A stretch of DNA of 56,061 bases, from the NCBI RefSeq assembly GCF_014698755.1, contig NZ_JACJTO010000028.1:1-56061 (forward strand), given 5' to 3'. This document shows, piece after piece, positions 1 through 56,061 of this stretch (positions are counted from its first letter, which is position 1; the number at the start of each line of letters is the position of its first letter). The DNA comes from Aphanizomenon flos-aquae FACHB-1287 (GTDB lineage: Bacteria; Cyanobacteriota; Cyanobacteriia; Cyanobacteriales; Nostocaceae). The notes under the pieces are model-generated. The model saw nothing but the letters and a program-made list of their open reading frames with translations. It made no database searches and was not told where the DNA came from. Both the position numbers and the translations under genes were made by a program.

Positions 1-1
1 G

Positions 2-73
2 GTTAATGCTATTACTGATGAAAATGCTCTCAATTGGTTTAATCATTGTGGATTGTTTTTTGACCCTATTTAG
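2..73 (+). CDS. 3' end of an unidentified gene (partial)
   Basis: The window opens inside a reading frame that runs 23 codons to a TAG at 71-73. Its visible tail contains NWFNHCGLFFDPI. The WF-HCG pattern recalls the C-terminus of some IS630-like transposases, but this is a memory-based resemblance over a very short stretch. Nothing else can be said without the upstream sequence. Confidence 0.3.
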   Translation, partial: VNAITDENALNWFNHCGLFFDPI

Positions 74-208
74 ATAGCTATTCTTGTACTGGACTTGATA
101 TCAAACTGCTGTAGATCAAAAATCCGCTGTAACTTCAGACCAAAATTCCCCAAACCCCAACCCTGTAAATGCTAAAATCAATGACTTGATTCCTTAAAGA
201 TAACAATT

Positions 209-1669
209 ATGGCATCCATCCGCGAATTGCACGAACAGATAATCACTAAAAAACGTTCTGCTGTTGAAATTACCCAAGAAGCATTAAATCGGATTCAAGA
301 ATTAGAGCCAAAATTGCATAGTTTTCTCACTGTCACGACAGAACAAGCCTTAAAACAAGCTCAAGCTGTAGATGCAAAAATCGCTGCGGGAGAAGAAATT
401 GGCATCTTAGCCGGGATTCCCATCGGTATTAAAGATAACTTATGCACAAAAGGGATTGTCACCACCTGCGCTTCCCGGATTTTAGAAAATTTTGTCCCCC
501 CTTACGAATCCACCGTTACCCAAAAACTAGCTGACGCTGGGGGTGTCATGGTGGGTAAAACCAACTTAGATGAGTTCGCTATGGGGAGTTCTACAGAAAA
601 CTCCGCTTATCAAGTCACCGCTAATCCTTGGGATTTATCCCGTGTTCCTGGTGGTTCTTCCGGTGGTTCAGCCGCAGCCGTAGCAGCAGATGAATGTGTG
701 GTTTCTCTGGGTTCTGATACCGGAGGTTCAATTCGTCAACCGGCTTCTTTCTGCGGTGTGGTAGGAATAAAACCGACCTATGGCTTAGTTTCCCGTTATG
801 GTTTGGTGGCCTATGCTTCTTCTCTCGACCAAATTGGACCCTTTGGCCGCAGTGTGGAAGATGCAGCTATATTATTAACTGCGATCGCAGGTTATGATCC
901 CCAAGATTCTACCAGTCTCAAGGTCCAAATTCCTAACTATGCAGCTAATTTAAAAGCTGATTTCAAAGTTGGCAAAAAATTGAGAATTGGTGTAATTACA
1001 GAAACCTTTGGTGCAGGTTTAGATCTTCAAGTAGAAGCCGCTGTCACTAAAGCTATTCAACAACTACAAGAATTAGGTGCAGAAATTCATCCTATTTCCT
1101 GTCCCAGTTTCCGCTATGGTTTACCAACTTACTACATTATCGCCCCCTCGGAAGCTTCAGCTAATTTAGCCCGTTACGATGGCGTTAAATATGGTTTACG
1201 TTCTCCTGACGCGGATAATCTTTTATCAATGTATACCCGGACTCGTTCTCAAGGTTTTGGAGCAGAAGTAAAACGCCGGATTATGATTGGTACTTATGCC
1301 CTTTCTGCCGGTTATTATGATGCCTATTATTTGAAAGCCCAAAAAGTCCGCACTCTAATTAAACAAGACTTTGAAAAAGCTTTTGCAACAGTAGATGTTT
1401 TAATTTCTCCCACCGCACCCACTACCGCATTCACAGCGGGAGAAAAAACTACCGATCCTTTGAGTATGTATTTAAATGATTTAATGACTATTCCCGCTAA
1501 TTTAGCTGGTCTACCAGGAATTAGTTTACCTTGTGGTTTTGATAGTCAGGGTCTACCCATTGGGCTACAAATAGTTGGTAAAGCATTGGGAGAGGAGCAA
1601 CTTTTTCAAGTAGCTTATGCTTACGAACAATCAACTAACTGGCATTTACAAAAACCAAAAATTGTTTAA
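209..1669 (+). CDS. gatA: Asp-tRNA(Asn)/Glu-tRNA(Gln) amidotransferase subunit A
   Basis: The 486-residue protein is the glutaminase subunit of the GatCAB complex. It releases ammonia from glutamine so that mischarged Glu-tRNA(Gln) and Asp-tRNA(Asn) can be amidated in the cytosol. The amidase-signature core is complete: Lys75 in GIKDN, Ser150 in PGGSSGGSA and Ser174 in TGGSIRQP form the Ser-cisSer-Lys triad expected for this family. Length is normal for GatA (about 480-490). The ATG start is followed directly by the typical helical N-terminus ([10 protein letters not shown]). gatB and gatC are not nearby, which is usual in cyanobacteria where these genes are scattered. Confidence 0.97.
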
Positions 1670-1671
1670 TT

Positions 1672-1822
1672 TGTCAGTTGTTAGTGGTTAGTGGTTAGTG
1701 GTCAGTGGTCAGTGGTCAGTTGTTAGTTGTTAGTTACCAATCACCAATTACCAATCACCAATTACCAATTACCAATTACCAATCACCAATTACCAATCAC
1801 CAATTACCAATCACCAATTACC
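1672..1822. repeat. STRR heptamer arrays
   Basis: Two adjacent 7-bp tandem arrays lie between gatA and por. The first (about 1672-1732) alternates GTTAGTG and GTCAGTG-type units; the second (about 1735-1822) repeats ACCAATT and ACCAATC. Such short tandemly repeated repetitive sequences are typical of heterocystous cyanobacteria. No gene is seen here. Confidence 0.9.
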
Positions 1823-1881
1823 ATAGAAGTCTCAAAAGTATGAGATCATCAAGATCATATACACTGTTTTTCCAAACTTAA

Positions 1882-2901
<1,020 letters not shown>

Positions 2902-2974
2902 TTACTAATTGATAGTTGATGGTTGATAATTTAAAGTTATCAATTATCAATTATCTGTTATCCATTATTAATCG

Positions 2975-3093
2975 TTGGCTTTACATTATCATTTGCTTGC
3001 CTTACATTACTATTTGTTGGCTCTACATTATTAATAGATTGCCTTACATTACTATTTGTTGGCTTTACATTAATAATCGTTGGCTTTGCATTC
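2975..3093. repeat. degenerate ~22-bp tandem repeat downstream of por
   Basis: About six imperfect units of TTGGCTTTACATTA followed by a variable 7-9 bp stretch run head to tail. The plus strand stays open for 65 codons here, but the product would be a monotonous Ile/Leu/Tyr/Trp repeat that simply translates the array, so it is not called a gene. The array ends just inside the 3' end of cysA. Confidence 0.75.
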
Positions 3094-3100
3094 TTTCCTT

Positions 3101-4117
3101 CTATATTGAATAAAACAGCGGAAAGGATTTAGCATCTTTAGGCTTAACATACACTTTGTTTTGTGGTTCTAGCTTTAATTCATCAAACCGTTCTCGTGTT
3201 AAATGGGCTGTCATCATTTGTCCATCATCTAAGGTTAATTCTACTTGGATTTCCCAACCTAAATGAATAATTCTACTAACTGTAGCTGGTACTGTCGTTC
3301 CATTAGCAACAGTTTCGATAATTATATCTTGAGGACGCAAAAAGGTTTCTGGATGTGTTGACTCAAATCCGCTACTTTGGAAAATTTTAGCAGAACTAGG
3401 TAATATATTTACAGGACCGATAAAACTCATTACAAATGCTGATGCAGGATGATCATAAATCTGTGCTGGTGTTCCTACCTGTTCAACTTTACCTTTATTC
3501 ATAACTACAATTTCATCAGCAACCTCCATAGCTTCTTCCTGATCATGAGTAACAAAAACTGTAGTAACATGAACTTCATCATGCAGACGACGCAACCAAG
3601 CTCGTAAGTCTTTACGAACTTTAGCATCAAGTGCGCCAAAAGGTTCATCTAATAATAGTACATTGGGTTCTACTGCTAATGCTCTAGCTAAAGCTACTCG
3701 TTGTCTTTGTCCCCCAGACAATTGTGAAGGATAGCGATCGCCTAATCCGCTTAATTGCACTAATTCTAGTAGTTGTTCTACCTTACCTTGAATTTTCTTT
3801 TGAGAAGCTTTGCGAATTTCCAAACCAAAAGCGATATTTTTACGCACAGTTAAATGTTTAAATAGGGCATAATGTTGAAACACAAAGCCAATATTTCGTT
3901 CTTGGACACTTTGATAAGTAGCATCTTTCCCTGTGAGAATAATTCTACCTGTATCTGGCATTTCTAAACCAGAGATTAACCGTAATAAAGTAGATTTACC
4001 AGATCCAGATGGACCGAGTAGAGCTACGAGAGAACCACTTTGAATTTCCAGATTTACCTGTTCAACGGCCTGGAAACTACCAAATTGTTTAGAGACATTT
4101 TCGACTACTATACCCAC
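3101..4117 (-). CDS. cysA: sulfate/thiosulfate ABC transporter ATPase
   Basis: The 338-residue ATPase energises sulfate/thiosulfate import. Walker [10 protein letters not shown] is at 35-43, the Q-loop glutamine at 81, the signature LSGGQRQR at 133-140, Walker B VLLLDEPF at 153-160 and the switch His at 191. The rest (from about 236) is the CysA-type regulatory/TOBE domain. The family is recognised by the order of motifs and by [21 protein letters not shown]-like segments typical of CysA. The permease genes (cysT, cysW) and the binding protein are not adjacent, so the ATPase is orphaned and could also serve a related oxyanion transporter. Confidence 0.85.
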
Positions 4118-4330
4118 TGGTTTTACACCTCTGCAAATAATCTACGGTTTTTAAGTAGGAATACCGTACTTTATTACTTATATCACAAATATTTGTAGTT
4201 GTATCATACTGGCATTATTAAAATTTATGAATTAAGTAGCCAAGTCCCAGGGTCTTTGGTTCAAGTCAGGTAGAAAAAGTAAAATTCTCAATTAATTAAT
4301 GTGTAATTATAAATTATAGATACCCAATTT

Positions 4331-4435
4331 ACAGTGCTTCCCGGTGTCATGAGATACATATATAGCGGGCAAGATGCCCGCACCACAAGAGTTTCATGAT
4401 TTAACTTTGTACCTCCTTAGATCGGAAAACACTGT
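4331..4435. mobile_element. 105-bp MITE-like element, copy 1
   Basis: The element has imperfect terminal inverted repeats (ACAGTGCTTCCCGG at one end, CGGAAAACACTGT at the other) and an internal hairpin (GCGGGCAAGATGCCCGC). Related copies lie at about 6557-6655, 11713-11810 and 24549-24654. It has no coding capacity. The rest of the 4118-4446 spacer shows no gene. Confidence 0.8.
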
Positions 4436-4446
4436 ATCTAAGTTTT

Positions 4447-5721
4447 TTAAAAACGATCTCTTTCCAACTGGTCAATAACTCTTTGTAAATACCAATCATC
4501 TGACATTCCTGGATGATTATCTTCTTGTTGCTGAATTAGGCGTTTTGCGATTTCCCATTGTCCCCCCACTAACCGCAAAAGTCGCTGACGTAAAACCTCA
4601 TATTTCTGATTATTAATTGCGGGATTAAATGTTTGGATTGTTTGTAACTTATTTAATACTTGTTGATAATTTTCCCAGTCTTCTTGTTCACAATAAATAC
4701 TAGCGGCTTTTTGATAATCAGATACAGCATTTTGAGTTTCTTCTAATAATGTATAGGCAAGACCACGATTGTAGTAAGCTGGAGCATAATTATGATTAAT
4801 TTGCAATGCTTGACTATAATCTTGAATTGCATTTACACAATTACCCATTTCTCGATAAATATTACCTCTAGCAACATAAACTAAAGAATCTTCTGGTTGC
4901 ATTTTTAAAGCTTGGTTTAAATCAGATAATGCACCTTGATAATCACCAAGTTGACAACGAGCTTTACCTCTGTTACGATAAACAATAACATCGTGGAAAT
5001 CTAGTTTTAGTGCTTGATTAAAGTCGGAAATTGCCTCTCGATAATTACCAATTTTACACTGGACTACACCGCGACAACAATAAGCTTGAGCATCTTGGGG
5101 ATCAACTTTTAATATCCAGTTTAAATCAGCAATGGCCGCTTGAGTTTCTCCCTGTTGTGCTTTTGTTAATAATTGCTGAAAATATTCATTGGTGGAAATA
5201 ATAGGTTCAGGTACAGATTTAATTGGTTGAGTTATTGGTTTTTCTGGGGGTTGTAATTGTTTAATTTTCTGTAAACAACTTTGAGATTTTTCTTTATCTT
5301 TTTGTTCTAGATATAATTCTGCTGCTTTTTTAAAATTAGCGATCGCATCTTGAATATATCCTTGTTTTCGTCGTAAAATTCCCCGTAAATCATAAGCAGC
5401 AGCATGATTATCATCAATCTTAATTACCCTTTCTACATCCTCCAAAGCGCCGGGAATATTTTTTAAAGCCAATCTAGCTAAAGCCCGAAAATAAAAGGCT
5501 TTTCCACTAGATTCATCTAATTTTATTACTACATTATAATCATAAACAGCTTGCAAAATTGCCCCAGAATCATAATATGCTAAACCTCGTTGAAGATATG
5601 CTTTACTAAAGTCAGGATTTTGTTGGATAGCAGTGGTAAATTCTGCTATTGCACCAGCATAATCTTTTTCTTGAGCTTTTTCTAATCCCCGGTTGTAAAA
5701 TTCATTATTCATATTAGTCAT
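4447..5721 (-). CDS. tetratricopeptide-repeat protein
   Basis: The 424-residue protein is built almost wholly of TPR units with the usual A-x-x-x-R-G-x-x-Y and N-x-A-x-A-Y-x-x-R-G patterns. There is a block of about four repeats (residues 5-150), a Pro-rich linker (about 155-175) and a second block of about five repeats (180-345). The tail after residue 365 is not TPR and is helical and charged (RLLRLVGGQWEIAKRL). No signal peptide or membrane segment is seen, so it is likely cytosolic and a protein-interaction scaffold. The partner is unknown. It is transcribed away from sfsA. Confidence 0.85.
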   Translation of the reverse strand: MTNMNNEFYNRGLEKAQEKDYAGAIAEFTTAIQQNPDFSKAYLQRGLAYYDSGAILQAVYDYNVVIKLDESSGKAFYFRALARLALKNIPGALEDVERVIKIDDNHAAAYDLRGILRRKQGYIQDAIANFKKAAELYLEQKDKEKSQSCLQKIKQLQPPEKPITQPIKSVPEPIISTNEYFQQLLTKAQQGETQAAIADLNWILKVDPQDAQAYCCRGVVQCKIGNYREAISDFNQALKLDFHDVIVYRNRGKARCQLGDYQGALSDLNQALKMQPEDSLVYVARGNIYREMGNCVNAIQDYSQALQINHNYAPAYYNRGLAYTLLEETQNAVSDYQKAASIYCEQEDWENYQQVLNKLQTIQTFNPAINNQKYEVLRQRLLRLVGGQWEIAKRLIQQQEDNHPGMSDDWYLQRVIDQLERDRF

Positions 5722-5825
5722 TCGTGACTGTTTTGGATATTATAATTCTAGCAGGTTTGGATTTTATCTTTTACTCAGAATAATTTTGAGTTATTATAAA
5801 TAAATGCTCTACCTATTGATAAATA

Positions 5826-6554
5826 ATGATTGATTGGCTCTATAATTACCCCATACTCTATCCTGGAATTTTACTCAAACGCTACAAGCGGTTTTTTGCT
5901 GACGTTCAACTGGACTCTGGAGAGGTCGTAACAGCACATTGTCCGAATACAGGTCCAATGACAGGAGTTTCTACCGTTGGTAGTGCTGTACAAATTTCTA
6001 AAAGCGATAATCCTAACCGCAAATTAGGTTATACATTAGAGTTAATTCAGGTCAATGATCATATAACAACTTGGGTAGGTGTAAATACTGCATTACCCAA
6101 TCGGGTCATTAAATTAGCTCTAGAAAAGCATTTATTTCCAGAATTGGGTGAATATCAACAGGTAAAGGGTGAAGTTGTTTATGGAAAAGATCGGAAAAGT
6201 CGAGTAGATTTTTATTTAACCGGAAGTGCACAACAACGGCCAATTTATTTAGAAGTCAAAAATACAACTTGGTCACAGGGAACTTTAGCCCTATTTCCCG
6301 ACACCGAAACCACCAGAGGACAAAAGCATTTACGGGAATTAATGGAGATTTTACCAGAAAGTCGGTCAGTTATGTTATATTTTATTAACAGAGGTGATTG
6401 TCAAGAATTTAGCCCTGGAGATAGTCAAGATCCTGTATATGGTCAGTTATTACGGGAAGCGATTAAACTGGGTTTAGAGGTTCTACCATGTCGTTTTGAT
6501 ATTTCTCCAGCAGGTATCCGTTATTTGGGGTTAGCAGAATTGAAAATTTCATAA
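5826..6554 (+). CDS. sfsA: SfsA family DNA/RNA nuclease-like protein
   Basis: The 242-residue protein matches the SfsA family in length and motifs: an N-terminal OB-like part with HCPNTGPMTG (about residues 38-47), the PD-(D/E)xK-like core with RVDFYL and YLEVKNTTW, then FPDTETTRGQKHLREL. The name comes from sugar fermentation stimulation in E. coli; the family is now described as nucleic-acid binding or nuclease. The physiological role in cyanobacteria is unclear. The ATG at 5826 overlaps the end of an AT-rich divergent promoter region shared with the TPR gene. The stop lies three bases before a MITE copy. Confidence 0.93.
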   Translation: MIDWLYNYPILYPGILLKRYKRFFADVQLDSGEVVTAHCPNTGPMTGVSTVGSAVQISKSDNPNRKLGYTLELIQVNDHITTWVGVNTALPNRVIKLALEKHLFPELGEYQQVKGEVVYGKDRKSRVDFYLTGSAQQRPIYLEVKNTTWSQGTLALFPDTETTRGQKHLRELMEILPESRSVMLYFINRGDCQEFSPGDSQDPVYGQLLREAIKLGLEVLPCRFDISPAGIRYLGLAELKIS

Positions 6555-6556
6555 TT

Positions 6557-6655
6557 ACAGTGTTTTCCGCAATAAATGAGGTAAAAATTAAATTATAAAA
6601 CTCCTGTTGTGCGGATATCTTACCCGCTATATTGATGTTTCTGAATCCCTGGAAA
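6557..6655. mobile_element. MITE-like element, copy 2 (degenerate)
   Basis: It begins ACAGTGTTTTCCGC three bases after the sfsA stop codon. It carries the ATGAGGTA segment and the GTGCGG...TACCCGC hairpin of the family, then decays toward its far end. It is inverted relative to copy 1 and may provide the 3' end of the sfsA transcript. Confidence 0.65.
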
Positions 6656-6735
6656 GAAATTTAGGCGCGTTGATAGGATATATTGGGAATACCAGTTAAT
6701 AATAGTTACTGATATTCCCGTTAAATATGCTAAAT

Positions 6736-7713
6736 TCAAAGTTGATGAGAAGCAAGAAAATTATCAACTTCCGCTGCAGTGGGCTGAGAAGCGATCGCAC
6801 CTGGTTTAATAGTTGTTAATGCTCCCACAGCGCTGGCATAGGTAACAATCCTTTTAGCTGTTTCTGCGTCTTTGAGGTTCTTAATCCCCACTTGTTGCAA
6901 TTGATAGATAAATCCAGCTAAAAAACCATCTCCTGCACCTGTTGTATCTATCACAGACATGGAGAACGCTGGCATTTTCCCCTCATTCTCCCCTAAACAA
7001 TAGGCACAACCATGTTCACCGTCTGTTACTAAAACCCCCTCTAAGGAATTGAGTCTATAAGTAATTGCCCCTGGGTCAGTAGTATCAAATAACCATTGAG
7101 CTTCTTCCTTGGTTAATTTGAGAAAATCAAATCGCTTTAATAATGCGAGAATTTTGGTCTTAGCTGTATTTTCATCTTGCCAAAATACTGGTCGCCAATT
7201 AACATCGAGAATGATTTTCAGGTTGTATTGTTCTGCTAACTCTAAAGACCGCAAAACAGCTTGCTCACTTTCAGGATAGGCTAGTTCTAGAGTTCCTAAT
7301 ACCAAAAAGTCAGCTTCCGCAAACAGCGCGGGAGATAATTTTGCTGACTGTAGATAAGTATCAGCAAATTCCGATGTGTCGTATTTACCAAAACCCGCAA
7401 AAGTGCGATCGCCTCCTGAATCCCTAGTTACATATACTTGTCTAGTTGGTGCTGTAGGATGACGTTGTACACCCGTTGTATCCACACCAACATCTTGTAA
7501 TAATTTTACCAGTTTATTTCCTGGTTCGTCCTCCCCCACTGCACCCATAAAGCCGGCTGATGTTCCTAATTTTACTAAAGCACAGGCGACGTTAGCAGGT
7601 GCTCCTCCAGGGTAGGGAGTCCATGATTTCACTTCTTCTAGTTTAAGTCCTAATTGGTCAGCTAAACAGTCAAATAAGACTTCACCAAGACATAAAACGG
7701 AGGGTTTACTCAT
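6736..7713 (-). CDS. PfkB family sugar kinase, probable fructokinase
   Basis: The 325-residue ribokinase-fold enzyme phosphorylates a sugar with ATP. The N-terminal signature includes YPGGAPANVACAL (GGAPAN at 36-41) and the C-terminal PfkB signature contains DTTGAGDGF with the catalytic base Asp262. The spacing and the GEVLFDCLAD start are typical of bacterial fructokinases (ScrK/FrkA), so fructose to fructose-6-phosphate is the best guess. Substrate cannot be proved by sequence because PfkB kinases share these motifs. The gene stands alone, with no sucrose genes next to it. Confidence 0.85.
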   Translation of the reverse strand: MSKPSVLCLGEVLFDCLADQLGLKLEEVKSWTPYPGGAPANVACALVKLGTSAGFMGAVGEDEPGNKLVKLLQDVGVDTTGVQRHPTAPTRQVYVTRDSGGDRTFAGFGKYDTSEFADTYLQSAKLSPALFAEADFLVLGTLELAYPESEQAVLRSLELAEQYNLKIILDVNWRPVFWQDENTAKTKILALLKRFDFLKLTKEEAQWLFDTTDPGAITYRLNSLEGVLVTDGEHGCAYCLGENEGKMPAFSMSVIDTTGAGDGFLAGFIYQLQQVGIKNLKDAETAKRIVTYASAVGALTTIKPGAIASQPTAAEVDNFLASHQL

Positions 7714-7996
7714 TTTATTTTTGATTTTCGATGGACATAATCTAAATTTAGTTTGACACTAAGCTAGAGATCTTTTTAATTCTGGGAAAATGTCTTTTGT
7801 CCAGTCAGGGCTTTTTATTGATTATAGTTAGAATAAATACTTATTATCTGTAGCGTGTATGACTACAAATATAAAATCAAAAGAAAATCTTGATATTAGT
7901 ATTATTAGCAACATTTAAAACTATCTACCTCGGAAAGAATCTTCTAGAATAAGGAATAAGACTTGAGTACATATACTAAGGGAGGAATGGTAAGTC

Positions 7997-8257
7997 ATGG
8001 CTACTAGTGAGTCTGAGACCTGTGTTAGTCTTTCAGACAGAGAACTGCAAATTATAGACTTAGTGGCTACCGGCTTAACTAACCAAGAAATTGCGGTCAA
8101 ACTGAAAATTAGTAAACGCACAGTTGATAACCATATTAGCAACATTCTCACTAAGACTAAGACTGAGAACCGTGTAGCTTTAGTGCGTTGGGGTTTACAG
8201 TGGGGTAAGGTGTGTTTAAATGATGTTAATTGCTGTACTCTTCCCTCTACGGAATAA
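7997..8257 (+). CDS. single-domain LuxR-type regulator, PedR-like
   Basis: The 86-residue protein is a GerE/LuxR helix-turn-helix and little else: LSDRELQIIDLVATGLTNQEIA (residues 12-33) leads into the recognition helix KISKRTVDNHISNIL. There is no receiver or ligand domain. A good Shine-Dalgarno sequence (GGGAGGAAT) lies upstream and supports this ATG. Stand-alone LuxR proteins of this size in cyanobacteria include PedR (Ssl0564), which responds to photosynthetic electron transport, and this is a candidate orthologue. The Cys pair near the C-terminus (NCCTL) and one Cys near the N-terminus could be redox sensors, but that is inference. Confidence 0.85.
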   Translation: MATSESETCVSLSDRELQIIDLVATGLTNQEIAVKLKISKRTVDNHISNILTKTKTENRVALVRWGLQWGKVCLNDVNCCTLPSTE

Positions 8258-8436
8258 AGTATTTGCTAGAACTGCGGTCAGAATTTGTAAATTGCTGATT
8301 TAGACTTTAGGTGGTTGATTTACGCCATTGTGTACTACTTCCCATACTAAAAAAGGTAAGGTGAAAATACAGGTATTTAAAAGCGTAAATCAATTATCCT
8401 ACAAATATGGTTTTAATTATCATTTTGGCATGATTT

Positions 8437-8880
8437 ATGTATAAACAATGGATGAAAGCAATTATCTTGACAATTACTAGCTTAGTGACTATATTACCAC
8501 AGGTAAGTGTAGCAGCGCCAAAAGGTTTTCAATCTCCTAGTGGTAATATTTTTTGTGAATTAGTTTATGGAATAAGTTTGCGTTGTGAAATCAGTAGTTC
8601 ACTAAAACCTAAACCTCCTCAACCTTACCCTGGATATTGTCAATTTGACTGGGGACAAGGTTTTTTATTAACTGCGGAGGGTAAACCAGAAATTTTGTGT
8701 ATTAGTGATACTGTCGCTGATAAAAATAAACCCGTTTTGGCTTATGGACGGACTTGGAACAATGGTGGTTTTAAATGTGTATCTCAAAAAACAGGTTTAA
8801 CTTGTACTAATAGTAATGGTATTGGTTTTTTTCTCAGTCGAGAAAAATGGCGAGTATTGGGAACGCACCCTACATACTAA
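8437..8880 (+). CDS. secreted Cys-rich protein, DUF6636-like
   Basis: The 147-residue protein has a clear signal peptide (KAIILTITSLVTILPQVSVA, cleavage near AA-AP). The mature part begins GFQSPSGNIFCELV and carries six cysteines in a pattern suggesting three disulfides. The start of the domain and the LRCEI segment resemble the DUF6636 family of small secreted proteins as I remember it. Function is unknown. The stop codon overlaps by four bases with the 3' end of the convergent restriction enzyme gene. Confidence 0.75.
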   Translation: MYKQWMKAIILTITSLVTILPQVSVAAPKGFQSPSGNIFCELVYGISLRCEISSSLKPKPPQPYPGYCQFDWGQGFLLTAEGKPEILCISDTVADKNKPVLAYGRTWNNGGFKCVSQKTGLTCTNSNGIGFFLSREKWRVLGTHPTY

Positions 8881-11558
8881 TTTGCTATTTCTGGTCCAAT
8901 AATTTTAATTCCCTGTTTTTCTCTTTCTCCTAATTCTGAATTTAATAACAGCAATTTTTCTAAAATATCATCTTCTGAGTTGAATTGATAAGCTAACATT
9001 ACCAGTTTATCTAATTGTTGATGTAGTTTATAAAGTTGACTGCTCGGTTCGGTGAAAAATTTATTATATAATGTAGTGATTCCCCATTGTTTGGTTTCCA
9101 TTTGTTGAGTACGATATTTATGTAGTTCTTCTGTTTTAGTGCGAATTTGTTGGACTATTTTTATATCTACTGTTTGCGGAAAGGGGAAAGTTTCAAAACA
9201 AGTTGTATTAGTATAACGAGTTCTATCTTCTAAAGTCGAACTTTGCGCTTTTACCCAAATACGATGAATATTAGATGTGAGAATACCAAGGATATAAAAA
9301 TCATCAGTAGCAATTACCATATTAGCTTCACAAGGTAAAATAGAAATATTTACAGGTGTAAAAATCATCCACTTAGCAATTTTTGGAATAGCAAAATAAC
9401 AAGATAAAGAAGACATTGCTTGTCTCATAGCTGGTCTTTCTCTACCAAATTTCCACCAATTAATTTTTCTTGAAACTTCGCGGTTTTTATCTCTTTCTGG
9501 TTTCACTTTTTCTTTTACACGCTGAAAAGGTAATTGATATTTACTTGCTTCCTCTATTGATAAATTATTAAAATCAATTACCCAATCTAATTTTAAAAAA
9601 GGATTAATTAAAGTTTTACCGTCAATCATCGGTTTTAAAACATCGACATTTTTAGAATCAATCTTTATCCATTCCCTAGCTTCTTCTTCAGAGATTATAA
9701 ATCCTTTCCCCGATAATTCACAAGCTTGAAAAGAAAAATTTTTATTAGCTTTTAAGATTTTGGCGTTATTTACTGATATCTCACTTTTTAAAGAAGAATT
9801 AATAAACGGAACTTCAACACTATTTAAAAAGTTTTGTTTTTGTTTTTCCTTTGTCCAATTAACAATACTAACATGAACAGCAGCATCTCCAGACCAAATT
9901 TGAGTAGAAATTGCGTTATGAATAATCCCACCATTATTAACAATATAATCTAAACTTGCTTTTCTCCCTGAAACCTGAGCAATAGAATTTGTCCCAACTA
10001 ACCCTCCTCTTCCTTTATTACCTAATAAATCAGATGCTTTTCTAAACCAAAATACACAAAAATCCGGTTGTCCCTTTACCTCTGGGAAAGCCTGATATAT
10101 CTTTTCTACATATTCATTTCCTAATTCTATTCTCAGCTTTTTACCACCTAAAAACGGTGGATTTCCAATAATAGCATTAGCTTTGACCCATTCACCAAAC
10201 AAAGCATCTTGACAAACAATATTATCATCCAAAGTATCCAAAGGTAAAGCAGGTTCAGTTAAACATAAATCATCAATCGCAATTTTCCGCGCTATCATCA
10301 AAGTTACCCGCGCTAATTCCACAGCAAAAGGATTTGTATCCATACCATAAAACTGTAAAGGTGTTACCAAACCCATTTCCATTTGTTGACTTTTAGACCC
10401 ATTCAAAGACTGGATTTTTTCTAATAGCATTCTTTCCACTCTTTTCAATTGCTGATATGCTATATAAAGAAAATTTCCCGAACCACAAGCAGGGTCTAAA
10501 ACCCGATAGCCTTGTAATTCTAATTGCAATTTTCCCAATTCCTTAACCGTACTTGCTTCCTCAATTTTATCCTCCCAATAACGACTAATTGTGGGACGGA
10601 CAATTTTCATAATATCTCCCTCAGAAGTATAATGAATTCCCTTCGCGTGACGTTCTTTCTTATCTACCGTTCCCTCAAACAAATTCCCAAAAATCGCCGG
10701 ACGAACCTTACTCCAATTCTCCCGCGCAGAAACATCTAAAAAATTTAATTCTTCCCTAGTTAACTCAATGGGGTCAATGCGAGAAAATAAACCACCATTA
10801 AAATAATCTACACCTTGATAACGTCCCGCAGGAGTTTTTCCCGGTAGATTCATTTCCCGAAATAAACCACCTAAAATATCATAAGAACTTGACCCATTCA
10901 TACAATCTTGAACACAAGAAACAAACAAATCACGGGGTAACAACTGTCTTTTTTCCGCAAACATAGCTAACACACATTGTAAAACAAACCGCTGTGCTGT
11001 TAACTTTTCAATACCCCTAGCTTCTAACTCTAATAATAACTCTCCCATACGACGAGCAGCCCTTTCTGTCACCTCTACCTGGTTATTTTGGAATATAGGA
11101 GTTTTTTGACCTAATTCCATAAAAGCCAACGCTCCCGACCGTGTTGGTAGTTCTTCCAGGGAGATTTTATCTACAGGTGTATCTATCTGAATATCAAAAT
11201 CAAAAATCCAGAATTGATCAAAATTACATAAAATCACATATTTAGGACGATTTGGAACTAACCTAGTCCAATAATCAAAGGCTTGGGAATAATGTTTATT
11301 TAGGTCTTCTCCGCGCTTTTTCATTTCAATTAAAACCCGAGGTTTCCAAACCAAATCAGCAAAACCGGTTTTTCCAGTTTTACTACCTTTTTTAATAGCT
11401 TCCTCATATTTCGCTCCTGCTTCCAAAGCACCCTCATGACCAAAAGCGCGAAAAAATCGGTCAAGAAAAGTTTGTGCTTCCTTACGTTCTTGTCCAGTGA
11501 TATATTGGTTGCAAAATTCGACGAATTTAGATAAACTTTCTGGTGTTGATGATGTCAT
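8877..11558 (-). CDS. type II (MmeI-like) restriction enzyme-methyltransferase fusion
   Basis: This large single-chain enzyme (893 residues from the ATG at 11558) joins a nuclease, an N6-adenine methyltransferase and a specificity region. The N-terminal PD-(D/E)xK-type motif is visible as FADLVWK...LIEMKK (Asp68, Glu78, Lys80). A helical linker follows. Methyltransferase motif I is DPACGSGNF (355-363) and motif IV is NPPF (466-469). The C-terminal third with YTNTTCFETFPFP is the usual target-recognition part of MmeI-type (type IIL) enzymes. The frame extends 12 codons further to a TTG at 11594, but the internal ATG is a more usual start. There is no separate methylase or antirestriction gene nearby, as expected for self-contained enzymes. 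All key motifs look intact. The target sequence cannot be read from the protein. Confidence 0.88.
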   Translation of the reverse strand: MTSSTPESLSKFVEFCNQYITGQERKEAQTFLDRFFRAFGHEGALEAGAKYEEAIKKGSKTGKTGFADLVWKPRVLIEMKKRGEDLNKHYSQAFDYWTRLVPNRPKYVILCNFDQFWIFDFDIQIDTPVDKISLEELPTRSGALAFMELGQKTPIFQNNQVEVTERAARRMGELLLELEARGIEKLTAQRFVLQCVLAMFAEKRQLLPRDLFVSCVQDCMNGSSSYDILGGLFREMNLPGKTPAGRYQGVDYFNGGLFSRIDPIELTREELNFLDVSARENWSKVRPAIFGNLFEGTVDKKERHAKGIHYTSEGDIMKIVRPTISRYWEDKIEEASTVKELGKLQLELQGYRVLDPACGSGNFLYIAYQQLKRVERMLLEKIQSLNGSKSQQMEMGLVTPLQFYGMDTNPFAVELARVTLMIARKIAIDDLCLTEPALPLDTLDDNIVCQDALFGEWVKANAIIGNPPFLGGKKLRIELGNEYVEKIYQAFPEVKGQPDFCVFWFRKASDLLGNKGRGGLVGTNSIAQVSGRKASLDYIVNNGGIIHNAISTQIWSGDAAVHVSIVNWTKEKQKQNFLNSVEVPFINSSLKSEISVNNAKILKANKNFSFQACELSGKGFIISEEEAREWIKIDSKNVDVLKPMIDGKTLINPFLKLDWVIDFNNLSIEEASKYQLPFQRVKEKVKPERDKNREVSRKINWWKFGRERPAMRQAMSSLSCYFAIPKIAKWMIFTPVNISILPCEANMVIATDDFYILGILTSNIHRIWVKAQSSTLEDRTRYTNTTCFETFPFPQTVDIKIVQQIRTKTEELHKYRTQQMETKQWGITTLYNKFFTEPSSQLYKLHQQLDKLVMLAYQFNSEDDILEKLLLLNSELGEREKQGIKIIGPEIAN

Positions 11559-11712
11559 AGTTTTTTCTAAAAAACAAGATACCCGACCTGTCAATAATTA
11601 CAAAAATAACATTTAATTTCCCCAGGAAGTCGCGCGAAAAAAGTAGATTTAGGGGTTGACAATTAATTTTAAAAATGTTATCGTAAACTTGATAAGGAAG
11701 AACTATCATCAA

Positions 11713-11810
11713 ATTCTGTTCTTATGAGGTACAAAGTTAAATCATCAAACTCTTGTGGTGCGGGTATCTTGCCCGCTAAATATGTATCTCATAACACCGG
11801 AAAGTTCTGT
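11713..11810. mobile_element. MITE-like element, copy 3
   Basis: This copy is inverted relative to the copy at 4331. It reads from a degenerate end near 11713 through ATGAGGTACAAAGTTAAATC, the hairpin GCGGGTATCTTGCCCGC, and ATAACACCGGAAAGTTCTGT. It lies upstream of the restriction enzyme gene. Confidence 0.7.
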
Positions 11811-12504
11811 ATTATCGCTAGATTTCATTAATTATGGTGTGATCTCCTACAAGATGATAAAATTGATTCATTGATTCCAATGCAGATGAAGAATATAAAT
11901 AATATTATTATACGATAAATTAGACAATATTTTTGCTAATCGTCATATCATAAACTGTCTATTTTGTCAACCCACCCTTGACTTTGCTTTACAAAACTAC
12001 ATCAAGGTATTTCTAAATTTGTCCAAAAAATTCTCTATCACTCCTGAATATTTTCCCCGTCCTCACTTTCCCTATTTCTCAAATACCTATAAATAAAGGA
12101 TTTCTAAATTCTACTTCCTGCAATTTTAGAAAATTAATATACTACGCCTAGATTTTGAAATTTTACCAAATCGCTGAAACTATTGCAAGATCGTTGATAA
12201 ATAGAAATATTTCTCAATAAAATATTAAGAAAATATAAATATGAAGTTATATTAATTTCTTCAGAATAGAAATATTTAAACTATTTTCTAAATATTCATA
12301 ATTTACACTTATAATTTAGGTAAATAAGAGGGTTAAGAGCAAAATTTTTGTTGTACTCTATTAAATAGTATTTATATGTTATTAAACACTTATAGGCTTT
12401 ATTTAAGTAAGTCTAATTGTTAAAATACTGAAAAGTAGTCATATTAAACATCGCTATTGAAGTATAATAAATTGGATAATATGTAATAAGTAATAATCAG
12501 AATT
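11811..12504. other. AT-rich spacer without a recognisable gene
   Basis: About 700 bp between the MITE and pyrF. Both strands are broken by stops in all frames, and no RNA gene or repeat was recognised. It presumably holds the pyrF promoter near its right end. Confidence 0.6.
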
Positions 12505-13245
12505 ATGAATGATGAAAAAATTATTGTACCTTTAGATGTACCAGATTTAGATAGTGCGATCGCTCTGATTAATAAACTTCCTCAAGTCACTTTCTGGAAG
12601 GTTGGTTTGGAGTTGTTTACTAGCACTGGTCCGAAAATTCTCGACATCCTCAAATCTCAAGAAAAACGGATTTTCCTCGACTTGAAATTTCACGACATCC
12701 CCAACACTGTCGCTGGCGCTTGTCGCGCTGCTGCTGGTTATGGGGTGGATTTATTGACAATTCACGCAACTTGTGGTAGTGATGCTCTCAAAGCGGCTGC
12801 GGAAGCTGTGGAAATTGGAGCGGAAAAGGCCGGAACAAAACCCCCGCAATTAATCGCTATTACGTTGTTAACCAGTATTTCCCCAAGACAATTGGCGTTT
12901 GATTTGAAAATTCCCCTAGAATTGCCCGAATTTGCTCTGAAAATGGCACTTTTAGCCGAAAAGTCAGGGTTAAATGGGGCGGTTTGTTCTCCCCAGGAGG
13001 TGCAACAATTAAGAGAAACTTGTAAAAATGAATTTTTGCTCGTTTGTCCAGGAATCCGTCCTACCTGGTCTGATAAAGGCGATCAAAAGCGATCGCTCAC
13101 TCCTTCCCAAGCTATCACAGCGGGTGCTGATTATCTCGTTATCGGTCGTCCTATTACTGCGGCTGCTGAACCTGAATTAGCCTGGAATCTGATTGTTGAG
13201 GAGTTAAAGACCTTTCCCACTAAAAACCAAAGGATTATTGACTAA
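12505..13245 (+). CDS. pyrF: orotidine 5'-phosphate decarboxylase
   Basis: The 246-residue TIM-barrel enzyme converts OMP to UMP, the last step of pyrimidine nucleotide synthesis. The catalytic array Asp59-Lys61-Asp64 is present in [13 protein letters not shown]. The phosphate-binding end of the barrel is present as VCPGIRP and YLVIGRPIT. Length and motifs fit the bacterial group I enzyme. The gene is monocistronic here, and no other pyr gene is adjacent. Confidence 0.96.
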
Positions 13246-13370
13246 GATAGTTCTTCCTTATCCACTCCATCACAACAAATTTAAAATCAATTGTCAACCC
13301 CCCTTGATAGTATTTTTTGGGCTTTTATTAGGAGTAGGAATTATTCGATAAGTTATGGAGTTACAAAATC

Positions 13371-13400
13371 ATCTGCGTTTATCTGTGTTTATCTGCGTTT
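13371..13400. repeat. dispersed repeat (ATCTGCGTTTATCTGTGTTT type)
   Basis: Three 10-bp units, ATCTGCGTTT, ATCTGTGTTT, ATCTGCGTTT, stand in tandem. The same repeat type appears inside the coding region of nifJ at about 27691-27767. Confidence 0.7.
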
Positions 13401-13468
13401 CATTCCTATGTAGCTATAAGGATAGGAAATGCTATTATTTACAATTTATATGATCACAAAAATGAGCC

Positions 13469-14119
13469 ATGCTAAACCCTTACTGTAGTTTACGAGTTCA
13501 AAAGGAAAAAATCAGCAGAAAGAATAAATTACATTTCACTCCTCCTTTTTGGTGCTTATCTTTGATAGTCTGTAATTTCTGCTTGTTCTTTTCTCCCGGA
13601 TTTTATTATTCTCTAATTGCGAAAAGTATTGTTCCCAAACCCGTAAATCTTGAAATTAGTAATTCCTGTTCTGAGCAAAGTTTAGAAACTTTAACAGCTA
13701 AATTAATGTTAGATATACCTGGTTATACCAACCGGGTTATTCAGCGTTCCCGTCGTCTGAGTCGAAATTTTGAGACTTTTTCCTATATTTTAGTAGCGGG
13801 TAAACCAGAGTTTGAATCTTTACCATTAAATCCTGGTATTGATTATGGGAACAACTATAAAGCGGCGGGGGTAAAACAGATTTTCTTTACTACCTTAGAA
13901 AGAAAATATATTAATAAGAAACCTGTAGAATTACAAGAATTTCACAGGCTATTTTTGACAAAAACTAACATCGGTTGGACTGTGGTGATGATGTTTTCTC
14001 AAACTTCTGAGTATCCAGTTAAACCTCCTATCGCACCACCCAGAAATAGTAGTCATGGTGCGATCGCTCAAGGTGTTAAACTATGGTTACAGGATTGTCA
14101 GGCTGGAAGTGTTCGATAA
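13469..14119 (+). CDS. conserved membrane-anchored protein of unknown function
   Basis: The 216-residue protein has a basic N-terminus followed by a hydrophobic stretch (about residues 26-50, LIVCNFCLFFSPGFYYSLIA), so it is probably an exported or membrane-anchored protein. The remainder starts around SCSEQSLETLTAKLMLDIPGY and contains no motif I recognise. It resembles a cyanobacterial conserved hypothetical family rather than a chance frame, because codon use and HIP1 content match neighbouring genes. A shorter start may exist inside the hydrophobic region. Confidence 0.65.
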   Translation: MLNPYCSLRVQKEKISRKNKLHFTPPFWCLSLIVCNFCLFFSPGFYYSLIAKSIVPKPVNLEISNSCSEQSLETLTAKLMLDIPGYTNRVIQRSRRLSRNFETFSYILVAGKPEFESLPLNPGIDYGNNYKAAGVKQIFFTTLERKYINKKPVELQEFHRLFLTKTNIGWTVVMMFSQTSEYPVKPPIAPPRNSSHGAIAQGVKLWLQDCQAGSVR

Positions 14120-14208
14120 CCGTTCTATAAAACTTACCCAAAATTACCAAAGTCTAGACACATTTGGATAGCGATAATTTTGGTGTTTATTTTCTGCTTC
14201 ATTGCGGT

Positions 14209-14226
14209 CTTAGAATGACTTCTAAG
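14209..14226 (+). terminator. possible rho-independent terminator
   Basis: A perfect 7-bp stem CTTAGAA/TTCTAAG with a TGAC loop is followed after GAGG by a run of five T. It lies about 90 bp after the stop of the conserved membrane-anchored protein. The weak stem makes the call uncertain. Confidence 0.35.
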
Positions 14227-14261
14227 AGGTTTTTCCGCTCGACAGACAATAAGAGTAAAAC

Positions 14262-14960
14262 TTACCGTTTCTGACTGTTAAGGGATAAAAATATCCGTAA
14301 ACCATCGGTCAATATCTTTAGCTGCGTTAGGGCATTTCCGCCAACTTTCTGCTCTAAATGCCAATGAAAATAAACAAATATTGCCAGTAATAAAATAGGA
14401 ATAATTGCTGTATAAATAATTCGATGCCAAGCATAATTTAAGCGTTGGTGATTCTAACTTTTTTGTAATGATTGAATGCAGAAGTGTTGAATGTTAAGAT
14501 TTTGAGGATTGTGTCCAAGTTGTGCATTGGTATTGGTGATACCAAATTTGATCAATTAATGACTCTATTCTCAATAGACAATGGATTTTACCTGGGTAAA
14601 ACGCAAAGATTGTAAAGTTTTATTGCAGGATTCAACACTTGTGGATTGAATGTCATTTGCACCAACAAATCTATTTTTCCAGCGGCGGGTAACAACAATA
14701 TAAATTCCATAGCAGAAAACATTGATAGAAAATAGCCACATAGCGGCAAAATGCCAATTTCTACCTCCAGCCAACCAACCACCTAAGGTAAACAGCGGAA
14801 AAATACGTAAGCCACCACGGCCACCAAAAACAGGATTAGCATTATAAATTTGCAATCCACTGGTAAGCATGATCAATAAACTGATAAAATCGCAATAGTG
14901 AAAAATTTTCGCACCGATTGCTGGAATTGGTAATTTAGGTGATACTGCAGGATAAGTCAT
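14262..14960 (-). pseudogene. decayed cytochrome b561-type gene
   Basis: The 5' part (14571-14960) encodes 129 residues with two membrane helices. The helix IPAIGAKIFHYCDFISLLIM has a candidate haem His. GGWLAGGRNWHFAAMWLF is the hallmark second helix of thiosulfate-reductase/hydrogenase cytochrome b proteins. The reading then leaves the family after FVGANDIQ and stops. A second stretch (14262 to about 14448) has no start codon and encodes LNYAWHRIIYTAIIPILLL and then HWHLEQKVGGNALTQL, which look like the third helix and beyond. The two pieces are separated by about 120 bp with stops. I read this as one gene broken by indels. The 5' piece alone would be too short to be a normal cytochrome. 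Confidence 0.6.
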
Positions 14961-15177
14961 AGATAGAATAACAAAAATTAATGAGTTTATAGGTATTTTG
15001 AGAAGAATTTACTGAGTGAGAATGTTAGTTAAATCGGGGAAAATAAGCATATTCTTGACTTTGGATTTGATATTATTACCTATTTTACATTATCATGATT
15101 ACATTTCATAACCTCCTTTTCAAAGTTTTGACGATTATTCCAAAAAACATAGTTAAATTAGAAAAGAAGGGGTGATC

Positions 15178-15249
15178 GGACAAAATTAATTATATCCATT
15201 GTCTTTCTGTTCCCTGCTCCTGATAACCCGATTGAATGTAATTTTGTCC
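15178..15249. promoter_or_regulatory. inverted repeat in the nblS leader
   Basis: The 11-bp arms GGACAAAATTA (15178-15188) and TAATTTTGTCC (15239-15249) are perfect complements separated by 50 bp. The right arm ends 28 bp before the nblS start codon. It could fold in the mRNA or be a protein site. The function is not known. Confidence 0.4.
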
Positions 15250-15277
15250 AACTACTTACTAACACCTGTATTTTAAG

Positions 15278-17290
15278 ATGCTGGCTATTTTCAGAAATTT
15301 CCGAAACGAATTTACCTCTGGTTGGTCAAAAGCGATAGCTTCCCTCTCAACAACCGTTGCCAATTGGTGGTCAAAGTTCACCCTTCAGACCAAACTTCTA
15401 GCTGTGGCCACCCTCACGGTTTCCTTGGTGATGAGTGGCTTGACTTTCTGGGCTGTGAACACAATCCAGCAGGATGCCCGTCTCAATGATACCCGCTTTG
15501 GTCGTGATTTAGGATTGTTGCTGGCGGCTAATTTAGCCCCTCTAATTGCTGATAACAATCTCACTCAAGTTGCGGAATTTTCCCAACGTTTTTACAGTGC
15601 TACTTCTAGCGTGCGTTATATGTTATACGCCGATAAAACTGGGAAAATCTTTTTTAGTATTCCTTTTTGGGAGCCAGAGGTGGAAAACTCCCTCGCCATT
15701 AAGCGTCATATCCAATTATCAGAAGATAATCGTAGTAATGAAGATCAGCCAATGGTTAGGCAGCATAACACGCCTGATGGCGTAATTACTGATGTTTTTG
15801 TGCCTTTAATAGTAGATAATAAATATTTAGGTGTATTAGCAGTTGGTATTAATCCTAATAAAACTACAGTCATATCGACTAATTTTACCCGTGATGTTAC
15901 TATTGCCGTTTTCATCACAATTTGGGTGATGGTAATTTTAGCAGGAGTAATTAATGCTTTAACTATTACCAAACCTATTAAAGAATTATTGGTAGGTGTT
16001 AAACAAATTGCGGCTGGAAATTTTAAACAACGTATAGACATACCACTAGGCGGTGAATTAGGAGAACTAATTTTCAGATTCAATGAAATGGCAGAACGGC
16101 TAGAACGTTATGAAGAACAAAATATTGAAGAATTGACCGCCGAAAAAGCTAAATTAGAAACCTTAGTTTCTACCATTGCTGATGGTGCTGTCTTGATTGA
16201 TGATAATATGCAAGTAATATTAGTTAATCCCACCGCCAGGCGTATTTTTGGTTGGGAAGGTACAGAAGTTGTAGGTAGTAATATACTCAATCATTTACCC
16301 CACAGTGTACAAATGGAAATATCCCGGACTTTGTATGCCATGGCTATAGGTGAATGTGAAAGTGCCGAATTTCGTATTCTCCTCAAACAACCCACTCAAC
16401 GAGCAATTCGCATTCTTTTAACAACTGTTCTCAACTTACAACGGGAAAGTATTAAAGGTATCGCTATCACTGTTCAAGATATTACCCGTGAGGTAGAACT
16501 AAATGAAGCAAAAAGCCAATTTATTAGCAATATTTCCCACGAATTACGCACACCTTTATTTAATATCAAAACCTATATTGAAACCTTACATGATTATGGC
16601 GAAGATTTAGGTATTGATGAACGCAAGGAATTTCTACAAACAGTTAATAATGAAACTGATAGACTCACCCGTTTAGTTAATGATGTTTTAGATTTATCAA
16701 AACTTGAATCTGGGCGTAATTACACTTTTGACAAGATAGATTTATCACAAGCACTAGAACAAACATTACGCACTTATCAGCTTAATGCTAAGGATAAAGG
16801 TATTGAACTATGTCAGGAAATAACTCCTAATTTACCTTTAGTTCTGGGAAATTATGATTTGTTATTGCAAGTTTTCGGGAATTTAATTGGTAATTCTCTC
16901 AAATTTACTTTAGTCGGTGGCAAGGTAGTTATTCGTGCCTATCAACTAGATGCTAATTCTAATTCTCATCATTCTGGCAAGGTTAGAATTGAAATTAGTG
17001 ATACAGGAATTGGTATAGCCCCAGAAGATCAACGGGCAATTTTTGACCGATTTTTTCGCGTGGAAAACAGAGTTCATACTTTAGAAGGAACAGGTTTGGG
17101 TTTATCAATTGTCAGAAATATTATTGATAGACATCATAGTCAAGTTAATTTGGTTAGTGAGGTGGGTATCGGTACTACTTTTTGGTTTGATTTAGAGGTG
17201 TTTGAGGAACAAATTCCATCAACTGTGGAAATTACTCCAGATTTTCTTGAGCGCGGTACAAAGGAATACCAGGATGTCCGTAAGCTTTGA
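15278..17290 (+). CDS. nblS: NblS/Hik33-type sensor histidine kinase
   Basis: The 670-residue membrane kinase has the full NblS layout. TM1 is at about 40-60, a periplasmic sensor domain at 61-205, TM2 at about 207-229, HAMP at 230-283, PAS at about 292-405, HisKA with His421 in ISNISHELRTP, and HATPase with DTGIGIAPEDQ and GTGLGLSIV. In cyanobacteria this kinase (also DspA, Ycf26, Hik33) signals to RpaB and controls phycobilisome degradation, high-light and stress genes, including PSI genes. The identity rests on length, architecture and remembered sequence character, and an NblS paralogue cannot be excluded. The last 20 or so codons overlap a zinc-ribbon gene on the other strand, so the C-terminus may not be ancestral. 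Confidence 0.85.
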   Translation: MLAIFRNFRNEFTSGWSKAIASLSTTVANWWSKFTLQTKLLAVATLTVSLVMSGLTFWAVNTIQQDARLNDTRFGRDLGLLLAANLAPLIADNNLTQVAEFSQRFYSATSSVRYMLYADKTGKIFFSIPFWEPEVENSLAIKRHIQLSEDNRSNEDQPMVRQHNTPDGVITDVFVPLIVDNKYLGVLAVGINPNKTTVISTNFTRDVTIAVFITIWVMVILAGVINALTITKPIKELLVGVKQIAAGNFKQRIDIPLGGELGELIFRFNEMAERLERYEEQNIEELTAEKAKLETLVSTIADGAVLIDDNMQVILVNPTARRIFGWEGTEVVGSNILNHLPHSVQMEISRTLYAMAIGECESAEFRILLKQPTQRAIRILLTTVLNLQRESIKGIAITVQDITREVELNEAKSQFISNISHELRTPLFNIKTYIETLHDYGEDLGIDERKEFLQTVNNETDRLTRLVNDVLDLSKLESGRNYTFDKIDLSQALEQTLRTYQLNAKDKGIELCQEITPNLPLVLGNYDLLLQVFGNLIGNSLKFTLVGGKVVIRAYQLDANSNSHHSGKVRIEISDTGIGIAPEDQRAIFDRFFRVENRVHTLEGTGLGLSIVRNIIDRHHSQVNLVSEVGIGTTFWFDLEVFEEQIPSTVEITPDFLERGTKEYQDVRKL

Positions 17291-17387
17291 GCAATAGTTG
17301 ACACTGAGGACAAGTAATTGCTTGACTATTAATAATTTGATGGCAACGAGGACAAGATATAGTAGTCAAAATTAGAAAAGAATACAT
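17232..17387 (-). CDS. small zinc-ribbon protein, probably truncated
   Basis: This 51-codon frame encodes two CxxC knuckles, CPRCHQIINSQAITCPQC (residues 12-29), followed by LKAYGHPGIPLYRA. That sequence is the conserved start of a cyanobacterial zinc-ribbon family which, as I recall it, continues with a second Cys-rich half (CDTC ... AKECTLY). Here the frame ends after ENLE, so the second half is missing. The 3' 59 bases run antisense to the end of nblS. It is either a truncated gene or a remnant. The start at 17387 is the only ATG; a TTG at codon 7 is an alternative. Confidence 0.5.
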   Translation of the reverse strand: MYSFLILTTISCPRCHQIINSQAITCPQCQLLLKAYGHPGIPLYRAQENLE

Positions 17388-17544
17388 AAGGAAATATTCT
17401 AATTTTAGCTATTATCTCCAATAAATTCCCTGTAAATTGGAATAATAAAATATCCCATTCTTTGAAGAAGTTTACATTTGACTTTTGTTGTCACCTCAAG
17501 ACTTATACTTGAATAATGACAGTGTAATTGGAGTTAATCATGTA

Positions 17545-18066
17545 ATGACTAAAAAAAATCTCTCTAACTTAATACAGGAAGAAAGCACAAAATTTACACC
17601 TTTTCCAGATGAACCCATAATTGAAATTATTGCTGAAGCTGTATTAGAACCGAAAGTACAAACCTCTGAAGCTCCAACTCCCGCAATTAAAAATCAGTCC
17701 GAAGTAGAAGCAATTATAAAAGAATTGCAAAAAACTGTGGATACATTAAAACAAAAAGAATCTAATCTCACAAAACAAATTAGTGATTTACAAATAGCTG
17801 TTTCTGAAAAAGAAGCATTAGCAGAACGCTTAACTCAAGAACTTCATGAAACAAAACAAACAGCATTACAACTAGCAGATTCTAACTTTCAGTTGCTAGA
17901 AGAAATCAAGTTTTTAAAACAACCTTATCAACAACCTAGTCCACAATCTAGTCAAATTTCCAAATCTATTCAATACAAAAAATCACATAGGTCAATAGAA
18001 AGACTGCAAGAAAAGCCCAGTCAAGATAGTGAGGATTTTTCCAAAAATACCTGGTTATATGATTAA
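17545..18066 (+). CDS. cyanobacterial coiled-coil protein of unknown function
   Basis: From the ATG at 17545 the protein is 173 residues and begins TKKNLSNLIQEES. The same frame is open back to a TTG at 17485, but the ATG is preceded by GGAG at a usable distance and matches how I remember this family starting. Residues about 65-140 form a long Lys/Glu/Gln-rich coiled coil. The tail is Ser/Gln-rich with KKSHRSIERL and ends in WLYD. No catalytic motif or membrane segment is present, so it is probably a structural or scaffolding protein. Confidence 0.7.
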   Translation: MTKKNLSNLIQEESTKFTPFPDEPIIEIIAEAVLEPKVQTSEAPTPAIKNQSEVEAIIKELQKTVDTLKQKESNLTKQISDLQIAVSEKEALAERLTQELHETKQTALQLADSNFQLLEEIKFLKQPYQQPSPQSSQISKSIQYKKSHRSIERLQEKPSQDSEDFSKNTWLYD

Positions 18067-18474
18067 AATCAGAATTCAGGAGTCAGAATGTTTTATCAAT
18101 CTCTAGATTATTAAATGCAAGTTTGGGATTACTTTTATAAAGCTGACTATTGTATTCTAGTAGTTAGCTTGATTTTTTAAATATGGCTCTTCGGTACTTG
18201 TTATCCTAAACCAAAAAGTTGAGAGAAGGGAACTCTTAACTGGGAAAAAAAATTAATTTTCTAGTTTTTTAATAATACTAGCTTTATATTTTTCAGTAGG
18301 GTTTGTCAACAAAAATACTTACTCTATAGTGAGAATTATCAAGGTTAATTCACTACTTAATATTTCTTAACATAAATACCTTGACTGAATTGACATAAAC
18401 TTGCATAATATTAGGAGTGAAGGCACTAAGAGAAACTAACCAATAAGCTAAAAAGCTTACTGTATTGGGATTTC

Positions 18475-18547
18475 GGGGTTATAGCGCAGTTGGTAGCGCA
18501 CCTCAATGGCATTGAGGGGGTCAGCGGTTCGAATCCGCTTAGCTCCA
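18475..18547 (+). tRNA. tRNA-Ala (GGC)
   Basis: A full 73-nt cloverleaf: acceptor GGGGTTA pairs with TAGCTCC (two G-U pairs), D-arm GCGC...GCGC, anticodon stem CCTCA/TGAGG around ATGGCAT (anticodon GGC), T-arm AGCGGTTCGAATCCGCT, discriminator A. CCA is not fully encoded. Confidence 0.95.
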
Positions 18548-18930
18548 TAGAATGAGATGATACTATTTACAAGTTTACAACTCAAGCCCACGATTCGCTG
18601 CTCTAAACTTTGTTCTGTCGGAAGTACCCTGGTTTAGAAACTGGCCTTGAAACAACGGATAAATTAACTAAAATAGTAAGAGTAGTTAAACGATTAAGCG
18701 CAAATTATTCTCACTGTTGGCTGGTCATATCTTGCCAAATGGTTTAGAATTTGTGATTATACATCCATTATTCCGTCTACCTTATAGAGTTTTATTTTCT
18801 GATTCTCTTATTCATTATACTCAGAAAGTGACAGAAAAGGAATATGTCAAAATCAGCATCTACAAGACTTGATTTTTACCTAACCTCCTATAATAGCTGA
18901 AAAAGAAAATCTCTTTCCTTTACGTATCAA

Positions 18931-19004
18931 TCGGGATGACAGGATTCGAACCTGCGGCATCCTGCTCCCAAAGCAGGCGCGCTACCAAGCTGCGCTACAT
19001 CCCG
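18931..19004 (-). tRNA. tRNA-Pro (TGG)
   Basis: Read on the minus strand it is a 74-nt cloverleaf with acceptor CGGGATG/CATCCCG, anticodon stem CTGCT/AGCAG around TTTGGGA (anticodon TGG), and T-arm GCAGGTTCGAATCCTGT. The surrounding 18067-19166 region holds only this gene and tRNA-Ala. Confidence 0.95.
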
Positions 19005-19166
19005 TAAAGTCATAGAAACCAACCTAGACATAAATCAAATTATGTTTGTTTGGTTCATCTCGACAATCATAACACAAAAAATAATAAATGTAAACCCAAT
19101 CATTTAGAAAAATAAGATTTAGGGAAATATTCGTAATTCCCTAATTCCCAGTCTCGGACACCTTAA

Positions 19167-19694
19167 TTACTGAGGATACCAAAACATTCCTTTTATACCT
19201 TCAGGATCTGACATAAAGCCCATAGTCTTGTAGAAATCTACAACATGAGGGTCAGCAAAAAGAGTGACATTACTAATTTCTTCACTCCTAAGTTTTTTGA
19301 GGACATATTTCATTAATGCCCTACCTAGCCCTCTACTTTGAAAATCAGGATGAACTACTACATCCCAAATAGTAGCATTAAAGGCATGGTCTGAGGTTGC
19401 ACGGGCAAAACCAATCAAACGCCTCTTGTTTCCTCGCACTTGCCACATAGAGGCCACGAGAAAACTATGCTCAATAGCTTTTTTTACTTTTCTAAGGGGG
19501 CGACGTGACCAGCCAACTGCATCACAGAGTTCTTCGAGTTCATAAAGATCAATATCTCTTTCTGTACTGAAAACGATTTGATCCTTACTTACATTAGAAT
19601 CATCTTCAACTCCTGCCGTATAATCATTAACAGCAGTGTTTTTATTTGTCGCTAAAGATTCAGAAGAGCTAAACCAAGTTTTCCAAAAACCCAT
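19167..19694 (-). CDS. GNAT family N-acetyltransferase, Ycf52-like
   Basis: The 175-residue protein has a variable N-terminal 45 residues followed by a GNAT fold. The acetyl-CoA-binding motif [15 protein letters not shown] (Q/R-x-x-G-x-G/A) is present, and the end DFYKTMGF is typical of motif B. The preceding WDVV strand and the overall plan match cyanobacterial/plastid Ycf52-type acetyltransferases. The substrate is probably a protein or a small amine. The gene is alone, pointing away from the hydrolase gene. Confidence 0.85.
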
Positions 19695-20028
19695 GCCAAT
19701 GCAGTTCGGGTAGTATGACTAAAATTGGTTTCCACTTTTTAAAAGTGTTGATTCACATTTAACATCACCATGATCATTGCTGGCCAGTTCACTAGAAACA
19801 TTGTAGGTGTTTTAGCGATTTGCAATACTTATGGCTAGTTATCAGGTGTTTCTTCCCAATCACTCTCAACTTTAGCATTTTATTTTGCCACTACTCCATA
19901 AAACTTACTCAAGTTTATAGTTAAAAAAAAGAGAGAATAGGTTAAGAGGTAATTACCAAATTACCAGCAACTTGAAATTATTTAGTTGTATTGAGTCGCA
20001 CCCACCCGTAAGGGTACGATATTTAATT

Positions 20029-20925
20029 ATGGCAACAATAGAAATCTTAGGTGTTCCACATAGATATGAGCTAACTGCTCCTACATCATGCCCCCATACT
20101 TTAGTATTTATCCACGGTTGGCTTAATAGTTGTGTGTATTGGCAACCCGTGATTTCTCGTCTATCACTAGATTTTCAATGTTTATCTTATGATTTACGTG
20201 GCTTTGGTGAATCACAGTCCCAGGTAACATCAGAACATACGGATATAGAATTGACTGCGACAGGCTCTATTATGCTTAGTTCGTCTTTAGATTCTCTATA
20301 TTCTCCCTCTGCTTATGCTCAGGATTTAGCCGTTCTTCTCCAACACCTGAATATTTCTAGTGCTTGGTTAATAGGTCATTCTTTAGGAGGGACTATTGCG
20401 TTATGGACTGCGGCTCAATTACCTAATTATGCTCAGGGTGTAATTTGTATTAATGCAGGTGGGGGAATTTATCTCAAAGAAGCATTTGAGCAATTCCGGG
20501 CTGTAGGTCAGAAATTTTTACAAGTTCGTCCTCGTTGGCTTTCACAAATGCCTTTAATTGATTTATTGTTTACTAAAGCTAGTGTATTGCATCCTTTAGA
20601 GCGATTTTGGTCCCGTCAACGACTGATTGATTTTATTGTCGCTGACCCTGAAGCTGCTTTAGGAACTCTTTTAGATTCGACTACGGAAGAAGAAATTAAC
20701 TGTTTACCCCAATTAGTATCCAAATTAAAGCAGCCAGTGTACTTTTTAGCAGGTGCTGATGATAAGGTAATGGAACCCAAATATATTCGCCATTTAGCCA
20801 GCTTTCATTGGCTTTTCCAATATGTTGGTGATAATGTGATTGAAATTTCTGATTGCGGGCATCTGGCTATGTTAGAGCAACCAGAAGCCGTAGCTAAACA
20901 TATTTGCTCAATAGTTGGTGGTTAG
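20029..20925 (+). CDS. alpha/beta hydrolase
   Basis: From the ATG at 20029 the protein has 298 residues. The frame is open back to a TTG at 19972, but the ATG is preferred because the fold starts right after it. The strand-turn FIHGWLNS supplies the oxyanion hole, the nucleophile elbow is IGHSLGGT, the acid is in LAGADDKV and the catalytic His in SDCGHLAML, so the Ser-Asp-His triad is complete. The substrate is unknown; hydrolases of this type in cyanobacteria act on esters or lipids. The stop codon lies at the edge of an STRR array. Confidence 0.85.
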   Translation: MATIEILGVPHRYELTAPTSCPHTLVFIHGWLNSCVYWQPVISRLSLDFQCLSYDLRGFGESQSQVTSEHTDIELTATGSIMLSSSLDSLYSPSAYAQDLAVLLQHLNISSAWLIGHSLGGTIALWTAAQLPNYAQGVICINAGGGIYLKEAFEQFRAVGQKFLQVRPRWLSQMPLIDLLFTKASVLHPLERFWSRQRLIDFIVADPEAALGTLLDSTTEEEINCLPQLVSKLKQPVYFLAGADDKVMEPKYIRHLASFHWLFQYVGDNVIEISDCGHLAMLEQPEAVAKHICSIVGG

Positions 20926-20957
20926 TGGTCAGTTGTCAGTTGTCAGTTGTCAGTGGT
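20920..20957. repeat. short STRR array (GTCAGTT units)
   Basis: Tandem 7-bp units of GTTAGTG/GTCAGTT type follow the hydrolase stop codon; the stop itself falls in the first unit. About 30 bp further on is a GCGAAGCGTGGCGTTAGCCAT dispersed repeat of the kind also seen near 36320. Confidence 0.75.
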
Positions 20958-21017
20958 AACTTTCTTTCTTCTTTCTTCCTCCTGATAGCGAAGCGTGGCG
21001 TTAGCCATACTCCTGAA

Positions 21018-22061
21018 CTAATTTTCGTATAACTGCATAACCTGGTTCAGTGAGAGCCGGGAATGCACTCCTAATGTGAGAGGTGAAGTTCTCCCCAGTG
21101 ATAGGTGTTCGGCGGCTGCACAGCCAATCATGGCGGCGTTGTCAGTGCAAAATTTCAAGGGGGGGAAAAGAACCCGGAAGTTATGTTTGCTTGCTGCTGC
21201 TTGTAAATGCTTTCTCAGTCCACTATTGGCAGCTACACCACCACCCACCGTAATGGTATCTAGTCCATAATTACGAGCGCAGGTGATCGCTCTTTTTGTC
21301 AGCGATCGCGCTATAGTATCTTGGAAACTAGCTACAATATCAGCTATTGGTACTTCTTTACCCTCTTTCTCGAATTGCTGCACTAAACGTAATACTGCCG
21401 TTTTTAATCCGCTAAAACTACAATCATAAAGATGATAGCCCCCACCAGGTAAAGAAATTTTTCCTTCTGGCAACGCAAAGGCGTGGGGATTACCAGTTTG
21501 CGCTAATTTGTCAATTATTGGACCACCGGGATAACCTAGTTTTAACAACCGCGCCACCTTATCAAAAGCCTCACCCGCCGCATCATCACGGGTTTCTCCC
21601 AGGGTTTCGTATATACCATAATCTTTAACGTAAATCAAGCTTGTATGACCGCCGGAAACAAGTAAGCTAAGAAAGGGAGGATTTAAAGTTGGCTCTGTCA
21701 AGTAAGTTGCGTAAATATGACCTTCTAGGTGATGTACCCCTAAAAAAGGCAAATTATGGACAATTGCTAGAGTTTTGGCGGCTGTTAATCCCACCAGCAA
21801 CGCCCCTACCAACCCAGGAGCGCAAGTTGCAGCCACGCCATCAATTTGACTCCAATTTAGATGACTAGAGGCCATCGCTTGTTCTATTTCATAATTCAGC
21901 GTTTCTAAATGCTGACGTGAGGCTACTTCTGGCACTACCCCACCATATTGTTGATGAACGGAAATTTGTGAAGCAACAATACTGCTACAAACTTCACGAT
22001 TCTTAATAATTGCAACAGCAGTTTCATCACAACTGGTTTCAATGGCTAAAACGGTTGTCAT
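21018..22061 (-). CDS. tsaD: tRNA N6-adenosine threonylcarbamoyltransferase
   Basis: The 347-residue ASKHA-fold protein transfers threonylcarbamoyl to A37 of ANN-decoding tRNAs to make t6A, with TsaB/TsaE partners. It starts [13 protein letters not shown], the metal-binding His111 and His115 are in VHHLEGH, and the nucleotide-site motifs SGGHTSLI and [11 protein letters not shown] are present. Length is normal. Partners are not adjacent. The gene is followed on its 5' side by an STRR-rich spacer. Confidence 0.96.
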
Positions 22062-22073
22062 AGGAGATTAATA

Positions 22074-22200
22074 GGGAATAGGGAACAGGGAACAGGGAAC
22101 AGGGAACAGGGAACAGGCAAAAAGGTAATGACAACTGACAACTAACCTCCGACAACTGACCACCAACAACTGACCACCGACCACCAACAACTGACCCCCT
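22074..22200. repeat. STRR arrays upstream of tsaD
   Basis: GGGAACA heptamers (about 22077-22118) are followed by ACAACTG/ACCAACA heptamers (about 22128-22196). The 22062-22362 spacer has no gene. A short hairpin-like sequence with repeated CGTTTTGTA words lies close to psaF. Confidence 0.8.
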
Positions 22201-22362
22201 TCCTATCTTTTTATTGAGAAGCTTTAATTTTTATTGACTTCAACTTTACTCAGTTCCCAGGTAAGAGTATGATAACTTCCTAGTTATCTAAAATAAAGAC
22301 TGTACAAGCCGCTTCGTTTTGTACATGAAACTTCTCGTTTTGTAATAAAAGGAAACAACTCC

Positions 22363-22857
22363 ATGAGACGATTGTTTGCTTTGCTTTTAGCGGTTACTCT
22401 TTGGTTCAATTTTGCTCCTGAAGCTAAAGCACTAGGTGCAAATCTTGTCCCCTGTAAAGACTCCCCCGCCTTTCAAGAGCTAGCACAAAATGCCCGCAAC
22501 ACCACTTCTGACCCCGAATCAGGTAAAAAGCGGTTTGAACGTTATTCTCAAGCGCTCTGTGGTCCTGAAGGTTATCCTCACCTGATTGTAGATGGCCGTC
22601 TTGATCATGCTGGTGATTTTTTGATCCCTAGTATTCTCTTTCTTTACATTGCTGGTTGGATTGGCTGGGTAGGCCGTGCTTATCTACAAGCAATCAAAAA
22701 AGAAAAAGATGCGGAGCAAAAAGAAATCCAAATTGATTTGGGAATTGCTCTACCTATCATCACCTCCGGTTTTGCTTGGCCAGCAGCAGCAATCAAAGAA
22801 TTGCTCTCTGGGGAGTTAACAGCGAAGGATTCAGAAATTACCGTTTCGCCACGTTAA
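22363..22857 (+). CDS. psaF: photosystem I reaction center subunit III (PsaF)
   Basis: The 164-residue precursor has a signal peptide ([20 protein letters not shown], cleavage after AKA) that sends the N-terminal domain to the thylakoid lumen. The lumenal domain ([12 protein letters not shown]; two Cys that can pair) binds near plastocyanin/cytochrome c6, and a membrane helix [19 protein letters not shown] follows. The C-terminus has a second hydrophobic stretch. A good ribosome site AAGGAA precedes the ATG. psaJ starts 39 bp later in the same direction, so the two are co-transcribed as usual. The upstream CGTTTTGTAC repeats could be regulatory. Confidence 0.97.
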
Positions 22858-22896
22858 TTCATTTGTTTTCACTCACTCATTCTGGAGAATAAATTC

Positions 22897-23043
22897 ATGG
22901 CTGAAAAAGGTAACGAAACTAACTACTTGATTACATTCATCTCTACTGCCCCCGTTGCAGCTACCATCTGGTTGACAATCACAGCCGGGATTTTGATTGA
23001 ATTTAATCGCTTCTTCCCTGACTTACTTTTTCACCCCCTATAG
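22897..23043 (+). CDS. psaJ: photosystem I subunit IX (PsaJ)
   Basis: This 48-residue single-helix thylakoid protein stabilises PsaF in PSI. It has the family pattern: a short polar N-terminus ([13 protein letters not shown]), [10 protein letters not shown], a membrane helix [14 protein letters not shown], and the tail PDLLFHPL. It has a ribosome site (TCTGGAG) in the 39-bp spacer after psaF, so it is in the psaFJ operon. Confidence 0.96.
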
Positions 23044-23279
23044 GTTGAAAATCCAGGTCAGAAAAGCTAATTTACTTGGCTTTTGTTTGTAGATTGTCTA
23101 GTTGAGTGTTTAAACACGACTAAGTGATATCACTAAAATTGGCAATCCTCATAAATGTATGAAACTCGTCATGTTGTCCATCCTTTATGGGTTTCATACT
23201 TTTCTAACCGAGCAAACAACATGGCTCAACCAGTAAGCTCATCAAAAACTTACCTAGTGATCCAAGGAATCGAAAAATT

Positions 23280-23741
23280 ATGGCCACAGCAGCACGTGAC
23301 CCACAAAACGGCGATCTAGAAACCCCCATCAATTCCGCTCCTTTGGTGAAGTGGTTTATTAGCAATTTACCAGCTTACCGACCCGGTTTAAATCCTTTTA
23401 GACGCGGTCTGGAAGTTGGTATGGCTCATGGTTATTTACTATTTGGACCTTTCCATAAATTAGGTCCGTTACGTAATGCCCCCAATGCTACCTTAGCCGG
23501 TTTATTAGGCAGTATTGGCTTGGTTGTAATTTTAACAGCTTGCCTATCCTTATACGCCAACAGCAATCCTGATAAGGCTCTTGCTAGTATTGCTGCACCC
23601 AATCCTCCTGTTGATGCCTTTAACTCTAAGGAAAGCTGGAATAATTTTGCCAGCGCTTTCTTGATTGGTGGTATCGGTGGTGCAGTGGTTGCTTTCTTCT
23701 TGACCAGTAATTCTGGATTAATCCAAGGTTTATTGGGTTAA
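23280..23741 (+). CDS. psaL: photosystem I subunit XI (PsaL), N-terminal frameshift
   Basis: The 153-residue frame encodes PsaL, which holds PSI trimers or tetramers together. It shows LVKWFISNLPAYRPGLNPFR, LEVGMAHGYLLFGPF and membrane helices near 77-100 and 125-147. The ATG at 23280 has no ribosome site. Another ATG at 23221 starts MAQPVSSSK, which looks like the real PsaL start. After AAAAACT the psaL frame then reads NLPSDPRNRKI and joins ATAARDPQNGDLETP. Restoring one A in the A5 run near 23244-23248 would join the two parts into a normal-length PsaL of about 173 residues. So the gene probably starts at 23221, with a one-base deletion or sequencing error. Confidence 0.95.
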   Translation: MATAARDPQNGDLETPINSAPLVKWFISNLPAYRPGLNPFRRGLEVGMAHGYLLFGPFHKLGPLRNAPNATLAGLLGSIGLVVILTACLSLYANSNPDKALASIAAPNPPVDAFNSKESWNNFASAFLIGGIGGAVVAFFLTSNSGLIQGLLG

Positions 23742-23748
23742 TTTTATT

Positions 23749-23797
23749 CTTGGTAATGGGTAATATTGACTAATTTGGTCTATTATCTATTACCAAG
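23749..23797. terminator. possible hairpin between psaL and gmk
   Basis: CTTGGTAAT at 23749-23757 and ATTACCAAG at 23789-23797 are exact complements with a 31-bp loop. It lies just after the psaL stop and before the convergent gmk 3' end. It may act on either strand or be only an inverted pair of an STRR-like sequence. Confidence 0.3.
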
Positions 23798-23860
23798 TTA
23801 GGGAATCGGCAACAGAAACCACATAGGTGATAATTTTATCCATCATCAATTACTAGGTAA

Positions 23861-24457
23861 TCACGCAAAAATAGCTTGCTCTATTTCATTTAAAGCCTTC
23901 TCAAAATCGTCATTGATGATTTGTAAATCAAATTCATTAGCAGCAGCCATTTCTTCTTGAGCACGCTGTAAACGACGAGTTATAGCTTCTTCTGAATCTT
24001 GTCCTCGTCTACGTATCCGCCCTTCTAATTCGGGAAATGAAGGTGGTAAAATAAAAATACTGAGAGAATTAGGGAAGTTATGACGAATTTGCCTTGCTCC
24101 TTCTAACTCAATTTCTAGCACTACCAACTTGCCCGACTGAACATGATTAAGCACAGCTTCACGAAGCGTACCATAACAGTTACCAGCAAATTCTGCCCAC
24201 TCTAAAAATTCACCTTGAGTAACCAACTCCTCAAATTGGTTACGGCTGATAAAGTAATAGTTCTTACCATTTATTTCTCCCGGACGAGGAGAACGAGTCG
24301 TTGCGGATACTGAATAATGTAATTCTGGATAGCGCTGGAGAATTTCATTCATTAAAGTACCTTTCCCGACTCCACTCGGACCGGTTAAAACAATTAATTT
24401 GCCCAAAGGTGAGCTTTGTTTCTTACTTGTATAATTCTGGACAGGTAAACCTTGCAT
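23861..24457 (-). CDS. gmk: guanylate kinase
   Basis: The 198-residue enzyme phosphorylates GMP to GDP with ATP. The P-loop is GPSGVGKGT (about 26-34), the GMP-binding region is [19 protein letters not shown], and GNCYGT follows. Length suits bacterial Gmk. The N-terminal 18 residues before LGKLIVL are an extension that is variable in the family, so a slightly later start is possible. Transcribed convergently to psaL. Confidence 0.96.
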
Positions 24458-24548
24458 TAGCTGTGAAAAGAGTGAATTAATAAATACAAATGATTCCTTA
24501 GTCTTGTTTTAGCTGCGAAAACAATTAATATCAATTTGAATTTGAGAT

Positions 24549-24654
24549 ACAGCACTTCCCGGTGTTATGAGGTAGATATCTAGCTGGCAAGATGCCGGCA
24601 CCACAAGAGTTTCATGGTTCAACTTTGTACCTCATTTTCAGCGGAAAACACTGT
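24549..24654. mobile_element. MITE-like element, copy 4
   Basis: Same orientation as the copy at 4331: ACAGCACTTCCCGGTGTTAT at the left end, an internal GCTGGCAAGATGCCGGC hairpin, CACCACAAGAGTTTCATG, and CGGAAAACACTGT at the right end. It occupies the spacer between pfkA and gmk. It is about 106 bp and the closest copy to 4331. Confidence 0.8.
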
Positions 24655-24739
24655 ATAAGCTTTTTCTGTAGTCAAATAAATAATCTTAACAATGAATCGC
24701 ACCTTTACCTCTACTGATTCTAACCAATTATCAATTAGC

Positions 24740-25801
24740 TTATTCACCAATATATATTCCTAATGACCGAGCGGTTTGGACTAAATCACCTTGAGGATTA
24801 ACAAGAGAGGGATTTTTAGCGATAACATCTTGAATGGGGAAAGTGACCACTTTGCCATTTTGCCAGGCTAACATTTGGTCATATTTATTTTGGGCAATTA
24901 AATCAACTGCTACTTTACCAAACATACTAGCCGTGAGACGGTCTAAAGCTGAGGGTATACCACCACGTTGAATATGTCCTAATACAGAAACTCTAGTATC
25001 AATTAGGTGATGACTACAATTAGCAATTTTCTCCGCAATATATTGACCTTGACCATATTTAGTATTGGTAGAAATAGAAGGATTATTAGCATCTTCCAAA
25101 CAAGTAGATATACCTTCAGCAACAACAATGATAGCAAATTTTTTTTGCCAGCGATCGCGTAATTCGGTAAGATGATGACATATTCCGCGAATAGTATAGG
25201 GGACTTCAGGGATTAAAATTACATCAGCGCCTCCAGCAATTCCTGAGTATAGAGCTAAATGTCCGGTACTGCGTCCCATAACTTCGATAATCATCACTCG
25301 GTCATGACTAGCAGCAGTAAATATGAGACGATTAATGGCATCAACAATTGTATTTAGTGCCGTATCAAAACCAATTGAGCGTTCTGTGAAAGCGACATCA
25401 TGATCAATAGTTTTGGGAATAGCAATTAAATTCCAATGACCTAAAACGGCTAATTGATGAATAATATTTAAACTACCATTTCCACTAATAGCTATTAAAG
25501 CATCGATGGCGATCGCTTGATAACCGGCTAATATTTTATTAGCATGGGCTAAAGTATCTCCTTTACTAATACTACCTAAAATCGTTCCTCCCATACTTAG
25601 TAACGGGTCAATTCCGCGTAAATCCCAACCGTGTATACTTAAAGGTACAGTTTTTCGTTCTAGCAAACCCTGAGTAGCATAAGGAATACCCACAACTTCC
25701 CAGTCATAAGTCCGTGTAGCATGACTGACAACTGCGCGAATTACACAATTTAAACCAGGACAGTCACCACCACTGGTAAGAATACCGATACGTTTTTTCA
25801 T
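24740..25801 (-). CDS. pfkA: 6-phosphofructokinase (divergent active site)
   Basis: The 353-residue protein has the PfkA fold: ATP-site GILTSGGDCPGLN (residues 6-18), the effector/substrate segment PKTIDHDVAFTERSIGFDTA (129-148) and VMGRSTGHLAL. It would convert fructose-6-phosphate to the 1,6-bisphosphate in glycolysis. Two changes stand out. The usual GGDGS motif, whose Asp binds Mg-ATP, reads SGNGS (106-110), and the usual TIDND reads TIDHD (131-135, catalytic Asp133 kept). It starts 25 bp after the DHOD-like gene, so it is probably the last gene of a nifJ-DHOD-pfkA operon. It may be an altered or regulatory paralogue. Confidence 0.85.
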   Translation of the reverse strand: MKKRIGILTSGGDCPGLNCVIRAVVSHATRTYDWEVVGIPYATQGLLERKTVPLSIHGWDLRGIDPLLSMGGTILGSISKGDTLAHANKILAGYQAIAIDALIAISGNGSLNIIHQLAVLGHWNLIAIPKTIDHDVAFTERSIGFDTALNTIVDAINRLIFTAASHDRVMIIEVMGRSTGHLALYSGIAGGADVILIPEVPYTIRGICHHLTELRDRWQKKFAIIVVAEGISTCLEDANNPSISTNTKYGQGQYIAEKIANCSHHLIDTRVSVLGHIQRGGIPSALDRLTASMFGKVAVDLIAQNKYDQMLAWQNGKVVTFPIQDVIAKNPSLVNPQGDLVQTARSLGIYIGE

Positions 25802-25826
25802 TGTTTGTCAGTTGTTACCTACTTAC

Positions 25827-26846
25827 CTAACTTTTTGTATAAACTCTACCCGAATCTGGATTATAGGTTTGCAAAGCCTTCATATATTGAGCGCGTTCAA
25901 AAGCACTAGGATTAGGACAATTTAACTGGCTCATGCTACCTTGCATTTGCGTTACAGATTCATATTCATGGGTTTTCATCCATTCCTGCAGGTCTTTTTC
26001 TAAACACTGAATATGGTTAATTCCCTCCCGCAATAATACAGAACACAACATAGTTACATTAGCGCCTACCATTAACATTTTAACCACATCATGGGCATTG
26101 TGAATACCGCTAGTTGCAGCCAAACTGCTATGAATCTGACCATAGAGAATGGCTATCCAGCGCAGGGGTAAACGCATAGCTTGAGCAGTGCTTAAAAGTA
26201 CATGAGGTTCAACTTCTAAATGTTCTAAATTAATATCTGGTTGATAAAACCGATTAAATAATACTAAACCATCAGTCCCAGCATGATCTAAACGTTTAGC
26301 AATATTCGCAGTATTGGTAAAATAAGGACTGAGTTTTACAGCTACAGGAATAGTGACTGCACTTTTCACAGATTTAAGAATATCAAGATAATTTTGCTCG
26401 ATATCATGACTACTTAAATCTGGATTAGTGGGAACATAATAAATATTTAATTCTAGTGCTGATGCTCCTGCTTCTTCCATGAGTTTACCATATTTAGTCC
26501 AACCTCCCAAAGACGAACCATTCAAACTAGCAATAATAGGAATATCTACTTTTTCCTTAGCCTTGCGAATATGTTCTAAATATTCTTCTGGTCCAATTCG
26601 GAAATTAATAGATTCAGGAAAATAGGTTAAAGCCTCAGCAAAACTTTCTGTACCATAAGTTAAATGATGATGAAGTTCGTATTTTTCTAAAGTTAATTGT
26701 TCTTCAAATAGTGAGTGCATAACTACTGCACTTGCACCTGCATCTTCCATTAATTTAATATTATCAATGTCTTCGGAAAGTGGAGAAGCAGAAGGAACTA
26801 AAGGGGATTTTAATTCTAAACCTAAATATGTGGTAGTTAAGTTCAT
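25827..26846 (-). CDS. dihydroorotate dehydrogenase-like flavoprotein
   Basis: The 339-residue FMN TIM-barrel protein belongs to the DHOD-like group found beside nifJ in cyanobacteria. The start is typical (TTTYLGLELKSPLVPSASPL), followed by the DAGASAVVMHSLFEEQ strand, the FMN-site Lys in PVAVKLSPYFTN, and the glycine-rich end MVGANVTMLCSVLLREG. The classic PyrD [Fe-S]/quinone parts are absent, so true dihydroorotate oxidation is doubtful and a flavin reductase role linked to pyruvate:ferredoxin oxidoreductase is an inference from context. It lies 159 bp after nifJ and 25 bp before pfkA, with the same direction. Confidence 0.85.
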   Translation of the reverse strand: MNLTTTYLGLELKSPLVPSASPLSEDIDNIKLMEDAGASAVVMHSLFEEQLTLEKYELHHHLTYGTESFAEALTYFPESINFRIGPEEYLEHIRKAKEKVDIPIIASLNGSSLGGWTKYGKLMEEAGASALELNIYYVPTNPDLSSHDIEQNYLDILKSVKSAVTIPVAVKLSPYFTNTANIAKRLDHAGTDGLVLFNRFYQPDINLEHLEVEPHVLLSTAQAMRLPLRWIAILYGQIHSSLAATSGIHNAHDVVKMLMVGANVTMLCSVLLREGINHIQCLEKDLQEWMKTHEYESVTQMQGSMSQLNCPNPSAFERAQYMKALQTYNPDSGRVYTKS

Positions 26847-26913
26847 AAATTTGGGAATGGGTTATTTTTTCTTTCTGTCTCCTGACTCCTGATATTAATT
26901 CAATTAAGATAAA

Positions 26914-26946
26914 TGAACCACAGAGGCACGGAGGACACAGAGACAG
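26914..26946. repeat. dispersed repeat (AACCACAGAGGCACGGAGG type)
   Basis: GAACCACAGAGGCACGGAGG followed by ACACAGAGACAG lies in the nifJ-DHOD spacer. The same motif is found inside the GH116 coding region at about 45681-45714. Confidence 0.7.
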
Positions 26947-27005
26947 AAAATCTCAAAAAATTTGGCGCATTTTCACAAAGAAACGGTATGACTCTTAATT
27001 TAGCT

Positions 27006-30000
27006 TTATTGTAATTTTCTGGCGGCTAAATATTGATACATTTGCCAACGGGTATTAACGTCATTTTGGGCTTCTTTAAGCAGTTCTTTGGCTGTTTCTG
27101 GGTTAATTTTGGTCAACATTTTAAACCGATTTTCCATGTACATAGAATTTTCTATTGGTATTTTGGGCGAGCGAGAATCGAGTTGTAGGGGGTTTTCTCC
27201 CTGTTTAATGCGGTCGGGGTGATAGCGATATAATAACCAGCGTCCAGAGTCTACAGCAGCCCTTTGATTTTGCATAGCTGTACTCATGTTAATACCATGA
27301 GCAATACAATGACTGTAGGCAATAATTAATGATGGACCATCGTAAGCTTCGGCTTCTAAGAAAGTTTTTAGGGTTTGTTCATCTTTCGCGCCCATTGCTA
27401 CACTAGCAACATAAACATTACCATAGGTCATGGCCATTAAACCTAAATCTTTCTTAGTTGTAGGTTTACCACCTGCGGCGAATTTTGCTACTGCACCTTT
27501 AGGGGTAGATTTGGACATTTGACCTCCAGTATTAGAATAAACTTCTGTGTCTAATACGAGAATATTAACGTTGCGTCCACTAGCAATGACATGATCTAAT
27601 CCACCATAACCAATATCATAAGCCCAACCGTCACCTCCAATGATCCAAACACTTTTTTTAACTAAATAATCAACGAGAGATTGAAGATTTTTGAACGCAG
27701 ATAAACGCTGACAAACACTGATAGAATCCTCTTTCATCTGCGCTAATCTGTGTTCATCTGCGGTGATAATTTCTTTTAATTTTCCTTTGAGAATAGCAAT
27801 TCGTTCTCGTTGTTGATAAATATCCGATTCGTCTTTTTGTTCTGCGTTGAGAATATCTGTAACTAGAGTTTCACCTATTTGGGGTGCAAGTTGTTGGAGT
27901 AAATAAGCTGCAAATTCTGCTTGTTTATCTATGGAAATGCGGAAACCTAAGCCAAATTCGGCATTATCTTCAAATAGACTATTAGACCATGCTGGACCTC
28001 TACCTTCTGCGTTTTTTGTCCAAGGTGTGGTAGGTAAGTTACCACCATAGATAGATGAACAACCGGTGGCATTAGCGACGATCATGCGATCGCCAAATAA
28101 TTGTGTTACAAGTTTAATATAGGGTGTTTCTCCACATCCTGCACAAGCACCAGAAAACTCAAATAATGGTTCTTGCATTTGCTGTTGATTAATATGATTT
28201 AACTGCAATTTAAGTCTATCTGGGTTAGGAAGATTTAAGAAGAAATCCCAATTTTCTCGTTCTTGTTCTCTTAATGGTTTTTGCGCTGCCATATTAATAG
28301 CTTTTTTGCGTGGTTCGGCTTTATTTTTTGCGGGACAAACATCAACACAAATACCGCAACCAGTACAATCTTCTGCTGCTACTTGAATGGTAAACTTTAA
28401 ATCATGCCAATTGTGTTCTTTTGCATCTGTACTTTTAAAGGTTTCTGGGGCATTTTCTAGTTCTTCTGGTGCATATACTTTAGCACGAATTACACTGTGA
28501 GGACACACCATTACACATTTACCACATTGAATACAAACGTCGGTATCCCAAACAGGAATTTCTTCAGCAATATTGCGTTTTTCCCATTTAGATGTACCTG
28601 TGGGATATGTACCATCTACAGGTAATGCACTCACGGGTAAATCATCACCTTCACGGGCAATCATTTTACCTAAAACATCGCGGATAAATGCTGGTGCATG
28701 ATCGGGAATTGACGACATTTTTATATTATTTTGTTCCCTGTTATTTGTTCTCTTTTCTCTAATTTCATGGAGATTTTCCAAGGTTCTATCAACTGCTTGG
28801 ATATTCATTTGTATAATTTCTTCTCCTTTTTTAATGTAAGTTTTACGAATTGATTTTTTAATTTCTACTATTGCTTCCTCTCTTGTTAAAATACCAGAAA
28901 TAGCGAAGAAACAGACCTGCATTACTGTGTTGATATGTCCACCCATTCCCGCTTCACGGGCGACTTTATAGGCGTTAATTACATAAAATTTGATATTTTT
29001 GTTAATTATCTCTGTTTGGATTATGGGAGGTAATTTATCCCAAACTTCATCTTTATTGAAATGTGAATTTAATAAAAACGTGCCACCAGGAATAATATCT
29101 TTTAATATCAGGAATTTTTCTAAAAATTCCCATTGATGACAAGCGACAAAGTTAGCTTTAGTAATTAAATAGGTAGAACGGATTGGTTGAGAACCAAAGC
29201 GCAAATGAGAAATTGTCACAGAACCAGATTTTTTAGAATCATAAACAAAATAACCTTGGGCATAATTATCTGTTTCTTCTCCAATAATTTTAATTGAGTT
29301 TTTATTTGCTCCCACTGTACCATCTGCACCTAAACCATAGAAAATTGCCCTAACTATATGATCTGATTCTATATTAAATTCGGGATTATATGCTAAACTA
29401 GTATGGGTTATATCATCATTAATCCCGACAGTAAAATGATTTTTTGGTGTTTGCAAATCTAAATTATCAAATACAGATTTTACCATTGCTGGTGTAAATT
29501 CTTTAGAAGATAAACCATATCTTCCTCCCACAACTTTGATTTTGTGAAGTTGGTTTTCTGCTAAGGCTGTAACCACATCTATATATAATGGTTCACCAAT
29601 TGCTCCCGCTTCTTTTGTTCTGTCTAAAACTCCAATACTGCGGGTAGTTTTAGGCAAAGAATTAATAAATCTTTGGGTATCAAAGGGACGATATAATCTA
29701 ACTTTGATAACTCCGACTTTTTCACCTTTTTGATGCAGATAATCTACGGTTTCGTGAACTGTTTCGCAACCAGAACCCATGAGAATAATTATTTTTTCTG
29801 CTTCTGGATGTCCATAATAATCAAATAATTTATATTTTCTGCCTATATTCTCAGCAAATTCATCCATTATCTGTTGAGTAATATCTAGACAAGCTGAATA
29901 AAAAGAATTTACTGTTTCTCTCGCTTGAAAATAAACATCAGAATTTTGTGCCGTTCCTCGTAATACTGGTTTATCAGGTGTTAAACCTCGTAAACGATGA

Positions 30001-30608
30001 GCAATTACTAACTCTAAAGGAATAAATTTTTGCAGGTCTTCAGTTGTTAGTATTTCTACTTTATTGATTTCATGAGAAGTGCGAAAACCATCAAAAAAGT
30101 GTAAGTAAGGAATACGAGATGCTAAAGTTGCTTTTGTGGAAATTAGGGCAAAATCATGGGCTTCTTGCACAGAAGCAGCACACAACATGGCAAAACCGCT
30201 AGTTCTTGCGGCCATGACATCACTATGATCTCCGAAAATAGAGAGGGCTTGGGCGGCAAGCGATCGCGCTGCAACATGAAATACTGTAGATGTAAGTTCA
30301 CCAGCAATTTTATACATATTGGGAATCATTAACATCAATCCCTGAGAAGCTGTAAAAGTTGTTGTCAGTGAACCGCTTTGTAAAGCCCCATGTACAGCAC
30401 CAGCAACCCCCCCTTCACTCTGCAACTGCACCACAGAAGGAACAGTTCCCCAGATGTTCGGTTTTCCCTCACTCATCCAAGTATCGGACCATTCAGCCAT
30501 GGGGGAAGATGGTGTAATGGGATAAATGGCAATCACCTCATTTAGCTGGTAGACAATCTTAGCCACAGCTTCATTACCGTCTATAGTTGCATAGGTTCTC
30601 GTGTTCAT
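27006..30608 (-). CDS. nifJ: pyruvate:ferredoxin/flavodoxin oxidoreductase
   Basis: The 1200-residue homodimeric enzyme converts pyruvate and CoA to acetyl-CoA and CO2, reducing ferredoxin or flavodoxin. Domain order is complete. The N-terminal pyrimidine domain carries YPITPSSPMAEW. The two [4Fe-4S] clusters are CIQCGKCVMVCP and CTGCGICVDVCP. The extra Cys pair SGACAGCGETPY is present, and the TPP site is GDGWAYDIGYGGLDH. In heterocystous species it can feed electrons to nitrogenase or serve dark fermentation. About 26 residues (948-973) lie between KLKEI and NLQSLVDYLV, are encoded by a dispersed repeat, and keep the frame open. The gene heads the run nifJ-DHOD-pfkA. A HetP-like gene lies upstream in the same direction. 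Confidence 0.96.
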   Translation of the reverse strand: MNTRTYATIDGNEAVAKIVYQLNEVIAIYPITPSSPMAEWSDTWMSEGKPNIWGTVPSVVQLQSEGGVAGAVHGALQSGSLTTTFTASQGLMLMIPNMYKIAGELTSTVFHVAARSLAAQALSIFGDHSDVMAARTSGFAMLCAASVQEAHDFALISTKATLASRIPYLHFFDGFRTSHEINKVEILTTEDLQKFIPLELVIAHRLRGLTPDKPVLRGTAQNSDVYFQARETVNSFYSACLDITQQIMDEFAENIGRKYKLFDYYGHPEAEKIIILMGSGCETVHETVDYLHQKGEKVGVIKVRLYRPFDTQRFINSLPKTTRSIGVLDRTKEAGAIGEPLYIDVVTALAENQLHKIKVVGGRYGLSSKEFTPAMVKSVFDNLDLQTPKNHFTVGINDDITHTSLAYNPEFNIESDHIVRAIFYGLGADGTVGANKNSIKIIGEETDNYAQGYFVYDSKKSGSVTISHLRFGSQPIRSTYLITKANFVACHQWEFLEKFLILKDIIPGGTFLLNSHFNKDEVWDKLPPIIQTEIINKNIKFYVINAYKVAREAGMGGHINTVMQVCFFAISGILTREEAIVEIKKSIRKTYIKKGEEIIQMNIQAVDRTLENLHEIREKRTNNREQNNIKMSSIPDHAPAFIRDVLGKMIAREGDDLPVSALPVDGTYPTGTSKWEKRNIAEEIPVWDTDVCIQCGKCVMVCPHSVIRAKVYAPEELENAPETFKSTDAKEHNWHDLKFTIQVAAEDCTGCGICVDVCPAKNKAEPRKKAINMAAQKPLREQERENWDFFLNLPNPDRLKLQLNHINQQQMQEPLFEFSGACAGCGETPYIKLVTQLFGDRMIVANATGCSSIYGGNLPTTPWTKNAEGRGPAWSNSLFEDNAEFGLGFRISIDKQAEFAAYLLQQLAPQIGETLVTDILNAEQKDESDIYQQRERIAILKGKLKEIITADEHRLAQMKEDSISVCQRLSAFKNLQSLVDYLVKKSVWIIGGDGWAYDIGYGGLDHVIASGRNVNILVLDTEVYSNTGGQMSKSTPKGAVAKFAAGGKPTTKKDLGLMAMTYGNVYVASVAMGAKDEQTLKTFLEAEAYDGPSLIIAYSHCIAHGINMSTAMQNQRAAVDSGRWLLYRYHPDRIKQGENPLQLDSRSPKIPIENSMYMENRFKMLTKINPETAKELLKEAQNDVNTRWQMYQYLAARKLQ

Positions 30609-30841
30609 ATTCCTTGACCTTCAGAAACTCATTAATTTTTCGTAATTGGTATTTTCCCAACCATAAATTCCCTGATTTATCTAAAAACGAAAGTTTGAGG
30701 AACTTGTGAGAAAAACTTAGCAGAAATTTCCCATAGGATAGTTGATATAAAATCCCCCGTACTGATCTTAGTATGGGGGCTAAATGATAAAAAAATCCCA
30801 AATTATTCTGGTTTTAAGGAATAATTTTCTTTTCAGTTACT

Positions 30842-31153
30842 CTACCTTTTGGCTGTGGTTAGTAATTGAGATGAATCTCTATAATTAGGACTATTTACAG
30901 AGGTGGAAACATCGGCTTTTTGTTTTTGTTGACTAGATGTTATAGGTGTAACAATTTGGCGATTTTCCTTCATTAATCGGCTGTAAGTCCGTTGTGGAAT
31001 ATAGTGAATTGGATTGTAATCAATGCAACGTAAAATCAGCACACAAGCCCAAGAATACCTTCCATCAGTAATAGCTGCAATGATATTATTGAACTGTTCG
31101 GGAGTGATGACACTATGAAAATCGTTCTGAGAAGAAGAGGCCTGATAGTTCAT
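30842..31153 (-). CDS. HetP-family protein (paralogue)
   Basis: From the ATG at 31153 the protein is 103 residues (the frame is open to an ATG at 31231, but the later start gives a product like other HetP proteins). The core TPEQFNNIIAAITDGRYSWA, CVLILRCIDYNPIHYIP, QRTYSRLMKEN matches the HetP at 48614 in order and spacing. HetP proteins promote commitment of vegetative cells to heterocyst fate, and genomes often carry several paralogues. The C-terminus is a polar tail. It lies upstream of nifJ with 233 bp between them. I see no HetR-type palindrome in front of it. Confidence 0.85.
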   Translation of the reverse strand: MNYQASSSQNDFHSVITPEQFNNIIAAITDGRYSWACVLILRCIDYNPIHYIPQRTYSRLMKENRQIVTPITSSQQKQKADVSTSVNSPNYRDSSQLLTTAKR

Positions 31154-32256
31154 AACTAACCCTGATCTAATCTTGTAGGACTGAAAGTTAATAAGTTGTA
31201 ATAATTCAGAACAGAGAATCTTTAGAGTCAAAATTTATGAGGCTTTTATTGTCAAATTTAGGAATTTTTATCCTAGTTTGAAAAGCCTTCTAAATCATGA
31301 GTTCTAAATTTCTAAATCCTCAATTACAAGCAGAAATTAATTGGATCTTCTAGGTGACAACCTTATCTGGAAGCGATATGCAAAGCATTTAATTCTCTTA
31401 ATAAATAACTTAGATATCTAAGATCGAGTATAGCGATTATTTTTCGACTAAATATCAATATTATTTGTGATTATAAGAGAATTTTATTAATTTTCTGTGA
31501 GGTGAGCAGTGATATATATTCAATTCGATGATATATCATTTAGTTCGTCAGATTTTCGGCAATTGAGAATGATTCGTTTATTAATGTCAACCTGTTCTGA
31601 CGGTTTTTCGCTAAGTTCATTGTTTCATAAAAAATCGGAAAGTATTTCAATAGTCATTCAACTTGCAAATATTTCCTGTTTTTAGGTTTTTAAATTCTCC
31701 TTGTGACATTATTATATCTATAATAGTATGTTTTCCCTAATGAGTAAGCCAAAATGGCATTTTTCTCTATAAAAAGTATACAAAATTTCAGTTTTATCAA
31801 ATCATTATTAAAATACTATCATAAGAGGTATTTACAAAAATGGCATAAAGACATCAATTTATTTTCAGTTATTCTTAATTTTTTGGCTAAGTTAATTACA
31901 CTTAATCAGGAAATACTCAACTTATTAAAAGGTTTTGAGGAATTGAGCAATATTTGTATAAAAATGGACTATTTAAAAAGTGGTATAACTCGTATTTACA
32001 AAATGATAATCATATCAAATGTACGTTAGTGGCTGCTAAAATGTTCACCTATTCTTTATCACATAACTAATAAATTTCCCTCTATCTATAAGAGTAGATA
32101 AAAGTTCATTCTTTAGATAGAAAAAATAATTGACTAACTTATATCATTTTCCAATTTAATGAAGAACACACCGATTTATTCCCTATTTCCTATTCCCTAA
32201 AAATAAAAAACTTTGTACCTCACTACCATGGGAAATGCTATATTTATTATCAGATG
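31154..32256. other. 1.1-kb AT-rich spacer without a recognised gene
   Basis: A 91-codon plus-strand frame at 31754-32029 is mostly Ile/Leu/Lys/Asn and looks like AT-rich chance coding. Near 32208 a short AACTTTGTACCTCACT piece matches the MITE family interior and may be a remnant. No other structure was recognised. Confidence 0.5.
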
Positions 32257-32892
32257 TTAACTTCCTAGAAGTGCGCGAACTTCGTTATCTGTAGTTTGGC
32301 TAAAATCCTCGTACCATAAACCAATTGCAGACATTATTTCTGGACATTGCAAACAAATTATATCATCTACTTCTAAGCGCAATTCTTGACAAGCAGCGAG
32401 GGGTGCAACGGGAACAGCGACGACAATTTTCGCCGGTTGCTGTTGTTGAAGAATAGTTAGGGCTGCTCGCATAGTTGCACCAGTAGCAATACCATCATCT
32501 ATTAAAATCACTATTTTATTTTTAACATTAATTGCTGGTTTATTATCTCGATAAACCTGATTCCGTCGCTTTAATTCTCGCAATTCCTGGTTAATAACTT
32601 GGGTAATTTTTTCTTCATCTATTCCCAAAGAATTAATTATATTTTGGTTGAAAACTATGGTATTTTCAGACGCAATAGCCCCCATGGCCAGTTCTTTGTG
32701 TCCAGGTACACCCAGTTTTCTGACTATACACACATCCATGGCCACATTCAAAAGTTTAGCAACCTCAAAAGCAACTGGAACACCACCACGAGGTAAAGCT
32801 AGTACCAAGACATCTTTAACATTAGTATATGCTTGTAAATGTTGAGCTAACATTTTACCGGCTTGAATGCGATTAGAAAATCTTTTGCTCAT
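32257..32892 (-). CDS. phosphoribosyltransferase family protein
   Basis: The 211-residue protein has the type I PRTase PRPP loop VILIDDGIATGATMRAA, and a hood region with LALPRGGVPVAFEVA. The overall form is the stand-alone phosphoribosyltransferase family often next to stress genes, rather than Hpt/Apt/Upp. The substrate is unknown. It starts 5 bp after the HPt gene on the same strand, so the two are probably co-transcribed, which suggests a signalling link. Confidence 0.8.
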   Translation of the reverse strand: MSKRFSNRIQAGKMLAQHLQAYTNVKDVLVLALPRGGVPVAFEVAKLLNVAMDVCIVRKLGVPGHKELAMGAIASENTIVFNQNIINSLGIDEEKITQVINQELRELKRRNQVYRDNKPAINVKNKIVILIDDGIATGATMRAALTILQQQQPAKIVVAVPVAPLAACQELRLEVDDIICLQCPEIMSAIGLWYEDFSQTTDNEVRALLGS

Positions 32893-32897
32893 GACAC

Positions 32898-33239
32898 TTA
32901 TACTATTTTCTTTAAAGCAATTTCAACTTGTTTATACTCGTTAATCAACCGTGACACCAATTCTAAAACCCCTTCTAAATTACCACTTTTCACCTTTGAT
33001 TCTAATTGTAAGCAAAGCTGATAGAGGTTCATTGCTCCCAAAGAAGCACTGCTAGACTTTAAATTATGAGCTGTCCTACCAAGAGTATTAGTATCTTGAT
33101 TGGTGACAGATGTTTGAATAGCAGCGATCATTCTAGGAGATTCAATCAGATAACAATTGATTATTTCCGCTAAAACTTCCTGATTATCTCCCACCATATC
33201 CAGTAAGGATTTGAAAACCTGAGTATCTATCGGAGACAT
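32898..33239 (-). CDS. histidine phosphotransfer (HPt) domain protein
   Basis: This small single-domain HPt protein is 113 residues from the ATG at 33239 (the frame is open ten codons further). The phosphoacceptor His58 lies in RTAHNLKSSSASLGA, the defining HPt motif, and helices before and after complete the four-helix bundle. It would relay phosphate between a hybrid kinase and a response regulator, neither of which is in this window. The next gene starts after 5 bp, so an operon with the phosphoribosyltransferase is likely. Confidence 0.9.
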   Translation of the reverse strand: MSPIDTQVFKSLLDMVGDNQEVLAEIINCYLIESPRMIAAIQTSVTNQDTNTLGRTAHNLKSSSASLGAMNLYQLCLQLESKVKSGNLEGVLELVSRLINEYKQVEIALKKIV

Positions 33240-33427
33240 GAATAAAATTTTGAGCCTGTTAAATTTCAATATTTTGACTTTATTAATATAGCAACCGACA
33301 AGCCAGTTAAAATATTAATTGTTCATAAACTTGAAAAATTCATCAGTCTATATGAGGTACAAAGTTTTTAGTTTTAGGGAATAGAGAACAGAGAACTGGT
33401 GCGTACTTCATGAGACTGGGAAACGTA

Positions 33428-33871
33428 TTAATTTTCTTTCACATTCAAAGCATATTCTTTAAACCTTTCTAAATCCGCTTGAATTGTAGACTCTACCACC
33501 TTCCCTAAAAACAAATTATCCATAAGTTTACCAATTAAGCCAGGAATAGCGTAGGAAACGGTCATTTTGACAATACTATTACTTTGGCGATTATAAAAGC
33601 GAATTGCTCCTTGATTTGGTAAACCATCTACTGATTCCCATTGAATAATTTGATGAGAAATTATTTTGGTAATTCGAGATTTCCAAGAGAAATTTAACCC
33701 TCCTGTACTCAGTTTCCACAGAGAAATTTCTGGGTTATCTTCGGAAATTTTCACGGAATCAATCCATTTCATCCATTTAGGCATTTGCTCTAAATCAGAC
33801 CACAAACCCCAGGATAATTCTATAGGAACTTCTACTTCTACTTGTACACTATGTTCTAACCATTCACTCAT
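33428..33871 (-). CDS. SRPBCC (START-like) protein, downstream of zds
   Basis: The 147-residue protein has the SRPBCC/cyclase-dehydrase pattern: VEVEVPIELSWGLWSDLEQMP at the start, MKWIDSVKI, and a final helix IQADLERFKEYAL. The fold forms a hydrophobic pocket for lipids or pigments. In Synechocystis a gene of this family follows zeta-carotene desaturase (slr0940-slr0941, from memory), and here it follows zds on the same strand, with an STRR array in the 264-bp spacer. A role with carotenoid intermediates is suggested by that linkage only. Confidence 0.8.
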   Translation of the reverse strand: MSEWLEHSVQVEVEVPIELSWGLWSDLEQMPKWMKWIDSVKISEDNPEISLWKLSTGGLNFSWKSRITKIISHQIIQWESVDGLPNQGAIRFYNRQSNSIVKMTVSYAIPGLIGKLMDNLFLGKVVESTIQADLERFKEYALNVKEN

Positions 33872-33891
33872 AGGATTTTAGATTTTAGACT

Positions 33892-34034
33892 GGTAATTGG
33901 TAATTGGTAATTGGTAATTGGTAATTGGTAATTGGTAATTGGTAATTGGTAATTGGTAATTGGTAATTGGTAATTGGTAATTGGTAATTGGTAATTGGTA
34001 ATTGGTAATTGGTAATTGGTAATTGGTAATTGGT
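33892..34034. repeat. near-perfect GGTAATT heptamer array (~20 copies)
   Basis: About 143 bp of uninterrupted 7-bp units, GGTAATT, with almost no variation. This high uniformity suggests recent expansion. It lies between zds and the SRPBCC gene, inside what looks like a conserved operon. Confidence 0.95.
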
Positions 34035-34050
34035 GATTATGAAATCATAA

Positions 34051-34128
34051 TTCCCTATTCCCTATTCCCTATTCCCTATTCCCTATTCCCTGTCCCCTGT
34101 CCCCTGTCCCCTGTCCCCTGTTCCCCAT
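34051..34128. repeat. CCCTATT and CCCCTGT heptamer arrays
   Basis: A second STRR array directly follows the first. It starts with CCCTATT units and changes to CCCCTGT units part way along, which shows turnover by unit-to-unit mutation. Confidence 0.9.
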
Positions 34129-34135
34129 TTGTCAC

Positions 34136-35575
34136 CTACTTCTTCAGACTTTCTAAAATTACCTTAGCTGCACGTTTTCCAGAGACTGTTGCTCCTTCCA
34201 TGCTGTCAATATAATCTTGTTGTGTATAACTTCCCGCGAGGAAAAAGTTAGAGATAGGTGTTTTTTGATTGGGACGATAAGCGTCCATTCCTGGTGCTTC
34301 TCTGTATAAAGATTGAGCTAATTTAACAACGTTGTACCAAGTCATGTTTAGATCTCTGGAGGAAGGGAACAGTTCATGGACTTGTTTAAGAACGTGGTGA
34401 GCAATCTCTTCATTGCTTTGTTTAATAAAAGGATCTCCCGGTGTCAATACCAGTTGCAATAATGAACCCTCCCCAGGACGATAATAATCCGCAGGACTAG
34501 TTAAGGCCAAATCAGCAAAACAGGAAAAATCAGCATCAGCGGTATACAACAAGTTATCTATCCCTACTGCGTGATTTAGCTGGTTGCGTTTTTCCTCATC
34601 TTGTAATTCTGTCACCCAACCATTAAATCGTAGCTGCACTGTGGCGACTGGGACCGCATCTAATTTATAAATGTTATCAAATTCTGGCCATTTTCGCCAA
34701 GGTTGGGGTAAAACTCGCTGAATTCCAGGAACATCACAAGCACAAAGATAAGCATCAGCATTGATCACTTCTTCTGTATCACCCTGAGCAACTAGTATAC
34801 CAGTAACCTGAGTTTCTTCTCCCGACTCAGCAAACTGAATTTCCCGCACTTGACGACGGGTGTATATTTTTGTGCCTCTTTCTTCTAGATATTTAACAAT
34901 AGGTTTGTGTAAATATTCCTGGGGTGAACCTTCTAGCATTCGCAGAACTGAAGCTTCGGTTCTAACTGCAAAAAACTGGAAGATCGTCAACATACACCGA
35001 GCAGAAATATTGTCACAATCTATAAATCCCAGAGCGTAAGCAATTGGATTCCATAGACGCTTAATACTACCTTTACTGCCTCCGTGACGATAGAACCAGT
35101 CAGAAAAACTGATTTTATCTAATTTGCGGATAGTTTTCATTGCCCCGTCAAAGTCTACCAAACCCTGAACTATGGGACTAGTACCCAGAGCGATAGCATT
35201 TTGGAATTTATCTTGTAGGGAAAGTTGGGAAGTGGTGAAAAACGCCTTTAATCCATTAAAAGGCGCACCAGTAAAAAAGCGAAAATCTAACGCCCCGGTT
35301 TTTCCACCTTTATTGATAAAAGTATGACTATGTTCTTTTAGGCGTAAATTATCTCCAGCACCTACCTTCTCCATTAATGCAAATAGATTGTAGTAGCAGC
35401 CGAAAAAGACGTGCAGTCCCATTTCAATATGATTGCCCTCACTGTCTACCCAACTGCTGACTTTACCACCTACAAAGGGGCGAGACTCGAAAATTTCCAC
35501 CTCGCAACCTGCATCTACTAAATCTACAGCAGTTACTAATCCCGCTAATCCCGCACCTACAATTGCAACGCGCAT
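34136..35575 (-). CDS. zds: 9,9'-di-cis-zeta-carotene desaturase
   Basis: The 479-residue FAD enzyme (CrtQ/Zds) converts zeta-carotene through neurosporene to lycopene in the plant-type carotenoid pathway. It starts with the dinucleotide-binding motif [21 protein letters not shown] and then [10 protein letters not shown]. The C-terminal FAD signature has [20 protein letters not shown]. It resembles phytoene desaturase PDS, but segments such as [15 protein letters not shown] and [13 protein letters not shown] are Zds-type, and length fits. A membrane-peripheral location is expected. An SRPBCC gene follows on the same strand. Confidence 0.93.
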
Positions 35576-35620
35576 TCCCTCGTTCCTTGTTCAGTTTCTT
35601 TACAAATTGTAACTGAATTG

Positions 35621-35789
35621 TTGACATACTCACCGACCTGAAGGTGCGGTGATTCTTGACACTTCAATGAAACACGCCACAAGTGGTCTTATCGTCCCTC
35701 CATGTCCGTTTAAAGTCTCCCAATGCCCTATGGCGACTATGACCAAATTTTAACATAAAGCCGTCCTAGAAGGACGGGGCTTGTGTCCC
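35621..35789. mobile_element. 169-bp IS200/IS605-type MITE, copy 1
   Basis: The left end TTGACATACTCACCGACCTG carries a CACCG...CGGTG hairpin, and the right end has the CCGTCCTAGAAGGACGG palindrome then GGCTTGTGTCC. Ends like these are typical of IS200/IS605 family elements with subterminal palindromes. There is no transposase or TnpB. The copy at 49291-49459 is inverted, the same length and differs at only a few positions. The interior (AAGTGGTCTTATCGTCCC, GGCATTGGGAG on the other strand) is also conserved. Confidence 0.8.
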
Positions 35790-35860
35790 GTCTTTTCGGT
35801 CAATTGTCAGTTGTCAGTTGAAAATATCTTCTCCCTGTTCCCCTGCTCCCCTGCTCCCTA

Positions 35861-36025
35861 TCAGCTAATTACCACTTCATCACCCTGGGGTAAACTTCTA
35901 ATTAATTCCCGAATCACGTCCGTTGCGGGTCTACCTGTCTGTTGACAATATTTTTCTAGTTTTTCCGCTTCTTGCGTTGCGAGATTAACTGTTATGCGTT
36001 TAACCGCCCATTTTTTATTTGTCAT
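35861..36025 (-). CDS. small ribbon-helix-helix protein
   Basis: The 54-residue protein starts at the ATG at 36025 (the frame is open 16 codons further, but the domain begins right after this ATG). VKRITVNLATQEAEKLEKYC is a beta strand and first helix, and GRPATDVIRELIRSLP is the second: the CopG/Arc plan. Such proteins are DNA-binding antitoxins or stand-alone repressors. No toxin gene is adjacent on either side. Confidence 0.7.
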   Translation of the reverse strand: MTNKKWAVKRITVNLATQEAEKLEKYCQQTGRPATDVIRELIRSLPQGDEVVIS

Positions 36026-36449
36026 TATTATGCACTTTGCTGTATAGTAACTTGATTTAGAGAGTCTGGTCACTCAAAACAAAAATGATACTATGAAAGT
36101 TAATCAGAATTAAAAAGGTAACAAAGACACTAATCCTATTTAAAATTTTCAGTGTGTCAACTACTTGCCCAAATAAATTTGGCGATAACTTTGCTTGAAT
36201 ACAGGGAAGTCCTTGTTATTTTAACCTGAGTACCATTGATTCGACCTATCAATGTGCTCATAGGAAACATAGATATCCTTTGATGTATAGGACTCCCATT
36301 TGATTTTCGATAGTTTGCGTGGCGTAGCCATACAAAACTTGTTACTTAATATCCTACAATCCTCTTACCTTTTGCTTTTTGCTTTTCTACGTAAGAAGAT
36401 TCAGAGATCAAACCAGACTCCTATATAAATTCTAGGTATATCTATTTCT
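36026..36449. other. spacer with a short dispersed repeat
   Basis: No gene is seen. Near 36320 the sequence GCGTGGCGTAGCCATAC belongs to a dispersed repeat type that is also seen at about 20992-21010. Confidence 0.5.
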
Positions 36450-38063
36450 TTAGTCAACTATTTGCAAGCTTAATTCTTCCGAGGAAAGAACATGAGCTTC
36501 TAATAGAGCCATCATATCTCCTAATTGGGGATTACCACGAGCAGCGCCGGTCAATCCTTTAGCAATAATTAAACCGCAATGGCCTTTGGTACGTTGACAA
36601 CGCTGATGCCATTTTCTCTTGGCTTCTATGTGCACTGGATCACCATCTAAGAATTGCCCAAACAAAAATAATTCACTATTATGTGTTTGTAATAAACCTA
36701 AGTCATAAAGATCATTATCTATGGGATCGGTGACGGCGTGAAAACAGATGGCGTTTAGTCCGCCGGCGGCTTGAATATTTTCAATAATTCTCTTAGCTTT
36801 GGGGCGAGAGGTTTGAACAACAATAACAGGTAAACCATCACCGACTGGTTCAAATTTCTCTGCGGCTTGGTAGTTTGGTTCATGACGCAGGCGATTTAAT
36901 GTTTCCCAGGGTAATACACTCAGACTCATAAAAGCGTCTTCTGGGATTAAGTCGTCTCTTAAGGCTTCAAATATGGAATCATTTTCATTTTCTTCATCAT
37001 CATCCAAATTAAAACCAGCCATTTCTTCTAATTCTGCTGTCAATTCTGGCATGGTAGAAACAGTGACAGTTAAGGATTGAGGATTTTTGTCCTGTTCTGG
37101 TAGGGAAATGCGATAACGTTGGCTGAGGGTGAGAAAATCTTCTCTGGATAATTGCCGATGATGATCACGGAGAAACCGTAATAAACTTTCTACAGCGACA
37201 AAGGCAAGTAGTGCTTCTTCTTCATACAAAACTGAACGTAATCCTTCTAGGGGATGAATATTACCGAAGGTAGGTTCAATTTCTGAAGCCGGCATTTCTG
37301 CAAAATTATCAACCTCATCATCGTCGTCATCATCTAATGAATCAAAGGTGATAAATACGCAATCTTGCCGGAGGAAGGCCTCTTCTAAGTCTTGATTCAT
37401 TTCGTCTTCATTGGCTAGAACAGCAGCCCGAAACCGTTTTAGGGAATCTTCCGAACGATAAAACAAAATTCCATATTCAATTCCTAGCATTCCCATAATT
37501 GAGACATAAAGTTTCTCTACGTCCCATTGATTGATCTCTATGGATATAATTTGCTGTTCTTCTAGAAAATTCCAAGGGGAGGTTTGCCAGACTTCTAAGG
37601 CTTTATCACGGAGGATTTTGGCATATTTGGGTGGTAAATCGGGAGTTTTACTATCAATGACTTCAGCAAAAGAGCGAAAAAGTTCATCAATTATCGGTAA
37701 TTCTGGCGAGTAGTCAATGGTAATATCTAGATCTTGTAACACTCCGCGCAAGTAAAATTGAATTTCCCGGTCACGGACGACTATTTTTTGTGGTCTACCG
37801 GGTTTGGCGGGACTTTGGGGATGTTCTATTGCCCGCATAAGGGTACGCACAATGGCTTCTGGTCCCAGGGCGGGGTCTACCATGTCCATGGCTCTTACAA
37901 TGCCTTCAGAGCCATCTACCCAAAGAATACAATCTCCTTTGGCTTCTGGGTCTGTAAATGGGGTGTGTGGTGATGACAATGGACGGCGATCGCCCTCCCA
38001 TACAGAAGGAATCTGGGTTAATTTCTGCAACCGACGACTGGTAGAGCGATTAAAACTTGTCAT
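36450..38063 (-). CDS. DUF6930 cyanobacterial protein
   Basis: The 537-residue acidic protein lacks a signal peptide or membrane segments. It starts SRRLQKLTQIPSVWEGDRRP, contains the GDCILWVDGSEGIVRAMD segment that I associate with DUF6930, and carries two long Asp/Glu-rich stretches (for example DSLDDDDDDEVDNFAE and NLDDDEENENDS). The last 100 residues (LPVIVVQTSRPKAKRIIENI and beyond) look like a compact alpha/beta domain. Function unknown. It stands alone. Confidence 0.75.
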   Translation of the reverse strand: MTSFNRSTSRRLQKLTQIPSVWEGDRRPLSSPHTPFTDPEAKGDCILWVDGSEGIVRAMDMVDPALGPEAIVRTLMRAIEHPQSPAKPGRPQKIVVRDREIQFYLRGVLQDLDITIDYSPELPIIDELFRSFAEVIDSKTPDLPPKYAKILRDKALEVWQTSPWNFLEEQQIISIEINQWDVEKLYVSIMGMLGIEYGILFYRSEDSLKRFRAAVLANEDEMNQDLEEAFLRQDCVFITFDSLDDDDDDEVDNFAEMPASEIEPTFGNIHPLEGLRSVLYEEEALLAFVAVESLLRFLRDHHRQLSREDFLTLSQRYRISLPEQDKNPQSLTVTVSTMPELTAELEEMAGFNLDDDEENENDSIFEALRDDLIPEDAFMSLSVLPWETLNRLRHEPNYQAAEKFEPVGDGLPVIVVQTSRPKAKRIIENIQAAGGLNAICFHAVTDPIDNDLYDLGLLQTHNSELFLFGQFLDGDPVHIEAKRKWHQRCQRTKGHCGLIIAKGLTGAARGNPQLGDMMALLEAHVLSSEELSLQIVD

Positions 38064-38360
38064 AAAGTAAATGAATCAAAACAAAGCGATTATAGAATTA
38101 GACTTTTGGGAATGGTTAATCTGGAAACACACCGAACCCCTCAATTCTAGAATAAAAATCTAAGGTTGCTAAGAATGTGGCAACTGGTGATAGGGAAGGA
38201 ATAATTGAGAATTTTCCGTCCATATTTCCATCTTCCCACTTTCTTATTCTTTTTGCCGTGCTAATGTCGCTAAAATGAATACAAAAACATTCATAGCCAC
38301 CCAGAGGGATGAGAATGCCTTATGGGGTATTGATAAAACCAGTTCAGGAGTTAGGAATTT

Positions 38361-38717
38361 ATGACACAAGCTACTCAAACTCAACAACGGGGAATTTTGT
38401 TATCTGAGGCTGCATTACGGCAGGTTAAGTCTCTTCAAGATAAGCAAGGGCAAGATTTATGCTTACGGGTGGGAGTTAGACAAGGTGGTTGTTCGGGAAT
38501 GTCTTATATGATGGATTTTGAGGATGTCAGTAAGATTACTTCTGATGATGAGGTTTTCGATTATGATGGGTTTAAAATTATTAGCGATCGCAAAAGTCTA
38601 CTTTACCTCTATGGTTTAATGTTGGATTATAGTGATGCCATGATTGGTGGTGGGTTTCAATTTACTAACCCTAATGCCGCCCAAACTTGCGGTTGCGGTA
38701 AATCTTTCGGCGTGTAA
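38361..38717 (+). CDS. IscA/SufA-type iron-sulfur assembly protein
   Basis: The 118-residue A-type carrier protein has the three conserved cysteines: Cys44 in GGCSGMSY and Cys110/Cys112 in TCGCGKSF. It would carry or donate Fe-S clusters to apoproteins such as PSI or nitrogenase components. The sequence fits the cyanobacterial SufA/IscA group; which of the paralogues cannot be decided. It is followed by a TPR gene in the same direction after 83 bp, with STRR units between. Confidence 0.92.
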
Positions 38718-38800
38718 TATTTGAGAAAAGTTTGTCAGTTATTGGTTGCTAATCACAACTGACAACTGACAACTGATAATCGACAACTGACTAAGAACAA

Positions 38801-39223
38801 ATGACTAATACTATTGATTCCCTGTTTGATACAGGTTTAGAACGTTATAAGGCTGGAGAATCTGTAGAATCTCTGATTCCTGTATTTAAGGAGGTATGCG
38901 ATCGCTCTCCTAAAGCCAGTTCTGCTTGGATTTGTTTGGCTTGGTTATATCTTCTTGATAATAAGGGTAAGTTGGCTTTTAATGCTGCTAATAAAGCTGT
39001 GAAACTCAATCCCCAAGACCCACAAGGGAGAATTAATCTGGCTTTAGCTATGTTGGAAACAGGTCAAAAAGGTTTACGAGAACACATTGATTTTGCACAA
39101 CAATTAATATTTGTTAATGAAGAATGGCAAGAGGAAGTTAAAAATAGTATTGAAGATGGTTTAACTAGAAAACCTAATTGGAAAAATTTGGAAAAGGTCA
39201 AAAAATGGTTATTTGAAGAATAG
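38801..39223 (+). CDS. small TPR protein
   Basis: The 140-residue protein has about two to three TPR-like helix pairs: KASSAWICLAWLYLLDNKGK, FNAANKAVKLNPQDPQGRIN, and LALAMLETGQKG. It is probably cytosolic and may be a partner of the IscA-like protein next to it, but this is only suggested by position. The family is a conserved cyanobacterial one of unknown function. Confidence 0.8.
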   Translation: MTNTIDSLFDTGLERYKAGESVESLIPVFKEVCDRSPKASSAWICLAWLYLLDNKGKLAFNAANKAVKLNPQDPQGRINLALAMLETGQKGLREHIDFAQQLIFVNEEWQEEVKNSIEDGLTRKPNWKNLEKVKKWLFEE

Positions 39224-39386
39224 GTAATAGGGAAAAGGGAACAGGGAATAGGGGGAAGATACTAACAACTGACAACTAACAACTAACAACTGACAACTGA
39301 CAACTAACAACTAACAACTAACAACTAACAACTAACAACTGACAATTGACAACTGACAACTAACAACTAACAACTGACAACTGACC
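39222..39386. repeat. STRR arrays (GGGAACA and ACAACTA/ACAACTG)
   Basis: A short AGGGAAA/AGGGAAT heptamer run is followed by about 17 units of ACAACTA, ACAACTG or ACAATTG up to the next gene. The start codon of the small membrane protein follows the array directly. Confidence 0.9.
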
Positions 39387-39393
39387 AATCAAA

Positions 39394-39645
39394 ATGAAAG
39401 ACAAATTATTAAACTGGCTTAACTTGATCTTAGTCGCTGATGTTTTCCTAGTGATTTTAGGTTTTGCATGGCTTGTTATAGCCGTGATTGGTGATGCTTC
39501 TGGAATCAATTTAGGTTTAGATTTGTGGCACAAACTCTGGATACCAGTATTTAATCCTGCTATTGGTATATTGATGGGTGGTGCGTTACTTAGCGGTATT
39601 ATTAGCTGGGTATCCAAGAAACTGACTAAAAATGAGTTATCGTAA
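39394..39645 (+). CDS. small membrane protein of unknown function
   Basis: The 83-residue protein has two hydrophobic helices (about residues 9-32, LILVADVFLVILGFAWLVIA, and 50-73, VFNPAIGILMGGALLSGIIS) and a Lys-rich C-terminus, so both ends probably face the cytoplasm. The family is conserved in cyanobacteria as far as I recall, with no known role. The STRR array touches its 5' side. Confidence 0.7.
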   Translation: MKDKLLNWLNLILVADVFLVILGFAWLVIAVIGDASGINLGLDLWHKLWIPVFNPAIGILMGGALLSGIISWVSKKLTKNELS

Positions 39646-39797
39646 ATTTTACAAAGCGATCACTCTCTATCCCTCCACCATTAATAATACCCGATAGGTA
39701 AGGGTTTAGCATTGTTTTTTACCCCTACAATTATTGACGATAGATAAGCGATAGCGCTGACTTGTCAGTTCGCTTACTTCACGGTAAAGATCACATT

Positions 39798-39866
39798 ATG
39801 ATTATATTATTGGACGAAAATCTTTTAAGTAAAAAATTCAAACAACCTTTTTTAAATAAAGGTTAA
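39798..39866 (+). pseudogene. remnant of a DUF5615-like (PIN-like) gene
   Basis: A 22-codon frame starts IILLDENLLSKKFKQPFL and then stops. The LLDEN start matches the N-terminus of small PIN-like toxin proteins (usual length about 110), so it would be a truncated copy. The match is very short. Confidence 0.3.
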
Positions 39867-39883
39867 TTGAATATATTGGTTAA

Positions 39884-40081
39884 TTATTGACTTTTCATTG
39901 CTAAAAGCCTAAATTTACCTACAATTGTATTAGAACCAACATTAACTAAACGATAACTCCAGGCTTGACTTGAACTTGAGGCGTTAAATGATAGTTTTTT
40001 AAGATGAATTACATCTTCATAACGATTAAAGTCAGTGATCAAAGCATAATCAGAAGATCCATTTTTTAAGTAATAAACATT
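39884..40081 (-). pseudogene. 3' remnant of an RTX/calcium-binding-type protein gene
   Basis: Sixty-five sense codons and a stop on the minus strand, with no start codon, read through NVYYLKNGSSDYALITDFNR then YEDVIHLKKLSF. The DYALI-x-DFN-x-x-EDVI-x-L pattern is typical of the C-terminal unit of cyanobacterial hemolysin-type calcium-binding proteins. The 5' part is missing, so it is an orphan fragment. The surrounding 39646-40251 has no intact gene. Confidence 0.5.
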
Positions 40082-40251
40082 TTTCTTTGGGTAATTTATC
40101 CCGTGAGGAATTGTTACAAAGATTAAGAAATGAGGAAGGTTAGGGTATATTGTTTAATGTGTTTTTTTATATAGTCATCAGATTAGAAATCTGGGGCTAT
40201 ACAGACAAAGCCTACCTGCGTAGGCTATTCCTATGGATAATTTTCATCAAA

Positions 40252-42153
40252 TTAATCTTGAAAATATCTTGCTTTAATTTCTGGATGGTCTGCTAAAAAG
40301 CGTTCTATTTCTAAATATGACCATCGTTCTACTTCAAAACCTTTATCTTCCTTCAGAGTATCCAGTTTATCATGTAATGTAGCGTCAATTATGCCACTAG
40401 TAAGTATACAAAAACCTTCTGCATTATATTGATCTAACATATCACGAATATTTGGAACTTGTGAACTTCCAAGAGATCCCTTATCACTTTTTAATTTGCA
40501 CTGAGCTATCCATTTGATAGGTTTTTTATTAATATCTGTACCTTTGGAAAATACAATATCTCGACCACCATCACGAGAGCGTGATTTACCCATTTTATCT
40601 ATATCAGTTAATTTTAAATTATGTTGTTTTATAAGGAGATCGTAGCAAAGTTGTTCAAATTGCTCATCATTAAGTTGAGTCCAATCACATGATATATCAG
40701 AAAATTTTGCTCCACCTCTTTTAGTATCATTTAGGTTTGCTCCAGATATATTTGCATATCGTAAATCCGCATTACTTAAATTTGCTCCTTGAAGATTCGC
40801 TTTTATTAATGTAGCTTCTTGTAGGTTTACTCCGGTTAGATTTGCACCACGCAAATCAGCCGAATGTAAATCAGCCGAATGTAAATGTGAATTGCTAAAA
40901 TCAGTATGAATTAAACTAAAGTTAGCCAATTTTGCATTTTTTAGATAACTATTACTTAAATCAATCCATTCTAACTCATATTTTGAAAAATGATTTTGTG
41001 TCCCAGATAAGCTAATTTGATTTTTATATTGTTGATTTATTTGAGCAAATTTTTCTTGATTAAGAATTTTCCAAACAATAGCCCATTTATGATCTATTTC
41101 TGTTTTTATATCAATTATAGTTCCAGTCAGATTAGCCAAATTCAAATTAGCATCCTTTAAATTAGCACCACTCAGATCAGCATTATCTAAATTAGCACCA
41201 CTCAAATTAGCATCCTTTAAATTAGCATCACTCAAATCGGCATCCTTTAAATTAGCATCACTCAAATCAGCTTGATTGAGAAAAGCTTTATTTAATTGAG
41301 CATGACTTAAATCAGCATTTCTAAGGTTAGCATTACTTAAATTAGCTTGATTAAGATTTGCCCAATCTAGATGGGTGTTACTTAAATTAGCATAGCTTAG
41401 GTTCACTCCTTCAAGCTCGGCACTACTTAAATGAGCATCGCTGAAGTTGAAATGACTAAGATTTTTATCACTAAGATTGACACTACTTAAGTCAGCATTA
41501 ATCAAGTTAGCACCATTCAAGTTAGCACCATTCAAGTTAGCATCACTCAAGTTAGCATTACTCAAGTTAGCACCACTCAAGTTAGCACCACTCAAGTTAC
41601 CACCACTCAGGTCAGCACCACTAAGATTCAGATTACTAAGGTCTACACCACATAATTTTGTTTCAATTAATTCTGCATCACTTAGATTGACATTACTGAA
41701 AATTGCAACTTCTAACTCTTCGGCATAACCATATTGTGAATTGTCAATACAATCATCTATATATACACAGTCATATTGAGAACGCTGTGCATTGGCAAAA
41801 CATAAGTTAGCATAACTTAAATAAGCATCACTTAAATCTGAATCATGAAAATTAACACCTGCTAAATTAGTATTGCGTAAGTCTGCATGACTAAAATTAA
41901 CACCACTGAAATTAGCACCACCCAAATCAGAATCGCTCAAATCAGCATTACTTAAATCTGAATCATGAAAATTAACACCTGCTAAATTAGTGTTGCGTAA
42001 ATTTGCATGACTAAAATTAACACCACTGAAATTAGCATCACTAAAATCAGCACCACTCAAATCAGCATTTCTTAAATCAATATTTTCCAAGTTTAATTCC
42101 TGAAAATCTGTTTCTCCTTCTTCATAAAGTGCTAGAAGTTTCGCAGCATCCAT
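40252..42153 (-). CDS. pentapeptide-repeat protein fused to Mrr-type nuclease
   Basis: The 633-residue protein joins a long pentapeptide-repeat region to a restriction-type nuclease domain. Residues about 15-345 and 400-485 are A(D/N)LSx repeats that would fold as a right-handed quadrilateral helix; a non-repeat piece lies at about 345-400 (WAIVWKILNQEKFAQINQQY) and a short one at about 120-150. The C-terminal 145 residues have the Mrr_cat plan: NDEQFEQLCYDLL helix, RDGGRDIVF (Asp532), WIAQCKLKS (Gln551-x-Lys553), then a CILTSG strand. The catalytic D-QxK array is intact. The N-terminus MDAAKLLALYEEGETDF is typical of pentapeptide proteins. The gene is alone in an accessory patch with no methylase. 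A defence role is inference. Confidence 0.88.
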   Translation of the reverse strand: MDAAKLLALYEEGETDFQELNLENIDLRNADLSGADFSDANFSGVNFSHANLRNTNLAGVNFHDSDLSNADLSDSDLGGANFSGVNFSHADLRNTNLAGVNFHDSDLSDAYLSYANLCFANAQRSQYDCVYIDDCIDNSQYGYAEELEVAIFSNVNLSDAELIETKLCGVDLSNLNLSGADLSGGNLSGANLSGANLSNANLSDANLNGANLNGANLINADLSSVNLSDKNLSHFNFSDAHLSSAELEGVNLSYANLSNTHLDWANLNQANLSNANLRNADLSHAQLNKAFLNQADLSDANLKDADLSDANLKDANLSGANLDNADLSGANLKDANLNLANLTGTIIDIKTEIDHKWAIVWKILNQEKFAQINQQYKNQISLSGTQNHFSKYELEWIDLSNSYLKNAKLANFSLIHTDFSNSHLHSADLHSADLRGANLTGVNLQEATLIKANLQGANLSNADLRYANISGANLNDTKRGGAKFSDISCDWTQLNDEQFEQLCYDLLIKQHNLKLTDIDKMGKSRSRDGGRDIVFSKGTDINKKPIKWIAQCKLKSDKGSLGSSQVPNIRDMLDQYNAEGFCILTSGIIDATLHDKLDTLKEDKGFEVERWSYLEIERFLADHPEIKARYFQD

Positions 42154-42302
42154 ACTGTCTTATCCTTTTAAATGGTATAGTTTGTTTCCAATTACCTTGA
42201 TATTCTAACAAATTTACAACGTTAAAAGAGGTTTTTTGTCATTTTTAGGCATAGGTTTTATATTTTAAGTCAGCTTGAATAAGATGAGGGATCTGATAAA
42301 TC

Positions 42303-42536
42303 AGTGTTTGTGCGATTTTTGGAAGAGCGATCGCTTGTGGTGTGATTTTGGAGAGAGCGATCGCTTCTAGGGTGATTTTGATGAGTGCGATCGCTTGTAG
42401 GATGATTTTGGGAATGCGATCGCTTGTGGTGTGATTTTGGAGAGAGCGATCGCTTGTAGGATGATTTTGGGAATGCGATCGCTTATAGTGTGATTTTGGG
42501 GAGTGCGATCGCTTGTAGGATGATTTTGATGAGTGC
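42303..42536. repeat. 29-30-bp tandem repeat built on HIP1
   Basis: Seven GCGATCGC octamers start at 42327, 42357, 42387, 42416, 42446, 42475 and 42505, that is every 29-30 bp. Between them are similar blocks (TTGTAGGATGATTTTGGGAA, with variants TTGTGGTG and TTATAGTG). The left end is a degenerate unit. There are no spacers, so it is not CRISPR. A related partial unit sits downstream of the toxin gene at about 43122-43165. Confidence 0.9.
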
Positions 42537-42551
42537 CATATCAAGCTCATG

Positions 42552-42557
42552 TTATAA
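42552..42557 (+). promoter_or_regulatory. candidate -10 box of the toxin-antitoxin operon
   Basis: TATAAT lies 25 bp before the antitoxin ATG in CATGTTATAATATCTCC. A clear -35 box is not seen; the upstream DNA is the HIP1 repeat array. A ribosome site AGGAAAAA precedes the ATG. Confidence 0.5.
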
Positions 42558-42582
42558 TATCTCCATATATAGGAAAAAAGCT

Positions 42583-42774
42583 ATGACTGCTTTAGTACAA
42601 GAACTTCTGAATACATTCGACCGCTTGACAGACTCAGAACGGTTAGATTTGGTATTAGAGATTTTAAAGCGGACAGTTGATTTAGATTTTTCGCCCTTAT
42701 CTGATGAAGATTTAGTCATGAATGCTGAGGGACTTTTTCTTGATTTAGATGAGGAAGAAGCGGAGTATGAGTAG
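42583..42774 (+). CDS. antitoxin of a MazEF-like module
   Basis: The 63-residue acidic protein is a likely antitoxin. It begins TALVQELLNTFDRLTDSERL and ends in a strongly acidic tail (LDLDEEEAEYE), typical of the unstructured toxin-binding part of small antitoxins. The frame continues upstream, but the ATG at 42583 has the ribosome site and promoter. The stop overlaps the toxin start, so translation is coupled. The DNA-binding fold is not obvious from the sequence. Confidence 0.7.
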   Translation: MTALVQELLNTFDRLTDSERLDLVLEILKRTVDLDFSPLSDEDLVMNAEGLFLDLDEEEAEYE

Positions 42775-43111
42775 TCCTAAACGTAGTGAAGTTTGGCTAG
42801 TAGATTTAGGTTATGTGGCAAAAGTTAGACCATGTTTAGTAATCAGTATTCCTGTACTAGATCAAGATCGTGCATTAGTGACTCTTGTTCCACACACAAC
42901 AAGTTCACGTGGTTCAAGATTTGAGGCACAAATCAAAACTAATTTCCTTCGGGAAGGAGTATTTGATGTGCAAAATATCATCACAATTCCTCATGCAAAG
43001 CTTTTACGCAAATTGGGAAACATAACACCAGAACAAATGCTGGAATTAGAACAGGTGCTACTATTTTGGCTGGGATTTGACGAAAAAAACGTTCAAGATG
43101 ATGATGAGTAG
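42767..43111 (+). CDS. MazF/PemK-type toxin
   Basis: From the ATG at 42767 the protein is 114 residues and overlaps the antitoxin stop by 8 bp. It has the CcdB/PemK fold pattern: KRSEVWLVDLG at the start, KVRPCLVISIP, LVTLVPHTT, then a FDVQNIITIPHAKLLRKLGN strand and a C-terminal helix. MazF toxins cleave mRNA at short sequences. The R-P-C-L-V element and the S/T of LVPHTTSS region are in the expected positions. This is a type II toxin-antitoxin pair. Confidence 0.85.
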   Translation: MSSPKRSEVWLVDLGYVAKVRPCLVISIPVLDQDRALVTLVPHTTSSRGSRFEAQIKTNFLREGVFDVQNIITIPHAKLLRKLGNITPEQMLELEQVLLFWLGFDEKNVQDDDE

Positions 43112-43246
43112 TCTGTGCAGCAAATTGATAATTTAGTGCTTGTGTGATTTTTGGGAGTGCGATAGCGAAGCGCACCGAAGGAATCGCTGTAAAATAAAGA
43201 GATAAAATAGAATCATCCCTATTCTTCCTATGAAAACGAGGTACAG

Positions 43247-43507
43247 ATGACTTATTTAGAACTACATCAAAAGATTGAACAACAGATATCCCAACTACCA
43301 CCAGAACAGCTTTCCTTAGTTAGTGATTTTCTCGACTCTATTCAGGAAAAAAGCACCGTAAATCAACGCCCATTACGTCGTATTTCCCCCATCAAGCGAG
43401 GTAAAAAAGCAGGTGATTTACTACATTATGCTGGAACTTGGCCTGGTGATGATCTTGAAGATTGTCTGCGTTTAGTTGAAGAAACCCGTTCCCAAACGCA
43501 GTTTTAA
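43247..43507 (+). CDS. VapB-like antitoxin, partner of a broken PIN toxin
   Basis: The 86-residue protein starts TYLELHQKIEQQISQLPPEQ and LSLVSDFLDSIQEKS, the helical N-terminus of the small antitoxins that precede VapC genes in cyanobacteria. The C-terminal half (KAGDLLHYAGTWPGDDLEDCLRLV) is the usual toxin-binding tail. It ends 11 bp before a truncated PIN-domain frame. Confidence 0.7.
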   Translation: MTYLELHQKIEQQISQLPPEQLSLVSDFLDSIQEKSTVNQRPLRRISPIKRGKKAGDLLHYAGTWPGDDLEDCLRLVEETRSQTQF

Positions 43508-43518
43508 TTTCTGTTACT

Positions 43519-43647
43519 ATGTCTTATTTGCTCGATACTAATCACTGTAGCTACATTTCAGAAGTTGACGCAAATTCCGATTCGTCACATTTCCACAAGT
43601 TAACCAAAAGATTTGACGACGTATCCCTAACCAACAAACCAAATTAA
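43519..43647 (+). pseudogene. truncated VapC (PIN-domain) toxin
   Basis: The frame starts SYLLDTNHCSYI, the exact PIN N-terminus with the first catalytic Asp, then leaves the family and stops after 42 codons. The same frame continues beyond the stop with NTTEILDKINQFLAEQE to about 43763 without a PIN match. A normal VapC is about 130 residues, so the toxin is broken or rearranged. Nothing else is seen up to the GH116 gene. Confidence 0.65.
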
Positions 43648-43956
43648 CAAAATCACTCCGTCGTACAGCAAATACAACACAAAGACAATACCACCGAAAT
43701 ACTTGACAAAATAAATCAATTCCTAGCAGAGCAGGAAATGAATAAGAGAGATTGCGCGAAATAACAATATTTTCATGATGACTTGAGAAAAATCACACAT
43801 CGCGCTAGTCTTCATTAGCATTAACCGTAAAACTCAAACCATGACAAACCACCCCCAAATACCCCCTGCACCTGGAAACGTCCCATTGGCTTAGGCTGGG
43901 ATAAGCCCTACACCGTCCGTTATCCTAGTAATATAGATGATGGTCCCTGGCACGGA

Positions 43957-46245
43957 ATGCCCCTTGGTGGCTTTGGTGCGGGGTGTATAGGACGTTCTTC
44001 ACGGGGAGACTTTAACCTGTGGCACATTGACGGAGGAGAACATACTTTTAAAACCGTTCCCGCTTGTCAATTTAGTATCTTTGAATCTGGACAAGCTTAC
44101 GCATTATCTACCCAACCCCCAGAAGATCATACACTATCATCCTGGCAATGGTATCCACCTTCCTCTGTAGAAGAAGAGGAGTTGGGGGTCAGGTCAGGAA
44201 CATATCACGCACTTTATCCCCGCAGTTGGTTTGTTTACGAAAATGTCTTTAAAACTCAATTAACCTGTGAGCAATTTTCCCCAATTTGGGCAGATAATTA
44301 TCAAGAAACTAGTTATCCAGTAGCGGTTTTTTTGTGGAAAGCTCACAACCCCACAAATACACCAATTACTATCAGCATCATGTTAACTTGGGAAAATATG
44401 GTAGGTTGGTTTACTAATACTTTAAAATCTCCCCAAGTGCGAGTTAGAGATGATGGTAGTCCAGTTTATGAATATCAACCAGCTTGGGGAAAAAGTCAAA
44501 ACAATTATAATTGTTTAGCCGAAGATGATCAATATTTTGGTTGTGTTTTAGGTCAAGTTTCTAATAGTCAAACCGTTCAAGAAGGAGACGGAACTTGGTG
44601 TATTGCGACTACCAAAAATTCTCAAGTTGAAATATTTCATCATTCCCGATTTAACCCTGTCGGTAATGGTGCAGATATTTGGCAGAATTTCGCAGAAAAT
44701 GGTTCTTTACCTAATTATATAGATGAAACTCCCGCAGACGAAAATACCAGATTAGGCGCTGCAATTGCAGTCCGTTTGACTTTACAACCAGGGGAAACTT
44801 TAGAAGTTCCCTTTGTCCTGAGTTGGGATTTTCCGGTGACGGAATTTGCCGCAGGAGTGAACTATTTCCGCAGATATACTGACTTTTTTGGCTGTAATGG
44901 TGAGAATGCTTGGCAAATTGCGACTACCGCACTCAAATCATATCATAATTGGCGATCGCTCATTCAAAATTGGCAAAATCCTATTTTAGAAAGATCAGAT
45001 TTACCCAATTGGTTTAAAATGGCTTTATTCAACGAACTTTACGACTTAACCAGCGGAGGAACTCTCTGGAGCGCTGCCTCGGAAATTGATCCCATTGGTC
45101 AATTTGCTGTGTTAGAATGTTTAGATTACCGTTGGTATGAAAGTCTAGACGTGCGGTTATATGGTTCTTTTGGTTTATTGATGTTATTTCCTGAACTGGA
45201 AAAATCAGTAATTCGCGCTTTTGCCAGAGCAATTCCCCAAGGTGATGATACAACTAGAATTATCGGTTATTATCTGACAATTAAATCTGACAGTCCTCTC
45301 GCAGTTCGTAAAGTCCCAGGTGCGACACCTCACGATTTAGGCGCTCCCAACGAACACGTTTGGGAAAAAACCAATTATACTAGTTATCAAGACTGCAATC
45401 TCTGGAAAGATTTAGGTTGTGATTTTGTTTTACAGGTATATCGAGATTTTCTGTTTACCGGTGCCAATGATCTTGACTTTTTAGCAGATTGTTGGGATGC
45501 TATTGTTCAGACTCTCGATTATGTGAAAAAATTTGATTTAGATGGGGACAGCATACCCGAAAATTCCGGCGCACCTGACCAAACTTTTGATGATTGGCGC
45601 TTAAATGGTATCAGTGCATATTGTGGTGGTTTATGGTTAGCGGCTTTGGAGGCTGCTATTGCTATTTCTAAGATTTTAGCGAACCACAGAGGCACAGAGG
45701 TCACGGAGGTGGAGGTGCAAGGGTCAATTTATCAGGGTTGGTTAAATCAATCTAAACCAATTTATCAGGAAAAGTTGTGGAATGGTGAATATTATCGGTT
45801 AGATAGTGACAGTGGTTCTGATGTGGTTATGGCTGATCAATTGTGTGGGCAATTTTACGCTCGTTTATTGAGTTTACCAGATATTGTCCCCAGCGATCGC
45901 GCTTTGTCTGCCTTAACAAAAGTACATGATTCCTGTTTTCTCAAATTCCAAAATGGTAAATTTGGCGCTGCTAACGGTGTTCTTCCCAATGGTTTACCAG
46001 AAAATCCTCATTCTACCCACCCTTTGGAGGTTTGGACTGGAATTAATTTTGGTCTAGCAGCCTTCCTCATGCAAATGGACATGAAAAATGAAGCAATGCA
46101 ATTAACGGAGGCTGTGGTGAGGCAAATTTACAACAACGGTTTGCAATTTCGCACTCCAGAAGCAATCACAGCTAATGGTACTTTCCGTGCTAGTACCTAT
46201 CTCCGCGCTATGGCTATTTGGGGAATTTATTTGCTAATTCGTTAA
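43957..46245 (+). CDS. GH116 (GBA2-type) beta-glucosidase, 5' frameshift
   Basis: The frame of 762 residues encodes a family 116 glycoside hydrolase, a cytosolic or membrane-peripheral beta-glucosidase/glucosylceramidase-like enzyme. It starts PLGGFGAGCIGRSSRGDFNL, the GH116 N-domain, and has the catalytic (alpha/alpha)6 part with PHDLGAPNEHVWEKTNYTSY (nucleophile Glu in this area) and SGAPDQTFDDWRL (acid/base Asp). The real start is probably the ATG at 43841: TNHPQIPPAP, then in the main frame WKRPIGLGWDKPYTVRYPSN. The two join if one C is restored near 43871-43873. As written, an upstream frame stops at 43892. Residues about 575-587 (NHRGTEVTEVEVQ) are encoded by a dispersed repeat. Confidence 0.88.
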   Translation: MPLGGFGAGCIGRSSRGDFNLWHIDGGEHTFKTVPACQFSIFESGQAYALSTQPPEDHTLSSWQWYPPSSVEEEELGVRSGTYHALYPRSWFVYENVFKTQLTCEQFSPIWADNYQETSYPVAVFLWKAHNPTNTPITISIMLTWENMVGWFTNTLKSPQVRVRDDGSPVYEYQPAWGKSQNNYNCLAEDDQYFGCVLGQVSNSQTVQEGDGTWCIATTKNSQVEIFHHSRFNPVGNGADIWQNFAENGSLPNYIDETPADENTRLGAAIAVRLTLQPGETLEVPFVLSWDFPVTEFAAGVNYFRRYTDFFGCNGENAWQIATTALKSYHNWRSLIQNWQNPILERSDLPNWFKMALFNELYDLTSGGTLWSAASEIDPIGQFAVLECLDYRWYESLDVRLYGSFGLLMLFPELEKSVIRAFARAIPQGDDTTRIIGYYLTIKSDSPLAVRKVPGATPHDLGAPNEHVWEKTNYTSYQDCNLWKDLGCDFVLQVYRDFLFTGANDLDFLADCWDAIVQTLDYVKKFDLDGDSIPENSGAPDQTFDDWRLNGISAYCGGLWLAALEAAIAISKILANHRGTEVTEVEVQGSIYQGWLNQSKPIYQEKLWNGEYYRLDSDSGSDVVMADQLCGQFYARLLSLPDIVPSDRALSALTKVHDSCFLKFQNGKFGAANGVLPNGLPENPHSTHPLEVWTGINFGLAAFLMQMDMKNEAMQLTEAVVRQIYNNGLQFRTPEAITANGTFRASTYLRAMAIWGIYLLIR

Positions 46246-48613
46246 ATCCCACATTCGTTATCTCTCTGACTGGTCTAAGAAGTCCGGGAGATGATTGTTC
46301 ACAAAACCTAAAAAATACAGAATTTCTTAATTATCTGATTTTCATCCAACTTTTGGGAGATTTTATTTTCCTATTATTTCCGGAATTGAGTGAAAAAATC
46401 AGTAATGTTTAAGTGTTGAATAGTTTAAATCTGAACCTCAATGCTTTAGGATATATGTCTTTTTCCCTGATTTATCTCCAAGAATTCTAAATTTATGGAA
46501 GATAAATTTTTGGACTCAGTGTCATGGGGTTGACTTTCCCACCGAAGTTATGAAAAAATGAAGAGTCAGCAAATGGCAATAAATCACATTAGTAATTGCC
46601 TTTAGCAAGTGCTATGGAAATAACAGCACGCTTGAAAGTTAATTACTTAACATAAATTTTCCTCAGGGTCGAAAAAATCACTTGTTCTCCATTTCATTTC
46701 AGGTTGTGGGAAATAAAAAGCCGGAAATTACCAACCTAAAAATATTCCCCACTCCAGTTGGAAACAGATGAGAATTTACCAGTACACTTTAATCATCAAT
46801 GATACTAGTAGTTGCAGGATAGTTGAATAAAGCAAGGACAGCAGGAGCTTTATCAAGCTATTTTGTCAGGTTAGTTCAGATGCAAATGCCGTTAGTATCT
46901 AAGACTGCCAGTTAAGGTGATAAGTTCCCAATTGTTTTTAATAAAATTAAAACTTTGCAATAGTGAGCACCCTGAAAATTTCCCATCTTACTTAAAAACT
47001 CAAGTAGCTTGGGAGTTACAATATAACCTCCTGATTGCTTTGTGTCAAGGAGTTAATTGATAAATTTTTGAGTAAGTTGTCAAAAAAATCTGAGTTAGTA
47101 ATTAGTTCTTAAAGCTGAATAGTAGGGGTTAATATACTGAAATTTTGGAAGACTTATTTTTTTAAAATTACTTAGGAATACGGACTCAATCTTGATTCAT
47201 ACCCAAGTATTATCTTTAGCCAGAAGAATCTGCGAAAATTGATAATAAATAATGATAGTTATTTTTACCAAATTAGTTTAATGAATATATTGTAATGTTG
47301 CCTATAGTAATAAGTTGTATAGATATAATTAATAAACTGGCTATTATCATTAATACCAATACCGGCTAATAAATAAATAGCTATTAAGTCAACAAATAAG
47401 ATAATAGCCAAATGTCATTGGTGATACAGTTTTTGTGATCTACATCTATCTAAATGTGTTCTTTATCTAAAATCAAAGATATTGAGAATTTCAATTAATT
47501 GACAAGACTAGAGAATTAACAAAAAATATTTTGCTAGTTTTTGAATTATTTCTTAATTTAGACTTCTATCTATTTTTAAAGACAAAAAAACCTTGAAACA
47601 GCTTTACAGTAAGAGTCTTGGCCAACTAAAATATATAATAAATAGCTACTTTTTTAGTTAAACTTTAACGTATTACTAATATATTTGGTTTCTAAAACTA
47701 TTTATATGCTAGGAGCATATATAAAGTATGTTAGTGGTATTTTTGCTTTGTATGACAATGATAACATCTGCCATTGAGATTAAGGTGGGGGGTGACACCC
47801 CTCATTTTTTGCCAAGTGGTGACAAAAATCAAACTTGCACAGGACATAAGTAAATATCTAGATAAGTTCAGTAAATTTAACTTAAATCTTGCCACCTTGG
47901 CAGATGACATTAGCGACAAAAAATAGTATAAATAAAAATGTGGCTTTTGAAATTGAGAAATCAATCGTTTTTCTGATTCCATTCAGCATTTGTCAGCTTT
48001 TACAGCAAAAGCTACAAAAACAATGGTAAGAAGTTATATAGCAGTAACTAGGATAAAACTGAAAATTTCCACTTTTAAGTTTCAAGAGTACACAATGGCA
48101 TCTACGAAAAGCTACGTCTAACTCAGTTCTTCTTGGTAGAAATCAGAAAATTTGGTAAATTTTTACCTTTAATTCATTAGTAAATATAAACCCAAAGCCC
48201 AGACGCAATTAATACATATTATTTCTATGAGCTATGGATATTACTAATTGAAAACTGTAATACCGCGCAGGAAATTAGGATACAAGCGACAAAGCACAAC
48301 AGTACACAGGCTTGATTAAAAACAATCAGGTTTTCAATCACAGGTCAGGTTATGAAAAAAATCATCAGGTCAAATGCGTTTTTTAAGTCAGTTCAACGGG
48401 TGACTTTAGAGATACGGTTCTTTAAATTTCCTTCTGGTCAGGTATGGGTGTTCACAAGTACCGGACTTTTGCAACAAGTTGTTACTCTTTTCAACATCTG
48501 TCACCAATTGATTATTTATAGGTTCTGGTCATTCCCGCAACAGCAATTTGGCTGAAGACCATGGCATTTGCAGACACTGAACTAATTTACTCAATTCAAA
48601 AACAACTAAGATT
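46246..48613. other. 2.4-kb non-coding region upstream of hetP
   Basis: No convincing gene is found. Frames of 60-83 codons on either strand (47731-47982 minus, 48352-48555 plus) look like chance. The region is AT-rich and contains the HetR-like palindrome at 47789-47801. The rest shows no recognisable RNA gene. The distance from palindrome to hetP implies a long leader of hundreds of bases. Confidence 0.6.
47789..47801. promoter_or_regulatory. candidate HetR-binding palindrome upstream of hetP
   Basis: GGGGTGACACCCC is a perfect 13-bp palindrome followed by TCATT. From memory, the HetR site in front of hetP of Anabaena PCC 7120 has the core GGGGTCTAACCCCTCATT. Here the two half-sites and the TCATT flank are the same and only the central bases differ. 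It lies about 0.8 kb upstream of hetP, comparable with the far-upstream heterocyst start described for the 7120 gene. Confidence 0.65.
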
Positions 48614-48997
48614 ATGAATCAAGATATTGCTGGTAGTGGTAACAACTTAGAACCAAAAATCCATCCGGAACAGTTGGACCAAGTGGTTGAGGCGATTTTA
48701 GCAGGGAAGTATTCTTGGGCTTGTGTTTTAATGTTGCGGTTCGTAGGCTACAATCCAATGCATTATATCCCTTATCGTACTTATAACCGTATCCTGAAAG
48801 AGAATGCTCGCATAGGTCGCTCAAATACACAAAATAATGAACCGCTAAAACTTGCCAAACCAACCACAGAGAAAAGAGCCGAAGGCAATCTGGCCTCTAG
48901 TTGTTTAAACAAGATTAAAGATATGGCTTATCTAGAAGTGGGAAGTAAGCAAAAGGCAGAGTCCCACACTAATAGTAGGGAAAAAAAGTCGGCATAG
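48614..48997 (+). CDS. hetP: heterocyst commitment protein HetP
   Basis: The 127-residue protein has the HetP core [40 protein letters not shown] and YNRILKEN. HetP acts in commitment to heterocyst differentiation downstream of HetR. The C-terminal 55 residues are polar and low in order. The HetR-like palindrome about 0.8 kb upstream supports the idea that this is the HetR-regulated member, rather than the paralogue at 30842-31153. The ATG at 48614 is the only sensible start. The exporter cluster begins 1.35 kb downstream. Confidence 0.85.
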
Positions 48998-49290
48998 TTG
49001 CTGATTATCTTGTAATTGCTTGTTACTCAGACTGACTAATAGGAAATGTGAGTAACTGCAATTACTGACTTTGTTGTAAAAATCTGCCAGAATGGCAAAT
49101 ATACACTGGTAACATCCTATAAATTAGAAATAACAACCTAAACCAAGATTCAAGGCAGACTAATTGCATTTTTCCCAAGAAAATTGTTTGTGTTTGTAGA
49201 GGAAAGGTATGGGCTGATTGCTTGGGCATTCAGTTTCTCATTAATTAAATAAATTCGACATTAAGACTGATAAACCATGACCAAAAATCT

Positions 49291-49459
49291 GGGATACAAG
49301 CCCCGTCCTTCTAGGACGGCTTTATGTTATAATTTGGGTATAGTCGCCATAGGGCATTGGGAGACTTTAAACGGACATAGAGGGACGATAAGACCACTTG
49401 TGGCGTGTTCCAGTGAAGTGTCAAGAATCACCGCTCCTTTAGGACGGTGAGTATGTCAA
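49291..49459. mobile_element. 169-bp IS200/IS605-type MITE, copy 2
   Basis: Inverted copy of the element at 35621-35789, bounded by ACAAGCCCCGTCCTTCTAGG and GTGAGTATGTCAA. The two copies differ at only a few positions, for example CCTTTAGGACGG here where the first reads CCTGAAGGTGCGG in the other orientation. There is no coding potential. The twin palindromes at the ends are those of IS200/IS605 elements. Confidence 0.8.
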
Positions 49460-49477
49460 TAACGGTGGTTCTTTTTC

Positions 49478-49630
49478 CTAGGAAGTCTGAGTAGTTTTCA
49501 ATTGGGGTGGTGGCTTGTCCCAATTAAATTCAGGTGTATAAATAACTTCTGCTACTAAATTTTCTGTAGCTAAGGTTGGGCTAATTTTAGTTACAAAGGT
49601 AGATGAGGAAAAGGAAAAGTTATGGTGAAA
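49478..49630 (-). pseudogene. 3' remnant of an unidentified gene
   Basis: An open stretch of about 50 codons without a start reads TLATENLVAEVIYTPEFNW and then KPPPQLKTTQTS before a stop. It looks like a natural protein end rather than noise, but I do not recognise the family. It sits beside the MITE. The remaining 48998-50343 DNA shows nothing else. Confidence 0.25.
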
Positions 49631-50343
49631 TCATTCTCCTATTAGCAAATTTTTACTGTCATGTCAACTGGCAATTGATTTAACGGTAATTAGGGGTTGT
49701 TTAGAAGTTGTATGATTTTACAGCTTCTTTTTCATATCTAGGACTGGACAAGACCATGAGGACATAAATTGTTAGTATTAATGTACAAAATTTAAGTTTA
49801 TATAAATTTTATGTAAAATTTTTATGAAGTTTAGATGAAGATTTTATTTTTTATATAAATTTTATAAGAAGATATAGCAGAATTTAAAGATAGCAATTAA
49901 AGCCTTGTCACTTTTTTATCTAAACTGAATTACTGTAGCATTAGCCCTAACCCATAATATGTTATCGAACAGACAATTTCATATTTAAGAAATTCTGCTG
50001 ATGATAGTTTTTTGGTTTTAGGTTAGTGTAAGGGATATATTACATCAGAGCTTATTTACTTTGAGGCTACAATTTGTGGAACAAGTGTTTCGTAATTGTT
50101 GGGTCATTAAAACTGTATGAACTTAAATAGTTTAGAGTTAATTAATCTGATACCTCAGAGAAGTTTTTGGAGTTTATCTGTGGGTATTTTGCCAAATGGT
50201 GCTGTTTATTGGGGGACAAAACAGCTATGACTGTTGCATAGATATTGATAATCAAAGAAATACTCATCAAATGCCTTTACTTAACAGGTATAGGACTGAT
50301 ATGGATTTGCCCAAATTTGAATTGAAGGCAACTGGTAAGAATT

Positions 50344-50940
50344 ATGTCATCTTATTCTCATCAAGATCGGGTTGTTAATATTTACGATAGTTATGAAAGT
50401 AAGTTTTTAACACCTTTTCAGCGGAAAGTATTGCTAAAAAATTTACAAAATAATTCACAACCAGAATATCGGCGACGAATTGAGATTATGTTATTAGCAG
50501 ATATGGGAAAATCGCAAACTCATATTTGTGAAATGATTGGTTGTTCTCAGGAAATGGCAAGATATTGGATTGGTATTGCTGAGGCGGGTATGGCACACAA
50601 ATGGAATGAGCGGCCATTGGGTAGACCAAAGATTGTGAATCATCAATATATTGAAAGATTAAAGGAATTAGTTAATTGTAGTCCCCGAGAATATGGCTAT
50701 GCTTTTGGTGATTGGACGGCTCAATGGTTAAGTAAACATTTAGGAAAAGAGTTAGGAATTCAAATTAGTGATCGCCATGTTAATCGTTTACTTAAACAAA
50801 TGGGACTTTCTACTAAGCGCAAAATTTCCCCATTGATAACTACTGAAAATCAGGATTTGGCAATTAAAATTACTGATTTGCATTCTCCATCTGAACCTAG
50901 TTTACATTGGTCATTTAATCTCATACAGACTAATAAATAG
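50344..50940 (+). CDS. transposase-derived HTH regulator of the exporter cluster
   Basis: The 198-residue protein has two helix-turn-helix units: YRRRIEIMLLADMGKSQTHI with CEMIGCSQEMARYW (about 41-80), and a winged HTH with VNCSPREYGYAFGDWT to ISDRHVNRLLKQMGLS (about 100-156). This is the DNA-binding half of IS630/Tc1-type transposases, but there is no DDE catalytic domain after it, only a tail of about 40 residues. It therefore looks domesticated as a regulator. Its stop is 21 bp before the ABC exporter start, which points to one operon and possibly autoregulation. Confidence 0.8.
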   Translation: MSSYSHQDRVVNIYDSYESKFLTPFQRKVLLKNLQNNSQPEYRRRIEIMLLADMGKSQTHICEMIGCSQEMARYWIGIAEAGMAHKWNERPLGRPKIVNHQYIERLKELVNCSPREYGYAFGDWTAQWLSKHLGKELGIQISDRHVNRLLKQMGLSTKRKISPLITTENQDLAIKITDLHSPSEPSLHWSFNLIQTNK

Positions 50941-50961
50941 TAGTGTTTTGGAGGTTAGGAA

Positions 50962-53682
50962 ATGCTGTCAGCGTTTTCTCAAGAACAGTTAGTTACACAT
51001 ATTAAGCAGGTTCTGAGTGATGGGTTATCAGATCAAGCAGTTAAAGATTGTATCAAGGCATTAGAAATTATTGAACCACCAGTAGCCAAGCAATTTTGGC
51101 AAGCGATAACAGCAAAACCGGGAATTTATATTGTGCTGACGGGTAAGGTGAGATTATTGGATAGTGCCAATAATTTAATTAATACTCTCACCCCAGGGTC
51201 ATCATTTGGGGAGTTGACTTTATTTCCAGAACGAGAGTTTAGCAGTTATGTTGCTAGAGCTTCTGTGAATTTAAAGATTGCTTATCTTCCCGAACAGATT
51301 GTCAAGAAGATCATAGGTCAATTTCCTCATGTCTATGATCTTTTATTGCATAAAGCGGAACTAATTAATACTTCCAAGTCTTCTGAAATTCCGATTATTG
51401 AAACAGTAAAGACTGTAAAAAGTTCTAATTTTTTTCAACCAATAATTTCCAAATCGATACAATCTCAAAAAAGCCCTAAATACTTTCCTATTCCTACTGT
51501 AATTGCTGGCAATTGGTGGCGTAAATTTACTAAACGCTATCCATTTTTTGAACAACAAAGTGCTGCTGATTGTGGTGCTGCTTGTTTAGTTATGGTTGGT
51601 CGTTATTGGGGTAAAAACCTAAGTATTAATCGGCTGCGGGATCTAACTAATATTAGCCGTAGTGGTGCATCAATGAGAAGTTTGAGTGCAGCGGCAGAAA
51701 GCCTTGGTTTTGCTACTCGTCCAGTGAAAGCTAGTTTAGATAAATTCGCTCAACAGCCTTTACCAGCGATCGCTCATTGGCAGGGTAAACATTACATTGT
51801 TGTCTATGAAATTACAAAAAAACAGGTAATTATTGCCGATCCAGCTATTGGCCAACGTCAGCTAAATATTAAGGAATTTCTGGCAGGTTGGACTGGTTAC
51901 GCTTTATTATTACAGCCTACAGCTTCCCTCAAAAAAACGCAAGAAGCTAACACGCCATTTTGGCAGTTATTAGATTTAGTTAAACCCCACTTTCAAGTTC
52001 TACTCGAAGTATTTACTGCTTCAGTATTAATTCAGGTATTTGGATTAGTTACACCTTTATTTACTCAACTTTTATTAGATAGAGTAATTGTTCAAGGTAG
52101 TGTTTTAACCTTAAATACTGTAGGATTTGGATTGTTAATTTTTGGTTTGTTTCGTGTTGCCATTAATGGGTTAAGACAATATTTACTAGATCACACCGCT
52201 AACCGAATTAGTGTAGCTTTAATGGTGGGATTTATTAAACATACATTTAGTTTACCTCTCTCATTTTTTGAGTCTCGTTATGTGGGTGATATTGTCTCCC
52301 GTGTTCAAGAAAATCAAAAAATTCAACGGTTTTTGACTGGTGAAGCTTTGTCTATTGGTTTGGATTTATTAACGGTATTTGTTTATATAGGATTAATGTT
52401 TTGGTACAGTCCACCAATGGCATTAATGACATTGTCAATTGTGCCACCGTTTGTGTTATTAACATTCTTTGCCACACCATTTTTACGGCGAATTAGTCGA
52501 GAGGTATTTACTGCCGGAACACTGGAAAATAGTTATTTAATTCAAAGCTTGACTGGCATTTCTTCAATTCGTTCTATGGCTATTGAACAAGCAGTTCGTT
52601 GGCATTGGGAAGAATTGCTAAATAATTTAATCAAAAAGAATTTTGGTGGTCAAGTAATTAGTAATCAACTGCAATTAGTTAGCTCGACTATTCAATCTTT
52701 AGCAAGTACGGGATTATTATGGTTTGGGGCTTGGTTGGTGATTCAAAATCAACTTACTATTGGTCAATTAGTAGCTTTTAATATGTTGCTGGGCAATATT
52801 ATTCAGCCCTTTCAACGACTAATTATTTTGTGGAATCAATTGCAAGAGGTAATTGTCGCTACGGAACGAATTAATGATGTATTGGAGGCAGAACCAGAGG
52901 AAAATGTAGAACGTGAGACTCGGCAATTTTTACCGAGATTAATCGGGAAAATTAGTTTTAATAATGTTACCTTTCGCTACCATCCTGAAAGTGAGATTAA
53001 TATTTTAGAAAATCTCAGTTTTGAGATATTGCCCGAACAAACTGTAGCCGTTGTTGGGCGCAGTGGGTCGGGGAAAACAACACTTTCTAAATTGATTTTG
53101 GGTTTATATCTGGCGACAGATGGAAGAGTTTTAATTGACAATCAAGATGTGACTAGTATTTCCTTAAATTCATTGCGATCGCAAATAGGAGTTGTTGATC
53201 AAGATACATTTTTATTTGGCGGAACAATTCGAGAAAATATCACAATTGCCCATCCTGAAGCCTCTTTAGAAGAGATTATGGAAGCAGCCCAACTTGCAGG
53301 TGCAGATGAGTTTATTAAAAGAATGCCAATGGGTTATGAAACCCAAATTGGTGAAGGTGGTGGAATGTTATCAGGAGGACAACGTCAACGGTTAGCAATT
53401 GCCCGTGCACTATTAGGAAATCCCCGACTTTTAATATTAGATGAAGCTACAAGTCATCTTGATTCTGAATCAGAACGCATTATTCAGAATAACCTCAAAA
53501 AAATCCTCCAAGGTCGTACAAGTGTAATTATTGCTCACCGTCTTTCTACTGTTCGTAATGCGGATTTAATCTTAGTTTTAGATCGTGGTGTTCTAGTAGA
53601 AAGCGGTACACATGAAGAATTAATTACTAAAAAAGGACATTATTTCTATCTCAATCAACAACAATTAGCGCAAACAAATTAA
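50962..53682 (+). CDS. peptidase-containing ABC exporter with cNMP-like domain
   Basis: The 906-residue exporter combines four parts. A cyclic-nucleotide-binding-like domain is at about 35-135, with TPGSSFGELTLFPE. A C39 peptidase is at about 190-320, with Cys204 in SAADCGAACL, His277 in GKHYIVV and Asp293 in IADPAIG. A six-helix ABC membrane domain spans about 340-625. The ATPase has Walker A GRSGSGKT (699-706), LSGGQRQR and LLILDEATSHLD. Such exporters cut double-glycine leaders from peptides and export them. HetC of Anabaena, encoded beside hetP, has a similar plan, so this could be a HetC relative, though HetC is longer in memory. No leader peptide gene is seen nearby. Ribosome site GGAGG. 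Confidence 0.9.
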   Translation: MLSAFSQEQLVTHIKQVLSDGLSDQAVKDCIKALEIIEPPVAKQFWQAITAKPGIYIVLTGKVRLLDSANNLINTLTPGSSFGELTLFPEREFSSYVARASVNLKIAYLPEQIVKKIIGQFPHVYDLLLHKAELINTSKSSEIPIIETVKTVKSSNFFQPIISKSIQSQKSPKYFPIPTVIAGNWWRKFTKRYPFFEQQSAADCGAACLVMVGRYWGKNLSINRLRDLTNISRSGASMRSLSAAAESLGFATRPVKASLDKFAQQPLPAIAHWQGKHYIVVYEITKKQVIIADPAIGQRQLNIKEFLAGWTGYALLLQPTASLKKTQEANTPFWQLLDLVKPHFQVLLEVFTASVLIQVFGLVTPLFTQLLLDRVIVQGSVLTLNTVGFGLLIFGLFRVAINGLRQYLLDHTANRISVALMVGFIKHTFSLPLSFFESRYVGDIVSRVQENQKIQRFLTGEALSIGLDLLTVFVYIGLMFWYSPPMALMTLSIVPPFVLLTFFATPFLRRISREVFTAGTLENSYLIQSLTGISSIRSMAIEQAVRWHWEELLNNLIKKNFGGQVISNQLQLVSSTIQSLASTGLLWFGAWLVIQNQLTIGQLVAFNMLLGNIIQPFQRLIILWNQLQEVIVATERINDVLEAEPEENVERETRQFLPRLIGKISFNNVTFRYHPESEINILENLSFEILPEQTVAVVGRSGSGKTTLSKLILGLYLATDGRVLIDNQDVTSISLNSLRSQIGVVDQDTFLFGGTIRENITIAHPEASLEEIMEAAQLAGADEFIKRMPMGYETQIGEGGGMLSGGQRQRLAIARALLGNPRLLILDEATSHLDSESERIIQNNLKKILQGRTSVIIAHRLSTVRNADLILVLDRGVLVESGTHEELITKKGHYFYLNQQQLAQTN

Positions 53683-53757
53683 TTATCACTAGATCTCCAA
53701 TTTATTCAAGAAGTCGGGGATCTATAACTACAAAAATATAGAACTCTAAAACTACTT

Positions 53758-55296
53758 ATGCCACAGTCAGTCTACACACAACCAACCGTTACTATAAACC
53801 AACAGCATCAAGCTGAATCTACTACCTTTATCCAAAATCAAAGCCAAAATCAGAAATTAAATAAAGCTAAGGATTGGTTTTATGGAACAGAAGAATTATT
53901 AGATGCTTTACCAAAAGTATGGACTCGTTCAATGTTGTATTTATTAGTTAGTTTTGCCACAATTATTTTACCTTGGGCAATGTTAACTAAGGTTGATGAA
54001 ACGGGAAATGCTACCGGGAGAATAGAGCCTAAAGGTGCAACACAAAAATTAGATAGTTCAGTAACTGGTAGCGTTGTTAATGTTAATGTTAAAGAAGGTG
54101 CAACTGTTAAAGCTGGGCAGGTTTTATTAGAAATGGAATCTGATGTTCTGCAAACAGAAATTAAACAGGGAAAAGATAAATTAGAAGGTTTAATTAATCG
54201 CCAAGCTCAATTAGAAGTATTGAAAAATCAAGTCTTAATGACGATGAATATTCAGCATCAGCAAAACCAATCTCAATCATTAGAAAAAATTGCCCGAATT
54301 AATCAAGCTCAAGAAACACTTGAGACTAAAAAAAGTGCATATAATTTACAAAGTTTAGAAAAACGAGCACAAATCGATCAAGTAAAACAGAATATACAAT
54401 CTACTCAAACTAACCATAGATTAGCTACAAGTCGGTTAAATCGAGATATTGCTGAAGTTGAACGTTATCGTTTACTATTAAAAGAAGGAATAATTCCTCA
54501 AACTAAAGTAGTAGAATTAGAAAAAATTGCCGAAGAAAGCGAACGTACACAAGAAGAATCAAAATTTAATCTTCAAACAGCACAGTTACGGCTAAAAGAA
54601 CAAGAAATTACTTATCGGTCACTAATGAATCAAGTTAAATCAGATATTGAACAGGCAAAATTGCAATTAAAAGAACAAGAAAGTAGTTATAAAAGTTCTA
54701 TCAAAGGTGGAGAAATAGCATTATTAAAAAGTCAAGAACAGTTTAAAGATTTACAAAATCAAATTATTTCTCTGCAATCAGAAATTAGACAAGCAAAGGG
54801 ACAAATTACATCCTTACAGTTACAGTTAAAACAGCGTATTATCCGCTCCCCTATTGATGGAACAATCTTTGAATTACCTACTAAAAAACCTGGTTCTGTA
54901 GTCCAGACAGGACAAATGATTGCTCAAATTGCACCTAAAAATGCCGCTTTAATTTTAAAAGCACGTATGCCTAGTCAACATAGTGGTTTTGTCAAGGTAG
55001 GAATGCTAGTAAAAATCAAATTTGATGCCTATCCTTTCCAAGAATATGGCATTTTATCAGGGCGAATTAATTGGATCTCACCTAATTCTAAAGTTCAGGA
55101 AAATACTAACAGTCGGATAGAAACTTATGAATTAGATATTGCTTTAGAAAATCCTTATATTCAAGTTGGTAATAAACAGATTCCTCTCACACCTGGACAA
55201 ACAGCAAGTGCTGAAGTAATTATCCGTCAACGTAGAGTTATTGATTTTATTTTAGATCCATTTAAGAAGTTACAAAAAAATGGTTTAGATCTTTAA
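53758..55296 (+). CDS. HlyD-family membrane fusion protein
   Basis: The 512-residue periplasmic adaptor pairs with the ABC exporter 75 bp upstream. It has an N-terminal cytosolic part, one membrane helix (about 58-77, SMLYLLVSFATIILPWAMLT), a lipoyl-like half (VVNVNVKEGATVKAGQVLLE), a long alpha-helical hairpin of coiled coil (about 130-370), and the second lipoyl/beta-barrel part (IIRSPIDGTIFEL, IAPKNAALILKARM). This forms a type I secretion bridge to an outer-membrane TolC-like protein, which is encoded elsewhere. Confidence 0.92.
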   Translation: MPQSVYTQPTVTINQQHQAESTTFIQNQSQNQKLNKAKDWFYGTEELLDALPKVWTRSMLYLLVSFATIILPWAMLTKVDETGNATGRIEPKGATQKLDSSVTGSVVNVNVKEGATVKAGQVLLEMESDVLQTEIKQGKDKLEGLINRQAQLEVLKNQVLMTMNIQHQQNQSQSLEKIARINQAQETLETKKSAYNLQSLEKRAQIDQVKQNIQSTQTNHRLATSRLNRDIAEVERYRLLLKEGIIPQTKVVELEKIAEESERTQEESKFNLQTAQLRLKEQEITYRSLMNQVKSDIEQAKLQLKEQESSYKSSIKGGEIALLKSQEQFKDLQNQIISLQSEIRQAKGQITSLQLQLKQRIIRSPIDGTIFELPTKKPGSVVQTGQMIAQIAPKNAALILKARMPSQHSGFVKVGMLVKIKFDAYPFQEYGILSGRINWISPNSKVQENTNSRIETYELDIALENPYIQVGNKQIPLTPGQTASAEVIIRQRRVIDFILDPFKKLQKNGLDL

Positions 55297-55412
55297 ATCA
55301 AGTTATCCCCCTCCATGACTCTAGGAAAATAAATAGCATTTTTAACTTTTACTATTCTGAAAAATTTCTATGGAGAAAATACCAATCATCACTTAGAATA
55401 TCTAGGAGATGA

Positions 55413-55778
<366 letters not shown>

Positions 55779-55809
55779 TTTTTACATCTGAAATAATCAA
55801 ACCCTTATG

Positions 55810-55830
55810 GGGTGGGCATTCTGCCCCCTC
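55810..55830. terminator. possible hairpin after the HIT gene
   Basis: GGGTGGGCA and TGCCCCCTC can pair around a TTC loop with one mismatch and one G-T pair. There is no T run after it, so its role as a terminator is uncertain; it resembles dispersed GGGTGGGCA palindromes. Confidence 0.3.
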
Positions 55831-55910
55831 AATTATCACAATAGCTGCTGTAAATTCGGTAATATCAGAAAAACTAATGGCTTTTATAATTAATACTTAC
55901 TTTAAACCCC

Positions 55911-55939
55911 TTTACAAATCGAAACATAAAGCTTATTAT
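55911..55939 (+). promoter_or_regulatory. candidate psbA promoter
   Basis: TTTACA (-35) and TATTAT (-10) are spaced by 17 bp and lie about 60 bp before the psbA start, which fits the short leaders of cyanobacterial psbA genes. Confidence 0.6.
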
Positions 55940-55999
55940 AAATTCATGAGGTAGAAACACCTACCAAAACATACATAACTCAAACGCAATTATAAACAC

Positions 56000-56061
56000 A
56001 TGACTACAACATTACAGCAGCGCCAAAGCGCCGATGTGTGGAGCCGCTTCTGCGAGTGGAT
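56000..56061 (+). CDS. psbA: photosystem II D1 protein (5' end only)
   Basis: The frame runs off the window end after 20 complete codons: TTTLQQRQSADVWSRFCEW after the initiator. This is the recognisable N-terminus of the PSII reaction-centre protein D1 (TTTLQQR...W..FC.W). The isoform cannot be told from this piece. The candidate promoter with a short leader lies just upstream. Confidence 0.9.
   Translation, partial: MTTTLQQRQSADVWSRFCEW

Follow-up and report, generated by a model that had tools for sequence, protein, structure and literature searches.

The GGG-N5-CCC palindrome lying 824 nt 5' of the hetP start codon in Aphanizomenon flos-aquae FACHB-1287 is very probably (about 0.88 for the explanation as a whole, which is built on sequence comparison) the known HetR operator of hetP, set in a composite promoter and followed by a leader that would be an eroded HlyD-family gene. 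HetR is the master switch for nitrogen-fixing cells, and hetP, a commitment gene in heterocyst development, is the target usually taken to exemplify how HetR acts. The operator is thus of a known kind; the new part is the composite layout, together with the HlyD gene found between operator and hetP, no description of which was found in the open papers searched (most subscription journals lie outside this coverage). The comparison shows that evolution keeps operator bases beyond those found essential in gel shifts, points to more promoter elements with fixed spacing and gives a possible reason why the leader is long. The features concerned, numbered in the window (the whole stretch of 56,061 nt analysed here), are the following:

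46377..46418, plus strand: DIF1-type promoter-like block, TTTCCGGAATT...ATCAGTAATG, with TCCGGA at 46379-46384
47786..47804, plus strand: HetR operator in its 19-bp form, TGGGGGGTGACACCCCTCA here, consensus TGAGGGGTNNNACCCCTCA
47820..47843, plus strand: conserved linker (consensus GGACAAAANNNAAAGTTGCACAAT), 34-35 bp past the operator start in most loci
47890..47902, no strand assigned: inverted repeat TGCCA-CCT-TGGCA, directly 5' of P2
47902..47934, plus strand: P2, promoter-like, ATGACA (47904-47909), 17 nt, TATAAA (47927-47932)
48095..48108, plus strand: GCATCTACC box (consensus ACTGCATCTACCAA), 192-198 nt past the P2 start in most loci
48352..48555, plus strand: 67-aa ORF (MKKIIRSNA...), probable remnant of the HlyD-family gene found here in other genomes
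48614..48997, plus strand: hetP, 127 aa, the presumed target

The original prediction of a HetR-operator-like palindrome about 0.8 kb upstream of hetP is borne out by a direct read of the window, where GGGGTGACACCCC stands at 47789-47801 (in the context ...AAGGTGGGGGGTGACACCCCTCATTTTTT...), with GGG at 47790-92, CCC at 47798-800 and CTCATT on the right flank. The Anabaena PCC 7120 site to which it had been likened was also correctly given, the published 21-mer being gcgaggggtctaacccctcat (PMC4649674). By itself, the 13-mer is unexceptional, and its conservation is the proof. The exact GGGGTNNNACCCC is found in one place only in the window, the 4.35-Mb genome holds three exact copies of the motif and also three of a backwards-read control pattern, about 7e-4 sites are expected per given 1 kb at genome density, and nine window matches are obtained with two mismatches allowed, against 7.7 by chance. 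A further GGGGTAAAACCCC copy lies at G000:C22:2718-2730 (L231), about 130 nt before a gene that we take from its reading to be nifK, with a recombinase-like ORF adjoining on the other strand. Elsewhere in this genome, nifH is in two pieces about 6.3 kb apart on a single contig (G000:C3:90295-90744 and 97074-97487), as if split by an excisable element, and the same is seen in G042.

The gene downstream of the palindrome is identified as hetP itself, not a paralogue, by the identity of relatives' genes at the locus (57-89% among the best 80 of 179 relatives, Dolichospermum closest) and by the gene order GH116-[hetC]-hetP; its 127-aa product matches no Pfam family at E 0.001. Two more hetP homologues, 54% and 46% identical, are encoded in the genome, and the latter lies in the same window at 30911-31153 on the minus strand. 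Within 2 kb of hetP, GGGN5CCC is present in 80/80 named loci (the best 80 of the 179 relatives found) against 5.7 expected from first-order Markov shuffles, and GGGTN3ACCC in 76/80 against 0.7. Family genomes with hetP number 142, of which 112 were fetched; the remaining 30 are the window's own, 19 paired with a named locus and 10 that were initially left out and examined later, all ten of which carry the GGGN5CCC core. The loci of the fetched genomes extend at most 4 kb upstream (0.85, 2.8 and 3.5 kb in three of them), and hetC is therefore seen only partly in them. GGGN5CCC is absent within 3 kb of hetP in five of these 112 genomes (L130, L173, L188, L211, L216), the best match lies inside GH116 coding sequence in two (L217 and L223, judged from translation), and the palindrome looks genuine in the other 105 (L194 and L176 judged by sequence). 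Near-duplicate removal reduced 193 upstreams to the 126 on which the array and word counts below are based; 120 of these have the palindrome by a palindrome-only criterion, at least one of them spuriously (L223, in GH116 coding sequence).

In the 80 named loci, clear sites lie at -418 to -1767, and the range becomes -371 to -1767 once the 112 further genomes join. The proposal that the distance to hetP resembles that in Anabaena therefore holds only loosely, the operator being at -824 in the window and at -590 in L228, a PCC 7120-like genome. Weighing against the operator reading, in L130 (G009), L173 (G051) and L188 (G086) the linker is kept, the operator is lost and HetR is encoded; G009, which also retains P2 and a 258-aa ORF, is a natural test.

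The HetR gene is encoded in the genome of FACHB-1287, and its product can be aligned along its length with HetR chains of solved structure. It carries R62, H69, E71, K73, R74 and K76 (numbering counted by hand on the alignments), at the positions reported to lie at the DNA (residues 62, 69, 71, 73, 74 and 76; PMC4649674). In PCC 7120, HetR binds the hetP operator in vitro (PMC4649674, PMC7476756, PMC12756182), an in vivo HetR ChIP peak lies between hetC and hetP (PMC4192349), and hetP induction requires HetR (PMC7476756); by analogy, HetR binding and HetR-dependent induction of hetP would be expected in this organism. A consensus drawn from hetP promoters of several strains is quoted in PMC4192349, and conservation was therefore already implied. 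The conserved HetR control suggested at the outset is upheld by the family-wide operator, a HetR with the same DNA-contact residues and a true hetP locus (GH116-[hetC]-hetP). The comparison of hetP upstream regions proposed as a check found the palindrome conserved, and refutation by non-conservation did not succeed.

Which operator bases are kept was assessed in 118 loci, chosen by requiring GGGN5CCC and crediting linker and P2, so that the presence of the six core letters is built in. Beyond the core, G(-6) is found in 118 loci, T(-2) in 108, A(+2) in 115 and C(+6) in 117, these four letters being favoured by the selection score without being required. The midpoint is A or T in 115/118 and the two flanking bases are free, giving 38 different N5 centres. 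TGACA, present in 5/118, is an ordinary centre; the difference from the TCTAA of PCC 7120 pointed out earlier is real, and it concerns a stretch in which the positions next to the midpoint are unconstrained. By gel shifts and the HetR-DNA structure, only GGG-N5-CCC is indispensable (PMC4649674), and evolution keeps more operator bases than these binding assays demanded. Two bases before GGG, the window has G (as do 24/118 loci) where the ChIP-seq consensus has A (PMC4192349); this A is not a defining base, since gel shifts saw no effect outside GGG-N5-CCC (PMC4649674).

Sequence conservation further suggests that the operator is part of a larger conserved promoter. Several ten-letter words recur in the 126 upstreams far above expectation: AAATAGTATA (79 observed, 2 expected), the exact P2 word TAGTATAAAT (76 and 1), AGATGACATT (70 and 0.4), AAGTTGCACA (56 and 0.4) and AACTGCATCT (47 and 0.4). 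They form an ordered array in which the operator is followed by the linker at +32 to +37 (mode 35), by P2 at +113 to +120 (modes 116-117) and, in most loci, by the GCATCTACC box, at +192 to +198 when counted from P2. At the expected offsets, the linker is found in 86, P2 in 97 and the GCATCTACC box in 93 of 120 loci, against 0, 0 and 0-1 at six control offsets, with mismatch limits that were set after the consensus words were known and that the controls share. A perfect 5-bp inverted repeat stands just 5' of P2 in 31/95 loci, against 2/570 control places. Across 98 loci, P2 reads ATGACA in 83, TATAAA in 72 and TATAAG in 16, the usual final T of the -10 being missing; a simple sigma-70 scan does not pick P2, whose predicted start is at about 47940. 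An ORF beginning at the ATGACATT of P2 was considered and rejected: across 84 loci it stops at many different lengths, anywhere between 2 and 187 codons and most often at 19, and by our own reading its conserved letters lack a codon pattern.

A sequence-only model of the stretch from operator to P2 scores the FACHB-1287 copy at 112.8 bits and the next match in that genome at 13.8, making the unit single-copy, and it matches 136/145 family genomes. Five of these matches (G016, G043, G047, G086, G120) are weak: their 22-26 bits do not improve on the best score from outside the family, though by eye each is placed immediately ahead of hetP. Among 195 genomes drawn from the order, scores outside the family reach at most 26.2 bits, and 12 family genomes score at least 64. 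The model is unmatched in nine genomes (G042, G051, G071, G081, G082, G085, G097, G106, G135), of which G071 (L198) and G097 (L194) nonetheless have a GGGN5CCC palindrome before hetP and G085, G106 and G135 have no hetP match; HetR is encoded in 8/8 of those tested, a set made up of all nine except G071. The linker may be the site of a second regulator or a HetR-proximal promoter, and it has diverged in the PCC 7120 clade, where HetR control is nonetheless established.

In the proposed mechanism, exhaustion of nitrogen would lead HetR dimers to bind GGG-N5-CCC and increase transcription towards hetP, which would then commit the cell to the heterocyst fate. RGSGR-type peptides would release HetR; the sole match to a PatS/PatX-type RG[STND]GR peptide in the window is on the minus strand at 35844, away from hetP. 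As the operator is held at a near-fixed distance from the linker (+34/35 bp) and from P2 (+116/117 bp), the most likely arrangement is that HetR works as part of a single composite promoter. Transcription would begin in the linker if HetR acted as it does at hetZ, while HetR would sit about 145 bp upstream if P2 were the HetR-driven promoter.

The two elements could also be stacked promoters, with a HetR-dependent start in the linker, about 45 nt past the operator centre as at hetZ, and a separate, HetR-independent P2, a possibility that we take seriously while holding it to fall somewhat short of an even chance. At Nodularia hetZ, the centre of the HetR site lies about 45 nt before the mapped start (PMC3610870; centre computed here), and by eye GGGAGACAT follows the hetZ site at a distance similar to that of GGG(G)GACAAAA after the hetP site. 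In addition, the published hetP gel-shift fragment stops short of P2 (PMC6985446): by eye, its primers fit a homologous fragment in L227 (forward exactly, reverse with one mismatch) that has operator and linker inside and P2 outside. However, no canonical -10 is conserved at the place required for a linker start, and a separate P2 gives no reason for the 113-120 bp spacing kept in 97 loci. Moreover, three PCC 7120-clade loci (L212, L214, L228) keep P2 although their linker has diverged, while L195, of the same genus, is without P2 at the same mismatch limit. The held spacing and this persistence of P2 favour P2 having a part.

Of the 80 named loci, 17 match at least 800 of the 1042 HetC residues, 30 match part of hetC and 33 none of it; hetC is thus absent or partial in 63/80, some partial genes being contig ends (L065, L088) and some of the 33 loci having a short upstream (L042, L055). 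It is whole in L228 and missing from the window, where the nearest protein to HetC in the genome is an exporter encoded after hetP, 45% identical. In PCC 7120, hetC was found necessary for heterocysts. A second exporter (50962-53682), which carries C39 and cNMP domains, is encoded past hetP here and in 33/80 named loci. The DIF1-type block occupies the place of hetC's upstream region in L052 and L104, which keep hetC; its motif (TCCGGA plus a -10 at 17-18 nt) is whole in 11/13 Dolichospermum-clade loci (in L035 it is cut by the end of the aligned stretch, and L043 is without it), and the TCCGGA block, counted by hand in about 45 of the 126 upstreams, is kept where hetC is gone. Another block, at 46814-46888, shows strong conservation among Dolichospermum-clade loci, with identities of 0.84-0.90.

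Downstream of P2, the distance from the predicted start to hetP ranges from 255 to 1612 nt, with a median of 674 (97 loci), and the variation goes with a gene. The block at 48352 is found in 68 loci (at most 6 mismatches), with an ATG there in 65, after which come mostly M..IIRSNAVETSSQ-like residues in frames of 10 to 415 codons; among relatives, the gene in the leader thus goes from 415 aa down to nothing, with its M..IIRSNAVETSSQ start conserved. An ORF of 170 aa or longer is present in 34/38 leaders of at least 1200 nt, and one of at least 80 aa in 0/45 leaders below 700 nt, a comparison that is partly circular as a long ORF needs room. Against a PF13437 cut-off of 22.2 bits, the longest leader ORF (L124, 415 aa) scores 43 bits and that of L055 37.6 bits; in all, PF13437 (HlyD_3) is matched at E 0.01 by 5/35 long leader ORFs, the others presumably being too diverged or decayed. 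A profile built from five leader ORFs recovers 48/63 others at E 0.001, and 29/53 without their first 18 residues, but no shuffled copy. The best copies are, by these domain matches, HlyD-family membrane-fusion proteins. Upstream of the 35 long ORFs, hetC covers at least 500 residues in 23, is partial in 3 and is lacking in 9, many of these loci reaching only 4 kb. In the fullest form seen, the locus runs hetC - [HetR operator, linker, P2] - HlyD gene - hetP, with GH116 preceding hetC in several loci whose sequence extends that far.

In many relatives, the HlyD-family gene comes first after the promoter and hetP second, often with hetC just before the operator. The 67-aa ORF of the window matches no Pfam family and does not reach E 1e-3 in the five-copy family profile; it is consequently by its start, its position and the intermediates in its clade that it is tied to the HlyD gene. 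L228 has no trace of the leader gene. With hetC gone and the HlyD gene shrunk to 67 aa, the hetP leader would measure about 0.67 kb from P2, or about 0.77 kb if transcription began about 45 nt past the operator centre, as at hetZ. Because relatives carry an HlyD gene where this ORF is left, the leader is probably the remnant of a HetR-controlled exporter-partner gene. The original prediction of a very long leader in a 2.4-kb non-coding region was therefore right in part: such a leader is plausible, but an eroded gene accounts for its length better than an RNA does, and the region is not wholly non-coding, since the ORF at 48352-48555 has a conserved start and position and the look of a gene remnant.

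It is less likely, though far from negligible, that the block at 48352 is kept for another reason than a lost gene, for instance as a leader peptide controlling hetP. The first ten codons are very alike where the remainder of the ORF is short, the window's clade shows 0.90-0.96 identity across 48314-48388, and the ORF of L224 has just 24 codons, all of which speak for it; yet in other genomes ORFs as long as 415 codons, belonging to one protein family, begin at this very start.

The suggestion that the leader could hold an RNA fared poorly, and a HetR-driven non-coding RNA is now improbable. The fixed spacing from operator to GCATC box would suit it, and an antisense RNA is reported on the other strand of the hetC-hetP interval of PCC 7120 (PMC3141674). 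However, no Rfam family matches the leader, the fold of 47940-48080 has a z-score of only -0.4, and RNAalifold, run on three clade sets with shuffled columns for comparison, gave only the palindrome and short weak hairpins (one of -2.0 kcal/mol ahead of P2 in the Nostoc-like set, and several in the Dolichospermum set, whose sequences have diverged little); the downstream leader is moreover a gene or its remnant.

Still less credible is that the palindrome is an intrinsic terminator for the upstream transcript, a GC hairpin followed by TTTTTT. In the window it does score as terminator-like, with a 12-bp hairpin of -15.3 kcal/mol (z -1.9), but a run of at least four T within 16 nt after the palindrome, present here, occurs in just 15/118 loci, while the palindrome persists and so does its spacing from P2; it may be both operator and terminator in Dolichospermum-type genomes. 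Finally, a chance palindrome, which equal genome counts for motif and reversed pattern (three each) would allow, is refuted by its conservation in the named loci (80/80 against 5.7 for GGGN5CCC, 76/80 against 0.7 for GGGTN3ACCC).

Taken as the HetR operator of hetP, the site of the window can be set beside known systems. It shares with the PCC 7120 hetP site (GAGGGGTCTAACCCCTC) the gene, the side, the GGG-N5-CCC core and the right flank CTCAT, and it differs in its centre, TGACA instead of TCTAA, and in having G instead of A two bases before GGG. In contrast to the PCC 7120 locus, the window has no hetC between GH116 and hetP and has the 67-aa ORF remnant in the leader; its linker is also nearer the family consensus than that of the PCC 7120 clade. 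The hetZ site (GGGTCAAGCCC, start at -425/-429) is similar in that there, too, a heterocyst regulator is preceded by a HetR palindrome and a long leader, but its centre lies about 45 nt before the mapped start, whereas the promoter-like element best conserved at hetP would put this distance at about 145 nt, unless transcription starts in the linker. A search of the whole genome with the Nodularia pattern for the hetZ site, with 3 mismatches, gave no match. DIF1-motif promoters (TCCGGA) are those of hetR, patS, patX and nsiR1. The block 2.2 kb before hetP resembles them in its TCCGGA and -10-like TAATG; unlike them, it stands apart from the HetR operator and precedes hetC where hetC is kept, and it is a candidate promoter only.

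HlyD genes that go with peptidase-type ABC exporters provide the last comparison, as relatives have such a gene between hetC and hetP (L124). The leader gene differs from known HlyD genes in lying behind a HetR operator and before hetP, in being reduced to 67 aa here and absent in L228, and in that its partnership with HetC is putative, as are the start site and the binding partner of the linker. A 2024 study found no membrane-fusion gene near hetC and read this as support for periplasmic export (PMC10986499); the membrane-fusion gene that lies behind the HetR operator beside hetC in other heterocyst formers bears on that argument. A tentative scenario, for which we would put the odds a little below one in two, is that in early heterocyst formers HetR drove HetC's membrane-fusion partner and hetP from one composite promoter, with HetR perhaps acting from about 145 bp upstream through a second protein bound at the linker; HetC would have begun in a full exporter out of the cell, unlike a pump into the periplasm, and the long leader of most heterocyst formers, the model strains among them, would be the scar of that partner gene.
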